Shown here: in pieces, positions 1 through 64,000 of the stretch
Layout: each line of letters starts with the position of its first letter
Numbering within the stretch: the stretch's first letter is position 1
Assembly (NCBI RefSeq): GCF_008725655.1
Contig: NZ_VYXP01000007.1
Span: 107,001-171,000 of the forward strand
DNA: 64,000 bases
Direction of reading: 5' to 3'
Source of the DNA: Marinihelvus fidelis
GTDB lineage: Bacteria; Pseudomonadota; Gammaproteobacteria; Xanthomonadales; SZUA-36
Notes under the pieces: model-generated
Told to the model about the DNA's origin: nothing
The model's database searches: none
What the model saw: only the letters and a program-made list of their open reading frames with translations
Made by a program: the position numbers and the translations under genes

Positions 1-1101
1 CTCGCCATCCTCCAGTCCCTCGAGCATGGCCGCGAATCGGTCGCCAAACTGCTGCGGGATGATCCAGCCCATGTCGCCACCGATGTTGGCGCTGGTGGTG
101 TCATCGGAGAACTCGCGGGCGAGCTCGGCAAAGTCTTCACCGTCGTCGATGCGCGTGCGGATGGTGCGGATCTCCTCCATCGCGGCGCGCGGCGTGACCA
201 GTTCATTAGGCGTGATCTGAATGTGATTGGCGCGATACTCCTCGGCCATGACCCGCTGGCGCTCACGTCGGTCGCTCACCAGGATGATGTGCAGTCCGGC
301 GGCGCTGCGAACCGGCTCGGAGTACTGGCCGGCCTGGAGGTCGCGAACAGCCTCGGCGAACTCGCGGGGCATGCTGCTCAGGTCGCGCCAGCCGATGTGA
401 CCGCCTTCCAGGGCGTCGCTGCTCTGGGAGTAGCTGATGGCGGCCTGTTCGAAGCCCATGCCGCCATCAAGGTCAGCATGGATCTGGTCTGCGCGGGCTT
501 CGGCTTCGGCCACGGCCTGCGGGGTCGAGCCATCCGGGATGCGCACCAGGATCTGTGACAGGTCGAACTCGCCGCCGCTGAAGTCCTCGGAGGCCAGCAG
601 GATGTCGATCTCGGTATCGCTGACCGGGTCCATGCTGCTGACGATACGCTGGCGCAGACGTTCGGCGACGATCTCTTCGCCGATGTTGCGGCGGAAGTCG
701 TCGAAGTCCTCGCCCTCGGAGGAGATGACCTGGCGCAGCTGGTCCAGCGAAATGCCGTTTTGCTGGGCCACGTTCATCAGCGCCTGGTCGATGTCCGCGT
801 CACTGACGCGAATACCGGTTTGCTGGGCGCGCTGTACCTGCAGTTTGCGGACAATCAGGCGTTCGAGCACCTGCTTTTCCAGCAGGTCCTGCGGCGGCAT
901 GCCGCCGCCCTGGGCGCGGATGCGGTCGACGATGCCATCGATGGCCACATCGAGCTCACTGCGCAGGATCACGTCTTCTTCCACCAGCGCGACGATGCTG
1001 TCGATCGGCTGGGCTGCCTGGGCCTGGGCCAGCGCCGGCAGAAGCGCGGTCGCGGCAAGCGCGAGGGCCATCAGGCGAGAAACGAATCGGGGTGTTTGCA
1101 T
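1..1101 (-). CDS. surA: Periplasmic chaperone/peptidyl-prolyl isomerase SurA (partial, C-terminus off the window)
   Basis: The frame is open from an ATG at 1101 to the left edge, giving the first 367 codons. The protein starts with a signal peptide (basic MQTPRFVSR, hydrophobic core, ALAQA cleavage region). The SurA N-terminal chaperone domain follows (IDSIVALVEEDVILRSELD and onward), then a parvulin rotamase domain around residues 175-270 and the start of a second parvulin repeat. SurA escorts outer-membrane beta-barrel proteins, LptD among them, across the periplasm. GGAGTAA sits just upstream of the ATG as ribosome site. It lies about 120 bases downstream of lptD on the same strand, the conserved lptD-surA order. 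The end of the second parvulin domain and the stop are outside the window. The family call is firm. Confidence 0.95.
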   Translation of the reverse strand, partial: MQTPRFVSRLMALALAATALLPALAQAQAAQPIDSIVALVEEDVILRSELDVAIDGIVDRIRAQGGGMPPQDLLEKQVLERLIVRKLQVQRAQQTGIRVSDADIDQALMNVAQQNGISLDQLRQVISSEGEDFDDFRRNIGEEIVAERLRQRIVSSMDPVSDTEIDILLASEDFSGGEFDLSQILVRIPDGSTPQAVAEAEARADQIHADLDGGMGFEQAAISYSQSSDALEGGHIGWRDLSSMPREFAEAVRDLQAGQYSEPVRSAAGLHIILVSDRRERQRVMAEEYRANHIQITPNELVTPRAAMEEIRTIRTRIDDGEDFAELAREFSDDTTSANIGGDMGWIIPQQFGDRFAAMLEGLEDGE

Positions 1102-1224
1102 CGAAAATTACTCCTGCCGGGGCGCATCCTGGCGCGCCGCACCGGCATCAGGTCTTGCTTTTCAGAGGACGGCTATTCTAAACCAAACCGCCACGGGTGC
1201 GAGGGGTTGCGACGGCCCCGGGGC

Positions 1225-3426
1225 TCACGGCGCCGGCGTGTAGAACAACGGCGGTTCGCGGCGGCCGAAGCTGCCCAGCCCCTTCAGGCGCAGTTCCAGG
1301 TAGATGGCATCGCGCTCGCCGCCCTCGCGGTCCTTCAGGTAGCGCCGCGCGACCACCCGCAGGGCCCAGCAGCAACTCTCGTACTCGGCACCGACCAGGC
1401 CTTCCAGCAGCTCGTCGTCCTGGACCGACCAGTTCACCCGCGAGAACAGGCGCCAGCTCTCGTTGATGGGCCAGTAGTAGCGCACATCGAACTGGTCCAG
1501 GCGATCGCGCCGGTAGCGGTATTCGACCGCCATCCGGTGGCCGTTGCGGGTGGTGTGATCCAAGCCGGCCACGCCCACGTCAAGCTGGTTGGCTTCCCAG
1601 TCCCACTGCAGGCCCAGCCGGGCGGTGAAGCGATCCATCGGGTGCCAGTTGAACTCGCCGATAAACGGTGACTTTTCCAGCCGCTCCATGGTTTCGTCCG
1701 GCAGCCGGACCAGCGGGTTGTCCAGGTAAATGATCTGCCCCAGGCTCAGGCTCCAGGCGTCATTGCCGCGGTTGGCGTCAATCGAGCGCGTACTCAGCGC
1801 CAGCGTGACCTGGTTGGCGTCGCTCTGGCGGTCTGCGCCGGTGTAGCGGTTGTAATGGAACAGCTGGGCGAAACCGAAGGTGAACTCGTTGGTATCGAAA
1901 TCGGGCAGCTCGTCCTGGTTCTCGTAGGGCACGTACAGGTAGTAGATACGCGGCTCAAGTGTCTGGGTGTTGCCGCTGGCCAGTTCGCGTTCCAGGTACA
2001 GCCCGCTGTCCAGGCTGAGGATGGAGGTGCCGCGGTCAGGGGACTCGTCGCCCGGCTCGCCCTGCAGGTCGAGTTCATAGGTGGTGTAACGGTAGCCGGC
2101 ATTGGCGCGCAGGAAACCCCAGTAGCGGTCCAGGTTCCAGGACAGGTCGGGGTAGACGTCCAGGCGGGCGCCGGTGACGCCGGTGTCGCGGTCGAAGTAC
2201 ACGAGCTCGGAATCCAGCCGTGCCTGGAAGCCGCTCCGGCCCAGCGGTGCGTCGAACATAAAGGCGGCGCGCGGCAGGCGGCGGTAAGGCTCCTGTCCGG
2301 GTGAGACCGAGTCATCAATCACCTGGAAGCCGTCGGCCAGTAACGAGAAGATCCAGTAGCGGCCGGCGCCGTCGATGCTGGCCTGGCTGCGCAGGTACTG
2401 GCGTGAAGTTTGTGCCAGGTCGCCGCCGAAATCCTGGAAGTAGGCATCGTCGCTGACCCGCTCCAGGCGCATGCGGCCACGCCAGGCGGGCGAGAACGCA
2501 GCACTGGCCCGGGCCAGGTAGTGCCAGCGGTCCTCGCCGGTCTTGTCGTCGTCGAACAGGTAGCTGCCGTCGAAGACGCTGCTGGTGCGTTGGGTCAGCA
2601 GCCGGTATTCGCCGGTGCCCATGAAGCCTCGGTCGGTGTACAGCCGGGGCGTGAAGGTCAGGTCCTGGTTGGGCGCGATGTTCCAGTAGTACGGCACGCT
2701 GACTTCCAGGCCGTTGTCGTTGGCGGTGCTCAGCGAGGGGTACAGGAAGCCGCTCTTGCGCCGGTCGTCGATTGGGAAGGTCATCCAGGGCACATACATC
2801 ACCGGGATGCTGCCCAGCTCCAGCTTGGCGCCGCGGGCCACGCCCACACCCTCGTCATGGCGCAGCTCCAGTGACTTCGCGGACAGCCGCCACTCGGGGT
2901 CGTCACCCGGGCAGGTGGTAAACCAGATCCGCCGCAGGTCGGTGCGGTTGCCGCCGCTGACGTGCGCACTGTCCGCGCCGCCATGCGCGCTGGAGCCGAC
3001 GAAGCCATAGTCGACGTCGTAGAAATCACCGGATTGCTCATTGAAGCCGTACAGGCCGTTCGAGGCCGACAGGCGCACCTGGGAATCCTCATAGCTCAGC
3101 GGCGTGGGCAGCCCGAGTACCCGGCTGACCGGGTCGAAGCGCGCGGCCTCGGTGGACAGGTGCTGGTCGGCGCGGAACAGTTCGACATTGCCGCTGGCGG
3201 TACCCGGCTGGCCCTTGCTGGCTTCGAAGCGTTGGGCGTAGATGTTCACCGGCGCGCTTTCGCGGTCCGGAACCGTGCCGACCACGGGCGCCAGTGCCGG
3301 CTGCGGGCAGGCCAGTGCCGCCGGCGTTTCCGCCGTTTGCGCCCATGCCGTGGGCGATAGCAGCGCGATCATCATGCTCGCGCGGGACGGCCAGCGGGAC
3401 CGTTTTCGGTTTGCCAGGGAGTTCAC
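1225..3426 (-). CDS. lptD: LPS-assembly protein LptD
   Basis: Outer-membrane barrel of the Lpt machine that inserts lipopolysaccharide into the outer leaflet. I place the start at GTG 3426 (733 aa): AGGTGA lies just upstream, and the next residues form a signal peptide ending in AWAQ. The frame extends further upstream, but that extension has no signal character. An OstA/LptA-like periplasmic domain occupies about residues 50-160 and the C-terminal barrel follows. Four cysteines, C40, C172 and the adjacent pair C685/C686 (motif SCCW), match the paired disulfides that lock the N-terminal domain to the barrel in LptD. The last residues are a short proline-rich tail. It is followed by surA, its known chaperone. 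Confidence 0.95.
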   Translation of the reverse strand: MNSLANRKRSRWPSRASMMIALLSPTAWAQTAETPAALACPQPALAPVVGTVPDRESAPVNIYAQRFEASKGQPGTASGNVELFRADQHLSTEAARFDPVSRVLGLPTPLSYEDSQVRLSASNGLYGFNEQSGDFYDVDYGFVGSSAHGGADSAHVSGGNRTDLRRIWFTTCPGDDPEWRLSAKSLELRHDEGVGVARGAKLELGSIPVMYVPWMTFPIDDRRKSGFLYPSLSTANDNGLEVSVPYYWNIAPNQDLTFTPRLYTDRGFMGTGEYRLLTQRTSSVFDGSYLFDDDKTGEDRWHYLARASAAFSPAWRGRMRLERVSDDAYFQDFGGDLAQTSRQYLRSQASIDGAGRYWIFSLLADGFQVIDDSVSPGQEPYRRLPRAAFMFDAPLGRSGFQARLDSELVYFDRDTGVTGARLDVYPDLSWNLDRYWGFLRANAGYRYTTYELDLQGEPGDESPDRGTSILSLDSGLYLERELASGNTQTLEPRIYYLYVPYENQDELPDFDTNEFTFGFAQLFHYNRYTGADRQSDANQVTLALSTRSIDANRGNDAWSLSLGQIIYLDNPLVRLPDETMERLEKSPFIGEFNWHPMDRFTARLGLQWDWEANQLDVGVAGLDHTTRNGHRMAVEYRYRRDRLDQFDVRYYWPINESWRLFSRVNWSVQDDELLEGLVGAEYESCCWALRVVARRYLKDREGGERDAIYLELRLKGLGSFGRREPPLFYTPAP

Positions 3427-3493
3427 GCAGTCACCTGCCGGGAAAATCGGCGTAACGGTGTCACAAACCGGACACCGGCGCAACGGCGCGAGG

Positions 3494-4549
3494 TCATGGA
3501 CACGGTGTTTCCAGCCAGCGCGCCCGGGTGTCGGCATCGCGCCCGGCGATTGATGCGGCGGCCTGGTGGAACCGTTCAAAGTCGCCGTCGCTGTTCTCGA
3601 ACAGCTGTTCAAACGCGCAGTGCCCGCCCTGGTACTGGCTCACCAGGGCCATGCCGGCATTGTTGGCGCCGGCGTCGAAGAACCAGCGCCAGGGGTCGCT
3701 GCCCTGCCACTCATCATTGCGCAGGCGGTCGTAGTCCCGGCGCAACGCCCCGAACAGTTCGGCCTTGGCCGCCAGCCGTTCGCCCTCCGGGCGGGTCGTA
3801 GCGTACAGGTTCGCCAGTTGCCCACGATACCGGTCCACCAGCTGGCGCCACTGCGCGCTCATGGCCTTGCGCCGCTGCCACGCGGCAACCTGCTCGCCCC
3901 GGCCCGTGTCCTGCAGCCAGCGGCTGACACCTGCCGATTCGACAAAGCTGGCATAGGACTCGCTGAACGCCGTATCGCCCGCGACATAGAGCCGGCGATG
4001 TGCAAGCTCATGAACCAGTGTGCCCGCCAGGTAGGGGTCCGGCGCGTCCAGCCAGGTGTCCAGCAGCGGGTCGTCGAACCAGCCTAGCGTGGAGTAGGCG
4101 GACGCCGGCGACACGATGACGTCATCACCGCGTTGCCGCAGGCGCGCGGCGAAGGCTTCGGCATCGTCGGGATCGTAATAGCCGCGGTAGGGCACACAGC
4201 CGGCAACGATGAAGCACCATTCGCGCGGCACCAGCGACAGCGGTGGTGCGGCGACGACATTCCAGACCACGGCATCGTGGCCAGTGACGACCACCTGTGA
4301 ATAGGCGTCGTCCGCGGGCAGTGCGAGTTGCCGCTCCGCGTAGGACAGCACGTCGCGGGCGACCAGGATGCGTTCGGCCAGCGGGTCCCCCGGCCCAGCC
4401 TGCGCCAGGTAGCCGTCGACGTCCTGGCGGTCATTCATCAGCGAAAGGTGGCCACCGACGGCCTGGGCGTAGTACCCGGGGCCGGCACAGGCCGACGCCA
4501 GCAGCGCACACAGGCCCAGGACCATGGCCCTCGGGAAGGTGCCTGTCAT
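3494..4549 (-). CDS. Putative lipoprotein aminopeptidase (PF10023-like)
   Basis: A 351-residue protein with a lipoprotein signal (LLASAC lipobox, C21) and a zinc-metallopeptidase motif HELAH (H180, E181, H184), followed by downstream acidic residues in FSESYASFVE that fit a gluzincin third ligand. The family is annotated as predicted aminopeptidases, usually 340-370 aa, so the length fits. The substrate is not known from sequence. Its ATG overlaps the msrB stop (TGATG), so the two are translationally coupled. It reads toward lptD with about 70 bases between. Confidence 0.8.
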   Translation of the reverse strand: MTGTFPRAMVLGLCALLASACAGPGYYAQAVGGHLSLMNDRQDVDGYLAQAGPGDPLAERILVARDVLSYAERQLALPADDAYSQVVVTGHDAVVWNVVAAPPLSLVPREWCFIVAGCVPYRGYYDPDDAEAFAARLRQRGDDVIVSPASAYSTLGWFDDPLLDTWLDAPDPYLAGTLVHELAHRRLYVAGDTAFSESYASFVESAGVSRWLQDTGRGEQVAAWQRRKAMSAQWRQLVDRYRGQLANLYATTRPEGERLAAKAELFGALRRDYDRLRNDEWQGSDPWRWFFDAGANNAGMALVSQYQGGHCAFEQLFENSDGDFERFHQAAASIAGRDADTRARWLETPCP

Positions 4550-4959
4550 CAGGCCGAGTCGGTATCCGCCGGCACGAAGTCGAGCGAGGCCGAGTTGATG
4601 CAGTAGCGCAGGCCCGTGGGCGGCGGCCCGTCCGGGAACACGTGCCCCAAGTGCGCGTCGCAGCGCGGGCAGACCAGTTCGGTGCGGATCATGCCGTGGC
4701 TCAGGTCGCGTTTCTGGACGATGCCGGCGGCTTCGAGTTCGCCGTGAAAGCTGGGCCAGCCACAGCCGGAGTGGAACTTGCTGTCAGCGCCGAACAGCGC
4801 GTGCCGGCAGCAGACGCAGTGATAGGTGCCGTCCTCGAAGTGGTCACAGTACTCGCCCGTGAACGGGCGCTCGGTACCGGCCTGGCGGGTGACGCGGTAC
4901 TGTTCGGGGTCCAGGGCCTGTCGCCATTCTTCGTCCGTCTTGTCAACGCGGTCATTCAT
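4549..4959 (-). CDS. msrB: Peptide-methionine (R)-S-oxide reductase MsrB
   Basis: Reduces methionine-R-sulfoxide in proteins. The start at 4959 has GGAGGTG upstream; the frame continues further upstream but without a better start. The 136-aa product carries the two CxxC zinc pairs (HCVCC and VCPRC), the CGWPSF motif, and the catalytic cysteine in RYCINSASL near the C-terminus. No signal peptide is present, so it is cytoplasmic. It is the first gene of a unit with the lipoprotein peptidase, whose start overlaps its stop. Confidence 0.95.
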
Positions 4960-5009
4960 CGTGGGCACCTCCGGGATGGATGGAATTATACCGTGCGCAA
5001 TGTCTGCGC

Positions 5010-5015
5010 TATGCT
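5010..5015 (+). promoter_or_regulatory. -10-like hexamer six bases before the VOC gene
   Basis: TATGCT at 5010-5015 is followed by exactly six bases and then the ATG at 5022, with no Shine-Dalgarno. A transcript initiating at normal distance from this -10 would begin at or within a base of the start codon, so a leaderless mRNA is likely. No good -35 is visible. Confidence 0.4.
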
Positions 5016-5021
5016 TCGACC

Positions 5022-5447
5022 ATGACGACACTGAGTCCGTTTCACCTGGCCATCCCGGTCAATGACCTGGCCGCCGCGCGACGCTTCTACGGCGAGCTGC
5101 TGGGGTGCCCGGAAGGCCGTTCTTCCGGCCACTGGGTCGACTTCGATTTTCGTGGCCACCAGCTGGTCTGCCACCTGGACGAGGCCGCAGCCGGCGGGCC
5201 GTTGCGCAACCCGGTCGATGGTGACCAGGTGCCGGTGCCGCATTTTGGCCTGGTGTTGTCGATGACGGAGTGGCAGGCGCTGGCCGACCGGCTGGAAGCG
5301 GCCGGTACGCGCTTCGAAATCCCGCCGCGCATCCGTTTCCAGGGCCAGGTGGGTGAGCAGGGTACGTTCTTTGTCTTTGATCCGGCCGGCAACGCGCTGG
5401 AGTTCAAGGCCTTTGCCGACCCCGAACGGCTGTTCGCCAGCGACTGA
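5022..5447 (+). CDS. VOC (glyoxalase/bleomycin-resistance fold) family protein
   Basis: A 141-aa single-domain VOC protein: the start [20 protein letters not shown] and the metal-site-like [12 protein letters not shown] near the end are characteristic. The family holds metal-dependent lyases, dioxygenases and binding proteins; this subtype has no assigned reaction. The start is the ATG at 5022, preceded by a -10-like element rather than a ribosome site. It is divergent from msrB and followed 10 bases later by a DUF2007-like gene. Confidence 0.85.
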
Positions 5448-5457
5448 GGCCGGCGGC

Positions 5458-5688
5458 ATGATCAAGGTTTTCGAAACACTGGATATTCTCGAGGCCGGCC
5501 GCATCCGCAGCCTGCTTGAGGCCCATGATATTGATGTGTTCATGAAGAACGAGTTTGCCGGTGGCGCGCTGGGCGACCTGCCGTTCCTGGAAGTCGCGCC
5601 GCAGCTGTTCGTGGTCAATGACGATGATGCCCCGGCGGCGCGAAGGCTGATCCGCGAGGACGGCAGCGAGGTGGCCGAAGCCCGCTAG
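5458..5688 (+). CDS. DUF2007-like small protein (putative signal-transducing protein)
   Basis: A 76-aa protein beginning MIKVFETLDILEAGRIRSLL, then a central stretch with hydrophobic strand LFVVNDDDAPAARRLI. This matches the small ferredoxin-like DUF2007 family of unproven function. It starts 10 bases after the VOC gene stop and is probably cotranscribed. Its TAG overlaps by four bases the stop of the convergent transporter/acyltransferase gene. Confidence 0.75.
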   Translation: MIKVFETLDILEAGRIRSLLEAHDIDVFMKNEFAGGALGDLPFLEVAPQLFVVNDDDAPAARRLIREDGSEVAEAR

Positions 5689-7565
5689 CGGTCGTCGCCG
5701 CGCAACGCGCGAATCGCGGCTTCAAGGCGCTCTGTGGTGAGTTCCGCCGCCGGGATCGGTTCGCCAACCCTCAGTTCGATCCGCCCGAACAACTTGTATG
5801 GCCGGCGCTTCCAGAACGAGTCGCGGCGGCTGAACAGCGACCCCCACAGGTGGCACAGCGCCATCGGTACCACGGGCACCGGGTTCTGCTCGACGATTTT
5901 CGCCACGCCGCCCTTGAAGGGCTGGATCTCGCCATCGCGGGTGATGCCGCCCTCGGGGAAAATGCCCACCGGCGCGCCGGCGGCCAGCTCCGCATCGATC
6001 TTTTCATAGGCCGCCGCCAGGATGTCGGCATCCTCGCTGGCCGATGCAATCGGGATCGCCTTGCCGGCGCGGAACAGCCAGCGCATCACCGGGATGTCGT
6101 AGAGCTTGTACCACATGACGAATCGCGTCGGCCGCGGCGACATGCCCATGATAATGACCGGGTCTACGTAGCTGACATGGTTGCAGGCCAGGATCACCGC
6201 GCCTTTTTCCGGGATGTTCTCCAGGCCCGTCACTTTCACCCGGTAGATGGTGTGGATGAGCAGCCAGGCCACGAACCGCAGCAGGAATTCCGGCACGATG
6301 GTGAAGATGTACAGCGCGACCACGGCGTTGAGGATGGCCGTGGCCAGGAACAGCTGCGGAATCGTAAAGCCGGCGGCGCCCAGCATGATGATGGCAAACA
6401 CCGCGGCCACGACCATGAACAGCGCGTTGAGAATGTTGTTGCCGGCGATGACGCGGGAGCGGTGCGACGCCGCCGAGCGGGCCTGCACCAGGGCGTACAG
6501 CGGCACGATGTAGAAGCCGCCAAAACCGCCGATCATCAGCAGGTCAAAAACGATACGCCAGCTGCCGGCCTGGGCAAAAAACGTCGCCGGTTCCAGGCCC
6601 ACGGCCGGACTCAACGGGCTGGCGAAATACAGGTCGATGCCGAACAGGGTCAGGCCGATAGTGCCCAGCGGCACCAGGCCAATCTCGACCCGGTGGTTGG
6701 ACAGTTTCTCGCAGGCCAGTGAGCCGACGCTGATGCCGACGATAAACACACCCAGCAGCATGGACATCAGCCGTTCGTCGCCACCCAGCACATTGATCGT
6801 GTAGCTGGGCACCTGCACCAGGATGGTGGCGCCGAAGAACCAGAACCAGGAGATGCCCAGCACGCCGTGCAGCACGGTGCGGTCGGCGCCAATGAATTTC
6901 AGGTTGCGGATGCTCTCGCTGAAGATGTTCCAGTTGATCTTCAGGCCCGGGTCGACGGCCGCCGCGCGGGGGACATACAGGCTGGCGAGCCAGCCGCAGA
7001 CCGCCACGGCCAGCGCTGCCACCGCGACCCACATGGGCCAGGCCGTATCGACGCCGGCGAGCAGTGGCCCGGCGATGGTGCCGCCCAGGATGGCGACGAA
7101 GGTACCCATTTCCACCAGCGCATTGCCGCCGACCAGCTCCCTGGGCGCCAGCACCTGCGGCAGGATGCCGTACTTGATGGGCCCGAAAATGGTCGACTGG
7201 AAACCCAGCCCGAACAGCACCAGCAACAGCAGCGGCAGGTTGCCCAGCCACAGCCCCAGTGCCGCCAGGCCCATCAGGCCCACTTCGAACAGCTTGATGC
7301 GGCGAATCTGCGCTGACTTTTCGAACTTGTCGGCGAACTGGCCGAACAGGGCCGAGAACAGGAAGAACGGCAGGATAAACAGCAGCGCGCTCAGGTTGAC
7401 CAGCTGATCGGTATTCAGGCCGCCCATCTGGCTGGCTTCGAAAACCAGCAGTGCGGCCAGCGCGTTCTTGAAGATGTTGTCATTCAGCGCGCCCAGCGCC
7501 TGGGTCACGAAGAACGGCCCGAAGCGGCGCTCGGTGAACAGCCGGAACTGTGAGCGGCCGGACAT
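5685..7565 (-). CDS. LplT-like MFS transporter fused to PlsC-like acyltransferase
   Basis: A 626-aa two-domain protein. Residues about 1-420 are a 12-helix MFS transporter whose opening (FFVTQALGALNDNIFKNAL) matches lysophospholipid transporter LplT. From about residue 430 there is a PlsC acyltransferase with the catalytic NHVSYVD (N462, H463, D468) and a FPEGG motif around 535-540. Related proteins often carry a third acyl-ACP synthetase (AMP-ligase) domain; that is absent here. The likely role is taking up or flipping lysophospholipid and re-acylating it at the inner membrane. It runs toward the DUF2007 gene and is convergent with it. The CNT transporter gene ends 12 bases upstream. Confidence 0.88.
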   Translation of the reverse strand: MSGRSQFRLFTERRFGPFFVTQALGALNDNIFKNALAALLVFEASQMGGLNTDQLVNLSALLFILPFFLFSALFGQFADKFEKSAQIRRIKLFEVGLMGLAALGLWLGNLPLLLLVLFGLGFQSTIFGPIKYGILPQVLAPRELVGGNALVEMGTFVAILGGTIAGPLLAGVDTAWPMWVAVAALAVAVCGWLASLYVPRAAAVDPGLKINWNIFSESIRNLKFIGADRTVLHGVLGISWFWFFGATILVQVPSYTINVLGGDERLMSMLLGVFIVGISVGSLACEKLSNHRVEIGLVPLGTIGLTLFGIDLYFASPLSPAVGLEPATFFAQAGSWRIVFDLLMIGGFGGFYIVPLYALVQARSAASHRSRVIAGNNILNALFMVVAAVFAIIMLGAAGFTIPQLFLATAILNAVVALYIFTIVPEFLLRFVAWLLIHTIYRVKVTGLENIPEKGAVILACNHVSYVDPVIIMGMSPRPTRFVMWYKLYDIPVMRWLFRAGKAIPIASASEDADILAAAYEKIDAELAAGAPVGIFPEGGITRDGEIQPFKGGVAKIVEQNPVPVVPMALCHLWGSLFSRRDSFWKRRPYKLFGRIELRVGEPIPAAELTTERLEAAIRALRGDDR

Positions 7566-7577
7566 GCGGGGTCGCCG

Positions 7578-8852
7578 TCAGCCGGCCAGCTGCGTCAGCA
7601 CGCCGGCGATGGTGGCCGTCATCATTGTCGCCAGGGTGCCGCCGAACACGGCGCGCAGGCCCAGCCGGGCGATATCGCCGCGGCGCTCGGGTGCGAGCCC
7701 GCCGATGCCGCCGATCTGGATCGCGATCGAAGAGAAATTGGCGAAACCACACAGCGCATAGGTGGAGATCAGCACCGCCTGTGGCGACAGGGTGTCTTTC
7801 AGCTCGTTCAGGGACAGGTAGGCGACGAACTCGTTGGTGATGACCTTCTCGCCAATCAGCCCGCCCACGGCCACGGCGTCCTGCCAGGGCACACCGATCA
7901 CCCAGGCCAGCGGTGACAGCAGGTAGCCCAGGATCAGTGACAGCCCCAGCGGCTGGCCCAGCAGTTCTTCAAGGCCGGTGACCTGGCCCAGCCAGCCCAG
8001 CGGCCAGTCCAGCAACGCGATCAGGGCAATGAACGCCAGCAGCATGGCGCCGACATTCAGCGCCAGACGCATGCCGTCTGAAGCGCCATTGGCGGCCGCC
8101 TCAATGACGTTGCCGGCGGTCTTCTCGACATGCAGCTTGACGGTGCCTTTTGTCAGCGACTCATCGGTTTCCGGTCGCAGGATCTTGGCGATGACAATGG
8201 TCGCGGGCGCGGCCATGACGCTGGCCGCCAGCAGGTGGCGGGCGTAGAACAGCTGCATCTCGGGGTCGGGGCCGCCCAGCATGGCGATATACGCGGCCAG
8301 CACGGCGCCGGCGATGGTCGCCATGCCACCGATCATCATCGTCAGCAGCTCGGACTCGGTCATGCGGGCGATGTAGGGCCGCACCACCAGCGGCGCCTCA
8401 GTCTGGCCGACGAACACGTTGGCGGCGACGGACAGCGACTCTGAACCGCTCACATTCAGCAGTTTCTGCATCACCCAGGCCATACCCTGCACGACCTTCT
8501 GCATGATGCCCAGGTGATACAGCACACCCATCAGCGCGGCGAAAAAGATGATCGTCGGCAGCACCTGGAAGGCAAAGATGAACCCGAAGGACTCGACATT
8601 GGTCAGGTCACCAAAGATGAACGAGGCGCCGGTCATGGCAAAGCCGATGACCTTGACGAACAGTCCGGAGAGCAGGTTGAAGAATTCGCGGCCGCCGGGT
8701 ACCAGGATCACCAGGATGGCGAAGAGCAGTTGCAGGCCCACGCCGGTGACGACCAGTTTCCAGTTCACCGCGGAACGGTTCATGGACGCGAGCCAGGCCA
8801 GCCCAAGGAGGACGAGCAGGCCGAAGATTCCGAATGCGATGCTGCCGATCAT
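7578..8852 (-). CDS. Concentrative nucleoside transporter (CNT/NupC family)
   Basis: 424 aa, multi-span membrane protein with the CNT arrangement: an N-terminal three-helix region ([18 protein letters not shown]), a gate/nucleoside-recognition region containing [12 protein letters not shown], and a C-terminal NupC domain with [18 protein letters not shown]. It imports nucleosides using an ion gradient; whether Na+ or H+ cannot be told from sequence. A GGGAGCGGAG ribosome site precedes the ATG. It lies upstream of the transporter/acyltransferase gene on the same strand. Confidence 0.92.
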
Positions 8853-8979
8853 GCTCCGCTCCCGGAGTTGTTGTTATCGGCTTGGGAATGTATCGGGTTG
8901 AAGGCGGCGCCGCAAATGCGGCTACCGCCACCCGTCAAGACGGATATCCGTATCCGCCGGTAAACCGGTATGAAACCCT

Positions 8980-9114
8980 TCAGTCAACCAGGCCCGCGAA
9001 CGCCATCGAGGAGAGATTGCTACCGAAATCAGCGCGCGCATCGACCGCCAGCAAGGTGAGCACCAACAAGGTGAACACGATGAATAGAATGGTTTTCCGG
9101 GCTTCAGTCTTCAC
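8980..9114 (-). CDS. Small membrane or exported protein, 44 aa
   Basis: GTG at 9114 is preceded by a strong AGGAGGT at the correct spacing. The predicted peptide is basic at the start (KTEARK), then has a continuous hydrophobic helix (TILFIVFTLLVLTLLAV), then a short polar tail (DARADFGSNLSSMAFAGLVD). It could be a single-pass membrane micropeptide or a cleaved signal peptide with a tiny mature part. I recognise no family. The surrounding 8,853-9,220 stretch otherwise holds only short palindromes (CGGATATCCG at 8941; a GCCGC/GCGGC hairpin near 8910). Confidence 0.5.
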   Translation of the reverse strand: MKTEARKTILFIVFTLLVLTLLAVDARADFGSNLSSMAFAGLVD

Positions 9115-9220
9115 AATGGACCTCCTTGTCGTTGTGGCCCCTTTGGCCGCGGGAAGCGGCCTCTATAACGGTATAACGCAGGAAGGAACTACTTCGTATC
9201 ATCGGTGACGCGTGACGCGG

Positions 9221-10561
9221 TCAGATCTCGATACCGGACCAGCTGCGCGAGCGCCATTGATGAACGCAGTGGATGGCCTGGCCAACCCGGTAGAACGTGT
9301 TGACGATCCACACACCCAGCAGGCCATAGCCCAGGGTGGGGCCGATGATGAAGGCCGCGGGCAGGAACAGCGCCCATTGCCAGAACACGCTGATCCACAT
9401 GGCCCGGCGGGTGTCGCCGGCGCCGATCAGCGCGTTCATCAGCACCATGCCGGCGGTGTCGAAGCCGATCATCAGTGCCCACAGCACCATCGGCAGGTAG
9501 GCCAGTTCCAGCGTGTCAGGGTTGTGGATGAACACGCCCAGCAGCGGTCGTGCCAGCGGTATCAGCAGCAGCGTCAGCACCAGGCCGTAGATGAAGGTCA
9601 GCAGCGCACAGTTCCAGCCCCACTGCAGGGCGTCGTCCTCGTCTTTTCTGCCCAGCGCGTTGCCTACCAGCGTCGTGCAGGCGAGCGCGACGCCCATCGC
9701 GGGCAGCAGCGCGGTGATATGGAAGGTCATCAGGATGTTCACCGCCGCAACCTCGGCGGTGCCGATGCGACCGACGATCCACACCAGCGTCACCAGGCCC
9801 GCGGAGAAGAAAAGTTGCTGGATGCTGGCCGGCAGCGACAGCTTCAGCTGTTGCCAGAGCATGGTGCGGGTGGGGCGACGATGCAGGAAACCCTTGTCCC
9901 GGGCACGGCGCCAGGCGAAGAAAAAGTACAACGCGGTACCGATGTACAGTGAAATGGTGGTCGCCAGGCCGGCGCCGTAGACACCCAGTTCGGGTGCGCC
10001 CAGATTGCCGAAAATCAGCACCCAGTTCAGGAAGATGTTGATGCTGTGCATGATCAACAACGTCTGCAGGTAGACGCCGGTCATGTGAATGGCGCTCCAG
10101 TAACCGCGGAACGAGAAATTCATGCCGATGGCGACCATCGCCAGCAGCCGTACCTGCAGGTATGGCGTTCCGAGCGCCTGCACCTCCGGGTCGTCGGTCA
10201 GCCAGGTAAAGGCAGCGGGGGCCAGTGCGTAGAGCAGCGCGCAGGCGGGGACGCCCATCAACAGCGCCAGCGCCAGGCCGCCATTCAGCGGCACCGCGGT
10301 TTCCTCGTCGCGTCCTTCTCCCAGCCGTCGCGAGGCCAGCGCCTGTACGCCGGCCGACAGGCCGATGATGAACGAGATGGCCAGGTAGTTGGTAAAACTG
10401 CCGATACCAGTCGCGGCCAGCGCGGCGTCACCGAGGCGGCCGACCATGCCGATGTCAACCAGGTTGAGAATGTTCTGGCTCATCATGCCGCCCATGATGG
10501 GCAGCGCGATCAGCCAGATGGAACGTCGGCGATCAGCGGTTGGAAAGGCCACCTTCAGCAT
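9221..10561 (-). CDS. MATE family efflux transporter
   Basis: 446 aa, twelve predicted membrane helices in two homologous halves. The opening ([31 protein letters not shown]) is typical of NorM/DinF-like MATE exporters, which expel cationic compounds using Na+ or H+. The substrate is unknown. The ATG follows the Fic gene stop by only three bases, and its ribosome site AAAGGAG lies inside the end of that gene. It may therefore be translated from the Fic operon transcript. Confidence 0.92.
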
Positions 10562-10564
10562 CGG

Positions 10565-11173
10565 TCAGGGCTCCTTTGCATTCTCGTTTGCATGGACGAA
10601 TGTCAGCAACGGGGCGTAGTCCCCGCCATCGGCGGCTCGCAGGGCTGCAATATAGTTTTTTCGGCGTACGTTGTCGGCCTGGAGATCGAACCCACTCGCC
10701 CATTCGATGGCGGGATGCCGATAGGCGTCTTCAAGCAAAATGTCGGCGGCAATGCGCGCGTGACGACCATTGCCATTCGCAAAGGGGTGAATCAGCACCA
10801 TGCGGTGATGGAATCGCGCGGCGGCTTCCAACGGCTCGTAAACACCGTTCACTGACCAGAACTTCGCATCATCGAGCAGTAACCTGAGTTGGACTGGGAT
10901 CTGGGTGGGTTCGACGCCGATGTTCTTCTCCGTCAGTCGGTATTGGCCCGCCCATGCCCAGACATCACCAAACAGGCGCCGGTGCAGCGTGCGGATAAAG
11001 GCCTCGTCAAAAATGCTGCCGCCACGACGGCGGGTGATCCAGCCCAGCCCCTGTTCGATATTGGCCTGTTCAAGTTCGTCCAGTTCAGCGCGTGTCGTGA
11101 TGTGGGCGAACCTGAGCCCCTCCTTTTCATCCGGATCCAGTGGCGTGGCGCCCTCAGGCTCCGGAAACGTCAC
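10565..11173 (-). CDS. Fic/DOC family protein, 'mobile mystery protein B' type
   Basis: 202 aa. It carries the complete Fic catalytic loop HPFANGNGR (H129 to R137), so it should be an active AMP- or nucleotidyl-transferase. Its overall layout (N-terminal DPDEKEGLRFAHITTRAELDELE, then FDEAFIRTLHRRLFGDVWAWAG) matches the family that always pairs with an XRE protein. The upstream gene is that partner and overlaps it by four bases. The probable role is the toxin half of a toxin-antitoxin-like pair carried on mobile DNA; the target is unknown. Confidence 0.88.
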   Translation of the reverse strand: MTFPEPEGATPLDPDEKEGLRFAHITTRAELDELEQANIEQGLGWITRRRGGSIFDEAFIRTLHRRLFGDVWAWAGQYRLTEKNIGVEPTQIPVQLRLLLDDAKFWSVNGVYEPLEAAARFHHRMVLIHPFANGNGRHARIAADILLEDAYRHPAIEWASGFDLQADNVRRKNYIAALRAADGGDYAPLLTFVHANENAKEP

Positions 11174-11634
11174 TGATCATTCCAGAAATCCGCCGGCATG
11201 TCCCGAGCGAGTTCTTCGGCGAGATCTTCTATGCGCTGCCGGGCCTGCTCATCCGGCAAGGATTGCTGCTCCAGGGCCATGTGGGCGTTGGTCCGGCGAA
11301 CGCGCCCGCTGGCTTTGCGACGCGCCTGGTGTTCGACCATGTCCGCGATACTGGTTTCCGGAACAATGGCATAGACCAGCCGTCCGCCCATCGCGTCGGC
11401 GAGTTTGCGCAACTGGTTGATCGTGATGGCGCCTTCGCGCTCGTTGCGCTCCGCCTGGTAGACGGCGCCGCGACTCACCCCCAGTCGCCCGGCCAGGGTG
11501 TTGACGGGCATGCGCAACGCCTTGCGAAGCGTGGCCAGCCAGCCCTCGGGCGGGGTTCGCACGTTTCCGACTTGTCGCGCGGCTTCATCAAGCAGGCGCA
11601 CGGTCTGTTTCCTGGCGGTATCCCTGACACTCAT
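11170..11634 (-). CDS. XRE-type partner of the Fic protein, 'mobile mystery protein A' type
   Basis: 154 aa from ATG 11634, chosen because GAGGTGG precedes it and the peptide then starts MSVRDTARKQ. A helix-turn-helix lies around residues 45-75 (MPVNTLAGRLGVSRGAVYQ). The C-terminal part is charged and helical. It overlaps the Fic gene by four bases, so the two are coupled. It probably neutralises the Fic protein and represses the operon through the palindromes immediately upstream. Confidence 0.85.
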   Translation of the reverse strand: MSVRDTARKQTVRLLDEAARQVGNVRTPPEGWLATLRKALRMPVNTLAGRLGVSRGAVYQAERNEREGAITINQLRKLADAMGGRLVYAIVPETSIADMVEHQARRKASGRVRRTNAHMALEQQSLPDEQARQRIEDLAEELARDMPADFWNDQ

Positions 11635-11665
11635 TGGTGGCCACCTCGGGGTCAAAAGCACGTTG

Positions 11666-11749
11666 TGTATCAAATAATATACATTAAAGGTTTGTATGTA
11701 AAATTATTGATATACATTAGCGCATAAAATGTATATCATCTAATATACA
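11666..11749. promoter_or_regulatory. AT-rich promoter/operator region of the XRE-Fic operon
   Basis: Repeated inverted TGTAT...ATACA motifs lie between the XRE start and prfC. The best is TGTATAT-N6-ATATACA at 11730-11749 with perfect seven-base arms. A second, TGTAT-N8-ATACA, is at 11666-11683, and further half-sites occur at about 11693-11715. Multiple spaced operators of this kind are usual for self-regulated XRE antitoxins. The AT content contrasts sharply with the flanking genes. Confidence 0.6.
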
Positions 11750-11798
11750 TCACGTGCCGGTAAAATGAGCGCTGTGCCGTGCCCCGGGCAGCTTGCGC

Positions 11799-13391
11799 TC
11801 AGGCGAACTGCACCGTTTCCCGCGTCGGCGAGAACGTGATGTCCGGCCAGCGCTCGGTGGTCAGTTGCAGGTTGACCCGGGTCGGTGCCAGGTAGACCAG
11901 CTGCTCGGCGGCGTCCAGCGCCAGGTTATTGCTGAGCTGGTTGGTGAAATCACGCAGCATCTTTTCGTCCTTGCAGCGAACCCAACGGGCCGTTTGAACG
12001 TTCACGGCCTCGAAAGTTGCGTCGACGTTGTACTCATGTTTCAGGCGGTAGGCCACCACGTCGAACTGCAGCATGCCCACCGCGCCCAGCACCAGGTCGT
12101 TGCCCAGCATCGGCCGGAAGAACTGCGTCGCGCCTTCCTCGGACAGCTGCTGCAGGCCCTTCTGCAGCGCCTTCAGCTTCAGCGGGTCGCGCAGGCGCGC
12201 CACGCGGAACAGTTCCGGGGCGAAATTGGGGATGCCGGTGAACTGCAGCGACTCGCCCTCGGTAAAGCTGTCGCCGATGGCGATGGTGCCGTGGTTGTGC
12301 AGGCCGATGATGTCACCCGGCCACGCCTCTTCCACGCTGTCGCGGTCCTGCGCCAGGAAGGTCAGCGCGTTGGCGATGCGGATGTCTTTTCCTAAGCGCA
12401 CGTGGTGCATCTTCATGCCCTGCTCAAAACGCCCCGAACAGACCCGCATGAAGGCCACGCGGTCGCGGTGGGCCGGGTCCATGTTCGCCTGGATCTTGAA
12501 CACGAAACCGGTGAGCTTGCTCTCGTCGCAGGCGACCTCGCGGGTGGTGGTCGCGTGGGCGCGCGGTGCCGGTGCGTGCTTGACGAAGGCGTCCAGCAGC
12601 GGCGTGACACCGAAATTGTTGATCGCGGAGCCGAAAAACACCGGCGTCTGCTTGCCGGCCAGGTAGGCTTCGGCATCGAACTCGTGGCTGGCGCCGCGTA
12701 CCAGTTCGATCTCGTCGCGGAATTCCGCGACGTCGCCGCCCAGGCGCTCATCCAGCAGCGGATTGTCCAGCCCCTCGATGATCTCGGCGTCCTGGGTCAC
12801 GTAATTCTTGCCGGGCTCATACAGGTGCACGGCGTCGTCGAGCAGGTGATAGACGCCGCGCAGGCGCTTACCCATACCGATAGGCCAGGTCACAGGCGCA
12901 CACTCGATGCCCAGCACCTCTTCCACTTCGTCCAGCAGCTCGATGGGCTCGCGGCCTTCGCGGTCGAGCTTGTTGATGAACGTGAAGATGGGCGTCTGGC
13001 GCATTCGGCAGACGTCCATCAGCTTGATGGTGCGCTCCTCCACGCCCTTGGCGCAGTCGATGACCATCAACGCCGAATCCACCGCGGTCAGCGTGCGGTA
13101 GGTGTCTTCGGAGAAGTCGGCATGGCCCGGGGTATCGAGCAGGTTAACGACGCGGTCGCGGTAATGGAACTGCATGACCGAGCTGGTCACGGAGATGCCG
13201 CGCTCCTGCTCCATCTTCATCCAGTCAGATGTCGCATGCCGCTCGGTCTTGCGCGACTTGACCGCGCCCGCCTGCTTGATGGCACCACCGAACAGCAACA
13301 GCTTTTCGGTAATGGTCGTCTTGCCAGCGTCGGGATGCGAAATGATCGCAAAGGTACGACGGCGCTCGAGTTGTTTCTGGACCTGTGACAT
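11799..13391 (-). CDS. prfC: Peptide chain release factor 3
   Basis: 530 aa translational GTPase that recycles RF1/RF2 from the ribosome. Visible GTPase motifs are SHPDAGKTT (G1, residues 18-26), DTPGHADF (G3) and NKLDRE (G4). The start [19 protein letters not shown] is the RF3 signature and distinguishes it from EF-G and LepA. Full length for the family. It is flanked by the Fic pair and an esterase gene and appears to be a single-gene unit. Confidence 0.96.
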
Positions 13392-13556
13392 GGGGCGGAA
13401 AACCGTCGGAAAAACGGCGCATTTTAGCAGATGCGCGGGCCGGGTCTTGGTGCGCTGCAGATGTCGCCCCGTCCGCTCTGAACGCGGTCGGACGGCCTTT
13501 CGGTCAATAGTGTTAAGTTAGGAAAAATAATCAAGCCAAAAAACTGGAGCCGAAAC

Positions 13557-14513
13557 ATGAGAATGTACAAAATCGCTCGCCAGGCCGCGTTGCACGTTCT
13601 TGCCGCCGCCGCGCTCTTCACCGCTGTCCCGGGCCTGGCCCAGGACGGCACGATCTATCCCCTGGACGCTCCGGCAGAGCCCAACGCCATTCCGCTGGGC
13701 ACCGGTGGCGTTGAGGACCAGCCCGCGAGTGAGACCTGGTTCCGCCAGTGGGGCGATCCGATGGCGCGGAATATCACCACCGCGACCCTCACGCCGTTCC
13801 TGCCGGAGCCGGAAAAGGCGAATGGCGCCGCAGTCATCGTCGCGCCAGGTGGCGGCTTCCGGTGGCTGTCGCTGGGCAACGAGGGTTGGGAGGTGGCCGA
13901 GGCGCTAGCGGACCGCGGCATTGCCGCCTTCGTGCTCAAGTACCGGCTCCAGCCCACGCCGGAATCACTGGACGGCTTCCGGGAGTCGATGAACCGGATG
14001 TTCGCGGAGGTGGACGAGTCGTCCGACGATTCGCAGGATATGGAGCCGCCGCGCCGGCCGCGCTGGGATCTTTCCAACCAGCTTGAGGATGCCGAGGCGG
14101 CTTACGCCATGATCCTGGAGCGGGCTTCGGAGTGGGGTGTCGACACCAGCAGGCTGGGCATGATCGGCTTTTCAGCAGGTGCCGGGTTGACGATGCACAG
14201 TACGCTTCATTCCGAAACGATGGACCTGGCGTTTATCGGGCCGATCTACGGTGGCATGGGAGCGGTGGAAGTGCCTGAAAACGCACCGCCGATGTTCAAC
14301 GTCATCGCCAGCGATGATTTTCTCTTCGGGGGCCAGTTCGGTGTGGTCGAGTCGTGGTTCAACGCCGGTGTGCCGGTTGAATTCCACCTGTACCAGAACG
14401 GTGGACACGGGTTTGGCCTCGGCAACCCGGATCGCACCAGCAACCGCTGGTTTGATGCCTTCATTTACTGGCTGGACGTGAACGGCTTCCTGGAAGCCAG
14501 CCCTGAAGCCTGA
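13557..14513 (+). CDS. Exported alpha/beta hydrolase (BD-FAE / acetyl-xylan-esterase-like)
   Basis: 318 aa with a signal peptide (basic N-terminus, hydrophobic core, ending VPGLAQ). The alpha/beta-hydrolase fold is clear: oxyanion segment APGGGFRWLSLGNEG, nucleophile elbow GFSAGAG, a late aspartate in VIASDDFLF and the histidine in GGHGFG. Relatives include carbohydrate esterases that remove acetyl or feruloyl groups, and this would fit a plant-polysaccharide diet. The substrate is inferred only. Two in-frame ATGs lie at 13557 and 13563; the first gives the longer basic region. Confidence 0.85.
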   Translation: MRMYKIARQAALHVLAAAALFTAVPGLAQDGTIYPLDAPAEPNAIPLGTGGVEDQPASETWFRQWGDPMARNITTATLTPFLPEPEKANGAAVIVAPGGGFRWLSLGNEGWEVAEALADRGIAAFVLKYRLQPTPESLDGFRESMNRMFAEVDESSDDSQDMEPPRRPRWDLSNQLEDAEAAYAMILERASEWGVDTSRLGMIGFSAGAGLTMHSTLHSETMDLAFIGPIYGGMGAVEVPENAPPMFNVIASDDFLFGGQFGVVESWFNAGVPVEFHLYQNGGHGFGLGNPDRTSNRWFDAFIYWLDVNGFLEASPEA

Positions 14514-14514
14514 A

Positions 14515-15597
14515 TCAGACCCGCAACGCGCCCCGGAACAACTTGTGTAGTGGGCGTTCCAGGCGCTGGTAGTAGCGCACACATGCCCACAGGATGATGA
14601 TGGCCAGGGCGATGAAGGCGAGCTGGGCGAGCCAGGCGGGCCGGCCACCGAGCCAGGTGTTCAGGCCGGCGCCGCGTGTGGCCTCCAGGACCAGGGTGTG
14701 GCTGAGGTAAATGGCGTAGGAGGCGCCGCCGGTGGCCAGGCTGAAGCGGGCCGGTGCCGAAATGCCGGCCTGGTCGAGGCGGACCAGGCCGGCAACGATC
14801 AGGATCCCGGCGGTGCCGAACACGGCGACACGCCAGAACACGAAATAGCCCTGGCCGATGCGGCCGTCAAACACTTCGGCGTTGATCCAGCCGCCGGCGC
14901 TGTAAGCGGCGACACCCACTGCCAGTAGCCCCCAGCCGAACAGTGCCGATCCACCAGGCCGTCGCAGCACGTGGGCGAGCACCGCGCCGGCCAGGAACTC
15001 GACCAGGTAGGGGCTGAAACCATACGCGGTGGCCAGCGACATTCGCACGATGTTTTCCGGCGACCAGGCCTGGGCGACGAACTGGTTGTACAGGGCCAGG
15101 CCCAGCACCAGGGCAAACGCCATGATGATCAACGCCGGTCGCCGCCGGCCGCCCACCGCGATGGCCAGCGTAAACGCGGTGTAGAAAATCATCTCGAAAA
15201 CCAGCGTCCAGGCCACCGGGATCAGCATTTTCGGCATGGAAATGGGCCACAGGACCAGTGAGCCCGGCAGGTCCACGCGCGTCAGCCGTGCAGGGTCGGT
15301 CACCGCGAAGACCAGCAGGGCCAGCAGGCAGAAGGGCCAGTAACCGGAGTAGATCCGGGCCACGCGGCGGCGGGCGAAGCGCCAGGCATCCGCGGGCCCC
15401 GCCTCGTTCTTCGTGGTCCAGGCCATGATGAAACCCGAAATCACGAAGAACAGGTCGACGCCGGCGAAGCCGGCCCGTTCACCAAAGCCGAACAGCCAGC
15501 CCAACTCGTGCCCCGTGGCACGCACGTGCGCGGCCTCGTGAAACAGCACGACCAGCATCGCGGCCGCAAAGCGCAGGAACTGGATGTTGACCAGCAT
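14515..15597 (-). CDS. Acyltransferase family 3 membrane protein (OafA/NodX-like)
   Basis: 360 aa, about ten hydrophobic segments, beginning MLVNIQFLRFAAAMLVVLFHEAAHV, where the FHE histidine corresponds to the conserved catalytic region of acyltransferase-3 proteins. DLFFVISGFIM is the other family hallmark. These enzymes O-acetylate or O-acylate surface sugars at the inner membrane. The acceptor cannot be told. Its stop lies immediately beside that of the convergent esterase gene. The M23 peptidase gene lies 12 bases upstream. Confidence 0.9.
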   Translation of the reverse strand: MLVNIQFLRFAAAMLVVLFHEAAHVRATGHELGWLFGFGERAGFAGVDLFFVISGFIMAWTTKNEAGPADAWRFARRRVARIYSGYWPFCLLALLVFAVTDPARLTRVDLPGSLVLWPISMPKMLIPVAWTLVFEMIFYTAFTLAIAVGGRRRPALIIMAFALVLGLALYNQFVAQAWSPENIVRMSLATAYGFSPYLVEFLAGAVLAHVLRRPGGSALFGWGLLAVGVAAYSAGGWINAEVFDGRIGQGYFVFWRVAVFGTAGILIVAGLVRLDQAGISAPARFSLATGGASYAIYLSHTLVLEATRGAGLNTWLGGRPAWLAQLAFIALAIIILWACVRYYQRLERPLHKLFRGALRV

Positions 15598-15609
15598 GCT
15601 GTCGGGCGC

Positions 15610-16584
15610 CTAGTGCGAAGCCGGTGAAGCGGCAGGGTTGGGAGGCCCCGCGAGGACGCCTTCCAGCAGCTGTGGCCGGTCCGGGTCCATCAGGCCGCCG
15701 GTGGGCAGGCGAAAGCGGAACGGCAGCGATTCCAGCGCCATGCCGACATTCAGTTGCACGACGAAATGAAGGTGCGGTCCGGATGAATATCCGCTGTTGC
15801 CGGAGTTGGCGATCCAGAACCCGGTGGGCACCCGCATGCCCGGCGCCACCCTGACGCTGTTCGCCTGCAGGTGGGCATAGACGGCCATGCTGCCATCGTC
15901 GTGCAGGATGCGGACGTGGTTGGCGCGGGTGAGGTACTTCGCTTCCTGGCGGCCCTCGCCGTGGTAGTTCTCTTCGACATCCATGATCACGCCGGCTCGG
16001 GCGGCCAGGATGGGCGTGCCCAACGGCATGGCGATGTCGACGGCGTACTGGCTGGCACCGTCCTTGTGGGTGGCGTCGTCATCCAGGCCCTGGGAGATGG
16101 GGTAGGCCTCGCCGCGCGCGAATGGCGGGTAGTAATCCAGGTCGTCGGGCAGGTCGGTCTTCGGCGGTCCGGGCATGGCCCGATAGGACAGCCGGTAGCT
16201 GAAGCCCTGGGCTGGGTCCGCGGCCCGCAGCCTGACCAACGGTTGCTCAGCCTGCCCGGGCAGTACGAAGCTGGCCGGCAACGGCGGGTCGGCGATGATG
16301 TTGCTGGCCTCGGCCAGGCTCAGCTCGACCTCGGCGTCACCACCATAGCGGTTGAAGAAGTAGTGCTCCGGCTCGTGCCGGTGGCCGGCCCGCCGGGCGG
16401 TGATCATCTGGCGCGGCTCGCCCTGGGTGACGAAGGTGTCGAAGGCCTGGCCGTTGTCGGATGGCGGCTTGTCACTGAAGTGCCACAGGCCATCCTCGTC
16501 CTGCCACTTGTACATGTCGCCGGCCAGTGCCGCGCCGGCGAACAGCAGCGCGGCCCACGTGCCGATGCGCGCCCCGTGAATCAA
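15610..16584 (-). CDS. Exported M23 family metallopeptidase with N-terminal DUF4124 domain
   Basis: 324 aa with a TTG start one base after the sdaA stop, chosen because it gives a complete signal peptide ([20 protein letters not shown]). A DUF4124 motif ([18 protein letters not shown]) follows, then a linker, and a LytM/M23 domain in the second half. Visible M23 motifs are [16 protein letters not shown] and GPHLHFVVQ, with HLQANS between them. Such enzymes cut peptidoglycan crosslinks or act as cell-wall hydrolase regulators in the periplasm. It is tightly coupled to sdaA, although no functional link is evident. Confidence 0.85.
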
Positions 16585-16585
16585 C

Positions 16586-17965
16586 TCAGCACTCGATCAC
16601 GTTGACGGCCAGGCCGCCCCGCGACGTTTCCTTGTACTTGTTGCGCATGTCGCGGCCGGTCTCGCGCATGGTGCGGATGACCTTGTCCAGCGACACCTTG
16701 CCGACGCCGTCGCCGCGCATGGCCAGGCGTTGGGCGTTGATGGCCTTCACCGAGGCCATGGCGTTGCGCTCGATGCAGGGAATCTGCACCAGCCCGCCCA
16801 CCGGGTCGCAGGTCAGGCCCAGGTTGTGTTCCATGCCGATCTCGGCGGCGTTCTCCACCTGCGAGACCGAGCCGCCCATGGCCGCGGTCAGGCCGCCGGC
16901 CGCCATTGAGCAGGCCACGCCCACTTCGCCCTGGCAGCCGACCTCGGCGCCGGAGATCGACGCGTTGAGCTTGTAGAGGATACCGATGGCGCCGGCAGTG
17001 AGCAGGAACTCGATCACCCCGCCCTCGCTGGCGCCGGGAATGAATTTTTCGTAGTAGCCCATGACCGCGGGGATGATGCCCGCGGCGCCATTCGTCGGCG
17101 CGGTCACCACGCGGCCGCCGGCGGCGTTCTCCTCGTTCACGGCCAGCGCGAACAGGTTGACCCAATCCAGCGAGGTCAGGGCGTCATCGTTGCCCGGCCC
17201 TTCGCGGTCGGACAGCGCCTGGAACAGCCGCGGTGCGCGGCGCTTGACGCCCAGCGGCCCGGGCAGTTCACCGGGGCTGCGGCAGCCGCGGTCGATGCAG
17301 GCATGCATGGCGGCGTGAATCTCGAGCAGGCCGGCGCGAATGGCTTCGGGTGAGCGCCAGGCCTGCTCATTGGCCAGCATCAGCTGGCCGATGCTCAGCC
17401 CTTGTTCGCTGCACTGCGCTACGAGCTCCGCGGCGGTGCTGAACGGGTGGGCCAGCGGCGTGTCGTCAGCGACGATGCGGTCTTCCGCGGCCTCGTCATG
17501 GTTGACGACAAAACCGCCGCCGACGGAATAGAAGTCCCGTTCCAGCAACACGTCGTCGTTGATGTCGTAGGCGGTGAAGCGCATGCCATTGGAATGGTGT
17601 GGCAGCATCTCGCGCTTGCGGAACTCCAGGTCGCGCTTCTCCACGAAGGCGATGTCATGGTCGGTGGTCAGGTGGATGCGGCCCGATTCGGCGGTGTTGG
17701 CCAGCAAGCCCTCGATGGCATCGGGGTCGATGGTGTCCGGTGCCTCGCCCAGCAGGCCCAGGATGATGGCCTTGTCGGTGCCGTGGCCACGGCCGGTGTG
17801 CGCCAGTGAACCGTAAAGGCGGGTCCGGATGCGCGTGGTATCAGCCAGTTTGCCGGCCGAGGACAGCCGGCGCACGAACGTGGCCGCGGCGCGCATTGGC
17901 CCCACCGTGTGCGAGCTGGAGGGCCCGATGCCGATTTTGAACAACTCGAAGACACTGACGGCCAT
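16586..17965 (-). CDS. sdaA: L-serine dehydratase (iron-sulfur, single-chain)
   Basis: 459 aa enzyme deaminating L-serine to pyruvate and ammonia. The N-terminal regulatory beta domain starts [21 protein letters not shown], a diagnostic motif. The C-terminal alpha domain contains the cluster-binding cysteines ([30 protein letters not shown]). Both halves are in one chain, as in Gram-negative SdaA/SdaB. It is followed one base later by the M23 peptidase start. Confidence 0.95.
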
Positions 17966-18046
17966 GCCGTTTCTCCATTGGCGGATGCGCGAATTCTACC
18001 GCCTGCGGGGGGTGCGCGCCGACTCCCGCTGCGGCATGATGCCCGC

Positions 18047-18286
18047 ATGCGATACCTGCTCTATACCCGTCCTGACTGTCACCTGTGCGATGAGGCCGCC
18101 GACCTGGTGGCTGCCGTGGCCCCCGGCCTTGCCCTTCAAACTGTCGATATCGAGGACTCGATCGACCTGCTGGACCGCTATGGCACCCGCATTCCGGTCC
18201 TCGCCCGCGAAGCCGGTGGCGAAGAGCTGGGATGGCCATTTGACGCCGCGCGCCTGTCAGGGTTCCTTGCGTCCACACCTGGCTGA
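18047..18286 (+). CDS. Glutaredoxin-like thioredoxin-fold protein (DUF836-like)
   Basis: 79 aa: MRYLLYTRPDCHLCDEA has a CxxC redox motif (CHLC), followed by GTRIPVLARE with the cis-proline expected of thioredoxin folds. The likely role is a small cytoplasmic disulfide/redox carrier. It is divergent from sdaA. There is no Shine-Dalgarno; CATGAT lies exactly six bases before the ATG, fitting the leaderless pattern seen at three other genes in this window. Confidence 0.82.
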   Translation: MRYLLYTRPDCHLCDEAADLVAAVAPGLALQTVDIEDSIDLLDRYGTRIPVLAREAGGEELGWPFDAARLSGFLASTPG

Positions 18287-18306
18287 CGACGCCCCTTCGC
18301 CGACGC

Positions 18307-18339
18307 AAAAAAAATCCCGGGACCCTTTCGGGACCCGGG
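18307..18339 (-). terminator. Rho-independent terminator for the PspC-domain gene
   Basis: On the minus strand, CCCGGG-T-CCC / GGG-T-CCCGGG pairs around a GAAA loop (stem 18316-18339, one T-T mismatch) and is followed by a run of T residues (complement of 18307-18314). It lies about 65 bases downstream of the PspC-domain stop. Confidence 0.85.
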
Positions 18340-18404
18340 CAGAGGAGAGTCGAGCTGTAATGATCCAGAGAGAGACTTGCCGCCATGCGGCCGGCCGGCG
18401 TGGA

Positions 18405-18719
18405 TCAGTGCGCCTGGCCGAACAGGTTGCGCGCGGTGTCCGCCAGTCGGTCGGCGGCCTCGCGCAGGGTAATGAACAGGCCCTTGAACGCGCCCTGCGT
18501 GCGCTCCGAGGTCTCGTCCAGCACCAGGGCAAGGACGATGTAGGCGATGACGGTGGGCAGGGTCAGGAAGACCAGCAGCACGATGGCGATCGCGCGCAAC
18601 ACCCAGGGCTCCTGGCCCATGCGCCCGGCCAGGGTCTTGCAGACCCCAAACAGCAGGGGCTGTCCCGGTCGCCCATTCAGGTTGTCCCTGACGCTCTGTA
18701 AGAAATCATCCGTCGCCAT
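18405..18719 (-). CDS. PspC domain membrane protein
   Basis: 104 aa from the ATG at 18719 (MATDDFLQSVRDNLNG); the frame runs further upstream but without membrane or domain features. A PspC domain covers about residues 20-70 (LFGVCKTLAGRMGQEPWVLRA, then a hydrophobic helix LPTVIAYIVLALVLDET). The tail is a predicted amphipathic helix (ADRLADTARNLFGQ). PspC domains sit in the inner membrane and take part in phage-shock/envelope-stress sensing; no pspA or pspB is nearby. Its terminator is at 18307-18339. Confidence 0.82.
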   Translation of the reverse strand: MATDDFLQSVRDNLNGRPGQPLLFGVCKTLAGRMGQEPWVLRAIAIVLLVFLTLPTVIAYIVLALVLDETSERTQGAFKGLFITLREAADRLADTARNLFGQAH

Positions 18720-18931
18720 TGCATTGGTCTCCAGTCGGCTTACGTGGTGAGTATATCGATGCAGGTTGCGTGCCAAATGTGCCGAAAGTCTCAGGGCCAG
18801 TGTTTTCCGGCGGTTTTGGCGCATCCGGATGGTCAACTGCGATGGCCCCCGGTGGGTTTTCACGCCAACGCATGGCCGATTTGACGATCCCGACGCGACG
18901 GCCCGAACTTTCCACCGCCGGGAACCTCGGT

Positions 18932-18937
18932 TAGTCT
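18932..18937 (+). promoter_or_regulatory. -10-like hexamer six bases before the FakA-FakB fusion gene
   Basis: TAGTCT at 18932-18937, six bases, then ATG at 18944, with no Shine-Dalgarno. The spacing is the same as at the VOC, glutaredoxin-like and HAD genes, suggesting a leaderless transcript. Confidence 0.35.
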
Positions 18938-18943
18938 GCGCGC

Positions 18944-20770
18944 ATGAAACGCGGACAGGTATCCCGGGACCTTGACGGTCCGACCCTGGCACGGGTGCTG
19001 TCGGCCGGCGTCCGCCACCTGTTCAGTCGCCGCGACTACATCAACCGGATCAACGTGTTCCCGGTACCGGATTCGGATACCGGCACCAACATGGCGTTTA
19101 CCTTCAAGGCCATCCTCGACGCCCTGGATACCCCCGGAAAACAGAGCCTGCCCGAGGTACTGGACCGTGTCCGCCATGCCGCGGTTGACGGTGCACGCGG
19201 CAACTCCGGCGCGATCATGGCGCAATGGTTCCAGGGTTGTACCGAGGTGGCCGGTGAGCGTACCGGGCTGGACCCGGCGACGCTGGCGGCGGCCTGCGCG
19301 CGCGGTGCCGAGCAGGCCTGGAGCGCGATGGCCGAGCCCGTGCCGGGCACGCTGCCCAGCGTGCTGGAGGCCTTTTCCGATGGCATGGTTGAAGCGGCGG
19401 ACCTAGCGCAAGCGGATATCGTGCGGGTCTTCGATGCCGGTGTGACGGCCGCCCAGGCGGCACTCGCCGATACCCCGAACCAGTTACCGGTACTGCGCCA
19501 GGCGGGCGTGGTTGACGCCGGCGGTCAGGGTTTCGTCGACCTGCTCGAAGGCATGCAGGCCTTTGTTGCCGACGGCACCATCGACCCCCTGGACGACGCC
19601 TGGGCCAGCGCCGCCGAGTCCGCCGACCCGGCCATGGACCACGGCCTGGACGTGGGCGATCACCAGTTCTGCACCGAGTGCGTCATCGAGGGCCAGGGCC
19701 TGGACCGGGCCGCGATCATGACCGCGCTGCAGGCGCTGGACCACAGTTCTCTGGTGGTCGCCGGCGGCGACCAGCGGGTCCGGGTGCATATCCATGTCAA
19801 CCAGCCGGCGGACGTGTTCCTGGCCTGCGAGGCCTTCGGCGAGATCCGCCAGCAAAAAGCCGATGACATGCAGTGGCAGCACGGGTTGATGAACCTGGCC
19901 GGTGGCGTTGCGGTGGTCACGGACTCCGGTGCCGACCTTCCGGTCGCCGAGGTCGAGCGGCTGGGCCTGCACGTGGTGCCGGTGCGTCTAAGCTTCGGTG
20001 ACCGCGAATACCTCGACGGCGTGTCGCTGAAGCCCGTCGATTTCTACCGCATGCTGGAAACCGCCACGGAACGGCCGAAGACCTCGCAGCCACCGGCCAA
20101 GGACTTTCGTCGCGTGTTCGAACTGCTGACCGTGCACGGCTATCGCGTGGTCCACGTGGGCCTGTCCGGAAAACTCAGTGGCACGACCCGCGCCGCGAGC
20201 ACGGCCGCCGAGGCCATGGACCCCGGCCAGGTGACCATCTTCGATACCATGAACGCCGCCTGCGGCCAGGGCCTGCTGGCCCTGCTGGCCGCGGAAGCGG
20301 CGGCCGCCGGCAAGGACGTCGATGCCATTCTCGCGATGCTGGAACGGGTGGCCCACCGGGCCCGCACGATGGCCATGCCCAACGAGGTCAAGTCGATGGT
20401 GCGCGGCGGCCGCGTGCCGGCGTGGCTGGGCAAGATGGCCACGTGGCTGCGGCTGACGCCGATTATTGCCGACCACGACGGCAAGCTGACCGTGGTCGGC
20501 GTGGCCACCGGGCGCCGCGTGAAGCCGGCGTCACTGGCGCGCCGGGCGCTGGCCGCGATGAAGCAGGATCGTGTTTATCGCGTCATGGTGTCGCATGCCG
20601 ACAACCGGGAGGGCGCGCGTGAACTGCGCCGCCTGTTGCTGGAAGGGCACCCCCGGATTCATTCCTGCCACCTGGCGGAGGCCGGCCCCGCCGTGGGCGT
20701 CCACCTGGGGCGTGGCGGGCTTATCATCGGCTTTATGCCGGAACACCGAGAACTGGAGCACGAGACGTGA
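18944..20770 (+). CDS. Fused fatty acid kinase: FakA-like (DAK2) plus FakB/DegV-like domains
   Basis: 608 aa. Residues 1 to about 200 are a DhaL/DAK2 ATP-binding domain with the Mg-nucleotide motif NVFPVPDSDTGTNM (37-50) and GARGNSGA. Residues about 215-310 match the FakA middle domain (QFCTECVIEG, RVRVHIHVNQP). From about residue 323 a complete DegV/FakB domain follows (VVTDSGADLP, GLSGKLSGTTRAA, GRVPAWLGK). In Firmicutes FakA phosphorylates fatty acid held by a separate FakB; here donor and carrier are one chain. The product, acyl-phosphate, is the substrate of PlsY, whose gene overlaps this stop by four bases (GTGA). Activity is inferred; the domain assignment is strong. Confidence 0.9.
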   Translation: MKRGQVSRDLDGPTLARVLSAGVRHLFSRRDYINRINVFPVPDSDTGTNMAFTFKAILDALDTPGKQSLPEVLDRVRHAAVDGARGNSGAIMAQWFQGCTEVAGERTGLDPATLAAACARGAEQAWSAMAEPVPGTLPSVLEAFSDGMVEAADLAQADIVRVFDAGVTAAQAALADTPNQLPVLRQAGVVDAGGQGFVDLLEGMQAFVADGTIDPLDDAWASAAESADPAMDHGLDVGDHQFCTECVIEGQGLDRAAIMTALQALDHSSLVVAGGDQRVRVHIHVNQPADVFLACEAFGEIRQQKADDMQWQHGLMNLAGGVAVVTDSGADLPVAEVERLGLHVVPVRLSFGDREYLDGVSLKPVDFYRMLETATERPKTSQPPAKDFRRVFELLTVHGYRVVHVGLSGKLSGTTRAASTAAEAMDPGQVTIFDTMNAACGQGLLALLAAEAAAAGKDVDAILAMLERVAHRARTMAMPNEVKSMVRGGRVPAWLGKMATWLRLTPIIADHDGKLTVVGVATGRRVKPASLARRALAAMKQDRVYRVMVSHADNREGARELRRLLLEGHPRIHSCHLAEAGPAVGVHLGRGGLIIGFMPEHRELEHET

Positions 20771-21399
20771 CCGAGGCCATGGTCGAAATCCTGGTGGGCT
20801 ACCTGTTGGGCTCCGTGTCCGGCAGCCTGCTGCTGGGCAAGATCAAGAACATCGACATCCGCACCCACGGCAGTGGCAATGCCGGGGGTACCAACGCCCT
20901 GCGCACGCTGGGTTTTCGCTTCGCGCTGGGCGTGATCATCATCGACGTCGGCAAGGGTGTGCTGGCTGCAGGCTGGGCGCCGCACCTGCTGGGTGACGCG
21001 CCGGAGTGGCAGGTGCTGGCCTGTGGGTTCGCCGCCGTGTTCGGCCATTGCTACCCGGTGTTCCACGGTTTCCGTGGCGGCAAGGGCGCGGCCACGGCCG
21101 TGGGTGTTCTGGCCGCGGCGCAACCCTGGTTGCTGGTTCCCCTGGCGATCACCTGGGTGCTGACGTTGATCCTGAGTGGCTATGTCGGGCTGGCGACCGT
21201 GCTGGCCATGTTGAGTCTTTTCCCGGCCGCGTTGTGGCTGGGCAAAAGTACGGCCGTGCTGATATTCGCCGCCGCGTTGGGGCTGTTCGTGGCCTTCACT
21301 CACCGCAGCAATTTCCGCAACCTGGCCGCCGGCACCGAGCATCGTTTCGAGCGTGTGCGCCTGGTGAATGGGTTCCGGCGCGCGCCGAAGGATGACTGA
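20767..21399 (+). CDS. plsY: Acyl-phosphate:glycerol-3-phosphate acyltransferase PlsY
   Basis: 210 aa integral membrane enzyme that transfers an acyl group from acyl-phosphate to glycerol 3-phosphate, the first step of phospholipid synthesis. Signature motifs present: GSGNAGGTNALR, FRGGKGAAT and HRSNFRNLAAGTE. Five hydrophobic helices. The start is GTG 20767, overlapping the upstream kinase stop (GTGA), and the end overlaps birA by eight bases. Placement directly behind an acyl-phosphate-forming kinase fusion suggests a dedicated route for exogenous or recycled fatty acids. Confidence 0.95.
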   Translation: MTEAMVEILVGYLLGSVSGSLLLGKIKNIDIRTHGSGNAGGTNALRTLGFRFALGVIIIDVGKGVLAAGWAPHLLGDAPEWQVLACGFAAVFGHCYPVFHGFRGGKGAATAVGVLAAAQPWLLVPLAITWVLTLILSGYVGLATVLAMLSLFPAALWLGKSTAVLIFAAALGLFVAFTHRSNFRNLAAGTEHRFERVRLVNGFRRAPKDD

Positions 21400-22210
21400 G
21401 TACGCGGACGCCGGCGATACGCTGGTGTTATCGGACGTGCTTGAAGCCGCCGGCAGCGCCGGCCGGCGCGTGGCCCTGGAACGGGTCGAGGACATCGACT
21501 CTACCAATGCCGAACTGCTGCGCCGCGCGCCGGCCGAACGGCAGGCCGTCGCGCTGCTGGCCGAGCACCAGTCCGGCGGTCGCGGCCGGCGGGGTCGCGA
21601 CTGGCATTCCCCGCGCGGGCGCAATGTCTACCTGAGCCTGGGCTGGCGGTTCGCGCCGGCACGGTCCGACCTCGTCATGTTGCCGCTGGTGGTCGCCGTG
21701 GCCGCCGCGCGCGCGCTGAAGTCGCTGGGCGCGACCGATATCGGTATCAAGTGGCCCAACGACCTGTGGCTGGACGGCTGCAAGGTGGGCGGCTGCCTGG
21801 TCGAGACCACGTCCTCGGCCGGCGGCATGGACGCTGTGATCGGTGTGGGACTGAACGTTGGCATGACCGGAGACCCGGGCGCGCGAAACATCGAGCGGCA
21901 ATGGGCCGACCTGCGCGACCAGCTGCCGGACCTGTCGCGCAGCCGCGCCGCCGGTGCGCTGCTGGCGCATCTGGTCAGGGCCGCGGAGGCGTTCTCGGCG
22001 GCGGGTTTCGCGGGGTTTGCGCAGGACTGGGTGCGGATGGATGTCCTGCGCGGTCGCACCGTGGTCATCGAGCGCGACGGAGCGGAACTGGACGGGCGGG
22101 CGCTGGGCCTGGGCGCCGGCGGCGGGCTGCTGGTCGACGGGCCGGATGGCCCGGTTGAATGCATGGCCGGCGAGGTTCGCGTTCACACCGTCGACGGCAG
22201 GCCGCTATAA
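21392..22210 (+). CDS. birA: Biotin--[acetyl-CoA-carboxylase] ligase (no N-terminal DNA-binding domain)
   Basis: 272 aa from ATG 21392, inside the end of plsY. The ligase motif GRGRRGRDWHSPRG and the KWPNDLW lysine motif are clear, and the SH3-like C-terminal domain (GALGLGAGGGLLVDG type) is present. There is no N-terminal winged helix, so it is a monofunctional enzyme rather than a repressor. It attaches biotin to the carboxyl carrier protein of acetyl-CoA carboxylase, which fits the lipid context of the two upstream genes. Confidence 0.92.
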   Translation: MTEYADAGDTLVLSDVLEAAGSAGRRVALERVEDIDSTNAELLRRAPAERQAVALLAEHQSGGRGRRGRDWHSPRGRNVYLSLGWRFAPARSDLVMLPLVVAVAAARALKSLGATDIGIKWPNDLWLDGCKVGGCLVETTSSAGGMDAVIGVGLNVGMTGDPGARNIERQWADLRDQLPDLSRSRAAGALLAHLVRAAEAFSAAGFAGFAQDWVRMDVLRGRTVVIERDGAELDGRALGLGAGGGLLVDGPDGPVECMAGEVRVHTVDGRPL

Positions 22211-22215
22211 TCACC

Positions 22216-22240
22216 GGGTGCCGCCGGCATCGCGGCACCC
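22216..22240 (+). other. Perfect 9-bp hairpin after birA
   Basis: GGGTGCCGC, seven-base loop, GCGGCACCC, immediately after the birA stop and before the SPOR gene. There is no T-run, so it may protect the 3' end or attenuate rather than terminate. Confidence 0.45.
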
Positions 22241-22277
22241 ATCCCGAAACAGCGGACGTTGGGGATACCAAGCAACC

Positions 22278-23042
22278 ATGTCGAGATTGATTGTCATCGC
22301 CCTCTTGGCGGCGAACCTGGCCTTGCTGGGTTACGCGGCCGCACGCGTCACGCCGGCCCAGCCGGTGTCGCAAGTCATGCCGCAAGCCCCGGTCGAGCCC
22401 CGTCGCTGGCCGGCCGAAACACCCCGAATCCAGCTGATGGCGGAAATGCCTGCTCCCGCCACGACCGTCGACCCGGCGCGCCGGTGCTGGTCGGTGGGCC
22501 CCTTCGAAACCCGCCAGTCGCGTGAAAATACACGCCTGCGGCTGCTCGACCTCGCCGACGCCATCGCGGACCGCGAAAGCGAGGCCCTGGTCGAGCTGGG
22601 CTACTGGGTCACGCTACCGGCGTACCCGAGCATGGCGGACGCCGTTACCGGCATGCAGGAACTGACCCGCGCCGGGCTGCATGACATCGCCGTGGTGACC
22701 GACGACACCGGCGACTACCGTGTCTCGCTGGGCTATTTCCTGCAGGAATCCAATGCGCGACGCCGCCGCGACCAGTTGCGGGAGTTGGGCTACGAAGCAG
22801 AGACGCGACTGCAGCGCGAAGCGCAACCGCGCTACTGGCTAGACATGGAGCGCGACCGCCCAGACGCGTTCAGCCCGCCACCGGACGTCGATGCCAGCCT
22901 GTTGAGATCCATCCCCTGCGGCGTGCCCGTACCCGTCCAGCCGTCTCCCGTCCAACCATCACCCGCCACGCCACAACCGGTGGATGAGTCAGCCGTCGCT
23001 GGCGACCAGGTGCCCCAGCGAGAAGCGCTTCCGGACCTCTGA
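22278..23042 (+). CDS. SPOR-domain membrane-anchored protein
   Basis: 254 aa. One N-terminal membrane helix (RLIVIALLAANLALLGYAAA), a low-complexity linker, and a SPOR-type domain around residues 70-190 (CWSVGPFETRQSRENTRLRL, then DDTGDYRVSLGYFLQESNA). SPOR domains bind denuded septal peptidoglycan. The C-terminal tail is proline-rich with a tandem PVQPSP repeat. A SPOR gene behind birA is common in this lineage, usually with coaX between them; coaX is missing here. Start ATG 22278. Confidence 0.82.
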   Translation: MSRLIVIALLAANLALLGYAAARVTPAQPVSQVMPQAPVEPRRWPAETPRIQLMAEMPAPATTVDPARRCWSVGPFETRQSRENTRLRLLDLADAIADRESEALVELGYWVTLPAYPSMADAVTGMQELTRAGLHDIAVVTDDTGDYRVSLGYFLQESNARRRRDQLRELGYEAETRLQREAQPRYWLDMERDRPDAFSPPPDVDASLLRSIPCGVPVPVQPSPVQPSPATPQPVDESAVAGDQVPQREALPDL

Positions 23043-23057
23043 CAAAGTGACAAAGCC

Positions 23058-23816
23058 ATGAATTCAAAGCCCAGCAAAAGAGTCGCAATCGTCACAGGCG
23101 GGTCTCGTGACATTGGTAGAGCCATTGCGGAGAAAATGGCTGCCGAAGGTGTCAGGGTTGTAATTAATTTTCACGGTAGCGCAGAGCGGGCAAAGGAAAC
23201 GCTCAACGGCATTCAGGCGGTCGGTGGTGAGGCCACTATTGTGAAAGGTGACATGACCTCATACCAGGATGTGCAAACGTTGGTCAGTACAGCCTGCGAG
23301 ACCTATGGTGATGAAATTCATTACCTGATCAACGTCGTTGGCGGGCTGGTTAGCCGCCGCACACTGTTAGAGATGAGCGAGGGGTTTTTCGAGGAGGTCA
23401 TGAAGTTGAACATGACCAGTACCTTCCTCGTCACGCGAGCGGTCGTGCCGCATATGCCTTCCGGTTCAGCTGTCGTCAATTTCGCATCCCAGGCAGGTCG
23501 TGATGGCGGTGGCCCCGGTGCGGCAGCCTATGCGGCGTCAAAAGGCGCGGTAATGGCGTTTACCCGTAGCATGGCCAAGGAACTCGGGCCACAGGGAATC
23601 CGCGTCAATGCACTGTGTCCAGGCATGATTGATACCACTTTCCATGACACCTTTACCAGGAATGAAGTGCGTAAAAACGTTGCTGCTGCGACACCATTGC
23701 GTCGCGAAGGTGATGTGTCGGATATTGCTGAAGCAACCTGGTTTCTTGCTTCACAATCAAGCGAATTTATTACCGGCGCTTGTGTTGATATCAACGGTGG
23801 CATGTACTTCTCGTAG
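23058..23816 (+). CDS. Short-chain dehydrogenase/reductase
   Basis: 252 aa classical SDR. The nucleotide-binding motif is TGGSRDIGRAIA, the catalytic residues are in NFASQAG and the YAASK motif, and the ending (ITGACVDINGGMYFS) is typical. The substrate is not determined; sugar-acid reductases of uronate/alginate pathways are close in type and often sit beside a FadR-like GntR regulator, as here. Codon use is visibly AT-richer than the neighbours. It starts 15 bases after the SPOR gene. Confidence 0.85.
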   Translation: MNSKPSKRVAIVTGGSRDIGRAIAEKMAAEGVRVVINFHGSAERAKETLNGIQAVGGEATIVKGDMTSYQDVQTLVSTACETYGDEIHYLINVVGGLVSRRTLLEMSEGFFEEVMKLNMTSTFLVTRAVVPHMPSGSAVVNFASQAGRDGGGPGAAAYAASKGAVMAFTRSMAKELGPQGIRVNALCPGMIDTTFHDTFTRNEVRKNVAAATPLRREGDVSDIAEATWFLASQSSEFITGACVDINGGMYFS

Positions 23817-23986
23817 CCATAGAAATTAACTGTCTATGCAGGCCAATTGGTGATGTTCTGCTTCATTACAGTGGTTCTGACCTTTCCCGCTTAACTGGTT
23901 TGATAAAATGGCCAGACGAATTCCGGCCAGAAGATGGGCTGGAATAGGTTGATGATGGCGGCATTCAGGTTGGCCAGGAGTTTGGA

Positions 23987-24748
23987 ATGAGCAGCAAACG
24001 GCTGTATCACACTGTTGCGGAACGTATAAAACGAGGCATTGCCGACGGGACTTATCCTCCAGGGACGCGGCTGCCTGGCGAGCGTGAATTGGCACAACAG
24101 TTTCAAGTCAGTCGAGTGACCATTCGGGAAGCAGAGATTGCCCTACAGGCGCTTGGTCAAGTCATCATTAAAACGGGTTCGGGTGTCTATGTCACAGATC
24201 CGGCAGAACGTGGCAGCCTGGTGTTTCCGGAAATGAGCCTGTTCGAACTGACAGAGGCGCAGTCTATGTTCGAGTCCGAGGCTGCGGCGTTGGCCGCCCG
24301 CAATATCGAAGATACGGAACTCACCGAACTGGTGAAGCTGGGAGGCGTATTGGCGGACAATCAGACCGATGACATGACGGCTGTAGCTGACGCCGACAAA
24401 GATTTTCACATTGCGATCGCTAAGGCCTCGGGAAACGCTGCTGTTTTGTTCGTGGTGAAAACGCTTTGGAAAATTCGTACCGAACTGGCTGACTCACCGG
24501 AAACCCAGTCAAAGGAGACTTCAGGCGCTGGCTATGTTGGTCGTGTAGCCGTGTATAAGGCCATTTTGAAGGCCCTTGAGGATCGTGATTCCTCAGCGGC
24601 TCGCCAGGCAATGTTGGATCATTTTCGACACTTGCTGACCTTCCTTATTGACCTGACCGAGGAGAAGGAAATGCAGGTGGTCCAGCAACGTTCTTCATGG
24701 AGCCGGAAGCGCTATCTCCACTCACGATCGCCTGGTCATTCCAATTAG
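23987..24748 (+). CDS. GntR/FadR family transcriptional regulator
   Basis: 253 aa from ATG 23987 with AGGAG upstream. The winged helix spans about residues 5-70 (VAERIKRGIADGTYPPGTRLPGERELAQQFQVSRVTIREA), and the FCD ligand-binding domain is C-terminal. The last 20 residues are basic and unlike the usual family end, so a late frameshift is possible. It probably responds to a sugar acid and controls the preceding SDR and possibly the next gene. It has the same AT-shifted composition as the SDR. An inverted repeat TGGCC/GGCCA lies about 60 bases upstream and may be its operator. Confidence 0.85.
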   Translation: MSSKRLYHTVAERIKRGIADGTYPPGTRLPGERELAQQFQVSRVTIREAEIALQALGQVIIKTGSGVYVTDPAERGSLVFPEMSLFELTEAQSMFESEAAALAARNIEDTELTELVKLGGVLADNQTDDMTAVADADKDFHIAIAKASGNAAVLFVVKTLWKIRTELADSPETQSKETSGAGYVGRVAVYKAILKALEDRDSSAARQAMLDHFRHLLTFLIDLTEEKEMQVVQQRSSWSRKRYLHSRSPGHSN

Positions 24749-24779
24749 CCATGAGCGAGAAGGTGATTCACTGGTTACT

Positions 24780-26969
24780 GTGAACGTCAATTTCGTAATG
24801 TCAGCAATGCGTTGGGCCAGGGTTCGCTTACCGGCGCAAATTCTGGCCATATTTTTCTGCGCTGCTGCAATTCCGCAAGCTAACAGCGAAGTCGCCATTG
24901 GCAACGAACACAGCACCTGGCGCGAATACGGTGGTGGACCCTCGCAGGTCCAGTATTCTTCACTCGACCAGGTCAACCGCGATAACGTCCATGACCTGGA
25001 AGTCGCCTGGGTCTACGACTCCGGCGATGTCGACAGCGAAGAGCGCGAGTATCACGCCAAGCGCCGCCTGCATCACACCCCCATCGTCCTGGGTGACCTT
25101 ATATATGGTGTCAGCCCGGCACTGCGCGTGTTCGCGCTTAACGCGGCGACCGGCGAGCTGGCCTGGGAACGGGAGCCGACGCTCGCGCCGGGCGAAAAAA
25201 GCCTGGGCGGGGTGTTCATCCGCGGACTGATGCAGTGGCAGGGCCGGCGGATCCTGTATACGGCCGGGCACTACCTCTACGCGCTGGATGCCGCCACGGG
25301 GGAGCCCGTCAGCGGCTTCGGTGAGAGTGGCCGCGTGGACCTGCGCGAAGGCCTGGGCCGGCCCGTGGACAGCGTCGGCATTTCCGCCACCAGCCCGGGC
25401 GTGGTGTTCGAAGACCTGGTGATCATGGGCTCCAGCCTGTCGGAATCGCTGCCGGCCGCGCCGGGCGATGTGCGCGCCTTCGATGTGCATACCGGTGAGT
25501 TGCGCTGGTCGTTCCACACCATCCCGCACCCTGGCGAGTACGGCCACGAGACCTGGCCCGAAGACGCCTGGACCTATTCCGGCGGCGCCAATGCCTGGAG
25601 CGGTATGAGCCTGGACCGCGAGCGCGGCATAGTGTTCTTTGGCACCGGCTCCGCCTCCGACGACTTTTACGGCGCCAACCGCCACGGTGACAACCTGTTC
25701 GCCAACTCGGTGGTGGCGCTGGACGCGCGCACCGGCAAGCGCGAGTGGCATTTCCAGGTGGTGCGCCACGACGCCTGGGACCGCGACCTGCCGGCGCCGC
25801 CGGTGCTGGCCACGGTCAACCGTGACGGCGAGCCCGTAGACGCGGTGATCCAGGTGACCAAGTCCGGGCACGTGTTTGTGCTCGACCGCGATAGCGGCCA
25901 GTCGCTGTTTCCGCTGGAAGAGGTGCCGGTTGAGCCTTCGACCCTGCCCGGTGAGCAGCTGGCGAAAACACAGCGGCTGCCGAAGTTGCCCGCGCCCTTT
26001 TCACGCCAGGTCTTTGACGAGACCACGATCACCGACCGCAGCCCTGAGGCCACGGCCAACGTCCGCGAGCAACTGAAAGAGATCACCATCGGCGGCCAGT
26101 TCATCCCGCCGTCGACCCGGGCCCAGGCGGTGTTCCCCGGTTTCGATGGCGGCGCGGAGTGGGGCGGTCCGGCGTTCGACCCGGAGACCTCGCTGCTTTA
26201 CGTCAACGCCAATGAAATGCCCTGGCTGCTGAAGCTGGAAGAGCGCCAGCCGCTGCCGGCCGGCGCGCATGCCTCCCAGGCCTACCAGTTGCTGTGCTCG
26301 TCCTGCCACGGCGACGACCGGCAGGGTACCGGCGAATTCCCGTCGCTGGTGGGCCTGGACGAGCGCATGGACTGGGAAGGTTTCACCGACGTGCTGATGT
26401 CCGGCCGCGGGCGCATGCCGGCGTTCAGTGCCTGGTTCGACTGGAAGGGCCGCGATGCCATGGCGGCATACCTGCTGCATGGCCAGGACGGCCCAATCGA
26501 AACGGCCCTGGGCGCCGACTCGCCGCTGTTCCTGCGCTACCGCATCGCCGGTTACCCGCTGTTTACCGATCACGAAGGCTACCCGGCGGTGAAGCCGCCC
26601 TGGGGTACGCTCAGCGCCATCAACATGGATACCGGAGAGTACGCCTGGCAGATTCCGTTGGGCCAGTACCCTGAATTGGTGGCGCAGGGGCTGGATGACA
26701 CCGGCTCGCAGAACTACGGCGGCCCGGTGGTCACCGCCGGTGGACTGGTATTCATCGCCGCCACGCTGTTTGACCGCAAGATCCGCGCCTTCGACAAGGC
26801 CAGCGGCAAGCTGCTGTGGGAGCATGAGCTGCCGGCGGCGGGCGTCGCCACGCCAGCCGTCTACCAGGCCGACGGACGCCAGTTCATCGTCATCGCCGCT
26901 GGTGGCGGAAAGTTTGGCGGCAAACAGTCCGGCAAGTACGTGGCCTTCGCGCTGCCTGAAAAAGACTGA
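24780..26969 (+). CDS. PQQ-dependent dehydrogenase with embedded cytochrome c domain
   Basis: 729 aa exported quinoprotein. A signal peptide (LPAQILAIFFCAAAIPQANS) is followed by an eight-blade PQQ propeller with repeated W motifs and DLEVAWVYDSG. A c-type haem site CSSCHG lies around residues 506-511, with a candidate axial methionine in GRGRMPAF near 545. The propeller then resumes. It should oxidise an alcohol or sugar in the periplasm and pass electrons through its own haem. The GTG start at 24780 is provisional; ATGs at 24798 and 24807 are alternatives. The first 100 bases share the AT-richer composition of the two genes before it. Confidence 0.88.
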   Translation: MNVNFVMSAMRWARVRLPAQILAIFFCAAAIPQANSEVAIGNEHSTWREYGGGPSQVQYSSLDQVNRDNVHDLEVAWVYDSGDVDSEEREYHAKRRLHHTPIVLGDLIYGVSPALRVFALNAATGELAWEREPTLAPGEKSLGGVFIRGLMQWQGRRILYTAGHYLYALDAATGEPVSGFGESGRVDLREGLGRPVDSVGISATSPGVVFEDLVIMGSSLSESLPAAPGDVRAFDVHTGELRWSFHTIPHPGEYGHETWPEDAWTYSGGANAWSGMSLDRERGIVFFGTGSASDDFYGANRHGDNLFANSVVALDARTGKREWHFQVVRHDAWDRDLPAPPVLATVNRDGEPVDAVIQVTKSGHVFVLDRDSGQSLFPLEEVPVEPSTLPGEQLAKTQRLPKLPAPFSRQVFDETTITDRSPEATANVREQLKEITIGGQFIPPSTRAQAVFPGFDGGAEWGGPAFDPETSLLYVNANEMPWLLKLEERQPLPAGAHASQAYQLLCSSCHGDDRQGTGEFPSLVGLDERMDWEGFTDVLMSGRGRMPAFSAWFDWKGRDAMAAYLLHGQDGPIETALGADSPLFLRYRIAGYPLFTDHEGYPAVKPPWGTLSAINMDTGEYAWQIPLGQYPELVAQGLDDTGSQNYGGPVVTAGGLVFIAATLFDRKIRAFDKASGKLLWEHELPAAGVATPAVYQADGRQFIVIAAGGGKFGGKQSGKYVAFALPEKD

Positions 26970-27001
26970 TCCACGATAAGACCTAAAACCAGGAGAACCC
27001 G

Positions 27002-27856
27002 ATGACCCGATTCACCCGACACCTCGCACTGGCGGCGCTGGCCGCCACCCTGGCCGCCCCGGCCGCCGGCGCCGGAGAGCTGGGCCTGCAGCTGTACAGC
27101 CTGCGCACGCAGATGGCCGAAGACTTGCCTGCGGCCTTCGCGCTGATGGAAAAATGGGGGCTGGAATACGCCGAGGGCGGCGGCACGCTTTATGACCATC
27201 CGCTGGATGATTACAAGGCCGCGCTCGACGCCCACGGCATCCAGGTGGTCAGCGTCGACACCTCGCTGGACGAGCTGCGCGACAACCCGATGGCCGCGGT
27301 CTTCAAGGCCCGTTATTTCGGCGCCGAGTACGCCACGTTCTACTGGATCCCGCACGACGGCGCCAAGGGCTTCGGTTTCGACGACGCGGATAACGCCGTC
27401 AAGATCATGAACGAAGCCGGCAAGCTGCTGAAGGCCAACGGCATCACCCTGCAATACCACCCCCATGGCTACGAATTCACCCCACACGAAGACAGCACGT
27501 TGCTGGATTACATGCTGCAGAACGTGACCGAGGCCGAGTTCCAGATGGACGTGTTCTGGATCAAGCAGGGCGGTGCCGACCCCGTCGAATACCTGCAGCG
27601 CTACCCGGGCCGCTTCAAGTCACTGCACCTGAAGGACCGCCTGCCGGGCACGCCGGACTCCACCAACGGCCACGCCGATGTCGAAACCAACGTGGTGCTG
27701 GGCCAGGGCGATGTCGGCATCGCCGCCGTGGTAGCCGAAGCAAAGCGCCAGGGCATCGAGTGGTTCTTCATCGAGGACGAGTCGTCGCGGGTGGTGCAGC
27801 AGGTGCCGGCGAGCATGGCGTACCTGGCTTCGCTGGACGAAGGTGATGCTGACTGA
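27002..27856 (+). CDS. Exported sugar-phosphate-isomerase/epimerase-like TIM barrel
   Basis: 284 aa with a clear signal peptide (RHLALAALAATLAAPAAGAG). The rest resembles the xylose-isomerase-like TIM-barrel family (ELGLQLYSLRTQM, then YHPHGYEF, DVFWIKQGG, FKSLHLKD, WFFIEDESS). Metal-binding Glu/Asp/His residues are in place. Exported members act on free or oxidised sugars rather than phosphates. It follows the PQQ dehydrogenase by 32 bases with AGGAGA as ribosome site, so the pair may act in sequence in the periplasm. The substrate is unknown. Confidence 0.82.
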   Translation: MTRFTRHLALAALAATLAAPAAGAGELGLQLYSLRTQMAEDLPAAFALMEKWGLEYAEGGGTLYDHPLDDYKAALDAHGIQVVSVDTSLDELRDNPMAAVFKARYFGAEYATFYWIPHDGAKGFGFDDADNAVKIMNEAGKLLKANGITLQYHPHGYEFTPHEDSTLLDYMLQNVTEAEFQMDVFWIKQGGADPVEYLQRYPGRFKSLHLKDRLPGTPDSTNGHADVETNVVLGQGDVGIAAVVAEAKRQGIEWFFIEDESSRVVQQVPASMAYLASLDEGDAD

Positions 27857-27872
27857 GGGAACAAGGGGGAGG

Positions 27873-27948
27873 TGGTGCCGGCACCAAGATTCGAACTCGG
27901 GACCTACTGATTACAAATCAGTTGCTCTACCAACTGAGCTATACCGGC
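27873..27948 (-). tRNA. tRNA-Thr (anticodon UGU)
   Basis: 76 nt read on the minus strand from GCCGGTATAG to a genomically encoded CCA. The seven-base acceptor stem GCCGGTA pairs with TGCCGGC allowing one G-U or mismatch at its end. The anticodon loop TTTGTAA sits in an ACTGA/TCAGT stem, giving UGU. The T-arm TTCGAAT is present. It is very close to the E. coli threonine UGU tRNA in layout. Its 3' end faces the dehydrogenase region on the left. Confidence 0.96.
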
Positions 27949-28117
27949 ATCGGGGTATGACGCAGGCGGGGATTTTACCGAAAAACAGCGTCCTGTTTCA
28001 CTAAAACAGTGGTTTGCGCCAAGGCGAAGTTAAACGTTTAAAGTTCTGGTTGAAACTGCTTAAGTTTTATTGCAGTATTGTCCGCGGTTGGGGGGGTCCA
28101 GCTAAAAGGATGTTGCT

Positions 28118-28378
28118 TTGGGACTCGCTCGGCTGATGGAAAAGGGATTCCATTCGTTCGCCCGGACCGCCCGGTCCAGGCACACGGTCAGCTCGACCTG
28201 TTCCAGACTGATCTTCAAGGCATGGACGATTTCCGTGGTGATGCTGATGGCGTCACCCGCAATGGCCAATAATCCGGCGGCTCACCAGGGGCTTAATGGT
28301 TGGTTGGTCCTCGGTGTGATTACGACGGTGCTGGCCTCGGGCCTGTTCCTGCAGTCAACAACAAGGCGGATACGCTGA
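28118..28378 (+). CDS. Small exported or membrane protein of unknown function
   Basis: 86 aa from a TTG at 28118 with AAAAGGA seven bases upstream. The sequence has a basic N-terminus, a signal-peptide-like stretch (FKAWTISVVMLMASPAMAN), a short polar segment and a second hydrophobic helix (GWLVLGVITTVLASGLFL) ending in basic residues (TTRRIR). It lies between the tRNA gene and a good terminator, so a short dedicated transcript is likely. No family recognised; the start could instead be a later GTG or ATG. The rest of 27,949-28,472 holds a perfect palindrome TTAAACGTTTAA at 28030-28041. Confidence 0.45.
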   Translation: MGLARLMEKGFHSFARTARSRHTVSSTCSRLIFKAWTISVVMLMASPAMANNPAAHQGLNGWLVLGVITTVLASGLFLQSTTRRIR

Positions 28379-28433
28379 TCCAGAGAGAGCCAGGGGTTCG
28401 CTTACAACGTAGAAAAATAATAAGAAGGAGTGC

Positions 28434-28457
28434 GCCCGGCTTGCCGGGCTTTTTTTT
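28434..28457 (+). terminator. Rho-independent terminator
   Basis: GCCCGG-CTTG-CCGGGC stem followed by eight T residues (28450-28457). It ends the short transcription unit containing the small exported protein. The HAD gene begins 15 bases later with its own TATAAT. Confidence 0.9.
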
Positions 28458-28460
28458 GCC

Positions 28461-28466
28461 TATAAT
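28461..28466 (+). promoter_or_regulatory. Consensus -10 (TATAAT) six bases before the HAD gene
   Basis: TATAAT at 28461-28466 is followed by six bases and the ATG at 28473. No ribosome site fits between. Initiation at the standard distance would begin at the ATG, giving a leaderless mRNA. The -35 would have to overlap the preceding terminator hairpin. Confidence 0.5.
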
Positions 28467-28472
28467 CCGCCG

Positions 28473-29126
28473 ATGACCATTGGCGCACTATTCGATTGGG
28501 ACGGGGTCGTCATCGACTCTTCCGTCCAGCACGAGAAAAGCTGGGAGCGGCTGGCCGACGAGGCCGGCCTGGATCTGCCGGCGGATCACTTCAAACGTGG
28601 CTTCGGCATGAAGAACGAAGTCATCATTCCCGGCATCCTGGGCTGGACCGAGGACGCTGACGAAATCCGGCGTCTCTCGCTGCGCAAGGAAGCCCTGTAC
28701 CGCGAAATTGTTCGCGAGGACGGCATCGAGACGCTGCCCGGCGTGCGCGAACTGCTGGCCATGCTGCGCGACCATGGCGTGCCGTGCTCGGTGGCATCGT
28801 CAACGCACCGCGAGAATATCGAAACCGCTTTCGACGTGCTGGGCATCCGCGAGTTTTTCTCCGCCGTGATCACGTCGGAAGATGTGTCGCAGGGCAAGCC
28901 CGACCCCGAAGTGTTCGAGAAAAGCGCCGCCGCACTCGGTTGCGAACCACACCACTGTGTCGTGTTCGAAGACGCACACGTGGGCATCGACGCCGGCCTG
29001 GGCGCCGGCGCCAGGGTCATCGCCGTGGCCACCACCCACCCGATCGAGACCCTGGGTGACGCCGACGTGGCGGTCGAATCACTCAGCGAGGTCGACTGGG
29101 CCATGGTGAAAGCGCTTTTTGATTAA
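28473..29126 (+). CDS. HAD-superfamily sugar phosphatase/phosphomutase-like protein
   Basis: 217 aa. HAD motif I is FDWDGVVIDSS (WDG in place of the usual DxDG), motif II is VASSTHRE, motif III is the lysine in SQGKPDPEVF, and motif IV is FEDAHVGIDAG. The layout is that of beta-phosphoglucomutase and related sugar-phosphate phosphatases. The first aspartate is kept, so it should be active. It lies just upstream of the arabinose operon but has its own promoter-like element. The substrate is not identified. Confidence 0.88.
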   Translation: MTIGALFDWDGVVIDSSVQHEKSWERLADEAGLDLPADHFKRGFGMKNEVIIPGILGWTEDADEIRRLSLRKEALYREIVREDGIETLPGVRELLAMLRDHGVPCSVASSTHRENIETAFDVLGIREFFSAVITSEDVSQGKPDPEVFEKSAAALGCEPHHCVVFEDAHVGIDAGLGAGARVIAVATTHPIETLGDADVAVESLSEVDWAMVKALFD

Positions 29127-29129
29127 TCG

Positions 29130-29177
29130 GTATGATTTGTCATACTTATCGTAATTAGCGCTCCGCATCACTATAAT
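29130..29177 (+). promoter_or_regulatory. Promoter/operator of the arabinose kinase operon
   Basis: A palindrome GTATGA-TTTG-TCATAC lies at 29130-29145 and a TTTGTCATACTTATCG site at 29136-29151. A consensus -10 TATAAT follows at 29172-29177, about 110 bases before the kinase start. The site matches 13 of 16 positions of one at the receptor promoter (51835-51850, other strand). It is therefore a candidate operator for the GntR regulator at 51021. Confidence 0.5.
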
Positions 29178-29289
29178 CAGGCCCTGAAATTTGATGGTCC
29201 GGGCGCACCCGCACCCGCGGGCGTGACGTCACGGAGCCATCTCCCGCCCCTTTGCGGCGGTACAAGATTGCGGCATGCAACGAGGCAGA

Positions 29290-30879
29290 ATGAACGAGGC
29301 TCAACATATCGCCACGGGTCACGTGGTTTTTGGCTGTGAACTGGGTTCGACCCGAATCAAGTCGACGCTGATCACCCCCTGCGGAAAACCCCTCGGGTCC
29401 GGTGCCTTCGGCTGGGAAAACCAGCTGGACGATGGCATCTGGACGTACGACATGGACGCCGTGCTGAAGGGCCTGGCCACCAGCTATGCCGCGCTGGCCG
29501 AGGATGTCCGGAAGTCCCATGGTATGCCGTTGGAGCGAATCGGCGCGCTGGGGTTCAGCGCCATGATGCATGGCTACATTGCAACCGACGCGGCCGGCGA
29601 GTTGCTGGTTCCGTTCCGGACCTGGCGTAACAATTTCACCGGTGAGGCCTCCTCCGCACTCACTGACCTGTTCGGCTGGCCGATTCCACAACGCTGGAGC
29701 ATCGCCCACCTGTATCACGCCATCACCAGCGGCGAGGCGCATGTCGGCGACATCGCGCACATCACCACGCTGGCCGGCTGGGTGCATTGGAAGCTGACCG
29801 GCCAGTGGGCCATCGGCGTGGGTGATGCATCGGGCATGTTTCCCGTTGACCCGAAGACCGGGCAGTGGGACGCGTGGATGCTGGAAACATTCGACGCCCA
29901 TGTCGCCGACCGGGGCCTGGGCTGGTCGCTGGCGGATATCCTGCCCACGATTGTAAAGGTGGGAGAGGATGCCGGCACGCTGACCGAGCCAGGTGCGGCC
30001 CTGCTGGACACAAGTGGTGCCTTGCAGGCCGGCGCCGTGATGGCGCCGCCCGAAGGCGACGCCCAGACCGGCATGGTGGTGACCAACAGCGTGCGCCCGC
30101 GAACCGGGAACGTCTCGGCCGGCACGTCCGTGTTCGCCATGCTGGTGCTGGAGGAGCGGCTGTCATCGGTGCATCACGAGATCGACCTGGTGCTGACACC
30201 GGACGGCGAACTGGTCGGCATGGCGCATTCCAACAACTGCAGCTCGGATTTCGATGCCTGGGCGGGCCTGCTGGGCGAAGCGGCCGCGCTGCTTGGGGCC
30301 GATGTCGATGACGACAAACTGTTTTCCAAACTGATGCCGATGGCGTTGCAGGCCGATGCGGATGCGGGCGGGCTGCTGGCTTACGGCTACGTGTCCGGCG
30401 AACACATGACCGGCTTCAGCGAAGGCCGGCCGTTGTTCGTCCGCGCCCAGAACAGCCGGTTCACGCTGGCCAATTTTGTCCGCGCGCACCTGTTCTCGGC
30501 ACTGTGCGCGCTGCGCACCGGGATGAATGTGTTGACCGAGCGCGAGGGCGTGAAGGTCGAGGAACTGCGCGGACATGGCGGCTTCTTCAAGACCGAGGGC
30601 GTGGGCCAGCGCATGATGGCCGCGGCCACCAACACGCCCGTCAGCCTGCCGGACACCGCGGGTGAGGGCGGGGCCTGGGGGATGGCGCTGCTGGCGGCCT
30701 ACCTGCTACGCGATGACCGTGACCAGGCGCTGGCGGATTTCCTCGACCGGTTGATCGGCGACTCCATCGGCCCGGCCACTGCCCCGGACCCGGCAGACGT
30801 GGCTGGCTTCAACGACTACTTCAAACGACACACCGCTGCGCTGGCCGTTGAGGCGGCGGCGGTTGAGCACGTGGACTGA
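29290..30879 (+). CDS. FGGY-family carbohydrate kinase, probable L-ribulokinase
   Basis: 529 aa from ATG 29290 (GAGG just upstream; an in-frame ATG at 29275 is an alternative). Sugar kinase fold of the FGGY family: N-terminal phosphate loop GCELGSTRIKSTLI, a central substrate region GALGFSAMMHGY, and a C-terminal ATPase GHGGFFKTEGVGQRMMAAATN. It is a distant type, unlike enterobacterial AraB. Because araD and araA follow directly, phosphorylation of L-ribulose is the most economical assignment; xylulose is the alternative. First gene of the arabinose operon. Confidence 0.85.
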   Translation: MNEAQHIATGHVVFGCELGSTRIKSTLITPCGKPLGSGAFGWENQLDDGIWTYDMDAVLKGLATSYAALAEDVRKSHGMPLERIGALGFSAMMHGYIATDAAGELLVPFRTWRNNFTGEASSALTDLFGWPIPQRWSIAHLYHAITSGEAHVGDIAHITTLAGWVHWKLTGQWAIGVGDASGMFPVDPKTGQWDAWMLETFDAHVADRGLGWSLADILPTIVKVGEDAGTLTEPGAALLDTSGALQAGAVMAPPEGDAQTGMVVTNSVRPRTGNVSAGTSVFAMLVLEERLSSVHHEIDLVLTPDGELVGMAHSNNCSSDFDAWAGLLGEAAALLGADVDDDKLFSKLMPMALQADADAGGLLAYGYVSGEHMTGFSEGRPLFVRAQNSRFTLANFVRAHLFSALCALRTGMNVLTEREGVKVEELRGHGGFFKTEGVGQRMMAAATNTPVSLPDTAGEGGAWGMALLAAYLLRDDRDQALADFLDRLIGDSIGPATAPDPADVAGFNDYFKRHTAALAVEAAAVEHVD

Positions 30880-30886
30880 GCGACCC

Positions 30887-31579
30887 ATGAGTTACAGCGA
30901 CCTGAAAGAAGCGGCCTGGGCGGCCAACATGGAACTGAACGAACGTGGCCTGGTGTTGTACACCTGGGGCAATGTCTCGCAGATTGACCGCGATGCCGGT
31001 GTGCTGGCGATCAAGCCCAGCGGCGTGTCTTACGACAAGCTCACGGTGGATGACATGGTCGTCGTTGACCTGGACAACCAGGTCGTTGAGGGCAAGCTGA
31101 AGCCGTCCTCGGACACCCGCACGCACACGCACCTGTACCGGCATTTCGAAACCATCGGCGGCATCACGCACACGCATTCGACCCACGCCACGGCCTGGGC
31201 GCAGGCGCAGCAACCTATCCCGTGCTTCGGCACCACGCACGCGGATTACGCCTACGGCGAGATTCCGTGCACGGCGGTGATGCGCGACGAGCAGATCGAG
31301 CGCGACTACGAGGAAGAGACCGGCGTGCAGATCACCGAGGCCTTTGCCGGGCGCAACCCGGTGGAGACCCCGATGGTCATCGTCGCCGGCCACGCGCCCT
31401 TTACCTGGGGCAAGGACGCGGCGGAGTCGGTTTACAACGCGGTGGTGCTGGAGGAGGTCGCGCGCATGGCCCTGTACACCCGCATGATCGACCCGACGCG
31501 CGGGCCGCTGAAACAGGCCATCGTCGACAAGCACTACCTGCGCAAGCATGGCAAGAATTCCTATTACGGCCAGGGCTGA
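30887..31579 (+). CDS. araD: L-ribulose-5-phosphate 4-epimerase
   Basis: 230 aa class II aldolase-fold epimerase. Start ATG 30887, seven bases after the kinase stop. Zinc-binding histidines are in GGITHTHSTHATAWAQ, and GNVSQIDRDAG and KPSGVSYD match the family phosphate-binding motifs. It converts L-ribulose 5-phosphate to D-xylulose 5-phosphate, which enters the pentose phosphate pathway. Full family length. Confidence 0.94.
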   Translation: MSYSDLKEAAWAANMELNERGLVLYTWGNVSQIDRDAGVLAIKPSGVSYDKLTVDDMVVVDLDNQVVEGKLKPSSDTRTHTHLYRHFETIGGITHTHSTHATAWAQAQQPIPCFGTTHADYAYGEIPCTAVMRDEQIERDYEEETGVQITEAFAGRNPVETPMVIVAGHAPFTWGKDAAESVYNAVVLEEVARMALYTRMIDPTRGPLKQAIVDKHYLRKHGKNSYYGQG

Positions 31580-31615
31580 CGGCACTGGCGTACTGCATTC
31601 CGGAGAAAGACAGAC

Positions 31616-33121
31616 ATGAAGATTTACGGTGACAAGACCATCTGGTTCGTGACCGGCTCGCAACATCTTTACGGGCCGAAAGTCCTTGAGCAGGTGGCGA
31701 AGAACAGCCAGGCCATCGCCGACGGCCTGACGGCTTCCGAGCACGTGTCCGCAAAGGTCATCGCCAAAGAGGTGGTGAAGACACCGGGCGAGATCCACGC
31801 CATTTGCCGCGAGGCCAACAACGACCCGGATTGCGTCGGCCTGGTGCTGTGGATGCACACCTTCTCGCCGGCCAAGATGTGGATTGCCGGGCTGCGCGCG
31901 TTGAACAAGCCATGGATGCACTTGCACACCCAGTTTGGCGCCGAACTGCCTTGGGCCGACATCGACATGCACTACATGAACCTTAACCAGAGCGCCCACG
32001 GCGACCGGGAGTTCGGCCACATCGGCACGCGCCTGCGCATCGACCGCAAGGTGGTGGTCGGGCACTGGCAGACCGAGTCCGTGCAGCGGCAGATGGATGA
32101 CTGGATCCGCGCCGCGATGGGCTGGGACGAAGCGCAGAACCTGGTGGTGTCACGCTTCGGCGACAACATGCGCCAGGTCTCCGTCACCGACGGCGACAAG
32201 GTCTCGGCGCAGATCCAGTTCGGCTACGAGGTCAACGCCTGGGGCCTGGGCGACCTGGCGAAAGTGGTCGATGCCGTCAGTTCCGAGGACATTGACGCGC
32301 AGATCGAGGTTTACAAGGATGATTACGAGATCGACGCGTCCGTATTTGACGACACTGACAAGCTGGAATTGCTGCGAAACGAGGCGCGACTGGAACTGGG
32401 CATGGAGCGTTTCCTTTCCGAGCGCGGTTCCATGGCCTTCACTAACTGCTTCGAGAACCTGACCGGCCTGTCCGGCCTGCCGGGCCTGGCCACGCAGCGG
32501 CTGATGAGCCGCGGTTACGGTTACGGCGGTGAAGGCGACTGGAAGACCGCCGCCATGGTGCGCATCGTCAAAGTGATGTCGAAGGGCCGCGAGGGCGGCA
32601 CCAGTTTCATGGAAGACTACACCTACGATTTCGGTGCCACCGACCAGGTGCTGGGCGCGCACATGCTGGAGATCTGCCCGTCGATTGCCACCGAGCCGAA
32701 GGCGAAGGTCGACATCCAGCTGCACACCATCGGCATCAAGAAGGACATCGCGCGGCTGTTGTTCTCCGGCGCCACGGGCCCGGCCATGAACATCTCCAAG
32801 ATCGACCTGGGCACGCGCTTTCGTATCGTGGTCAACGAACTGGACACCGTCGAGGCGCCGGCCGAGATGCCGAACCTGCCGGTGGCCAAGGCGCTGTGGG
32901 TGCCGCGCCCGAACCTGGAAGTGTCCGGTGCGTGCTGGATTCACGCCGGCGCCGCGCACCACAGCTGTTACACGCAGGGCATCACCCTGGAGCAGCTGGA
33001 GGACTTTGCCGAGATTGCCGGGGTCGAGCTGGTGGTGATCGGCGCCGACACCAACGTGCGCGAGTTCAAGAAGGAACTGCGGCACAACGCGGTGTACTAC
33101 CACCTGGAGAACGGTGTTTAA
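31616..33121 (+). CDS. araA: L-arabinose isomerase
   Basis: 501 aa, full length for the family. It starts [20 protein letters not shown], a diagnostic AraA opening, and keeps the catalytic regions ([27 protein letters not shown], and the late histidine in [10 protein letters not shown]). It interconverts L-arabinose and L-ribulose with a divalent metal in the cytoplasm. It lies 36 bases after araD with GGAGAAAGA upstream, and its stop is overlapped by the next gene's GTG. Confidence 0.97.
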
Positions 33122-34796
33122 ACACCGCGCTGAGCGTACGAAACCCAATGTGCCAGGCCGCCCGGCCTGGCCCGGTCGCCTGTTGACGGCCCTGGTGGCC
33201 GTGCTGGCTGCGGGCAGTACGACCGCCCAGTTCACCGACGTCACCGTCCACGACCCGTCCATCGTCAAGGTGGACGACACGTACTACATCTTCGGCTCGC
33301 ACCTGGCCGCGGCCAGGTCCACCGACCTGGTGCACTGGACCCGTTTCGCCGAGGGCGTGAACCCCGGCAACCCGCTGTTCGTGAACCCGGTGACCGAGTT
33401 GCAGGACCTGTTCGACTGGTCCGGCACGGTGGGGCTCTGGGCCAACGACGTGCGGCAGCTGGATGACGGCCGCTTCTACATGTACCCAAACCTGTCGGCC
33501 AACACCGAGCCGCGGGCATCGCTGTCACTGGCCATCGCCGATGACATCGAGGGGCCGTACACCTACCAGGAAATCTTCCTGCAGTCCGGCATGTGGGGCG
33601 AGATCAGCGAGGACGGCGAGAACATCTACGAGCCGCGCGACCACCCCAATACCATTGATCCGCACGTGTTCTACGACCGTTCCGGCGAGCTGTGGATGGT
33701 CTACGGCTCGTATTCCGGTGGCATTTTCATCATGCGCATGGACCCGGTGACCGGCCTGCCCGCGCCCGGCCAGGGTTACGGCAAGCACCTGTGGGGCGGC
33801 AACCATGCCCGCATCGAGGGGCCGTTCATGCTCTACAGCTGGGACACCGGCTATTACTACCTGTTCGTCACCTTCGGTGGGCTGGACGCCGTAGGCGGCT
33901 ACAACATGCGCGTCGCCCGGTCACGGCGCCCGGATGGTCCTTTCCTGGACGCGCTCGGCAACGACATGGCCGAGGTGAAGTCCGATCCGTCGCTGCCACT
34001 GTTCGATGATGAAAGCATTGAGCCTTTCGGCCAGAAGCTTATGGGCAACTTCCGGTTCCGCCGCAAGGACGGCGAACCGGGTGCCGGCAGCGGGCATGGC
34101 TATGTCTCGCCCGGGCACAATTCCGCGATTTACGAACCCGCGCTGGATAAATATTTCCTGGTCTTCCACACCCGCTTCCCCAACCAGGGCGAGTTTCACC
34201 AGGTGCGCGTGCACGAGTTCTTCCTGAACGCTGACGGCTGGCCGGTGGTCGCCCCGCATCGTTACCTGCCGGAGAGCGGGCCGGGTTCGCTCGGTTTCGG
34301 GGCGGGAGACGCTTCGCTGACGAGTTTCCCGCCGCGCAAGGGGCTGGCCGACCCGTGGGAGCAGGGCGCCTGTGTCCGGGCGATGCACTGCAAGCCGGCA
34401 CCCGCACGTAGCGCGGCTGAACTGGCCGGTGACTACAAGTTCATCAACCACGGCAAGGCGATTTCTGCGGCCATTGTCGAGTCGACGCTGCTGGTACTGA
34501 ATGCCGATGGCTCGCTCGGCGGCGCCCACACCGGCCGTTGGGCCAGCCAGCCCGGGGAGCGGCTGGTGCTGGACCTCGATGAGGTTGGCCTGTTCCAGGG
34601 CGTGGTCTCGCGCGGCTGGAATGAAACGGCCGACCAGTACGTGATGACCTTCACGGCACAGTCCGTGGAAGGCATTTCCGTGTGGGGCAGCCGCATCGAA
34701 TACGAAGGTGGTGAATCGAATAACCAGCCGAGCGCGGCCGGGGTCACTCGACCGACCCCCGCTGTACTCGGCCACAAGAGGCTCAAACAACAATGA
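33114..34796 (+). CDS. Exported GH43 arabinanase-like enzyme with C-terminal domain
   Basis: 560 aa from GTG 33114, overlapping the araA stop by eight bases. A signal peptide follows a basic N-region ([19 protein letters not shown]). The GH43 five-blade domain covers about residues 40-400. Catalytic residues are the base D47 (VHDPSI), the second aspartate in [10 protein letters not shown], and the acid glutamate in [11 protein letters not shown]-terminal domain (about 430-545, starting [12 protein letters not shown]) is of the type found in endo-arabinanases. It likely cuts alpha-1,5-L-arabinan in the periplasm or outside. Overlaps the symporter start by four bases. Confidence 0.88.
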
Positions 34797-36175
34797 AGAC
34801 ACAAAAACTGACCGTGATCGAGAAGATCGGTTTCGGCGCCGGCGACATGGCCGTGAACGTGGTGATCTCGTCGATGTTCCTGATCGTCTCGTTCTTCTAC
34901 ACCGATATCTTCGGCCTCAAACCTGCGCACATGGGCATCCTTTTCCTGGCCACACGCCTGATCGACGCGTTCACCGACCCGATGATGGGCATGCTCACCG
35001 ACCGCTGGAAGTCCGAACGCTTCGGCCGCTTTCGGCCGTACTTCCTGTACCTGTCAGTGCCGTTCGGCATTTCCGTTTTCCTGATGTTCACCACCCCGGA
35101 CTGGGACTACGGCGCCAAACTGGTGTGGGCCTACGCCACCTACATCCTGGTCACGCTGATGTTCACCTCGGTGACCATTCCGTACATCTCACTGATCGGC
35201 GTGCTGACGGCCGACCCGCAGGAGCGCCTGTCCGCCAACGGTTACCGGCTGTTTTTCGCCAAGATCGCGGCGCTGATGGTCACCAGCGCGGTGCCGGTGC
35301 TGGCGGCGGCCTGGGGTGGTGATGACCTGGCGCGTGGCTACCAGCTGGCCATGGGCCTGATGGCCGGTATCGGCACGCTGATGTTCCTGTTCTGTTTCGC
35401 GACCACCACCGAGCGCGTGGAGCACGAGGTGGAGACCAAGCCTTTCGGCGAACAGGTGCGACTGCTGTTTCGCAATGACCAATGGCTGATTCTCTGCGGC
35501 GTGTGTCTGACCGGCACGCTGGGCTACGTGATCCGCGGCTCCGTGGCGGCCTACTACGCCAAGTACTACCTGGCCGGCGACGAGAAGATTATCTCCGCGT
35601 TCCTGACCACCGGCGTGGTGGCGGCCATCCTGGCGATGATCGCGTCCACGTGGATCACCAAGCGGTATTGCAAGGTGCAGCTGTTCCGCTGGAGCCAGCT
35701 GGCGGTCGGCGTGCTGAGTGTCGTGCTGTACTTCGCCGTCGGTGGGCCGGACGACATCATGTTGGCCTTCATGCTGTATTTCCTGCTGTCGTTCGTCGTC
35801 GACCTGCACGCGCCGGTGTTCTGGTCGGCGATCGCCGAGGCGGTCGATTACGGCCAGGCCAAGACCGGCAAGCGTGTTTCCGGCCTGGCGTTCGGCGGCA
35901 TCTCGTTTTTCCAGAAGGCCGGCATGGGCCTGGCCGGCTTCGTGGTCGGCATGCTGCTGACGTTCTACGGTTTCGAGGCCAATGTCGAGCAAACCGAACG
36001 CTCACTCGCCGGTATCGCGCTGATGCTGTCGATCATCCCCGCCGTTTTCCACGTGGCGATGGGTCTGCTGATGTTCGGCTACCGCATCACCGACAAGTAC
36101 TACAACGACATGAAGTCCAAAGGCCTGATCGAAGACGAGGCGCCGGAGTACATCACGGAGATGCCGCCATCATGA
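34793..36175 (+). CDS. GPH-family sugar:cation symporter
   Basis: 460 aa, twelve predicted helices, MFS_2 type. Beginning TVIEKIGFGAGDMAVNVVISSMFLIVSFFYTDIFG, and the DRWKSERFGRFRPY loop, are characteristic of the glycoside-pentoside-hexuronide family. It probably brings arabinose or short arabino-oligosaccharides across the inner membrane. Both ends overlap the flanking GH43 genes by four bases (ATGA), so the three are translationally coupled. Confidence 0.92.
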   Translation: MKTQKLTVIEKIGFGAGDMAVNVVISSMFLIVSFFYTDIFGLKPAHMGILFLATRLIDAFTDPMMGMLTDRWKSERFGRFRPYFLYLSVPFGISVFLMFTTPDWDYGAKLVWAYATYILVTLMFTSVTIPYISLIGVLTADPQERLSANGYRLFFAKIAALMVTSAVPVLAAAWGGDDLARGYQLAMGLMAGIGTLMFLFCFATTTERVEHEVETKPFGEQVRLLFRNDQWLILCGVCLTGTLGYVIRGSVAAYYAKYYLAGDEKIISAFLTTGVVAAILAMIASTWITKRYCKVQLFRWSQLAVGVLSVVLYFAVGGPDDIMLAFMLYFLLSFVVDLHAPVFWSAIAEAVDYGQAKTGKRVSGLAFGGISFFQKAGMGLAGFVVGMLLTFYGFEANVEQTERSLAGIALMLSIIPAVFHVAMGLLMFGYRITDKYYNDMKSKGLIEDEAPEYITEMPPS

Positions 36176-37116
36176 ACAAGCTCGAACCACTGATCCCGCA
36201 ACGCGCGGACCCGTACATCCACAGGCACACTGACGGCTGGTACTACTTCACGGCCTCGGTACCGGCCTACGACGGCATCGAACTGCGCCGCGCGCGCACC
36301 ATCGCCGGGCTGGCGGAAGCTGACACCGTGATGGTCTGGCGCAAGCCCGATGAAGGCCCGTACAGCGATCTCATCTGGGCGCCCGAAATTCACTTCAACC
36401 AGGGTGCCTGGTACGTGTATTTCGCCGCCGCGCCGTCGCGCGAGATCAAGGACGACCTGTTCCAGCATCGCATGTACGCGATCTCGACGCCGGCGGATAA
36501 CCCGCTGGAAGGCGAGTGGACCTTCGAGGGCCGGATCGAGACCGGCATGGACACGTTCTGCCTGGACGCGACCACGTTTACCCACAACGGCGTGCTGTAT
36601 TACCTGTGGGCGCAGAAAGAGAGCGGCATCCGCGGCAATTCCAACCTGTACATCGCACCGATGGCCGACCCGGTGACCCTGGCCGGCCCACCCGTGCGCC
36701 TGACCATTCCCGAGTACGACTGGGAAATTCAGGGTTTCTGGGTGAACGAGGGCCCGGCGGTGGTGAAACACGGCGGCCGCATCTTTATCACCTACTCGGC
36801 CAGCGCCACCGACGAGCGTTATGCCATGGGCCTGCTGTGGGCTGATACGGAAGCTGACCTTCTGGACCCGGCGAGCTGGTCGAAATCTCCGGAACCGGTA
36901 CTGACCAGCAGCCCGGATAACGATATCTTCGGCCCCGGTCACAACAGCTTCACCGTGGCCGAGGACGGCGAAACCGACATGCTGGTCTACCATGCCCGCA
37001 CCTACACCGAGATTGAGGGCGACCCGCTGTGGAACCCGGACCGGCACACCTTCGTGAAGCCGCTACGCTGGGGTGAGGACGGCATGCCGATCTTTGGCGA
37101 CGCGGCCTTCGCATGA
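36172..37116 (+). CDS. Cytoplasmic GH43 alpha-L-arabinofuranosidase-like enzyme
   Basis: 314 aa from ATG 36172, overlapping the symporter stop. There is no signal peptide. GH43 catalytic motifs are present: RADPYIHRH (base), CLDATTFTHNG (second Asp) and VNEGPAVVKHGG (acid). It is closely similar in motifs and order to the exported enzyme at 40763-41770. Lacking export and placed directly behind a symporter, it likely trims imported arabino-oligosaccharides to arabinose. An upstream extension of the frame lies inside the symporter and is not real. Confidence 0.87.
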   Translation: MNKLEPLIPQRADPYIHRHTDGWYYFTASVPAYDGIELRRARTIAGLAEADTVMVWRKPDEGPYSDLIWAPEIHFNQGAWYVYFAAAPSREIKDDLFQHRMYAISTPADNPLEGEWTFEGRIETGMDTFCLDATTFTHNGVLYYLWAQKESGIRGNSNLYIAPMADPVTLAGPPVRLTIPEYDWEIQGFWVNEGPAVVKHGGRIFITYSASATDERYAMGLLWADTEADLLDPASWSKSPEPVLTSSPDNDIFGPGHNSFTVAEDGETDMLVYHARTYTEIEGDPLWNPDRHTFVKPLRWGEDGMPIFGDAAFA

Positions 37117-39548
37117 GCACAGGGGTCAGAGTAAAGGGACAGAGTAAACCCCACCGATTTTCGCGGATGAGGGGGCTGTTACTGGGTTTACTCTGTCCCT
37201 TTACTCTGACCCCTTCACTCCTGCTGGCCGACGTCAGCTACTTCCTGCTCGACCAGGTTCGCTTGCTGGACGGCCCGTTCAAGGCCGCCCAGGACCGCAA
37301 CATCGACTACCTGCTGGCGCTGGAACCGGATCGCTTGTTGGCGCCCTACCTGCGCGAGGCCGGCCTGGAGCCGAAGGCGCCGACCTACGGCAACTGGGAA
37401 GGCTCCGGCCTGGACGGCCACATCGGCGGTCACTATGTCAGCGCGCTGGCCCTTGCAGTTGCCGCCACTGGCCGCGACGACATGCGCCAGCGACTGGACT
37501 ACATGCTCACCGAGCTGAAGCGCGCCCAGGACGCCAACGGCGACGGCTACATCGGCGGCGTGCCCGAAAGCAACCGGCTGTGGGGTGAAATCCGCCGCGG
37601 CGACATCAACGCCGACCTGTTCAGCCTGAATGGCGGCTGGGTGCCCTGGTACAACATCCACAAGACCTTCGCCGGCCTGCGCGACGCCTACCTTTACACC
37701 GATTCACCTCTGGCCCGCGAAATGCTGATCGACTGGGCCGACTGGGCCGCGGCGCTGGTCGAGGAACTCAGCGACGAGCAGGTCCAGGCCATGCTGCGCT
37801 CCGAGCACGGCGGCCCCAACGAGGTGTTCGCCGATGTTTACGCCATCACCGGCGATGAAAAATACCTGGCGCTTGCGCGGCGCTTTTCGCACCGGCTCAT
37901 TCTCGACCCACTGCTGGCGGAAGAGGATCAACTGACCGGCCTGCACGCCAACACGCAGATTCCCAAGGTGATCGGCTACCAGCGCGTGGCCGAGGTGGCC
38001 AACGACGATGACTGGCACGACGCGGCCACGTTTTTCTGGGACACCGTGGTCAACGGCCGCAGCATCGCCATCGGTGGCAACAGCGTGCGCGAGCACTTCA
38101 ACCCGCGCGACGATTTCAGCAGCATGATCGAGGACATCGAGGGCCCGGAAACCTGCAACACCTACAACATGCTGCGCCTGACCCGGCAACTGTTCGGCGC
38201 CGAGCCGCAGATGCGCTATGCCGACTACTACGAGCGCGCGCTGTACAACCACATCCTCGGTTCACAGGACCCGCAAACCGGCGGCCTGGTGTACTTCACG
38301 CCGATGCGCCCGCAGCACTACCGCGTGTATTCGCAACCGGACCAGGCCATGTGGTGCTGCGTCGGTTCGGGCATCGAGAACCACGTGAAGTACGGCGAGT
38401 TTATCTACGCGCACGACGACGACGGCAATGAACACAAGCTGCTGGTGAACCTGTTTATCCCCTCGCGGCTGGAATGGCCGGAGCAGGGCGTCGTCATCCG
38501 CCAGGAGACCCGTTTTCCGGATGAGTCCGCCACGCGCTTGGTGTTCGAAACCGATGCGGCCATCACGCTGGCGCTGCGCTACCCAACATGGGCAACCGCC
38601 ACCCAGCGGGAACTACAGGTCAACGGCGAACCCGTCACCGTCTACGCCGCACCCGGCGAGTACATTGATCTAAAGCGAACCTGGAAAGCCGGCGACACGG
38701 TCACGCTGGCGCTGCCGATGAAAGCCCACCTGGAACCCCTGCCGGACGGCTCACCGTGGAACGCCGTGCTGTACGGCCCCATCGTCCTGTCCGCGCCGGT
38801 CGACCCGTTCGAAGACGAGACGCTGGACTTCCTCGCCGACGACAGCCGCATGGGCCATATCGCCGCGGGCGCACAGTGCCCGCTGGAAGAATCGCCGATG
38901 CTTGTCACCGGTGCCGGCGGCTTGCCTGAGGCGCTGCAGCGACTGCCTGGCGACGAACTGCGCTTCCAGGCCCCCGGCGCCATCGAGCCCAAAGAATACG
39001 CGGGCCTGGAGCTGATCCCGTTCTTCCGCGTCCACCGTACCCGCTACATGGTCTACTGGCCGTCGGGAACGCCATCCGAACTGCAGGCCATGATGACCCG
39101 AAACGCCTACGCCGAAGCCGCGCGCCTGGCGTTGCTGGATGCCACCATCGACAGCGTCAACCCCGGCGAACAGCAGCCCGAGGCCGAGCATGACCTGGAA
39201 GGCGAGGGCATGGACGCCGGCGTCAACTTCAACCGCCACTGGCGCCACGCGACCGGCTGGTTCGGTTACCGCCTGGCCGACCCGGAAAACGAGGCGCGCT
39301 GGCTACGAATCACCTACTGGGGCGCGGACGCCGGCCGCAGCTTCAGCATCCTGCTCAATGGTGAGAAAGTCGCCGCCGTCACGCTGAAAGGCGAACACGG
39401 CGCGGTGTTCCACGATGTCGACTACCCCATCCCCGACACCGCGCGCGCCGCGGCCGATGGCGAGTACACCCTACGCTTCGAAGCCGCCAAGGGCTCCATC
39501 GCCGGCGGCATCTACGGCGTGCGCCTGTTAAGCTCGATTCCGGACTGA
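37113..39548 (+). CDS. GH127 beta-L-arabinofuranosidase, signal peptide encoded by a repeat element
   Basis: 811 aa from ATG 37113, which overlaps the upstream stop; ATG 37167 is an equally plausible start. GH127 (DUF1680) catalytic set is present: E346 and C348 in ETCNTYN, and C415/C416 in WCCVGSGIENH, which together would hold the zinc and nucleophilic cysteine. The product releases beta-L-arabinofuranose, as found on plant extensins and some pectic side chains. The hydrophobic signal segment (LLLGLLCPFTLTPSLLLA) is mostly translated from the right arm of an inverted-repeat element. The mature enzyme begins at about DVSYFLLDQVRL. Length and ending are normal for the family. Confidence 0.88.
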   Translation: MSTGVRVKGQSKPHRFSRMRGLLLGLLCPFTLTPSLLLADVSYFLLDQVRLLDGPFKAAQDRNIDYLLALEPDRLLAPYLREAGLEPKAPTYGNWEGSGLDGHIGGHYVSALALAVAATGRDDMRQRLDYMLTELKRAQDANGDGYIGGVPESNRLWGEIRRGDINADLFSLNGGWVPWYNIHKTFAGLRDAYLYTDSPLAREMLIDWADWAAALVEELSDEQVQAMLRSEHGGPNEVFADVYAITGDEKYLALARRFSHRLILDPLLAEEDQLTGLHANTQIPKVIGYQRVAEVANDDDWHDAATFFWDTVVNGRSIAIGGNSVREHFNPRDDFSSMIEDIEGPETCNTYNMLRLTRQLFGAEPQMRYADYYERALYNHILGSQDPQTGGLVYFTPMRPQHYRVYSQPDQAMWCCVGSGIENHVKYGEFIYAHDDDGNEHKLLVNLFIPSRLEWPEQGVVIRQETRFPDESATRLVFETDAAITLALRYPTWATATQRELQVNGEPVTVYAAPGEYIDLKRTWKAGDTVTLALPMKAHLEPLPDGSPWNAVLYGPIVLSAPVDPFEDETLDFLADDSRMGHIAAGAQCPLEESPMLVTGAGGLPEALQRLPGDELRFQAPGAIEPKEYAGLELIPFFRVHRTRYMVYWPSGTPSELQAMMTRNAYAEAARLALLDATIDSVNPGEQQPEAEHDLEGEGMDAGVNFNRHWRHATGWFGYRLADPENEARWLRITYWGADAGRSFSILLNGEKVAAVTLKGEHGAVFHDVDYPIPDTARAAADGEYTLRFEAAKGSIAGGIYGVRLLSSIPD
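37121..37214. repeat. GGGGTCAGAGTA inverted-repeat element, copy 1 (inside the GH127 gene)
   Basis: A perfect 31-base inverted repeat: left arm 37121-37151 and right arm 37184-37214, around a 32-base loop. Arms contain AGGGGTCAGAGTAAAGGGAC. It lies at the very start of the GH127 gene and is translated. The same arm sequence family recurs at 43609 and 47915. Elements of this look are associated elsewhere with REP-associated tyrosine transposases; no transposase is in the window, so that link is inference. Confidence 0.88.
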
Positions 39549-39566
39549 GCCAACCCGGGAACACCC

Positions 39567-40718
39567 TTGCGTGAACTCAACCTGATCCGCCCCGGCCAGC
39601 TGGACTGGGTGGAAAAAGACGCCCCGACACTGCAGGGCCCAACCGACGCGTTGGTGCGCCCGTTCGTGGCAAGCCGTTGCGACGGCGATTCATTGCCCAT
39701 CAACCTGCACGGCCTGCGCCACCAGGGCATGCGCCTGGCCATGAACATCGGCGCCATCGACCCGGTGGTCGGCGACATCGTCGGCAAGGACCCATTCAAG
39801 GGCCCGTTCGGCATCGGCCACGAGGCCATCGCCCAGGTCACAGCCATCGGCGATGAAGTCACCAACGTGAAGGTTGGCGACACCGTGGTCGTTCCCTGGG
39901 CGATTTCCTGCGGCGAATGTTATGAGTGCAAGCTGGGCCTGACCGCCAAGTGCTCGACAATGGTGCCGACCAGCCCGGGAAAGACGCTGTGCTGCTTCGG
40001 TTTCGGGCCGAACTGCGGCGACTGGGGCGGAGTGGTCTCGGATTGCCTGCGGATCCCGAACGCCGACCATATGCTGGTGCGCGTACCCGACGGCGTCGAC
40101 CCGTTGCGTGTCGCCTCCGCCGGCGACAACCTCACCGACGCCTGGCGCACCGTCCACGGCCCTCTGCAGCAGCGCCCCGGCGGCAAGGTCATCGTCATTG
40201 GCGGCGGCGCCCACAGCATTGGCCTCTATGCCGCCGGCTTCGCCGTGCGCCTTGGCGCGGAACGGGTCGACTATTTCGACAGTGCGGACGAACGCCTGGA
40301 AGTGGCCGAAGGTTTTGGCGTGACCGCTCACAAGGTCGGCAAGTCCGACCGCCGCTCGCTGTTACCGAAAATCAGCGAACGCTACGACGTCGGCGTCGAG
40401 GCCTCGTCCACCACCCAGGGCCTGCGCGACTGCCTGCGCGCCCTGCGCCCGGGGGGCATCTGCACCGGCACCGGCTACTACCTGTTCAAGGACACCCGGC
40501 TGCCGGTCATGGACATGTACGCCAAGAGCGCCTCGCTGCACGTCGGCGTCTCGCACGTACTGCCGCACCTGCCGGAAATGCTGGATTTCATCGCCCGAAC
40601 AGGCTTTGAAGCCGAGCGCGTAACCTCGGTGCTGGCGGACTGGGACGACGCGGTGGAGGCCTATGCGGCTCGGACGACGAAGGTGGTTTTAAAACGTGAT
40701 CCGCTAAACATGGCTTGA
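39567..40718 (+). CDS. Zinc-dependent medium-chain alcohol dehydrogenase
   Basis: 383 aa starting at TTG 39567, 18 bases after the GH127 stop. Structural zinc cysteines are in SCGECYECKLGLTAKC, the catalytic region in GIGHEAIAQV, and the NAD(P) fold at VIVIGGGAHSIGLYAAG. A polyol or aldose such as arabinose or glucose is a reasonable substrate given the operon, but no specific activity can be assigned. It is the last gene of the forward operon and is convergent with the next GH43 gene. Confidence 0.85.
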   Translation: MRELNLIRPGQLDWVEKDAPTLQGPTDALVRPFVASRCDGDSLPINLHGLRHQGMRLAMNIGAIDPVVGDIVGKDPFKGPFGIGHEAIAQVTAIGDEVTNVKVGDTVVVPWAISCGECYECKLGLTAKCSTMVPTSPGKTLCCFGFGPNCGDWGGVVSDCLRIPNADHMLVRVPDGVDPLRVASAGDNLTDAWRTVHGPLQQRPGGKVIVIGGGAHSIGLYAAGFAVRLGAERVDYFDSADERLEVAEGFGVTAHKVGKSDRRSLLPKISERYDVGVEASSTTQGLRDCLRALRPGGICTGTGYYLFKDTRLPVMDMYAKSASLHVGVSHVLPHLPEMLDFIARTGFEAERVTSVLADWDDAVEAYAARTTKVVLKRDPLNMA

Positions 40719-40762
40719 GGGTGCCTTGGTACAAAGCGTCTTCTGCATATCGCAGACAGCAC

Positions 40763-41770
40763 TCAATCTCCAAACTCCTGCCCAAACACCGGAAACCCCT
40801 CCTCATCCCATTCAAGCACCCGCGCCCTTGCATGGCGGTTCGGGTCGGTCAGTGGCGTACCGCGCAGGTCGCGGTAGTCACGGGCGTGGTAGATCAGCAG
40901 GTCGGTGACGCCGTCCTCGGCGATCGTGAAAGAGTTGTGGCCGGGGCCGTAGCGGACCAGGGCGTCGTTGGTGGTGAACACGGGTTCTTGTGACTTGTGC
41001 CAGCTGGCGGGGTCGAGCAGGTCGGCGTCTTCATCGGCCCAGAGCAGGCCCATGGCGTAGCGGTGGTCGGTGGCGGCGCCGGAGTAGGTCATGAAGATCT
41101 TGCCGTTGCGCTTGATGACCGCGGCGCCCTCGTTGACCTTGTAGCCCTGGATTTCCCAGTCCAGCGTGGGCTCGCTGATGATGACGGGCTCGCCGGTGAT
41201 GGAGGTCGGGCTGTCCATTTCGGCGATCCACAGCGCGGAGTTGTACGTACGCTCGGCGTTCTGCTGGGCCCAGACGTAGTAGCGCTTGCCGCGGTGCTCG
41301 AACTGGGTGGCGTCCAGGCTGAAGGTGTCCAGGCCGGTCTCGAAGCGGCCTTCCTCGCTCCAGTTGTCGGTGAACGGGTCGTCGTCGGGGTTGGACAGCG
41401 TGTACATGCGAATGCTGAACGGCTGGTCCTTCTCGCCGGCGGCGAAGTACACGTACCAGGCGCCGTCGATGCGGTGCAGCTCCGGGGCCCAGATGTTGAT
41501 ACTCATGGGGCCGGACTCGCGCTTGCGCCAGATCACCTTTGGCTCGGCGATCTTCAGGTCGTTCAGGCGGCAGGCCTGGCGGATCTCGATGCGGTCGAAC
41601 TCGGGCGCGCTGCCGATGAAGGTGTAGCAGCCGGTGTCGGGGTCACGGTGGATCCACGGGTCGGCGCGCTGCGGGACGATGGGGTTGTCGATGTTCAGGG
41701 TGTCGGCGTTGGCCGGGACAGGAATGATCGCGACCAACGCGAACAGGGTCAGGATGATTCGAATCGACAT
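40763..41770 (-). CDS. Exported GH43 alpha-L-arabinofuranosidase-like enzyme
   Basis: 335 aa from ATG 41770, which gives a clean signal peptide (IRIILTLFALVAIIPVPANAD). GH43 motifs RADPWIHRD (base), SLDATQFEHRG (second Asp) and VNEGAAVIKRNG (acid) are in the same order as the cytoplasmic enzyme at 36172-37116. The two are paralogues separated by location. It is divergent from the GH43 gene at 42580, with a toxin-antitoxin pair between them. Confidence 0.87.
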   Translation of the reverse strand: MSIRIILTLFALVAIIPVPANADTLNIDNPIVPQRADPWIHRDPDTGCYTFIGSAPEFDRIEIRQACRLNDLKIAEPKVIWRKRESGPMSINIWAPELHRIDGAWYVYFAAGEKDQPFSIRMYTLSNPDDDPFTDNWSEEGRFETGLDTFSLDATQFEHRGKRYYVWAQQNAERTYNSALWIAEMDSPTSITGEPVIISEPTLDWEIQGYKVNEGAAVIKRNGKIFMTYSGAATDHRYAMGLLWADEDADLLDPASWHKSQEPVFTTNDALVRYGPGHNSFTIAEDGVTDLLIYHARDYRDLRGTPLTDPNRHARARVLEWDEEGFPVFGQEFGD

Positions 41771-41800
41771 GCCTGGCGCTCCATTGGTGATTTCAATCTC

Positions 41801-41810
41801 GATTCTACCC
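41801..41810 (+). repeat. 10-bp direct repeat flanking the Phd/PIN module (left copy)
   Basis: GATTCTACCC at 41801-41810 is repeated at 42547-42556 on the other side of the toxin-antitoxin pair, and both copies are followed within a base by GT. It could be a target duplication from insertion of the module, or a shared regulatory sequence. Confidence 0.45.
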
Positions 41811-41901
41811 CGTACAGTCAGCGGCAAGCAGGTGACCATCACGAATAGTCACTTGATGGGCTATACTCAGATGACCACATATGATGACCATGGTGTACGA
41901 C

Positions 41902-42138
41902 ATGGAGTCACGGCAGGTTTCAAAATCGAAATTCAAGGCGCGCGCGCTGGAACTGTTTCGCGAAGTTGAGGCTTCGGGCAAGCCAGTGATCGTGACGGAC
42001 AAAGGTAAACCGGCCATCGAGATTCGTCGTTACAGGGGCGATGAACGATCGCCGCTGGAGAAGTTGAAAGGCACGGTGATTGCCTTTGAGGATCCGACCG
42101 AACCCGTTGGCGCAGAGGACTGGGAAGCGCTGGATTGA
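41902..42138 (+). CDS. Phd/YefM-like antitoxin
   Basis: 78 aa from ATG 41902 (GGTG six bases upstream; ATGs at 41881 and 41890 are alternatives). The opening SRQVSKSKFKARALELFREVEASGKPVIVTDKG is typical of Phd antitoxins, which bind their own promoter and wrap the toxin with a disordered C-terminus (here PLEKLKGTVIAFEDPTEPVG). It overlaps the PIN gene by four bases. A TATACT -10-like hexamer lies at 41862-41867. Confidence 0.88.
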   Translation: MESRQVSKSKFKARALELFREVEASGKPVIVTDKGKPAIEIRRYRGDERSPLEKLKGTVIAFEDPTEPVGAEDWEALD

Positions 42139-42536
42139 TTGTTCTCGATACCCATGCGCTGGTCTGGTGGGTACATGCCGACACGCAACTGTCGTCCGCC
42201 GCGCGCAAGGCGATCAGGGCGGAGACTCGCGCAGACGAAGGGCTGATCGTGGTTTCAGCCATTTCAGCGTGGGAAATTGCCTTGTTGGTGGAGAAAGGGC
42301 GGTTGACCCTGAGCATGAGCGTTGATGACTGGATGGAAGCCGTTGCCGAGATCGAGTCTGTCCGCATAGTCCCGGTTGATGCCGTGGTCGCGATTCAGTC
42401 GACCCGGTTGCCCGGCGAGATTCACCCAGACCCTGCTGACCGCATGATCATTGCGCTGTCGCGCCACCTGTCGGCACCATTGGTGACTGCGGATGGACGA
42501 ATTCGCGCTTACAAACACGTTAAAACAATCTGGTAG
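42135..42536 (+). CDS. PIN-domain toxin (VapC-like RNase)
   Basis: 133 aa from TTG 42135, overlapping the antitoxin stop. PIN acidic residues are visible: LDTHALVWW (first Asp), SAISAWEIALL (Glu), and the late DPADRMIIALSRHLSAPLVTADGRI (two Asp). Such proteins cut specific RNAs. Paired with a Phd-type antitoxin, it forms a complete type II module. It stands in the gap between two divergent GH43 genes. Confidence 0.9.
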   Translation: MIVLDTHALVWWVHADTQLSSAARKAIRAETRADEGLIVVSAISAWEIALLVEKGRLTLSMSVDDWMEAVAEIESVRIVPVDAVVAIQSTRLPGEIHPDPADRMIIALSRHLSAPLVTADGRIRAYKHVKTIW

Positions 42537-42579
42537 GCCCGGGTGAGATTCTACCCGTTGGTTTGCCGAGGAGGCTCTG

Positions 42580-43608
42580 ATGATTCTTGAGCGTTTAGCG
42601 CTGCTTTTGGCCATGTGCCTGTCCACGAACGCCTTGGCCGTCCAGGTCGAAGTCCACGACCCGGTGATGGCGAAGGAAGGCGACCACTACTACGTGTTCA
42701 GCACCGGGCCCGGCATCACCATTTACCAGTCCGAAGACCTGGAGCACTGGCGCTGGGTGGGCCGCGCGTTCGACGGTGAGCCGGACTGGGCGCGCGAGGT
42801 GGTGCCGGATTTCAGCGGCCACCTGTGGGCGCCGGACATCTTCGAGCACGACGGCAAGTGGTATCTGTACTACTCGGTCTCCGCCTTCGGCAAGAACACT
42901 TCGGCGATGGGCGTGACTGTGACCGATACGCTGGACCCGTCGTCGCCGGACTATGGCTGGAAGGACCTGGGTTTGGTCATCCAGTCGGTGCCGCACCGCG
43001 ATGACTGGAATGCCATCGACCCGGCCATTGTTGAAGACGACGCCGGCGGCGTGTGGCTGAGCTTCGGTTCGTTCTGGGGCGGCCTGAAAATGTTCCGCCT
43101 GGACGAGACCCTGGCCGCACCGGCAGAACCGCAGGCATGGGCCAGCATTGCTGCGCGGCCGCGGGATACAGCGACGCCCGGCGAGCAGGCCGGCGTTGGC
43201 GCCATCGAGGCGCCGTACATCTTCAGGAAGGACGGCTGGTACTACCAGTTCGTTTCCTTCGACCTGTGCTGCCGCGGCATGAACAGCACCTACAACGTGC
43301 GCGTGGGTCGGTCGAAAGATGTCACCGGGCCCTACCTTGACCGCGACGGCGTGTCGTTGATGGAGGGCGGCGGTACGCTGGTGATCGAGGGCAACGACAA
43401 CTGGGTGGCCGTGGGCCACAATGCTGCCTACACCTTCGACGGTCAGGACTGGCTGGTGCTGCACGCCTATGAGACCGCCGACAACGCCAAGCAGAAATTG
43501 CGCATCCTGCCGATCAGCTGGGATGACGGCTGGCCGCAGGTCGACCCCGCCGACCTGGATCGCCGTACGACCGAGCTGGTGGGCGAGGGCCCTCCAGAGA
43601 ACAAGTGA
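42580..43608 (+). CDS. Exported GH43 endo-1,5-alpha-L-arabinanase-like enzyme
   Basis: 342 aa with a signal peptide (LERLALLLAMCLSTNALAV). The start has GAGGAGG upstream. GH43 motifs: base VHDPVMAKEG, second aspartate NAIDPAIVEDD followed by WLSFGSFWGGLKMF, and acid GAIEAPYIFRKDG. The extended arabinanase-type loop CCRGMNSTYNVRVGRS supports endo-arabinanase. Periplasmic or secreted. A repeat element follows its stop directly. Confidence 0.88.
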   Translation: MILERLALLLAMCLSTNALAVQVEVHDPVMAKEGDHYYVFSTGPGITIYQSEDLEHWRWVGRAFDGEPDWAREVVPDFSGHLWAPDIFEHDGKWYLYYSVSAFGKNTSAMGVTVTDTLDPSSPDYGWKDLGLVIQSVPHRDDWNAIDPAIVEDDAGGVWLSFGSFWGGLKMFRLDETLAAPAEPQAWASIAARPRDTATPGEQAGVGAIEAPYIFRKDGWYYQFVSFDLCCRGMNSTYNVRVGRSKDVTGPYLDRDGVSLMEGGGTLVIEGNDNWVAVGHNAAYTFDGQDWLVLHAYETADNAKQKLRILPISWDDGWPQVDPADLDRRTTELVGEGPPENK

Positions 43609-43701
43609 TGGGGTCAGAGTAGGGGGTCAGAGTAAATCTCTACTTCTTGCTCTTAACCCGACGATCTTGCGGATTTACTCTGACCCCCTACTCTGACCCC
43701 A
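43609..43701. repeat. GGGGTCAGAGTA inverted-repeat element, copy 2 (between two GH43 genes)
   Basis: Perfect 30-base inverted repeat: left arm 43609-43638, right arm 43672-43701, loop 33 bases. The left arm begins at the base after the upstream GH43 stop codon, and the right arm ends beside AGGAG, the ribosome site of the next GH43 gene. The arms differ from copy 1 in the second half (TAGGGGGTCAGAGTAAATC), yet each copy's arms match each other exactly. Confidence 0.9.
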
Positions 43702-43712
43702 GGAGTTACGTC

Positions 43713-44666
43713 ATGATCAAACTGACCCGAATCACGCCCCTGGCGCTGGCCCTGGCCGCACCCTCGGCGCTGGCCGACAACCCCATCATCACCGACATGT
43801 TCACCGCCGACCCGGCCGCGCTGGTCGACGGCGACACGGTGTGGCTCTACACCGGCCACGACGAGGCGCCCAACAACGACGTGTTCTTCGAAATGCACGA
43901 CTGGCTCGCGTTCTCGTCGCAGGACATGGTGAACTGGAAAGCGCACGGCCCGATCATGCGCGCCGATGACTTCGAGTGGGCCGTCAGCCATGCCTGGGCG
44001 TCGCACATGGTGAAAAAGGACGGCAAGTACTGGTTCTACACGACCGTCCGTCACGATGAAACCAAACCCGGCTTCGCCGTGGGCGTGGCGGTCTCCGATT
44101 CGCCGACCGGCCCCTTCAAGGATGCGAAAGGCGAAGCGCTGATCACCAACGACATGACCACCCAGACGCCCAACGACTGGGACGACATCGACCCGGCCGT
44201 CTGGATCGAGGACAACGGCGACACCTACCTGTTCTTCGGCAACCTGGTACCAAAGTACGTGAAGCTGAAGGACAACATGATCGAGCTGGACGGCGAGATC
44301 CAGGTCATCGATGTGCCGCATTTCACCGAGGCGCTGTGGGTGCACCGTAAGAACGACGTCTATTACCTGACCTACGCCTGCTACTTCCCGGAAAAAATCT
44401 GCTGGGCGCGCAGCGACAGTGTCGAGGGGCCGTGGCAGTACGGCGGCATCCTCAACGAGATCGCCGGCAACACCGAGACCAACCACCAGTCGGTCATCGA
44501 GTTCCAGGGCAAGGACTACTTCATCTACCACACCGGCGGCCTGCCACCGCAGGGCGACCAGCCCAGCGGTGGGCGGTTCCGGCGCTCGGTGGCCATTGAC
44601 CGCTTGTACTACGAGGACAATGGTGATCTGAAACGGGTGATCATGACCACCGAGGGCATCGAGTAA
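43713..44666 (+). CDS. Exported GH43-like enzyme
   Basis: 317 aa from ATG 43713 with AGGAG upstream and a signal peptide (LTRITPLALALAAPSALAD). GH43 motifs: base FTADPAALVDGD, second aspartate DDIDPAVWIEDNG and acid glutamate FTEALWVHRKND. The subtype includes xylosidase/arabinofuranosidase enzymes; here the setting favours arabinose side chains. It is convergent with the GH2 gene. Confidence 0.87.
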   Translation: MIKLTRITPLALALAAPSALADNPIITDMFTADPAALVDGDTVWLYTGHDEAPNNDVFFEMHDWLAFSSQDMVNWKAHGPIMRADDFEWAVSHAWASHMVKKDGKYWFYTTVRHDETKPGFAVGVAVSDSPTGPFKDAKGEALITNDMTTQTPNDWDDIDPAVWIEDNGDTYLFFGNLVPKYVKLKDNMIELDGEIQVIDVPHFTEALWVHRKNDVYYLTYACYFPEKICWARSDSVEGPWQYGGILNEIAGNTETNHQSVIEFQGKDYFIYHTGGLPPQGDQPSGGRFRRSVAIDRLYYEDNGDLKRVIMTTEGIE

Positions 44667-44676
44667 CGGCGGACGG

Positions 44677-48022
<3,346 letters not shown>

Positions 48023-48032
48023 ACCACTCCGG

Positions 48033-49616
48033 TTACGGGTCCAGCAGGATCACGCTGACCGAACGCGGCGGCAGGCTCACTTCCAGCGAATCGCCGTCCA
48101 GGTTCACGTCCAGGCCCGTGGGCTTCACCGTTTCGGGTGAGTCGAACGTGTTGTGCGCGTCGATAGAGGCACCGGTCAGTACTCGCGCCTCGGCGGCGTC
48201 GGCGCTGAAGCCTTCCAGGTCGATATCAATATCGATGGCATCCGAGGCATGCAGGTTCACCAGGCCGATGGCCAGCTTGCCGTCGGTGGTCAGCGCGGCG
48301 GTGGCCGAGACGTGCGGCACGCTCACGTCACCCACTTCGTAGTCCGGCACGCCGTCCAGTTCCAGCGGCAGGTAGGTCGCGTCCTGGAACGGGATGTACA
48401 GCTCAAACGCGTGGTAGGTCGGCGTCTTGATCATCTTTGGCCCATCGGTCAGCAGCACCGCCTGCAGCACGTTCACGGTCTGCGCGATGTTGGCCATGTG
48501 CAGCCGTTCGGTGTGCTCGTGGAAGACATTGAAGTTCAGCGCGGCCACCAGCGCATCGCGGATGGAGTTCTGCTGTTCCAGGAAACCCTGCGTGCTGCCC
48601 GGGGTCGGGTCATACCAGGTGCCCCATTCATCGAGGTAGATGCCGACCTGGCCATCCGGGTCATTACGCTCCAGCACTTCTTCCTGCAGGTTCAGGTGGC
48701 CGTCGACCATCAACGTGCGGTCCAGCGTGGAGATCCACTCGGCCTCGGGGAAGCCGGTGGCCTGGCCTTTCTTGCCCCAATCGCCAGTGGGCAAGGTGTA
48801 GTAGTGGTGCGAGATGCCGTCGATCTTGAAGAACATGCCGGCATCGGTGGTGCCGCCGGACAAGGCCTCGGTCCAGTCGGTGGCGTCGTTCTGGCCGCCG
48901 CTGGCCACCAGTTTGGGCATGTAGCCCGAAGGCGCCTTCAGGAACGTCGCGTAACGGCGGTACAGGTCGGTGTAGTACGCCGGCGTCATGTTGCCGCCGC
49001 AGCCCCAGGTCTCGTTGCCGACGCCCCAGAAGGCTACTTTCCAGGGCTCTTCGCGGCCGTTGGCGCGGCGCTCTTTAGCCAGTGTGCTGTTGTCGTCGGC
49101 GGTCATGTACTGCAGCCACTGGGCCATGTCGACGGGTGGCGCGCTGCCGATGTTGCCGGCGATGTAGGCCTCGCTGTCCAGCATCTCCACCAGTTGCATG
49201 AACTCGTGTGTGCCGATGCTGTTGTCCTCTTCCACCCAGCCCCAGTGGGTGTTGATGCGCACCGGGCGATCCTCGCGCGGACCGATGCCGTCGCGCCAGT
49301 GATACTCGTCGGCGAAGCAGCCACCGGGCCAGCGGATCACCGGGATCTTCAGCGGCTTCAGCGCCTCGATCACGTCGTTACGGAAACCGCCCGTGTTGGG
49401 AATGTCGGAGTCCTCGCCGACCCAGATGCCCTCGTAGAGGCCGCGGCCCAGGTGTTCGGCAAACTGGCCGTAAAGGTACTTGCTGATGGTGTCGCCGGGT
49501 TCATCGGCACGGATGGTCATTTCGACGTCGGCTAACGCGTTACCGGCGATGCCGCCGGACAGGGCCAGCAGGCCCACGCAAAGCCCACGCGTGAGTTTTT
49601 TGGGGTTGAGCGTCAT
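48033..49616 (-). CDS. Exported GH51 alpha-L-arabinofuranosidase
   Basis: 527 aa from ATG 49616, chosen for GAGGAGA upstream and a signal peptide (LTRGLCVGLLALSGGIAGNALAD). The TIM barrel carries acid/base E202 (GNETWGCGG) and nucleophile E330 (YLDEWGTW), and a C-terminal beta-sandwich follows. It removes alpha-L-arabinofuranosyl side groups from arabinan and arabinoxylan. GH51 enzymes are often cytoplasmic; this one is exported. It precedes the GH2 gene on the same strand, separated by repeat copy 3. Confidence 0.94.
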   Translation of the reverse strand: MTLNPKKLTRGLCVGLLALSGGIAGNALADVEMTIRADEPGDTISKYLYGQFAEHLGRGLYEGIWVGEDSDIPNTGGFRNDVIEALKPLKIPVIRWPGGCFADEYHWRDGIGPREDRPVRINTHWGWVEEDNSIGTHEFMQLVEMLDSEAYIAGNIGSAPPVDMAQWLQYMTADDNSTLAKERRANGREEPWKVAFWGVGNETWGCGGNMTPAYYTDLYRRYATFLKAPSGYMPKLVASGGQNDATDWTEALSGGTTDAGMFFKIDGISHHYYTLPTGDWGKKGQATGFPEAEWISTLDRTLMVDGHLNLQEEVLERNDPDGQVGIYLDEWGTWYDPTPGSTQGFLEQQNSIRDALVAALNFNVFHEHTERLHMANIAQTVNVLQAVLLTDGPKMIKTPTYHAFELYIPFQDATYLPLELDGVPDYEVGDVSVPHVSATAALTTDGKLAIGLVNLHASDAIDIDIDLEGFSADAAEARVLTGASIDAHNTFDSPETVKPTGLDVNLDGDSLEVSLPPRSVSVILLDP

Positions 49617-49736
49617 GTAAGTTCTCCTCGTTCTAATCATGGTTATGGTTTATGCGTATTCGGTGCGGTCGATTCAGCGCGAGGGCAGCTGGCATGGCTA
49701 ATCGCCAGGGCAGACTGACCCGTTTGTCGCCAGTAC

Positions 49737-50918
49737 TTAATCGGTGGTGGAAAACCGGTAGACAATCCGTGTCTCGTAGTCCTCGCCCGGACGCAGCACG
49801 GTGGACGGGAAGTCCGGCTGGTTGGGTGAATCCGGGAAATGCTGCGGTTCCAGGCAGAAGCCGCTGCGGTGGCCGTAGGTCTGGCCCTTGCCGCTGAGCG
49901 TACCGTCCAGAAAGTTTCCGGAATAGAACTGCACGCCGGGCTCCACGGTCAGCACTTCCAGCACGCGACCTGTCGTCAGTTCGGTGACGCGCCCGGCCAG
50001 AACCAGCTCGTCATCGGCCGCGGTTTTCAGCACGTAGTTATGGTCGTAGCCGCCACCCAGTTCCAGTTGCGCGTTATCGGCGCCAATGTCTTCGCCAATG
50101 GTCTTCGCCGTGGTGAAGTCGAACGGGGTGCCTGCCACCGGGGCGATATCGCCCGTGGGAATCAGCCCCGCGCCGACCGGCGTGAAGGATAAGGCCGGAA
50201 TCTCCAGCTCGTGACCAAGGATGTCGCCCGCGCCGGCCAGGTTGAAATAGGTGTGCTGGGTGAGGTTGGCCACCGTGGGCTTGTCGGTGGTGGCGTGGAA
50301 GCGCATGTCCAGCTCATCGCTGTCAGTCAGTTCGTAGACCACCTTTGTCTTCAGCGTGCCCGGGTAGCCCTGGTCACCGTCTTCGGACACCAGTTTCAGC
50401 ACCACGCCGGCGCTGTCCTCCGTCACGAAGGGCTTCATCGTCCAGACCTTCTTGTCGAAGCCCTCGACGCCGCCGTGCAGGTGGTTGTCGCCGTCATTCT
50501 TGTCCAACTGCACCACCTGGCCGTCGATCTCGAAGCGGCCGTTGGCGATGCGGTTGCCATAGCGGCCGATCAGCGCGCCGAAGTAGGGAGTGCCGGCCTC
50601 GTAGTCGGCGAGGGAATCCATGCCCAGTACGATGTCGCCCGCGTTGCCGTCGCGGTCCGGTGTGATCAGGCGGGTGATGATGCCGCCGTAGCCGATGACG
50701 TCCACCTCGATGCCGTTGGCGTTGCGCAGGGTGACCGCCGTGACGGTTTTGCCGTCGGCCGTGGTGCCATAGATGCGCTGGGTGGTGCTGGTTTCGTTCG
50801 CCATGGAGTCTTCCTTCTGATTTCCGGGGGTGGTGCCGTTGTCGGCGAATATCGCGGTGGGCATGGAAAATGCCAGTGCTGCGAATACCAGGGCGAGTCG
50901 GTGTGAGCCTTGGGTCAT
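49737..50918 (-). CDS. Aldose 1-epimerase (galactose mutarotase) with possible dual start
   Basis: 393 aa. Signal peptide (RLALVFAALAFSMPTAIFAD), then a galactose-mutarotase beta-sandwich with GRYGNRIANGRF, the histidines in DGDNHLHGG and LTQHTYFNLAG, and FCLEPQHFPDSPNQP with the catalytic glutamate. It interconverts sugar anomers, feeding isomerase or transporter. A second in-frame ATG at 50804 (MANETSTTQ) has its own AAGGAAG ribosome site and would give a cytoplasmic form. Divergent from the GntR regulator; shares its promoter region. Confidence 0.9.
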   Translation of the reverse strand: MTQGSHRLALVFAALAFSMPTAIFADNGTTPGNQKEDSMANETSTTQRIYGTTADGKTVTAVTLRNANGIEVDVIGYGGIITRLITPDRDGNAGDIVLGMDSLADYEAGTPYFGALIGRYGNRIANGRFEIDGQVVQLDKNDGDNHLHGGVEGFDKKVWTMKPFVTEDSAGVVLKLVSEDGDQGYPGTLKTKVVYELTDSDELDMRFHATTDKPTVANLTQHTYFNLAGAGDILGHELEIPALSFTPVGAGLIPTGDIAPVAGTPFDFTTAKTIGEDIGADNAQLELGGGYDHNYVLKTAADDELVLAGRVTELTTGRVLEVLTVEPGVQFYSGNFLDGTLSGKGQTYGHRSGFCLEPQHFPDSPNQPDFPSTVLRPGEDYETRIVYRFSTTD

Positions 50919-50979
50919 GGTGATTGCTTCTCCTGAGCGTTTTGGAGCGGTGTGTTGCCGCTGTCCATTATTTAGATAT

Positions 50980-50995
50980 TATGATAGTACTTAAT
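50980..50995. promoter_or_regulatory. Candidate GntR operator between the epimerase and regulator genes
   Basis: TATGATAGTACTTAAT shares the TACTTA core with the sites at 29136 and 51835, but with one extra base. It overlaps a TATGAT -10-like hexamer and lies 26 bases before the regulator start. That position would allow autoregulation and control of the divergent epimerase. Confidence 0.35.
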
Positions 50996-51020
50996 TAATT
51001 CCAGTCGAGGCGAGCCCCAT

Positions 51021-51779
51021 TTGGATGTCCAGATTCACAGTAGCCTGACGGACCGCGTGGCGGCGTCGCTGGGCCAGGCCATCGCGGTGGGCGAGTACCC
51101 GCCCGGTGCCACGTTGCCCACGGAAACCGAGCTCGCGGAGCTGTTCGGCGCCAGCCGGACCGTCCTGCGCGAAGCCGTCAAGATGCTGACCGCCAAAGGC
51201 CTGGTCGATGCCCGGCCGCGGCGCGGTACCGTGGTCAAACCCGAGACCGAATGGAACCTGGCCGACCCGGACATTCTGTCGTGGCTGCTGCACCGGCGCG
51301 GCGTACTGCCGTTGATCCAGGAGTTCGCGGAAGTGCGCCTGGCCATCGAGCCCGCCGCCGCCGCGCTGGCCGCGCAGAACGCCAAGCCCGCGGAAATCGC
51401 CGAGATGAAGGACGCCATCGATCGCATGCGCGAGTCCGTGCTCGGTGGCGCCGATCCCCTGGTGGCGGACATCGACTTTCATGTCGCCATCCTTAAAGGC
51501 AGCGGCAACCGGTTTTTCTGGAGCCTGCGGTTCATGATTTCGGTGGCGCTGCGTTTCTCTATCCGTGTTACCGATCCACCGCAAAAAGACAAACACGGCA
51601 ACGTCGAAGACCACAACCAGGTGCTCGAGGCCATCGAGGCAGGCGACAAGGCGTTGGCTGAGACACGCATGCGCGAACTATTGACCGAGGCGAAGGTTCT
51701 GCTTTCCGAAGCGCAAAACCGAAACGACGCCGCAGCCGAGATCGCCCCTTCCGATGTCGGATTTCCCGTCCCGAAGTAA
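51021..51779 (+). CDS. GntR/FadR family regulator, probable local arabinose regulator
   Basis: 252 aa from TTG 51021 with GAGGCGAG upstream. The winged helix is at about residues 8-72 (LTDRVAASLGQAIAVGEYPPGATLPTE, then FGASRTVLREAVKMLTAKG), and an FCD ligand-binding domain covers about 95-225 with acidic and histidine metal-site residues (DIDFHVAILKGSGN). It sits between the GH genes and the TonB receptor. Matching AT-rich sites at three promoters suggest it controls the whole locus. The effector is inferred to be an arabinose derivative. Confidence 0.88.
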   Translation: MDVQIHSSLTDRVAASLGQAIAVGEYPPGATLPTETELAELFGASRTVLREAVKMLTAKGLVDARPRRGTVVKPETEWNLADPDILSWLLHRRGVLPLIQEFAEVRLAIEPAAAALAAQNAKPAEIAEMKDAIDRMRESVLGGADPLVADIDFHVAILKGSGNRFFWSLRFMISVALRFSIRVTDPPQKDKHGNVEDHNQVLEAIEAGDKALAETRMRELLTEAKVLLSEAQNRNDAAAEIAPSDVGFPVPK

Positions 51780-51834
51780 CCCCGGTTCATCCTGATTTTT
51801 CTGGGCCTCATCACGAGATGATTGAACTCTTAGT

Positions 51835-51856
51835 CTATAAGTAGTACAAATATGAT
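51835..51856. promoter_or_regulatory. Candidate GntR operator and -10 of the TonB receptor gene
   Basis: On the minus strand 51835-51850 reads TTTGTACTACTTATAG, matching the kinase-operon site at 13 of 16 bases. TATGAT follows directly at 51851-51856, followed by a leader of about 160 bases to the receptor start. Confidence 0.45.
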
Positions 51857-52022
51857 GAGTGAAAAGCACAGGCTCTTGCAAATAAAAGTGGCGCACCTGC
51901 ATGGCACCAGGTGAACGACCATGAATTAGCTCACCCGTGACACCGGTCTCAACCGGGTTTCGGGCAGTCCTGCAAGATCCAGATAACGATTACGGCTCAT
52001 GCTTCCTGGAGGAGGACATTCA

Positions 52023-54782
52023 ATGAAAAGCAGCACACTCAAGCGCCTGCCACTGGCCATTACGATGGCACTGGCCACCGGACAGTCGGCAATGGCGCAG
52101 GACGAAGACGAAAGCGTTCTCGAAGAAGTGATCGTCACCGGCGTCAAGTACAGCATGACGGCGGCCGTCGAGATCAAGCGTGAATCAATGGCGATCGTTG
52201 ATTCCATCGTCTCTGAGGATCTCGGTAAATTCCCCGATAACAACGTGGTCGAAGCCATGCAGCGCATCCCCGGCGTGCAGGTGACCGATCGCGGCGCGGG
52301 CGAAGTGTCCGTGGTGTCGATTCGCGGCCTGGCCGATGTCACCACTACGATCAATGGTCGCAACGTGTTTACCGCCGCAGGGCGTTCCGTGGCGTTGCAG
52401 GACATTCCGTCCACCCTGATCAACCGGGTCGACGTGTACAAGACGCGATCCGCCGAGAACATCTCGCGTGGTATCGCCGGCCAGATCGATATTCACACCA
52501 ATCGCCCCTTCGATTTCGATATCGACGAGGGCCTGCATTTCCTGGGCCAGGTGCGAGCCACTTACATGGAAGCGGCGGATGAGTTCAACCCGCAGGGGAG
52601 TTTCCTGCTGAGCGACCGTTTCGAGACCGGTGGCGGCGGTGAATTCGGCTGGTTGATCAACATTGCCTACACGCAGGTCGACTGGCGTGACCAGGGTGCG
52701 CATGCCGGTGCATCGTTCCCGTTCGACACCGTGGCCAACGGCCTGGGCCAGATTCCGCCTGACCAGGGCTGGACCCCGGGTACCGACCGCGGCCTGCCGA
52801 CGGCGCCCGGTTCGACGTTGCCTGGCGACCCGAGCCGCGAATACCTGCACTGGCGTGACGCCATGTTCAACCTGGACGCGCGCGGTGAGCGTGAGCGCCC
52901 GGCGGGTAACGTGGCCCTGCAGTGGGCGCCGAATGAAACTTCCCAGTACACGATGGAAGTGTTCTACAACGGTTACCGCGAGGACATCTTCAACAGCCTC
53001 TGGTTCCAGTTCCTGAACTCGCCGATATACGACCTGGCTGATCCGGTCGAAATCTACAGCGGCACCAACATCATTCGTGGGCGCACCATGGGCGACGGCT
53101 TTAGCTTCACCTCCGGTGACGTGACGGTGCAGCAGACCGACAGCTGGCTTTACGCATTGAATGGCCAATGGGAGCTGAGCGATACGTTTACCCTGGAATC
53201 CGATGTCGCCTTCCAGGACAGTGAGTTCGAAACGGACTTCTGGGGCCAGCGCGTGGCCCGCATCGCACCCGAGTTCTACATCAACATCAACTCGGGCGAC
53301 GGCGTACCGTACCTTGACTATGACCCCAGTGGAATGGGTTCTCCGGCGAATGACCCGACCAACGTCGACAACTACTTCCTGGACTGGGGCTTCCAGAACG
53401 GCGCACGCTCCAGCGGCGATGCCTTGACCTGGACCGCCGACGCGGACTGGGACGTGGACTGGGGTGTTGTGAAGACACTGACCTTCGGCGCCCGCTGGGA
53501 CGACCGTTCCGCCGAAGACCAGGTCACGCCCGGACTGGAGGGTGGCCCGGTTGATGGCACCACGCTGGCGGACCTGCCGCCGGAATTCACGATGTACAAC
53601 ACCGGCGATTTCTTCGGCGGACAGGAAGGCGTCGTGCAGGGCTGGGTCGTGGCAGATCCGAACTGGGTGCTGTCCAACCTGCCGCAGTTGCGCCAGATTT
53701 ACGGCTTTGCGGACCCGAGTTACAGCCCGGTGTTCCAGGTCGACGAAACGCAGATCGCGGCGTACATGCAGGCTGACTTCTATGCCGATGTCGGCGCCGG
53801 TTTTATCGACGGTCGCGTTGGCCTTCGCTGGCTGGACGTCGACACTGATATCGCGTCACCTGATGATACCGGCGCATTTGTCACGGCCAACAACAGCAAC
53901 ACGACAACGTTGCCCAGCCTGATGGTGCGTTGGGGCATGACCGAGAACCTGCTGGCACGTTTCAGCTACACCGAAACGTTCAACCTGCCGGCGTTCAACC
54001 AGCTGAATCCGTACATCCAGTACTTCCCGGACGTCACGAATATCGGCTATGGCACGGCCTCGGGCGGTAACCCGAACCTGGAGCCGATCGAATCGGAGAA
54101 CACGGACATCTCGCTGGAGTGGTACTTTGCCGAGGGCAGCGTGCTTTACGCCACCTGGTTCAAGCGCGATATCAGCAACAACATCGTGCCTTTCCGGAAT
54201 GTCGTCAACATCGACCTCCCGGATGACTCGCCGGACCGTGGTCCGTATGACTACATCCTGAGCCAGCCGGATAATGCGGGCGCCTCCAGCCTGGACGGTT
54301 GGGAGTTTGGTGTGACCTGGTTCCCGGAACTGCCCGGCTGGTTTAACGGCCTGGGCATTCAGGGCAGCTACACGATCCTGGATTCCGAGCAGCAATTGCC
54401 GGTCCTGGATGACGTCGGCAACATTACCGGGTTCGACATCTCGCCCATCGGTGGTGTGTCCGACACCTCGTACAGCGCGATCCTGGCCTACGACCGTGAT
54501 ACGTGGAACATGCGCCTGAGCTACTTCTGGCGTGATGACTTCTACAACAACAACGAGGCGGCGTTGTTCGCCAACCCATTGCAGGTCTGGCGCGGCCAGG
54601 AAGAGAGCCTGGACTTCCAGCTCACCTGGATCATGACCGACCACCTGACGGTGACCTTCGATGCCACCAACCTGACCGAGCCTGAGTACCACTGGAATTA
54701 CGGTAACCAGCCAGAGTTATTCAACTTCCACAACTACCTGTACAGCCGGACGTTCTCAATGGGCCTCCGGTTCGAGTACTGA
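52023..54782 (+). CDS. TonB-dependent outer-membrane receptor (oligosaccharide type)
   Basis: 919 aa from ATG 52023, with a strong GGAGGAGG ribosome site. Signal peptide (LPLAITMALATGQSAMA), a TonB-box-like EEVIVTG soon after, then a plug domain (DNNVVEAMQRIPGVQVTDRG, SVVSIRGLADVTTTINGR) and a large barrel ending in RTFSMGLRFEY with the terminal aromatic. The type is that of Xanthomonadales/Caulobacter receptors for plant oligosaccharides. It most likely imports arabino-oligosaccharides, paired with this locus rather than iron. Confidence 0.93.
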   Translation: MKSSTLKRLPLAITMALATGQSAMAQDEDESVLEEVIVTGVKYSMTAAVEIKRESMAIVDSIVSEDLGKFPDNNVVEAMQRIPGVQVTDRGAGEVSVVSIRGLADVTTTINGRNVFTAAGRSVALQDIPSTLINRVDVYKTRSAENISRGIAGQIDIHTNRPFDFDIDEGLHFLGQVRATYMEAADEFNPQGSFLLSDRFETGGGGEFGWLINIAYTQVDWRDQGAHAGASFPFDTVANGLGQIPPDQGWTPGTDRGLPTAPGSTLPGDPSREYLHWRDAMFNLDARGERERPAGNVALQWAPNETSQYTMEVFYNGYREDIFNSLWFQFLNSPIYDLADPVEIYSGTNIIRGRTMGDGFSFTSGDVTVQQTDSWLYALNGQWELSDTFTLESDVAFQDSEFETDFWGQRVARIAPEFYININSGDGVPYLDYDPSGMGSPANDPTNVDNYFLDWGFQNGARSSGDALTWTADADWDVDWGVVKTLTFGARWDDRSAEDQVTPGLEGGPVDGTTLADLPPEFTMYNTGDFFGGQEGVVQGWVVADPNWVLSNLPQLRQIYGFADPSYSPVFQVDETQIAAYMQADFYADVGAGFIDGRVGLRWLDVDTDIASPDDTGAFVTANNSNTTTLPSLMVRWGMTENLLARFSYTETFNLPAFNQLNPYIQYFPDVTNIGYGTASGGNPNLEPIESENTDISLEWYFAEGSVLYATWFKRDISNNIVPFRNVVNIDLPDDSPDRGPYDYILSQPDNAGASSLDGWEFGVTWFPELPGWFNGLGIQGSYTILDSEQQLPVLDDVGNITGFDISPIGGVSDTSYSAILAYDRDTWNMRLSYFWRDDFYNNNEAALFANPLQVWRGQEESLDFQLTWIMTDHLTVTFDATNLTEPEYHWNYGNQPELFNFHNYLYSRTFSMGLRFEY

Positions 54783-54814
54783 GTAGAGCAAACACACTTC
54801 AACGTGGTGTGCTG

Positions 54815-54845
54815 GGCCGGTATGGAAACATGCCGGCCTTTTTTT
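54815..54845 (+). terminator. Rho-independent terminator of the TonB receptor gene
   Basis: GGCCGG-T-ATG / CAT-G-CCGGCC stem around a GAAA loop followed by T residues, 33 bases after the receptor stop. It closes the arabinan locus. Confidence 0.88.
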
Positions 54846-54855
54846 GCGTAAATTG

Positions 54856-54870
54856 CGCGAAGGGCGCGAA
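54856..54870. repeat. Short REP-like repeat, copy 1
   Basis: CGCGAAGGGCGCGAA, with a self-complementary CGCG core. It is identical over 15 bases to 59418-59432. Both copies are intergenic and beside T-rich sequence. Confidence 0.5.
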
Positions 54871-54945
54871 TTGGGATAATTGAAAGCAAATTGAGGTTTG
54901 GGCGGTCAACTTGCTTTCATGAACGTGAATCTCCGGGAGAGATTG

Positions 54946-55620
54946 ATGAGTAAACCGTTGAATGGGTGGCTGGTGCTTTGCGCGTTGCTGCTTTGTTTCA
55001 TGACTGTGGGCGCCACCTGGGCTGGTGATGAGCGCACGGCCATTCATGCCGATGCCAACGATGTGCAGCCGCTGCTACCCGGCATGGTTGCGCCGGCCTT
55101 CGCGGCCCGCACGGTTGAAAACCAGCCGTTCGAGTTTGATCCTTCGGCGATGGAAAAACCCGTGGTGATGACGTTTTTCCGCGGCGGCTGGTGCCCCTAC
55201 TGCAACATGCACCTGGCGGAAATGCGCAAGGCCGAAGCGGAGCTGAAAGACATGGGCTTCGAGGTCTGGTTCCTGAGCATGGACCAGCCGTCACAGCTGG
55301 TGTCCAGCCTGCAGGACCCGGAGATCGGCTACACCATGCTGTCCGACGCGAAGGCAGAAGCCACGCGCGGTTTTGGTATCGCCTTCCGCGTGGATGATGC
55401 CACCATTGAGCGCTACCAGGGGTTCGGTATTGACCTGGAGGCCGCATCCGGAGAAACGCACCACGCGTTGCCGGTGCCGGCCACATTTATCGTCGGCCAG
55501 GACGGCGTGATCAACTTCACCTACGCCAACCCGTCGTACACGGTGCGCCTGCATCCGGACGTGTTGTTGGCGGCTGCGAAGGCTTACAAGGATGACGCCG
55601 ACAAGCGTCTGAAGCGCTAA
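54946..55620 (+). CDS. Exported peroxiredoxin-like (AhpC/TSA, redoxin) protein
   Basis: 224 aa from ATG 54946 (GGGAGAG upstream). Signal peptide (GWLVLCALLLCFMTVGATWAG), then a thioredoxin-fold domain. The active site is FFRGGWCPYCNMHLAEM, a CxxC where classical peroxiredoxins have a single peroxidatic cysteine preceded by PxxxT. It belongs to the peroxiredoxin-like family with a WCPYC motif and is likely a periplasmic disulfide or peroxide reductase. Its stop overlaps that of the convergent BrnA gene by two bases. Confidence 0.87.
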   Translation: MSKPLNGWLVLCALLLCFMTVGATWAGDERTAIHADANDVQPLLPGMVAPAFAARTVENQPFEFDPSAMEKPVVMTFFRGGWCPYCNMHLAEMRKAEAELKDMGFEVWFLSMDQPSQLVSSLQDPEIGYTMLSDAKAEATRGFGIAFRVDDATIERYQGFGIDLEAASGETHHALPVPATFIVGQDGVINFTYANPSYTVRLHPDVLLAAAKAYKDDADKRLKR

Positions 55621-55901
55621 CCCGGTTTGTGCGCCTCCATGTAGGCGCGCAATAAGGCATTAATTTTTGTTTGGTATCCGCGCCCCTGAGCGCGGAACCA
55701 CTTAAGCACATCTGCATCAACGCGCAGCGTGACCTGCTTTTTGTTCTCGACCGGCTTCAGGCCTACCCGAACCACGCAATTGGCGAACATTTCCGGGGTG
55801 ACCTCGGGAATGTCGGACAGGTCGATGTCTTCGTCGCGCATGCGCCGCAAGCGGTCCATGTCACTGAAAACGGAAGAATCTGAAGTATTCTTTTTGCTCA
55901 T
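55617..55901 (-). CDS. brnA: BrnA antitoxin
   Basis: 94 aa from ATG 55901, inside the end of the toxin gene (41-base overlap). The C-terminal ribbon-helix-helix (QVTLRVDADVLKWFRAQGRGYQTKINALLRAYMEA) is the DNA-binding domain of the BrnA/DUF4415 family. The N-terminal part, rich in Asp and Glu (DEDIDLSDIPEVTPEMF), would wrap the toxin. It represses its operon together with BrnT. Confidence 0.92.
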   Translation of the reverse strand: MSKKNTSDSSVFSDMDRLRRMRDEDIDLSDIPEVTPEMFANCVVRVGLKPVENKKQVTLRVDADVLKWFRAQGRGYQTKINALLRAYMEAHKPG

Positions 55902-56148
55902 GTTTGTGCGCCTTTCGGGCCGAAATGATGCGAACCGTGTCGTCGCAGTCAGCAAAAGCGATAACTATCAACTGGTTGTGGAGCCGGCCAAACGTTTTGA
56001 ACCTGTACTCGTTGTACGGAAACCGATTGTCGATCAGCGTGATGCTTCGTGGGTCGTCGAGAATGCTCACGCAATCGCGAAAATCCACGCCATGCTTGCG
56101 GAAATTTGTTCGCTGCTTGGCTTGGTCCCATTCGAACTTGACTGCCAT
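55861..56148 (-). CDS. brnT: BrnT toxin (RelE-fold RNase)
   Basis: 95 aa. It starts VKFEWDQAKQRTNFRKHGVDF, the diagnostic BrnT opening, with the catalytic tail region RIISARKAHKHEQKEY (Arg, Lys, Tyr). It inhibits translation by RNA cleavage in the Brucella prototype. The ribosome site is poor. Two direct copies of AGTTACAT on the plus strand lie just upstream and are probable operator half-sites. Confidence 0.92.
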   Translation of the reverse strand: MAVKFEWDQAKQRTNFRKHGVDFRDCVSILDDPRSITLIDNRFPYNEYRFKTFGRLHNQLIVIAFADCDDTVRIISARKAHKHEQKEYFRFFRFQ

Positions 56149-56151
56149 TGT

Positions 56152-56172
56152 AGTTACATTTAGAAGTTACAT
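56152..56172 (-). promoter_or_regulatory. Candidate BrnA operator
   Basis: Two direct ATGTAACT repeats (minus-strand reading; 56152-56159 and 56165-56172) are spaced 13 bases apart, start to start, directly before the BrnT start. Tandem half-sites fit a ribbon-helix-helix repressor. Confidence 0.4.
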
Positions 56173-56317
56173 CAATGCGCGTTTTCTTCAGTTGAGGTTC
56201 AAAGCACCGCGCGCAGAAGGAACAGTCTGAGACATGGTGGGCTCTCGTGCTGTCAGAAAACAGCGCGAAGGGGTGTCATCATATTGCTGAAACTTGAATG
56301 TCGCGTCGAAAAGTTTC

Positions 56318-57751
56318 TCAGACAGCCCGCAAATACCACTCGTAATCGCGGTCGGTGATCTCGGCGTGGAACATGTCGGATTCCTCGCGCTTGGCGACGC
56401 CATAGACGCGGTGGAATTCGTCGCCGAAGTAGGGCTTCAGGATCGAGCCTGCCTCGAACCGGTCCAGCGCCTGGTCCCAGCGGATGGGCAGCGTGACCTC
56501 GTAGTCGACGTCCTCGCGCTCGCGGGTCATGGGGCCCGGTTCGCAGCGGTTGGTGATGCCGTGGTGCATGCCCGCCAGGATGGCGGCGACCACCAGGAAC
56601 GGGCAGGCGTCGGCGCCGGAAACGCGATGTTCGACACGGCGTGCGTCATCGCCGGACACCGGGATGCGCAGCGCCAGGTCGCGGTGGTTGGGACCCCAGT
56701 TGGGCGTTGCCGGCACGAAAAACCCGGGCGCGTAGCGGCGGTAGGAATTGGCGTTTGGCGCGAACACGGCCATCGACTCCGGCATGGCCTCCGCCAGCCC
56801 GCCGATCGCGTGACGCAGCGTGTCCGACCAGGGCCCATGCTCGCTTTCACCGGCAAACACGTTGTTGCCGTCCTCGTCGACCAGGCTCACGTGGATATGC
56901 AGGCCGGAGCCGGCATGCTCGGCGAACGGCTTGGCCATGAAGGTCGCCGCCAGGCCATTCTTCTTGGCCGCCGCCTTCACCGCGCGCTTTAGCAGAATCG
57001 CGTGGTCGCAGGCCAGCACCGGGTCGTCCACGTGTTGCAGGTTGACCTCGAACTGGCCCGGTGAGTACTCGGCCAGGGCTGCGCCGGCCGGAATGTTCTG
57101 CACCCTGCAGAAATTGTCCAGGTCGACCAGGAACGGTTCGACGTCGTCAAGGTCGTCGAAACTGCCAAACTGCACACCCAGCTGGTCCCAGTCGGAGCCG
57201 GCAATCTTCGGGTGGCGGGGCACGAACGTGTCGCCGTCATAGTCGATCAGGTAAAACTCGAGCTCGGTGGCCATCACCGGCGTCAGGCCCATGTCCCTGA
57301 ACGGCTGCATGGCCTTGCGCAGCACATTCCGCGGGTCCAGGAAGTACGGCGTGCCGTCGAACTCCTGCAACTCCAGCAGGCACTGCGCGGTGGGCACGCT
57401 GGCCCAGGGCACCGGCACGAGAGAGCCCGGCACGGCCACCGAGCGGATATCCGGGTCGCCGTCATGCGCGCCATATTGCAGGCGCTCGGCGGCCTCGCCA
57501 CGGGTATTCATCAGGGTGGTGGCGGCGCAGAAGTTGGCGCCTTTTTCGAACGGTTTCTCGAAGTCTTCCTGGGGCAGTCGCTTGCCGCGGACGATGCCGT
57601 TGATGTCGGCGGCGAACACGTCCATGAAGCGGGTCTCGGGATGGCTCTCCAGGAATTCCTCCAGTTCCTGCAGCAGGGGCTCCGGCGGCGCATCCACTTC
57701 ACTCATGTGGGTTTCAGGTTCGTACTTCGTATTCTCGTATTCATCGTTCAT
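56318..57751 (-). CDS. puuA: Glutamine synthetase family protein, probable gamma-glutamylputrescine synthetase
   Basis: 477 aa from ATG 57751 with AGGTGA upstream; ATG 57706 is an alternative. The glutamine synthetase fold is clear: metal-site ATELEFYLID, ATP/glutamate site GSGLHIHVSLVDEDG and the late RVSGADACPFLVVAAILAGM. The sequence is of the polyamine type rather than GlnA (shorter, no adenylylation motif). PuuA links glutamate to putrescine, the first step of putrescine degradation. An aldehyde dehydrogenase gene lies 18 bases upstream on the same strand, fitting the pathway. Confidence 0.85.
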   Translation of the reverse strand: MNDEYENTKYEPETHMSEVDAPPEPLLQELEEFLESHPETRFMDVFAADINGIVRGKRLPQEDFEKPFEKGANFCAATTLMNTRGEAAERLQYGAHDGDPDIRSVAVPGSLVPVPWASVPTAQCLLELQEFDGTPYFLDPRNVLRKAMQPFRDMGLTPVMATELEFYLIDYDGDTFVPRHPKIAGSDWDQLGVQFGSFDDLDDVEPFLVDLDNFCRVQNIPAGAALAEYSPGQFEVNLQHVDDPVLACDHAILLKRAVKAAAKKNGLAATFMAKPFAEHAGSGLHIHVSLVDEDGNNVFAGESEHGPWSDTLRHAIGGLAEAMPESMAVFAPNANSYRRYAPGFFVPATPNWGPNHRDLALRIPVSGDDARRVEHRVSGADACPFLVVAAILAGMHHGITNRCEPGPMTREREDVDYEVTLPIRWDQALDRFEAGSILKPYFGDEFHRVYGVAKREESDMFHAEITDRDYEWYLRAV

Positions 57752-57769
57752 GAATCACCTGGGGCGCGA

Positions 57770-59293
57770 TTACCCCGATAGTTTCACCCAGGCCGACTTG
57801 GTCTGGGTGTAGCTCTTGTAGCTGTCGATGCACTTGTCGCGCGCATTGCCGGACTGCTTGTAGCCGCCAAATGGCTGGGTGAAGTCCGCGTTATCGAAGG
57901 TGTTCACCCACACCACACCGGACTGCAGCCCACGCACCAGCTTGAAGGCCTTGTCGATATCCCTGGTCCATAGCCCGGCGGCGAGCCCGTAGATGGTGTC
58001 GTTGGCGATCGCCAGCGCCTCGTCGACGGAGTCGAAGGGGATGACACTGGCCACCGGCCCGAAGATTTCCTGCTGCGCGATGCACATGCGGTTGTCGACA
58101 TCGGCGAACAGCGTCGGATTCACATAGGCACCCGGCTCCAGCGCCTCCGGCGCATCACCGCCGAACACCAGCCGCGCACCCTCGCTGCGCCCGGTCTCGA
58201 TCATGCCCAGCACGCGCTGCTGGTCCGCCTTGGTCACCAGCGGGCCCATCTTCGTGCCCGGGTCCAGCGGATCGCCGGGAACGTATACGCCCTGGCTCTC
58301 GGCGGTGAACCGCTCGATGAACTCGTCATAGATAGGGCGTTCGACCAGCAGCCGCGAGCCCGCCGCGCAGACCTCACCCATGTTGTCGAACACGCCGCCA
58401 TAGGCCGCCTTCACGGCCGCGGACATGTCCGGCAGGTCGGACAGGAACAGGTGCGGCGACTTGCCACCGCACTCCAGGCCGACGTGCTTCATGTTCGACT
58501 GCCCGGCGTACTGCAGCATCAACTTGCCCACCGCGGTGGAGCCGGTGAATGAAATCTTGGCGACGTCGTTATGCAGCGCCAGCGCCTGGCCGGCCACCTC
58601 GCCGATACCGTTGACCACGTTGAACACGCCCGCCGGTCCGCCGGCGCGCACGAACAGCTCCGCCAGCCGCGCGCTGGTCAGCGACGATTGCTCGGCGGGC
58701 TTCAGCACCACCGAGTTGCCCGCTGCCAGCGCCGGTGCGAACTTCCACGCCGCCATCAGCATCGGGAAGTTCCACGGCGTAATCGCGCCCACCACGCCCA
58801 GCGGCTCGCGCAGCACCATGTGCAGCACATCGCTGGCCGTGTTGGTCACCGAGCCGTCGACCTTGTCGATGCACTCGGCCATGAAACGGATGGTCTCGCA
58901 CACAAGCGGCAGGTCGACATTGATCACATCGCGAATCGGCTTGCCCATGTCCAGCGATTCCAGCACCGCCAGTTCCTCGGCATGCTCGGCCACGAGATCG
59001 GCAAAGCCGTACATCACCTTCATGCGCCGCCGCGGCGCCATCTTCGACCACGCCCCCGACTGGAAAGCGGCCATCGCCGATGCCACGGCGCGGTCGATAT
59101 CCTTCACAGTGCCAGCCGACACCGCGGCGATCACCTCGCCGGTGGCCGGGTTGACCGTCTCAAAACGGCCGCCGTCCACCGAGTCGACCCAGTCGCCGTC
59201 AATAAAATGCCGCGTTTCCGGCTTCTCGACCGCCCGGCCGGCCAGCGCATGCCAGCGGTCTCGGTCGTGCTGGCGCAGTTCGGTAAAGCTCAT
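57770..59293 (-). CDS. puuC: Aldehyde dehydrogenase, PuuC-like
   Basis: 507 aa NAD(P)-dependent aldehyde dehydrogenase. Motifs: cofactor site ITPWNFPM and SFTGSTAVGKLM, catalytic glutamate in LECGGKSPHLF and nucleophilic cysteine in GEVCAAGSRLLVER. In the puu route the enzyme oxidises gamma-glutamyl-gamma-aminobutyraldehyde; relatives also act on betaine or other aldehydes. Pairing with the glutamine-synthetase-like gene favours polyamine catabolism. No puuB or puuD is in the window. Confidence 0.9.
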   Translation of the reverse strand: MSFTELRQHDRDRWHALAGRAVEKPETRHFIDGDWVDSVDGGRFETVNPATGEVIAAVSAGTVKDIDRAVASAMAAFQSGAWSKMAPRRRMKVMYGFADLVAEHAEELAVLESLDMGKPIRDVINVDLPLVCETIRFMAECIDKVDGSVTNTASDVLHMVLREPLGVVGAITPWNFPMLMAAWKFAPALAAGNSVVLKPAEQSSLTSARLAELFVRAGGPAGVFNVVNGIGEVAGQALALHNDVAKISFTGSTAVGKLMLQYAGQSNMKHVGLECGGKSPHLFLSDLPDMSAAVKAAYGGVFDNMGEVCAAGSRLLVERPIYDEFIERFTAESQGVYVPGDPLDPGTKMGPLVTKADQQRVLGMIETGRSEGARLVFGGDAPEALEPGAYVNPTLFADVDNRMCIAQQEIFGPVASVIPFDSVDEALAIANDTIYGLAAGLWTRDIDKAFKLVRGLQSGVVWVNTFDNADFTQPFGGYKQSGNARDKCIDSYKSYTQTKSAWVKLSG

Positions 59294-59417
59294 GGTGAAA
59301 CCTGGGTTTTCAGATGCGGTAATGATGCCATTTGTGGAGGGGGTTTTGTTGGGTTAGCGCGAAGCCCTCAGCGTTGGTGGTGGAGTGGGGGATTTTTTCC
59401 GCAGATTTCGCGGATTT

Positions 59418-59432
59418 CGCGAAGGGCGCGAA
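59418..59432. repeat. Short REP-like repeat, copy 2
   Basis: CGCGAAGGGCGCGAA, identical to 54856-54870. It lies between puuC and parD, a gap of 298 bases which otherwise holds only the parD promoter/operator. Confidence 0.5.
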
Positions 59433-59557
59433 AGGGACCAGGGAGGGGTTTTCCTACGTGAGAACGGGTGAATGTCCGATACGTTGCGGATTCAAGACTG
59501 GTTAATCTGCGGATCACATCTTATTCGGGCGGAATTTGCCGGGCGCATGGCCTAAAA

Positions 59558-59572
59558 TATTCATATTGAATA
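59558..59572. promoter_or_regulatory. ParD operator candidate
   Basis: TATTCA-TAT-TGAATA palindrome, 20 bases before the parD start, overlapping an AT-rich likely -10. ParD proteins bind such short palindromes to repress the operon. Confidence 0.5.
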
Positions 59573-59591
59573 ATCTCGAGGCGTATCGACA

Positions 59592-59840
59592 ATGGCGACG
59601 ACATCCCTGAGCCTGGGCCAGCACTGGGAGGAGTTCATCAAGCAGGAAATTGCCAGTGGGCGCTATACAACTGCCAGCGAGTTGGTTAGGGACGCGCTAC
59701 GTGAGCTTGAGGATCGCGGCAGGCGGCTCGAAGCGTTACGTCATCACCTGGCGGAAGGCGCGGACCAGGCGGCCAGAAAGGACTTCGTCGAGGACTTTGA
59801 TATCGAAAAGGTCATTGCGCGTGCCAAAGCGCGATCGTGA
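59592..59840 (+). CDS. parD: ParD-like antitoxin
   Basis: 82 aa. A ribbon-helix-helix N-terminus (SLSLGQHWEEFIKQEIASGRYTTASELVRDALRELEDR) and a helical C-terminal toxin-binding tail match type II ParD. It overlaps parE by four bases. ParD blocks ParE and represses the operon through the palindrome just upstream. Confidence 0.93.
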   Translation: MATTSLSLGQHWEEFIKQEIASGRYTTASELVRDALRELEDRGRRLEALRHHLAEGADQAARKDFVEDFDIEKVIARAKARS

Positions 59841-60133
59841 CCCATGGAGTGAAGTTCACACCCAGGGCGGCTGCTGACCTGGAGGCGATTGCAGATTACA
59901 CCATTGAAACCTGGGGGCTTCGCAAATTGGAAGCCTACATGCGCGCCCTGAATACCCGGATGGAATGGCTTGCCCAGCATCTGTTGGCAGGCCGGGAACG
60001 CAATGATGTTCATCCGGGCTACCGAAGCTTTCCTGAAGGCAGCCACGTGATTTTCTATATCGTCGGCACCGAAACCATCGAAGTTATCGGCATTCCCCAC
60101 CAGTCGATGGATATCCCACCGGGCTGGGTCTGA
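59837..60133 (+). CDS. parE: ParE-like toxin
   Basis: 98 aa. RelE/ParE fold: FTPRAAADLEAIADYTIETWGLRKLEAYMRAL at the start and SFPEGSHVIFYIVGTETIEVIGIPHQSMD at the end are typical of ParE, including the late hydrophobic strand. Family members poison DNA gyrase. The start is a GTG overlapping the parD stop. Confidence 0.93.
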   Translation: MTHGVKFTPRAAADLEAIADYTIETWGLRKLEAYMRALNTRMEWLAQHLLAGRERNDVHPGYRSFPEGSHVIFYIVGTETIEVIGIPHQSMDIPPGWV

Positions 60134-60325
60134 CGCCCTTACACGACTGATTACGGTGGTGGTCGATAACCGCCTCGCTTGTGACTTCGGCGTAGACTGG
60201 GTTTGCGGGTTGAACTGGATGTCTCGCTCCAGCCCGTAGAGGCCAACCAGAGGTTTGGTTTATTTCCGACCAGAAGCGGATATTAGGCGCTCCTTTAAAC
60301 TCAACGTTAGCAATCAACTGCGATT

Positions 60326-60964
60326 ATGTACATACCCCGCCATTTTAAGCAGCATGACCACGGCGCTATCGTCGAACTGATGCGCTCTTATCCTTTCGCA
60401 ACGCTTGTTGTGCTTGCCGGCGACAACACGTCTGTCAATCATGTTCCACTCCTGGTTGACGACGCAGGGGATAGGGGGCTTGTGTTGAGAGGCCATGTAG
60501 CCCATTCGAACCCCATCTGGAGAACTGACGAATCAAGGTCATGTATCGCTGTTTTTAATGGCCCCAATTCGTATGTTTCCCCCAGTGCTTATCCAACCAA
60601 GAAAGAGCATGGCCGGGTCGTGCCCACGTGGAACTACACCGCAGTTCATGCGTCAGGCGCTATTGAATTCATTCATGATGCACGTTGGAAAACGACGTTT
60701 CTCGAGAGCCTTACGAATGAGCATGAGGCTGCTCAGTCCGAACCGTGGTCATTAGACGATGCCCCGGAGGACTTCATTCATCGACTCCTGGGGGCGATTG
60801 TCGGGTTTGAAATCCGCGTTGAGTCTATCGAAGGCAAATGGAAGCTGAGTCAGAATCAGCCAGCCAAGAACTACAACGGCGTTGTTGAGGCTTTATCTCG
60901 CGATGAGAGCGAATCGGCTCAAGAGATAGCGAGATTGATGCGGAACGGTCCATCCGGACGCTAA
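60326..60964 (+). CDS. PaiB-like FMN-binding protein
   Basis: 212 aa. Opening MYIPRHFKQHDHGAIVELMRSYPFATLV and the middle segment VVPTWNYTAVHASG are signatures of the PaiB/FMN-binding split-barrel family, described as negative transcriptional regulators of sporulation and protease genes in Bacillus; the role in Gram-negatives is unclear. It is visibly AT-richer than its neighbours. GTTAGC lies 16 bases before the start and GCTAAC overlaps the stop, as in integron gene cassettes. The 60,134-60,325 gap before it has no gene. Confidence 0.87.
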   Translation: MYIPRHFKQHDHGAIVELMRSYPFATLVVLAGDNTSVNHVPLLVDDAGDRGLVLRGHVAHSNPIWRTDESRSCIAVFNGPNSYVSPSAYPTKKEHGRVVPTWNYTAVHASGAIEFIHDARWKTTFLESLTNEHEAAQSEPWSLDDAPEDFIHRLLGAIVGFEIRVESIEGKWKLSQNQPAKNYNGVVEALSRDESESAQEIARLMRNGPSGR

Positions 60965-61023
60965 CATTTGCCCGAACATGCCCCGTGGTCCGATTTGGTT
61001 CTGAACCCCTGTTGAGCCGAAAC

Positions 61024-61635
61024 TTACCGGTTGGCCATGCTGCGAGTCAGGCGGCCGTCGCGCTCGGGCGAATCGCCGAACATGGTGGCAACGTCATAGC
61101 TGGCTGAAAGCAGCAGGCGCTCGCCCCTGTCGTTCTCGTCCAGTCGTACCAGAGAAACGCCTTTCATGATGGACTGGTCCTGTTTGGCATCCAGAAGCTC
61201 AACCGAAAACTGGCCGTCCGCGTACTTGCAGACGGGGCTTCTGCTCTCGCCCGTCGTGCCGCCGTACGAGAAGTTGTACCAGCGGCTGAAGTAGTCCTCG
61301 TAGCTGGGACAGATGCCATTGCCGACGCCATCGGCCATGGGCGCGCGGGTGACCTCCTCAAGCTCTGCGGATACGTCGATGAGAATATCGGGGTTGTCAG
61401 ACTCAACCAGGCCTGCCGCGCGCAATTCCTGCACGACGGCAGCGCTCACATAGAGTTCAAGCTCGCTGACCAGGTCGGCGTCCCTGAATTCGGCGCGGCT
61501 TTTGAAACCATACGTTTTGTGCTGACTGATCTGCAGTTCGTCCTGGTAATCCGACTGAATCCTGGAGGTGCTGGTACAGGCCGTCATCCACGCGCATGCG
61601 GCAATGGGCAACATCACTTTGATTAGCTTGGTCAC
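61024..61635 (-). CDS. DUF4136-like lipoprotein
   Basis: 203 aa with a lipoprotein signal (VMLPIAACAWMTACTS, lipid cysteine at the end of MTAC). The remainder (KTYGFKSRAEFRDADLVSELELYVSAAVVQELRAAGL, then DILIDVSAELEE) follows the DUF4136 layout. Outer-membrane or periplasmic lipoprotein of unknown role. It is a monocistronic gene between the PaiB-like gene and an orphan antitoxin, and has no visible link to either. Confidence 0.75.
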   Translation of the reverse strand: MTKLIKVMLPIAACAWMTACTSTSRIQSDYQDELQISQHKTYGFKSRAEFRDADLVSELELYVSAAVVQELRAAGLVESDNPDILIDVSAELEEVTRAPMADGVGNGICPSYEDYFSRWYNFSYGGTTGESRSPVCKYADGQFSVELLDAKQDQSIMKGVSLVRLDENDRGERLLLSASYDVATMFGDSPERDGRLTRSMANR

Positions 61636-62033
61636 GAGATTCCTCCAGTCCAGTGGTTTCCGCTGAATCTGCCATTAGCGAACAATCTGCGCATGGTCAG
61701 ACACGGTCATTTATCAGCATAGCATGCAACTCGTTGTTTTTTACGGAGCAACAGCTGAAACAGCCGAAGCAGAAAAGCGCGCCCGCCTGTGGCCGAAAAC
61801 TGCTGTCTGGGAACGAGTATCCCGCAGGTGACGCGTGGTGCGCTTTGGGCTTGAGTGAGGGTTTCCTACATCAGTTCAGGCGCAACGCCGATATCCAGCG
61901 CGTGGTCTCTCATCTTCAGTGGCTAGTCGTCATGCCACGCTTCGCGTGTCGGCTCTACTTGATTCATATACCTGAACGGGTATATTTTGATGGAATATGT
62001 ACTTAAGCCCATTCACTTGTCGGCTGACCGACC
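61636..62033. other. 398-base gap with a palindromic operator candidate
   Basis: No convincing gene is seen. ATATACC-N6-GGTATAT at 61966-61985, with near-perfect seven-base arms, is about 50 bases before the XRE gene and is its probable operator/promoter. A toxin gene would be expected just upstream of this antitoxin type, but none is readable here. Confidence 0.5.
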
Positions 62034-62375
62034 ATGACCGGAGTGCTTGAAGTGAACAGCCTCACTACAGGAAAAGTTTTCGAGGATCTCGGCTTTACCA
62101 GGGAAGAGTCTGCGCACCTCGCACTGAAGGTGTTTCTTGGCGAACAGGTCAGGATATTCATCCGGCGCAACAGGCTGAGCCAGGCCAGAGCCGCCGCCCG
62201 CCTGGGTGTCCAGCAACCGAAGATCAGCAAGATTCTTAACGAAAACCTCGACGGAATGAGCATCGAGTACCTTGTCAAACTGGTCGCCCGGACTGGTGGC
62301 ACACTCGAGTACTCGTTTACCCCACCAAAAAAGAATCGCCGCAGAAAAGACAATTCCCAAACATCGGCTACCTGA
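62034..62375 (+). CDS. XRE/HTH_37-type antitoxin, apparently orphan
   Basis: 113 aa. A helix-turn-helix (RRNRLSQARAAARLGVQQPKISKILNENLDGMSIEYLVKL) of the short HTH_37 kind, used by antitoxins paired with RelE/HigB-like toxins. The basic tail (KKNRRRKDNSQ) may be disordered. No partner toxin gene is on either side, so it may be a solitary regulator or the remains of a pair. Confidence 0.82.
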   Translation: MTGVLEVNSLTTGKVFEDLGFTREESAHLALKVFLGEQVRIFIRRNRLSQARAAARLGVQQPKISKILNENLDGMSIEYLVKLVARTGGTLEYSFTPPKKNRRRKDNSQTSAT

Positions 62376-62393
62376 GACTCGCTACTCGAACTG

Positions 62394-63974
62394 TTAACGC
62401 AACGGTGGGCCCTCTGGGCAATCGGCGCTTCGATTGGTCGTAAGTCTTCCCAAGGTCTGAGTTTGCGCAACGATGCTCGTGTCAAGCGGGTTGTAGTCAA
62501 AGGTTATTGTCTGACAATCCTGAACCGTGACAGACAACGTTCCCCAGGCTAAAGCTTCGGCTTCACCGATGATGTTCCCATCCACCAGGGCAACGCCTTC
62601 ATTCACGAACGCATCCACGGTGACGGTCTGTCCACCGGATCCTCCGAATCCGTATACCCACACAGGCTGACCCAGGTCATCAAAGCTGTTCCACATCAGC
62701 AATATGTTGCCTGGGCCGTAATGACTGATCCGGAGGTATTGACCATCGTTCTCCGGGTCGAACCAAAGCCCATCCAGCCCCGGGTGCAGGTTCGGAGTGG
62801 CTCGGTTATCGAACGCGCCCCTAAGACATTTGTTTTCCAGGCGCAGGTAGCCGCGGTTGTCGATCAATTCGCAGCTGGCTTCAGAGGTCTCAGACGGCTC
62901 CGGGTTGCCAAGGTTGCCCTCAGCTGAGGCCAATGGGAATCGAAAACGGTTCAGTTGCCTGATTCTCTCTACATCACCCGGGCGCGACGCGCCGCCCAAC
63001 GCCCCGGCCACGCGATCCCCTGGGCCGTTGAACTGGCAACCACCGTCTGGGCTCTGGGAATTTGGCCGGACCGTGTTGTACCCCAGCGAGACAACTGACC
63101 CCTCGCAGGCGTAGGGCGAACTGATAATTGAGTTGCTGACCCTGGTTTCTGCCCCCGGCGTGGCTAACAGGTCATTTGCGAGGCAGCCGGTTTCATCGCC
63201 GAGCGCACCTTGATTGTTGCGCAGAACCCGGCCGTCAAAAATCGAAGTGTTGTTGATAATCAGGCTGCCCTCGTTCAGCACACCGGCACTTCCAAACACT
63301 TCACAGTCCGCCAGCGGAGTCTCGCTGTCATACAGCGACTCGGAAACCCCGTAAAGCGTATTGCCGGCGACTACGACATTGCGTAGCGTCATAGTGCCGC
63401 GATTAAGCAGCGTGGCACGGGCATCCTCCTGTCCAGGACTTCCCCAATCGAGACCTTGCCCCGGTGAGTTGTAGAGCAATGACACGCCCTGTAGGTCGGC
63501 TCGACCGTCGTTTGCGATGACGTCGGAGCCTCCGCCATTGCGGATCTCCAATTGCTCAAGGGTTAGCCAGCCGCCCGCATGAACCGAAAACCCACTAAAC
63601 CCTTCAAGGTCGAGGACGGAGTTGTTTCCTTCAATGGTCAGCTGGCCCAAAACCTCACGCGCACCTGGCTCAACCGGAATAACCCCGAAGGTTCCGCCAT
63701 AACGGCATGCCCGCCAACTCTCCACAAGAACCGTGTAGTGGCCACGTTCGGCCAACCGGACCACGGTATGGTGCCCCGGAAAGTCCGCCGCGTCACACAG
63801 GACCTGTACGAACCCATTCGCATCACCATCGTCAATGTCGATTATGCGTACAGGCAACTCGTCAGAACTGACGGAGAAAGCGGTTGAGATGAGCAATAGC
63901 ACTAAAGTGAAACGTCCTGTAACCACTGCTGCACTCCTGATAATCGACTGTTGAAGTTTTGCCCATGTTATCAA
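62394..63974 (-). CDS. Secreted parallel beta-helix repeat protein
   Basis: 526 aa. Signal peptide (basic start, then FTLVLLLISTAFSVSSD). The middle, about residues 100-300, has beta-helix-like turns (LTIEGNNSVLDLEGFSGFSVHAGGWLTLEQLEIRNGGGS, later TLRNVVVAGNTLYGV and LIINNTSIFDGRVLRNNQG). The C-terminal 120 residues form a separate domain (GLWFDPENDGQYLRISHYG, WNSFDDLGQPVWVYG) seen in secreted proteins of Wenzhouxiangella/Lysobacter relatives. It has several cysteines. Adhesin-like or glycan-binding role is possible; no catalytic residues were recognised. An earlier or later start is possible, as the right window edge is only 26 bases away. Confidence 0.75.
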   Translation of the reverse strand: MITWAKLQQSIIRSAAVVTGRFTLVLLLISTAFSVSSDELPVRIIDIDDGDANGFVQVLCDAADFPGHHTVVRLAERGHYTVLVESWRACRYGGTFGVIPVEPGAREVLGQLTIEGNNSVLDLEGFSGFSVHAGGWLTLEQLEIRNGGGSDVIANDGRADLQGVSLLYNSPGQGLDWGSPGQEDARATLLNRGTMTLRNVVVAGNTLYGVSESLYDSETPLADCEVFGSAGVLNEGSLIINNTSIFDGRVLRNNQGALGDETGCLANDLLATPGAETRVSNSIISSPYACEGSVVSLGYNTVRPNSQSPDGGCQFNGPGDRVAGALGGASRPGDVERIRQLNRFRFPLASAEGNLGNPEPSETSEASCELIDNRGYLRLENKCLRGAFDNRATPNLHPGLDGLWFDPENDGQYLRISHYGPGNILLMWNSFDDLGQPVWVYGFGGSGGQTVTVDAFVNEGVALVDGNIIGEAEALAWGTLSVTVQDCQTITFDYNPLDTSIVAQTQTLGRLTTNRSADCPEGPPLR

Positions 63975-64000
63975 TCAAGGCTGAACTCAAGCTGAATTGC

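Follow-up and report, generated by a model that had tools for sequence, protein, structure and literature searches.

The stretch of DNA analysed here, hereafter the window, comprises 64,000 nucleotides of the Marinihelvus fidelis genome and contains an arabinan cluster with the gene order araD-araA-transporter-GH43-GH146 (positions 30887-39548). The fourth member of this series is a GH43 gene (36172-37116, plus strand), recognized by its Pfam GH43 domain, by the gene caller and by its sequence. Its TGA stop codon overlaps, in the form ATGA, a candidate ATG start codon (37113-37115) which opens, on the same strand, a reading frame of 811 residues (37113-39548). The mature part of the encoded protein (37230-39548) corresponds to a beta-L-arabinofuranosidase. 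Pfam detects in it a GH127-type catalytic domain (PF07944, 5.8e-125), which starts at residue 48, and three accessory domains (PF20736, PF16375 and PF20620). The initial annotation named this protein a GH127 enzyme, and the type of its catalytic domain agrees with this name. The nearest characterised member belongs however to GH146, the best match among solved structures being 5opj (E 1.6e-259) when the GH127 enzyme HypBA1 reaches just 5.9e-12. The structure 5opj is presumably that of BT0349. BT0349 is the founder of family GH146 (PMC10850190). The designation GH146-type is therefore more exact than GH127.

A palindromic element starts 5 nt past the GH43 stop codon. The perfect inverted repeat of 31 bases initially described at this place was recovered by the repeat search, with a left arm at 37121-37151, a right arm at 37184-37214 and a loop of 32 bases between them (37152-37183). 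The inverted-repeat search extends these arms to 41 nt (37111-37151 and 37184-37224, 90% complementary, spacing of 32 nt), and the 94-nt hairpin at 37121-37214 gives a predicted RNA fold of -63.6 kcal/mol. The 811-residue frame remains open across both arms. Its translation, compared in the alignment of four species discussed below, reads GVRVKGQSK in the left arm and P-HRFSRMRGLLL in the loop, where a second candidate start codon is located (ATG, 37167-37169, plus strand). The right arm coincides in frame with codons G25 to P34 and reads GLLCPFTLTP. The reading continues as SLLLA (37215-37229) and then enters the mature enzyme, DVSYFLLDQ. The proposal that the right arm forms the hydrophobic core of a signal peptide is supported by this arrangement, and cleavage would occur after A39 by comparison with outgroup signal peptides. 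In a comparison limited to hydropathy, the putative signal peptide scores 2.0-2.1 and the outgroup signal peptides 1.8-2.3. The hydrophobicity of the right arm by itself is below the usual level, and the arm includes two prolines as well as several threonines. Inspection by eye for a twin-arginine signal or a lipobox gave no fitting motif. Judging from its sequence, the GH146-type enzyme would be exported by means of this element-borne signal peptide. A sigma-70 promoter was sought in the element and none was found, and the terminator-like matches on its minus strand are consensus matches only. No known RNA family of Rfam was matched between 36900 and 48200.

The hairpin is made of repeat-family DNA, as had been announced. 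The word GGGGTCAGAGTA is found 11 times in the window with at most one mismatch (0.13 expected) and 34 times in the genome, as opposed to 0 times for the reversed control. A chance repeat was rejected on the basis of the excess in the window and of the empty control. The same word is present in 25 of the 41 genomes of the relatives set. The family is built of 13-bp GGGGTCAGAGTAA units disposed in inverted arms. A sample of 69 elements from four genomes of the genus reveals that the number of units per arm varies, that the loops are very different and that the units themselves exist as variants (GGGTCAG, GGGACAG, GTGCCAG), the two arms within any one copy being mutually complementary. The elements end in GGGGTCAG/CTGACCCC and mostly measure 50-150 bp. 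In the host genome, a Y1 transposase gene (G000:C10:57186-57518) has inverted copies on either side; this flanking of the Y1 gene is observed at L091/L065 in the same genome, at L061/L106 in G001, and also at L057, L062, L063, L064 and L067; several relatives share the arrangement. The motif GGGGWSAS, which characterizes the TIR repeats of RAYT-like transposases (PMC3733652), is found in the copies as GGGGTCAG. By these features, the family fits the published TIRtron, or TIR, class of RAYT-like transposases, to which it can be putatively assigned. The TIRtrons (Di Nocera et al. 2013, PMC3733652) share with it this motif, the inverted copies flanking an IS200/605-type tyrosine transposase gene and the occurrence of further copies as dimers and clusters. 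They differ from the present case, where the arms consist of tandem 13-bp units and where one copy, frozen across species, is read as a predicted signal peptide. The GTAG-tagged REPs (PMC3733652) are also palindromic repeats tied to RAYT transposases, but the GTAG end of a 20-40 bp palindrome is absent here and the arms are longer and composed of repeated units.

Two other copies, located in the window by a family-word search, are intergenic, in agreement with the initial annotation. One lies at 43610-43700, 1 nt past a stop codon, and the other at 47915-48022, flanked by two minus-strand genes. The 11 kb around the arabinan cluster (37121-48022) contain three elements, to be compared with about 15 in the whole 3.4-Mb genome, and each of the three sits at a gene-gene junction. 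In the genus sample, 43 of the 69 elements overlap a gene 3' end or lie at most 15 nt from it. A wider survey covered 65 elements found elsewhere in the family, in other genera, together with regions selected because an ATG precedes the right arm; its gene calls came from a custom codon-usage gene caller. A neighboring gene ends inside the element in 19 of the 69 genus cases (L080-L144) and in 14 of the 65 family cases (L231-L290). Such genes often finish by GSE-stop, and the unit GGGGTCAGAGTAA provides a stop codon in one frame. The inner parts of many elements resemble bidirectional terminators (AAAAACGCC...GGCGTTTTT), as in the loops of L111, L112, L128 and L136. It may be that native terminators at the 3' ends of genes came first and that the TIR arms developed around them.

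The gene is held by three further species of the genus, at 86, 79 and 79% identity. In all four gene-bearing species the element occupies the same place, in frame, with a length of 92 bp and an open reading frame running through it. The insertion is old and fixed and is common to these four species. The codons of the arms are identical in the four species (18/18) and only 209 of 512 same-residue codons are so in the mature part, a difference for which a simple binomial calculation, ignoring the relatedness of the species, gives 1e-7. The comparison covers only four species, several genomes being drafts or metagenome assemblies. The loop and the flanks of the element diverge in the same way as the rest of the gene. 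Coding alone fails to explain the identity of the arms, which also covers synonymous sites and the left arm. Orthologous intergenic elements of the same species, one of them from the same cluster, were used as an internal control. They differ by whole units and by their loops, with lengths of 107/39, 91/52, 91/138, 99/70 and 81/170 bp. Individual intergenic orthologs (L084/L095, L088/L102/L143, L096/L133, L124/L129) shift in number and type of units between close species while their arms remain complementary, as if one arm had been copied from the other.

Outside the genus, the nearest homologs found belong to Gilvimarinus (60-62%), where the gene order araD-araA-transporter-GH43-gene is identical (L146-L148). 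The Gilvimarinus locus is devoid of the element. There, 80-93 nt of spacer, including a terminator-like hairpin with its T run, follow the GH43 gene, and the homolog begins with an unrelated predicted signal peptide of 20 residues (e.g. MIRKLVLGIGLLWLSHTVQA) having the same end point as in the genus. The comparison with an element-free homolog recommended by the initial annotation thus reveals a different signal peptide. On the basis of this other spacer and other signal peptide, the element-borne version appears to be the derived one. The low complexity of signal peptides and the ease with which they are replaced prevent a detailed reconstruction of the ancestral one. The GH146-type gene is present in 4 of the 39 genomes of the family, and the other genera sampled in this family lack it. 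This scarcity suggests that the arabinan cluster may have been acquired by transfer.

Taken as a whole, the explanation considered probable is that a TIR-type element was co-opted as the core of the GH146-type signal peptide and was then held unchanged. In the common ancestor of the four species or earlier, a palindromic TIR-type element belonging to the RAYT (TIRYT) class would have settled between GH43 and the gene that follows it in the arabinan/arabinose operon. Its right arm would be read in the sole frame giving an open and hydrophobic peptide, GLLCPFTLTP, and would supply the signal-peptide core of an exported GH146-type beta-L-arabinofuranosidase. The original signal peptide would have been lost or overwritten on this occasion. 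The arms would have stayed unchanged since then, the right one being pinned by the signal peptide that it must encode and the left one having to remain complementary. Selection on the hairpin, or the copying of one arm from the other, would maintain this complementarity and would account for the identity of the synonymous sites and of the left arm.

These same unchanged synonymous sites and left arm could also indicate a hairpin kept for its own sake at the GH43/GH146 junction as an RNA or DNA element (mRNA stabilizer, attenuator or terminator), the signal-peptide reading being incidental. The stability of the predicted fold, the preference of the elements for gene 3' ends and the terminator found at the same place in the outgroup spacer point in this direction. 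A hairpin role alone, however, does not freeze a sequence, as the intergenic orthologs, including the one in the same cluster, vary in length, units and loop. Moreover, the hairpin is read in an open frame that yields a hydrophobic peptide, with no alternative signal peptide at hand. As a complete explanation this is improbable, even if a junction role for the hairpin is compatible with the co-option of the right arm. The constancy of the arms could otherwise be an appearance created by recent conversion from other copies, or by a recent transfer of the locus between species. Repeat families can indeed become homogenised, and many copies in G005 share the same inner unit. In the host genome, in G001 and in G002, however, the exact inner 16-mer AAAGGGACAGAGTAAA is found nowhere but in this copy, which makes homogenisation by other elements unlikely there, and conversion was rejected for these three genomes. 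The divergence of the loop and flanks, comparable to that of the rest of the gene, speaks against both conversion and transfer. This already largely refuted explanation is given very little credence.

Even less credence can be given to an untranslated element followed by an enzyme starting downstream and remaining cytoplasmic. This possibility draws on a published caution, according to which most repeats at annotated 5' ends fall outside the true gene (PMC3733652), and a start after the element had been named at the outset as the observation that would overturn the signal-peptide proposal. In the four species, one has to go 49, 136, 88 and 244 nt past the right arm to encounter the first in-frame ATG, GTG or TTG. 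These starts are not conserved, and they lie at or beyond the beginning of the catalytic domain. The signal peptides of the homologs, in addition, reach the same residue. In the absence of a conserved later start, and with a domain beginning at residue 48, any product combining the whole domain with a signal peptide crosses the right arm. The inclusion of the element in the translated gene, as initially claimed, would consequently hold for the right arm, while the coding status of the left arm depends on the choice between the starts at 37113 and 37167. Of the two, the ATG upstream of the element, with coupling to the GH43 stop, is somewhat favored. It figures in the ORF list, and the frame is open from an ATG preceding the element in all four species. 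The offsets between this ATG and the element (9, 24, 21 and 42 nt) are all multiples of three, which lends slight support to the upstream start. Coupling through ATGA could overcome any hindrance that the hairpin poses at the translation start. As a variant of the co-option scenario, only the right arm would be coding: translation would begin at the loop ATG and the left arm would be leader RNA. This variant is a serious contender, if a little less probable. The resulting signal peptide would count 21 residues, nearly as in the outgroup (20); the codon-usage gene caller prefers this start, and a parallel exists in locus L271, described below. Against it, the loop ATG is conserved in three species and replaced by CTG in the fourth (G005), the loop is devoid of a Shine-Dalgarno-like sequence, the start would sit between the arms of a strong hairpin, and the offsets of the upstream ATG again weigh slightly on the other side.

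The survey of elements from other genera brought to light a comparable situation in L271 (1886-2440). The right arm is again located within the N terminus of a gene (MKKYLNRLFGVFTLTPFLLVASPIQA-EVTSV), no later start is fitting, and the loop contains the ATG start codon, preceded by GGAG. The arm is read as FTLTP in a putative signal peptide. The element, whose left arm is degenerate, directly follows the stop codon of the preceding gene. In 13 other genomes of the family, homologs of L271 lack an element in their vicinity. Where their N terminus can be read, other hydrophobic leaders are present, most of which end at the same xA-EV. Considered at the sequence level, L271 is a second and independent case of a putative element-encoded signal peptide. 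That the same frame recurs is consistent with its being the one reading of the arm that is both open and hydrophobic. Another locus, L136, was rejected as a further case because a signal peptide of its own begins at an ATG farther downstream. Most other elements ahead of genes are followed by a start codon downstream, and the use as a signal peptide is rare, with two loci among more than 130 elements surveyed and the chosen regions. It is tempting, if rather speculative and for the moment doubtful, to imagine that the family carries a latent export signal, its terminal arm reading (C)PFTLTP-SL in one frame and being hydrophobic enough for a signal-peptide core, that copies at operon gene junctions repeatedly become signal peptides (GH146, L271) and that arm complementarity and coding then lock the sequence. 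If so, a single stretch would be at once transposon end, RNA hairpin and export signal.

The initial annotation held an export signal supplied by a repeat to be unusual; a precedent nevertheless exists: the RU-2/YPAL repeat in YPO1552 of Yersinia, a repeat-derived signal peptide (Delihas 2007, PMC2759123). There also, homologs elsewhere have unrelated signal peptides. This similar but weaker precedent concerns a small protein, putatively exported, of strains that are closely related. The present case involves a family-assigned enzyme in four diverged species, with both palindrome arms unchanged at the nucleotide level, and adds an intergenic control, an outgroup with another arrangement and a recurrence in another genus. 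A literature search combining RAYT repeats and signal peptides found no match. The locus offers a candidate natural example in which a selfish palindromic repeat has become a part that a protein needs, and makes testable both the function of a transposon end as a signal peptide and the start of a ribosome at a 31-bp hairpin or within it. In-frame repeats inside genes have already been described, namely the Rickettsia RPE and the REPs located in dnaE and in further genes (PMC3733652; reviewed in PMC10969869). Like the RPE (PMC10969869, PMC3733652), which are palindromic repeats placed in frame inside protein genes, the element is in frame within the GH146-type gene in four species. The RPE represent however another sequence family in another bacterial group and nearly half of their copies lie within genes; most copies are intergenic here, and the coding case is a predicted export signal. 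A complete element of the present family was also observed in frame within a DNA polymerase III alpha-type gene (L243:1441-1493, G011:C33), where it is read GQSKGTECATLSLYSDP. This gene carries the PHP and DNA_pol3_alpha domains, and its in-frame element recalls the REPs published in dnaE genes.
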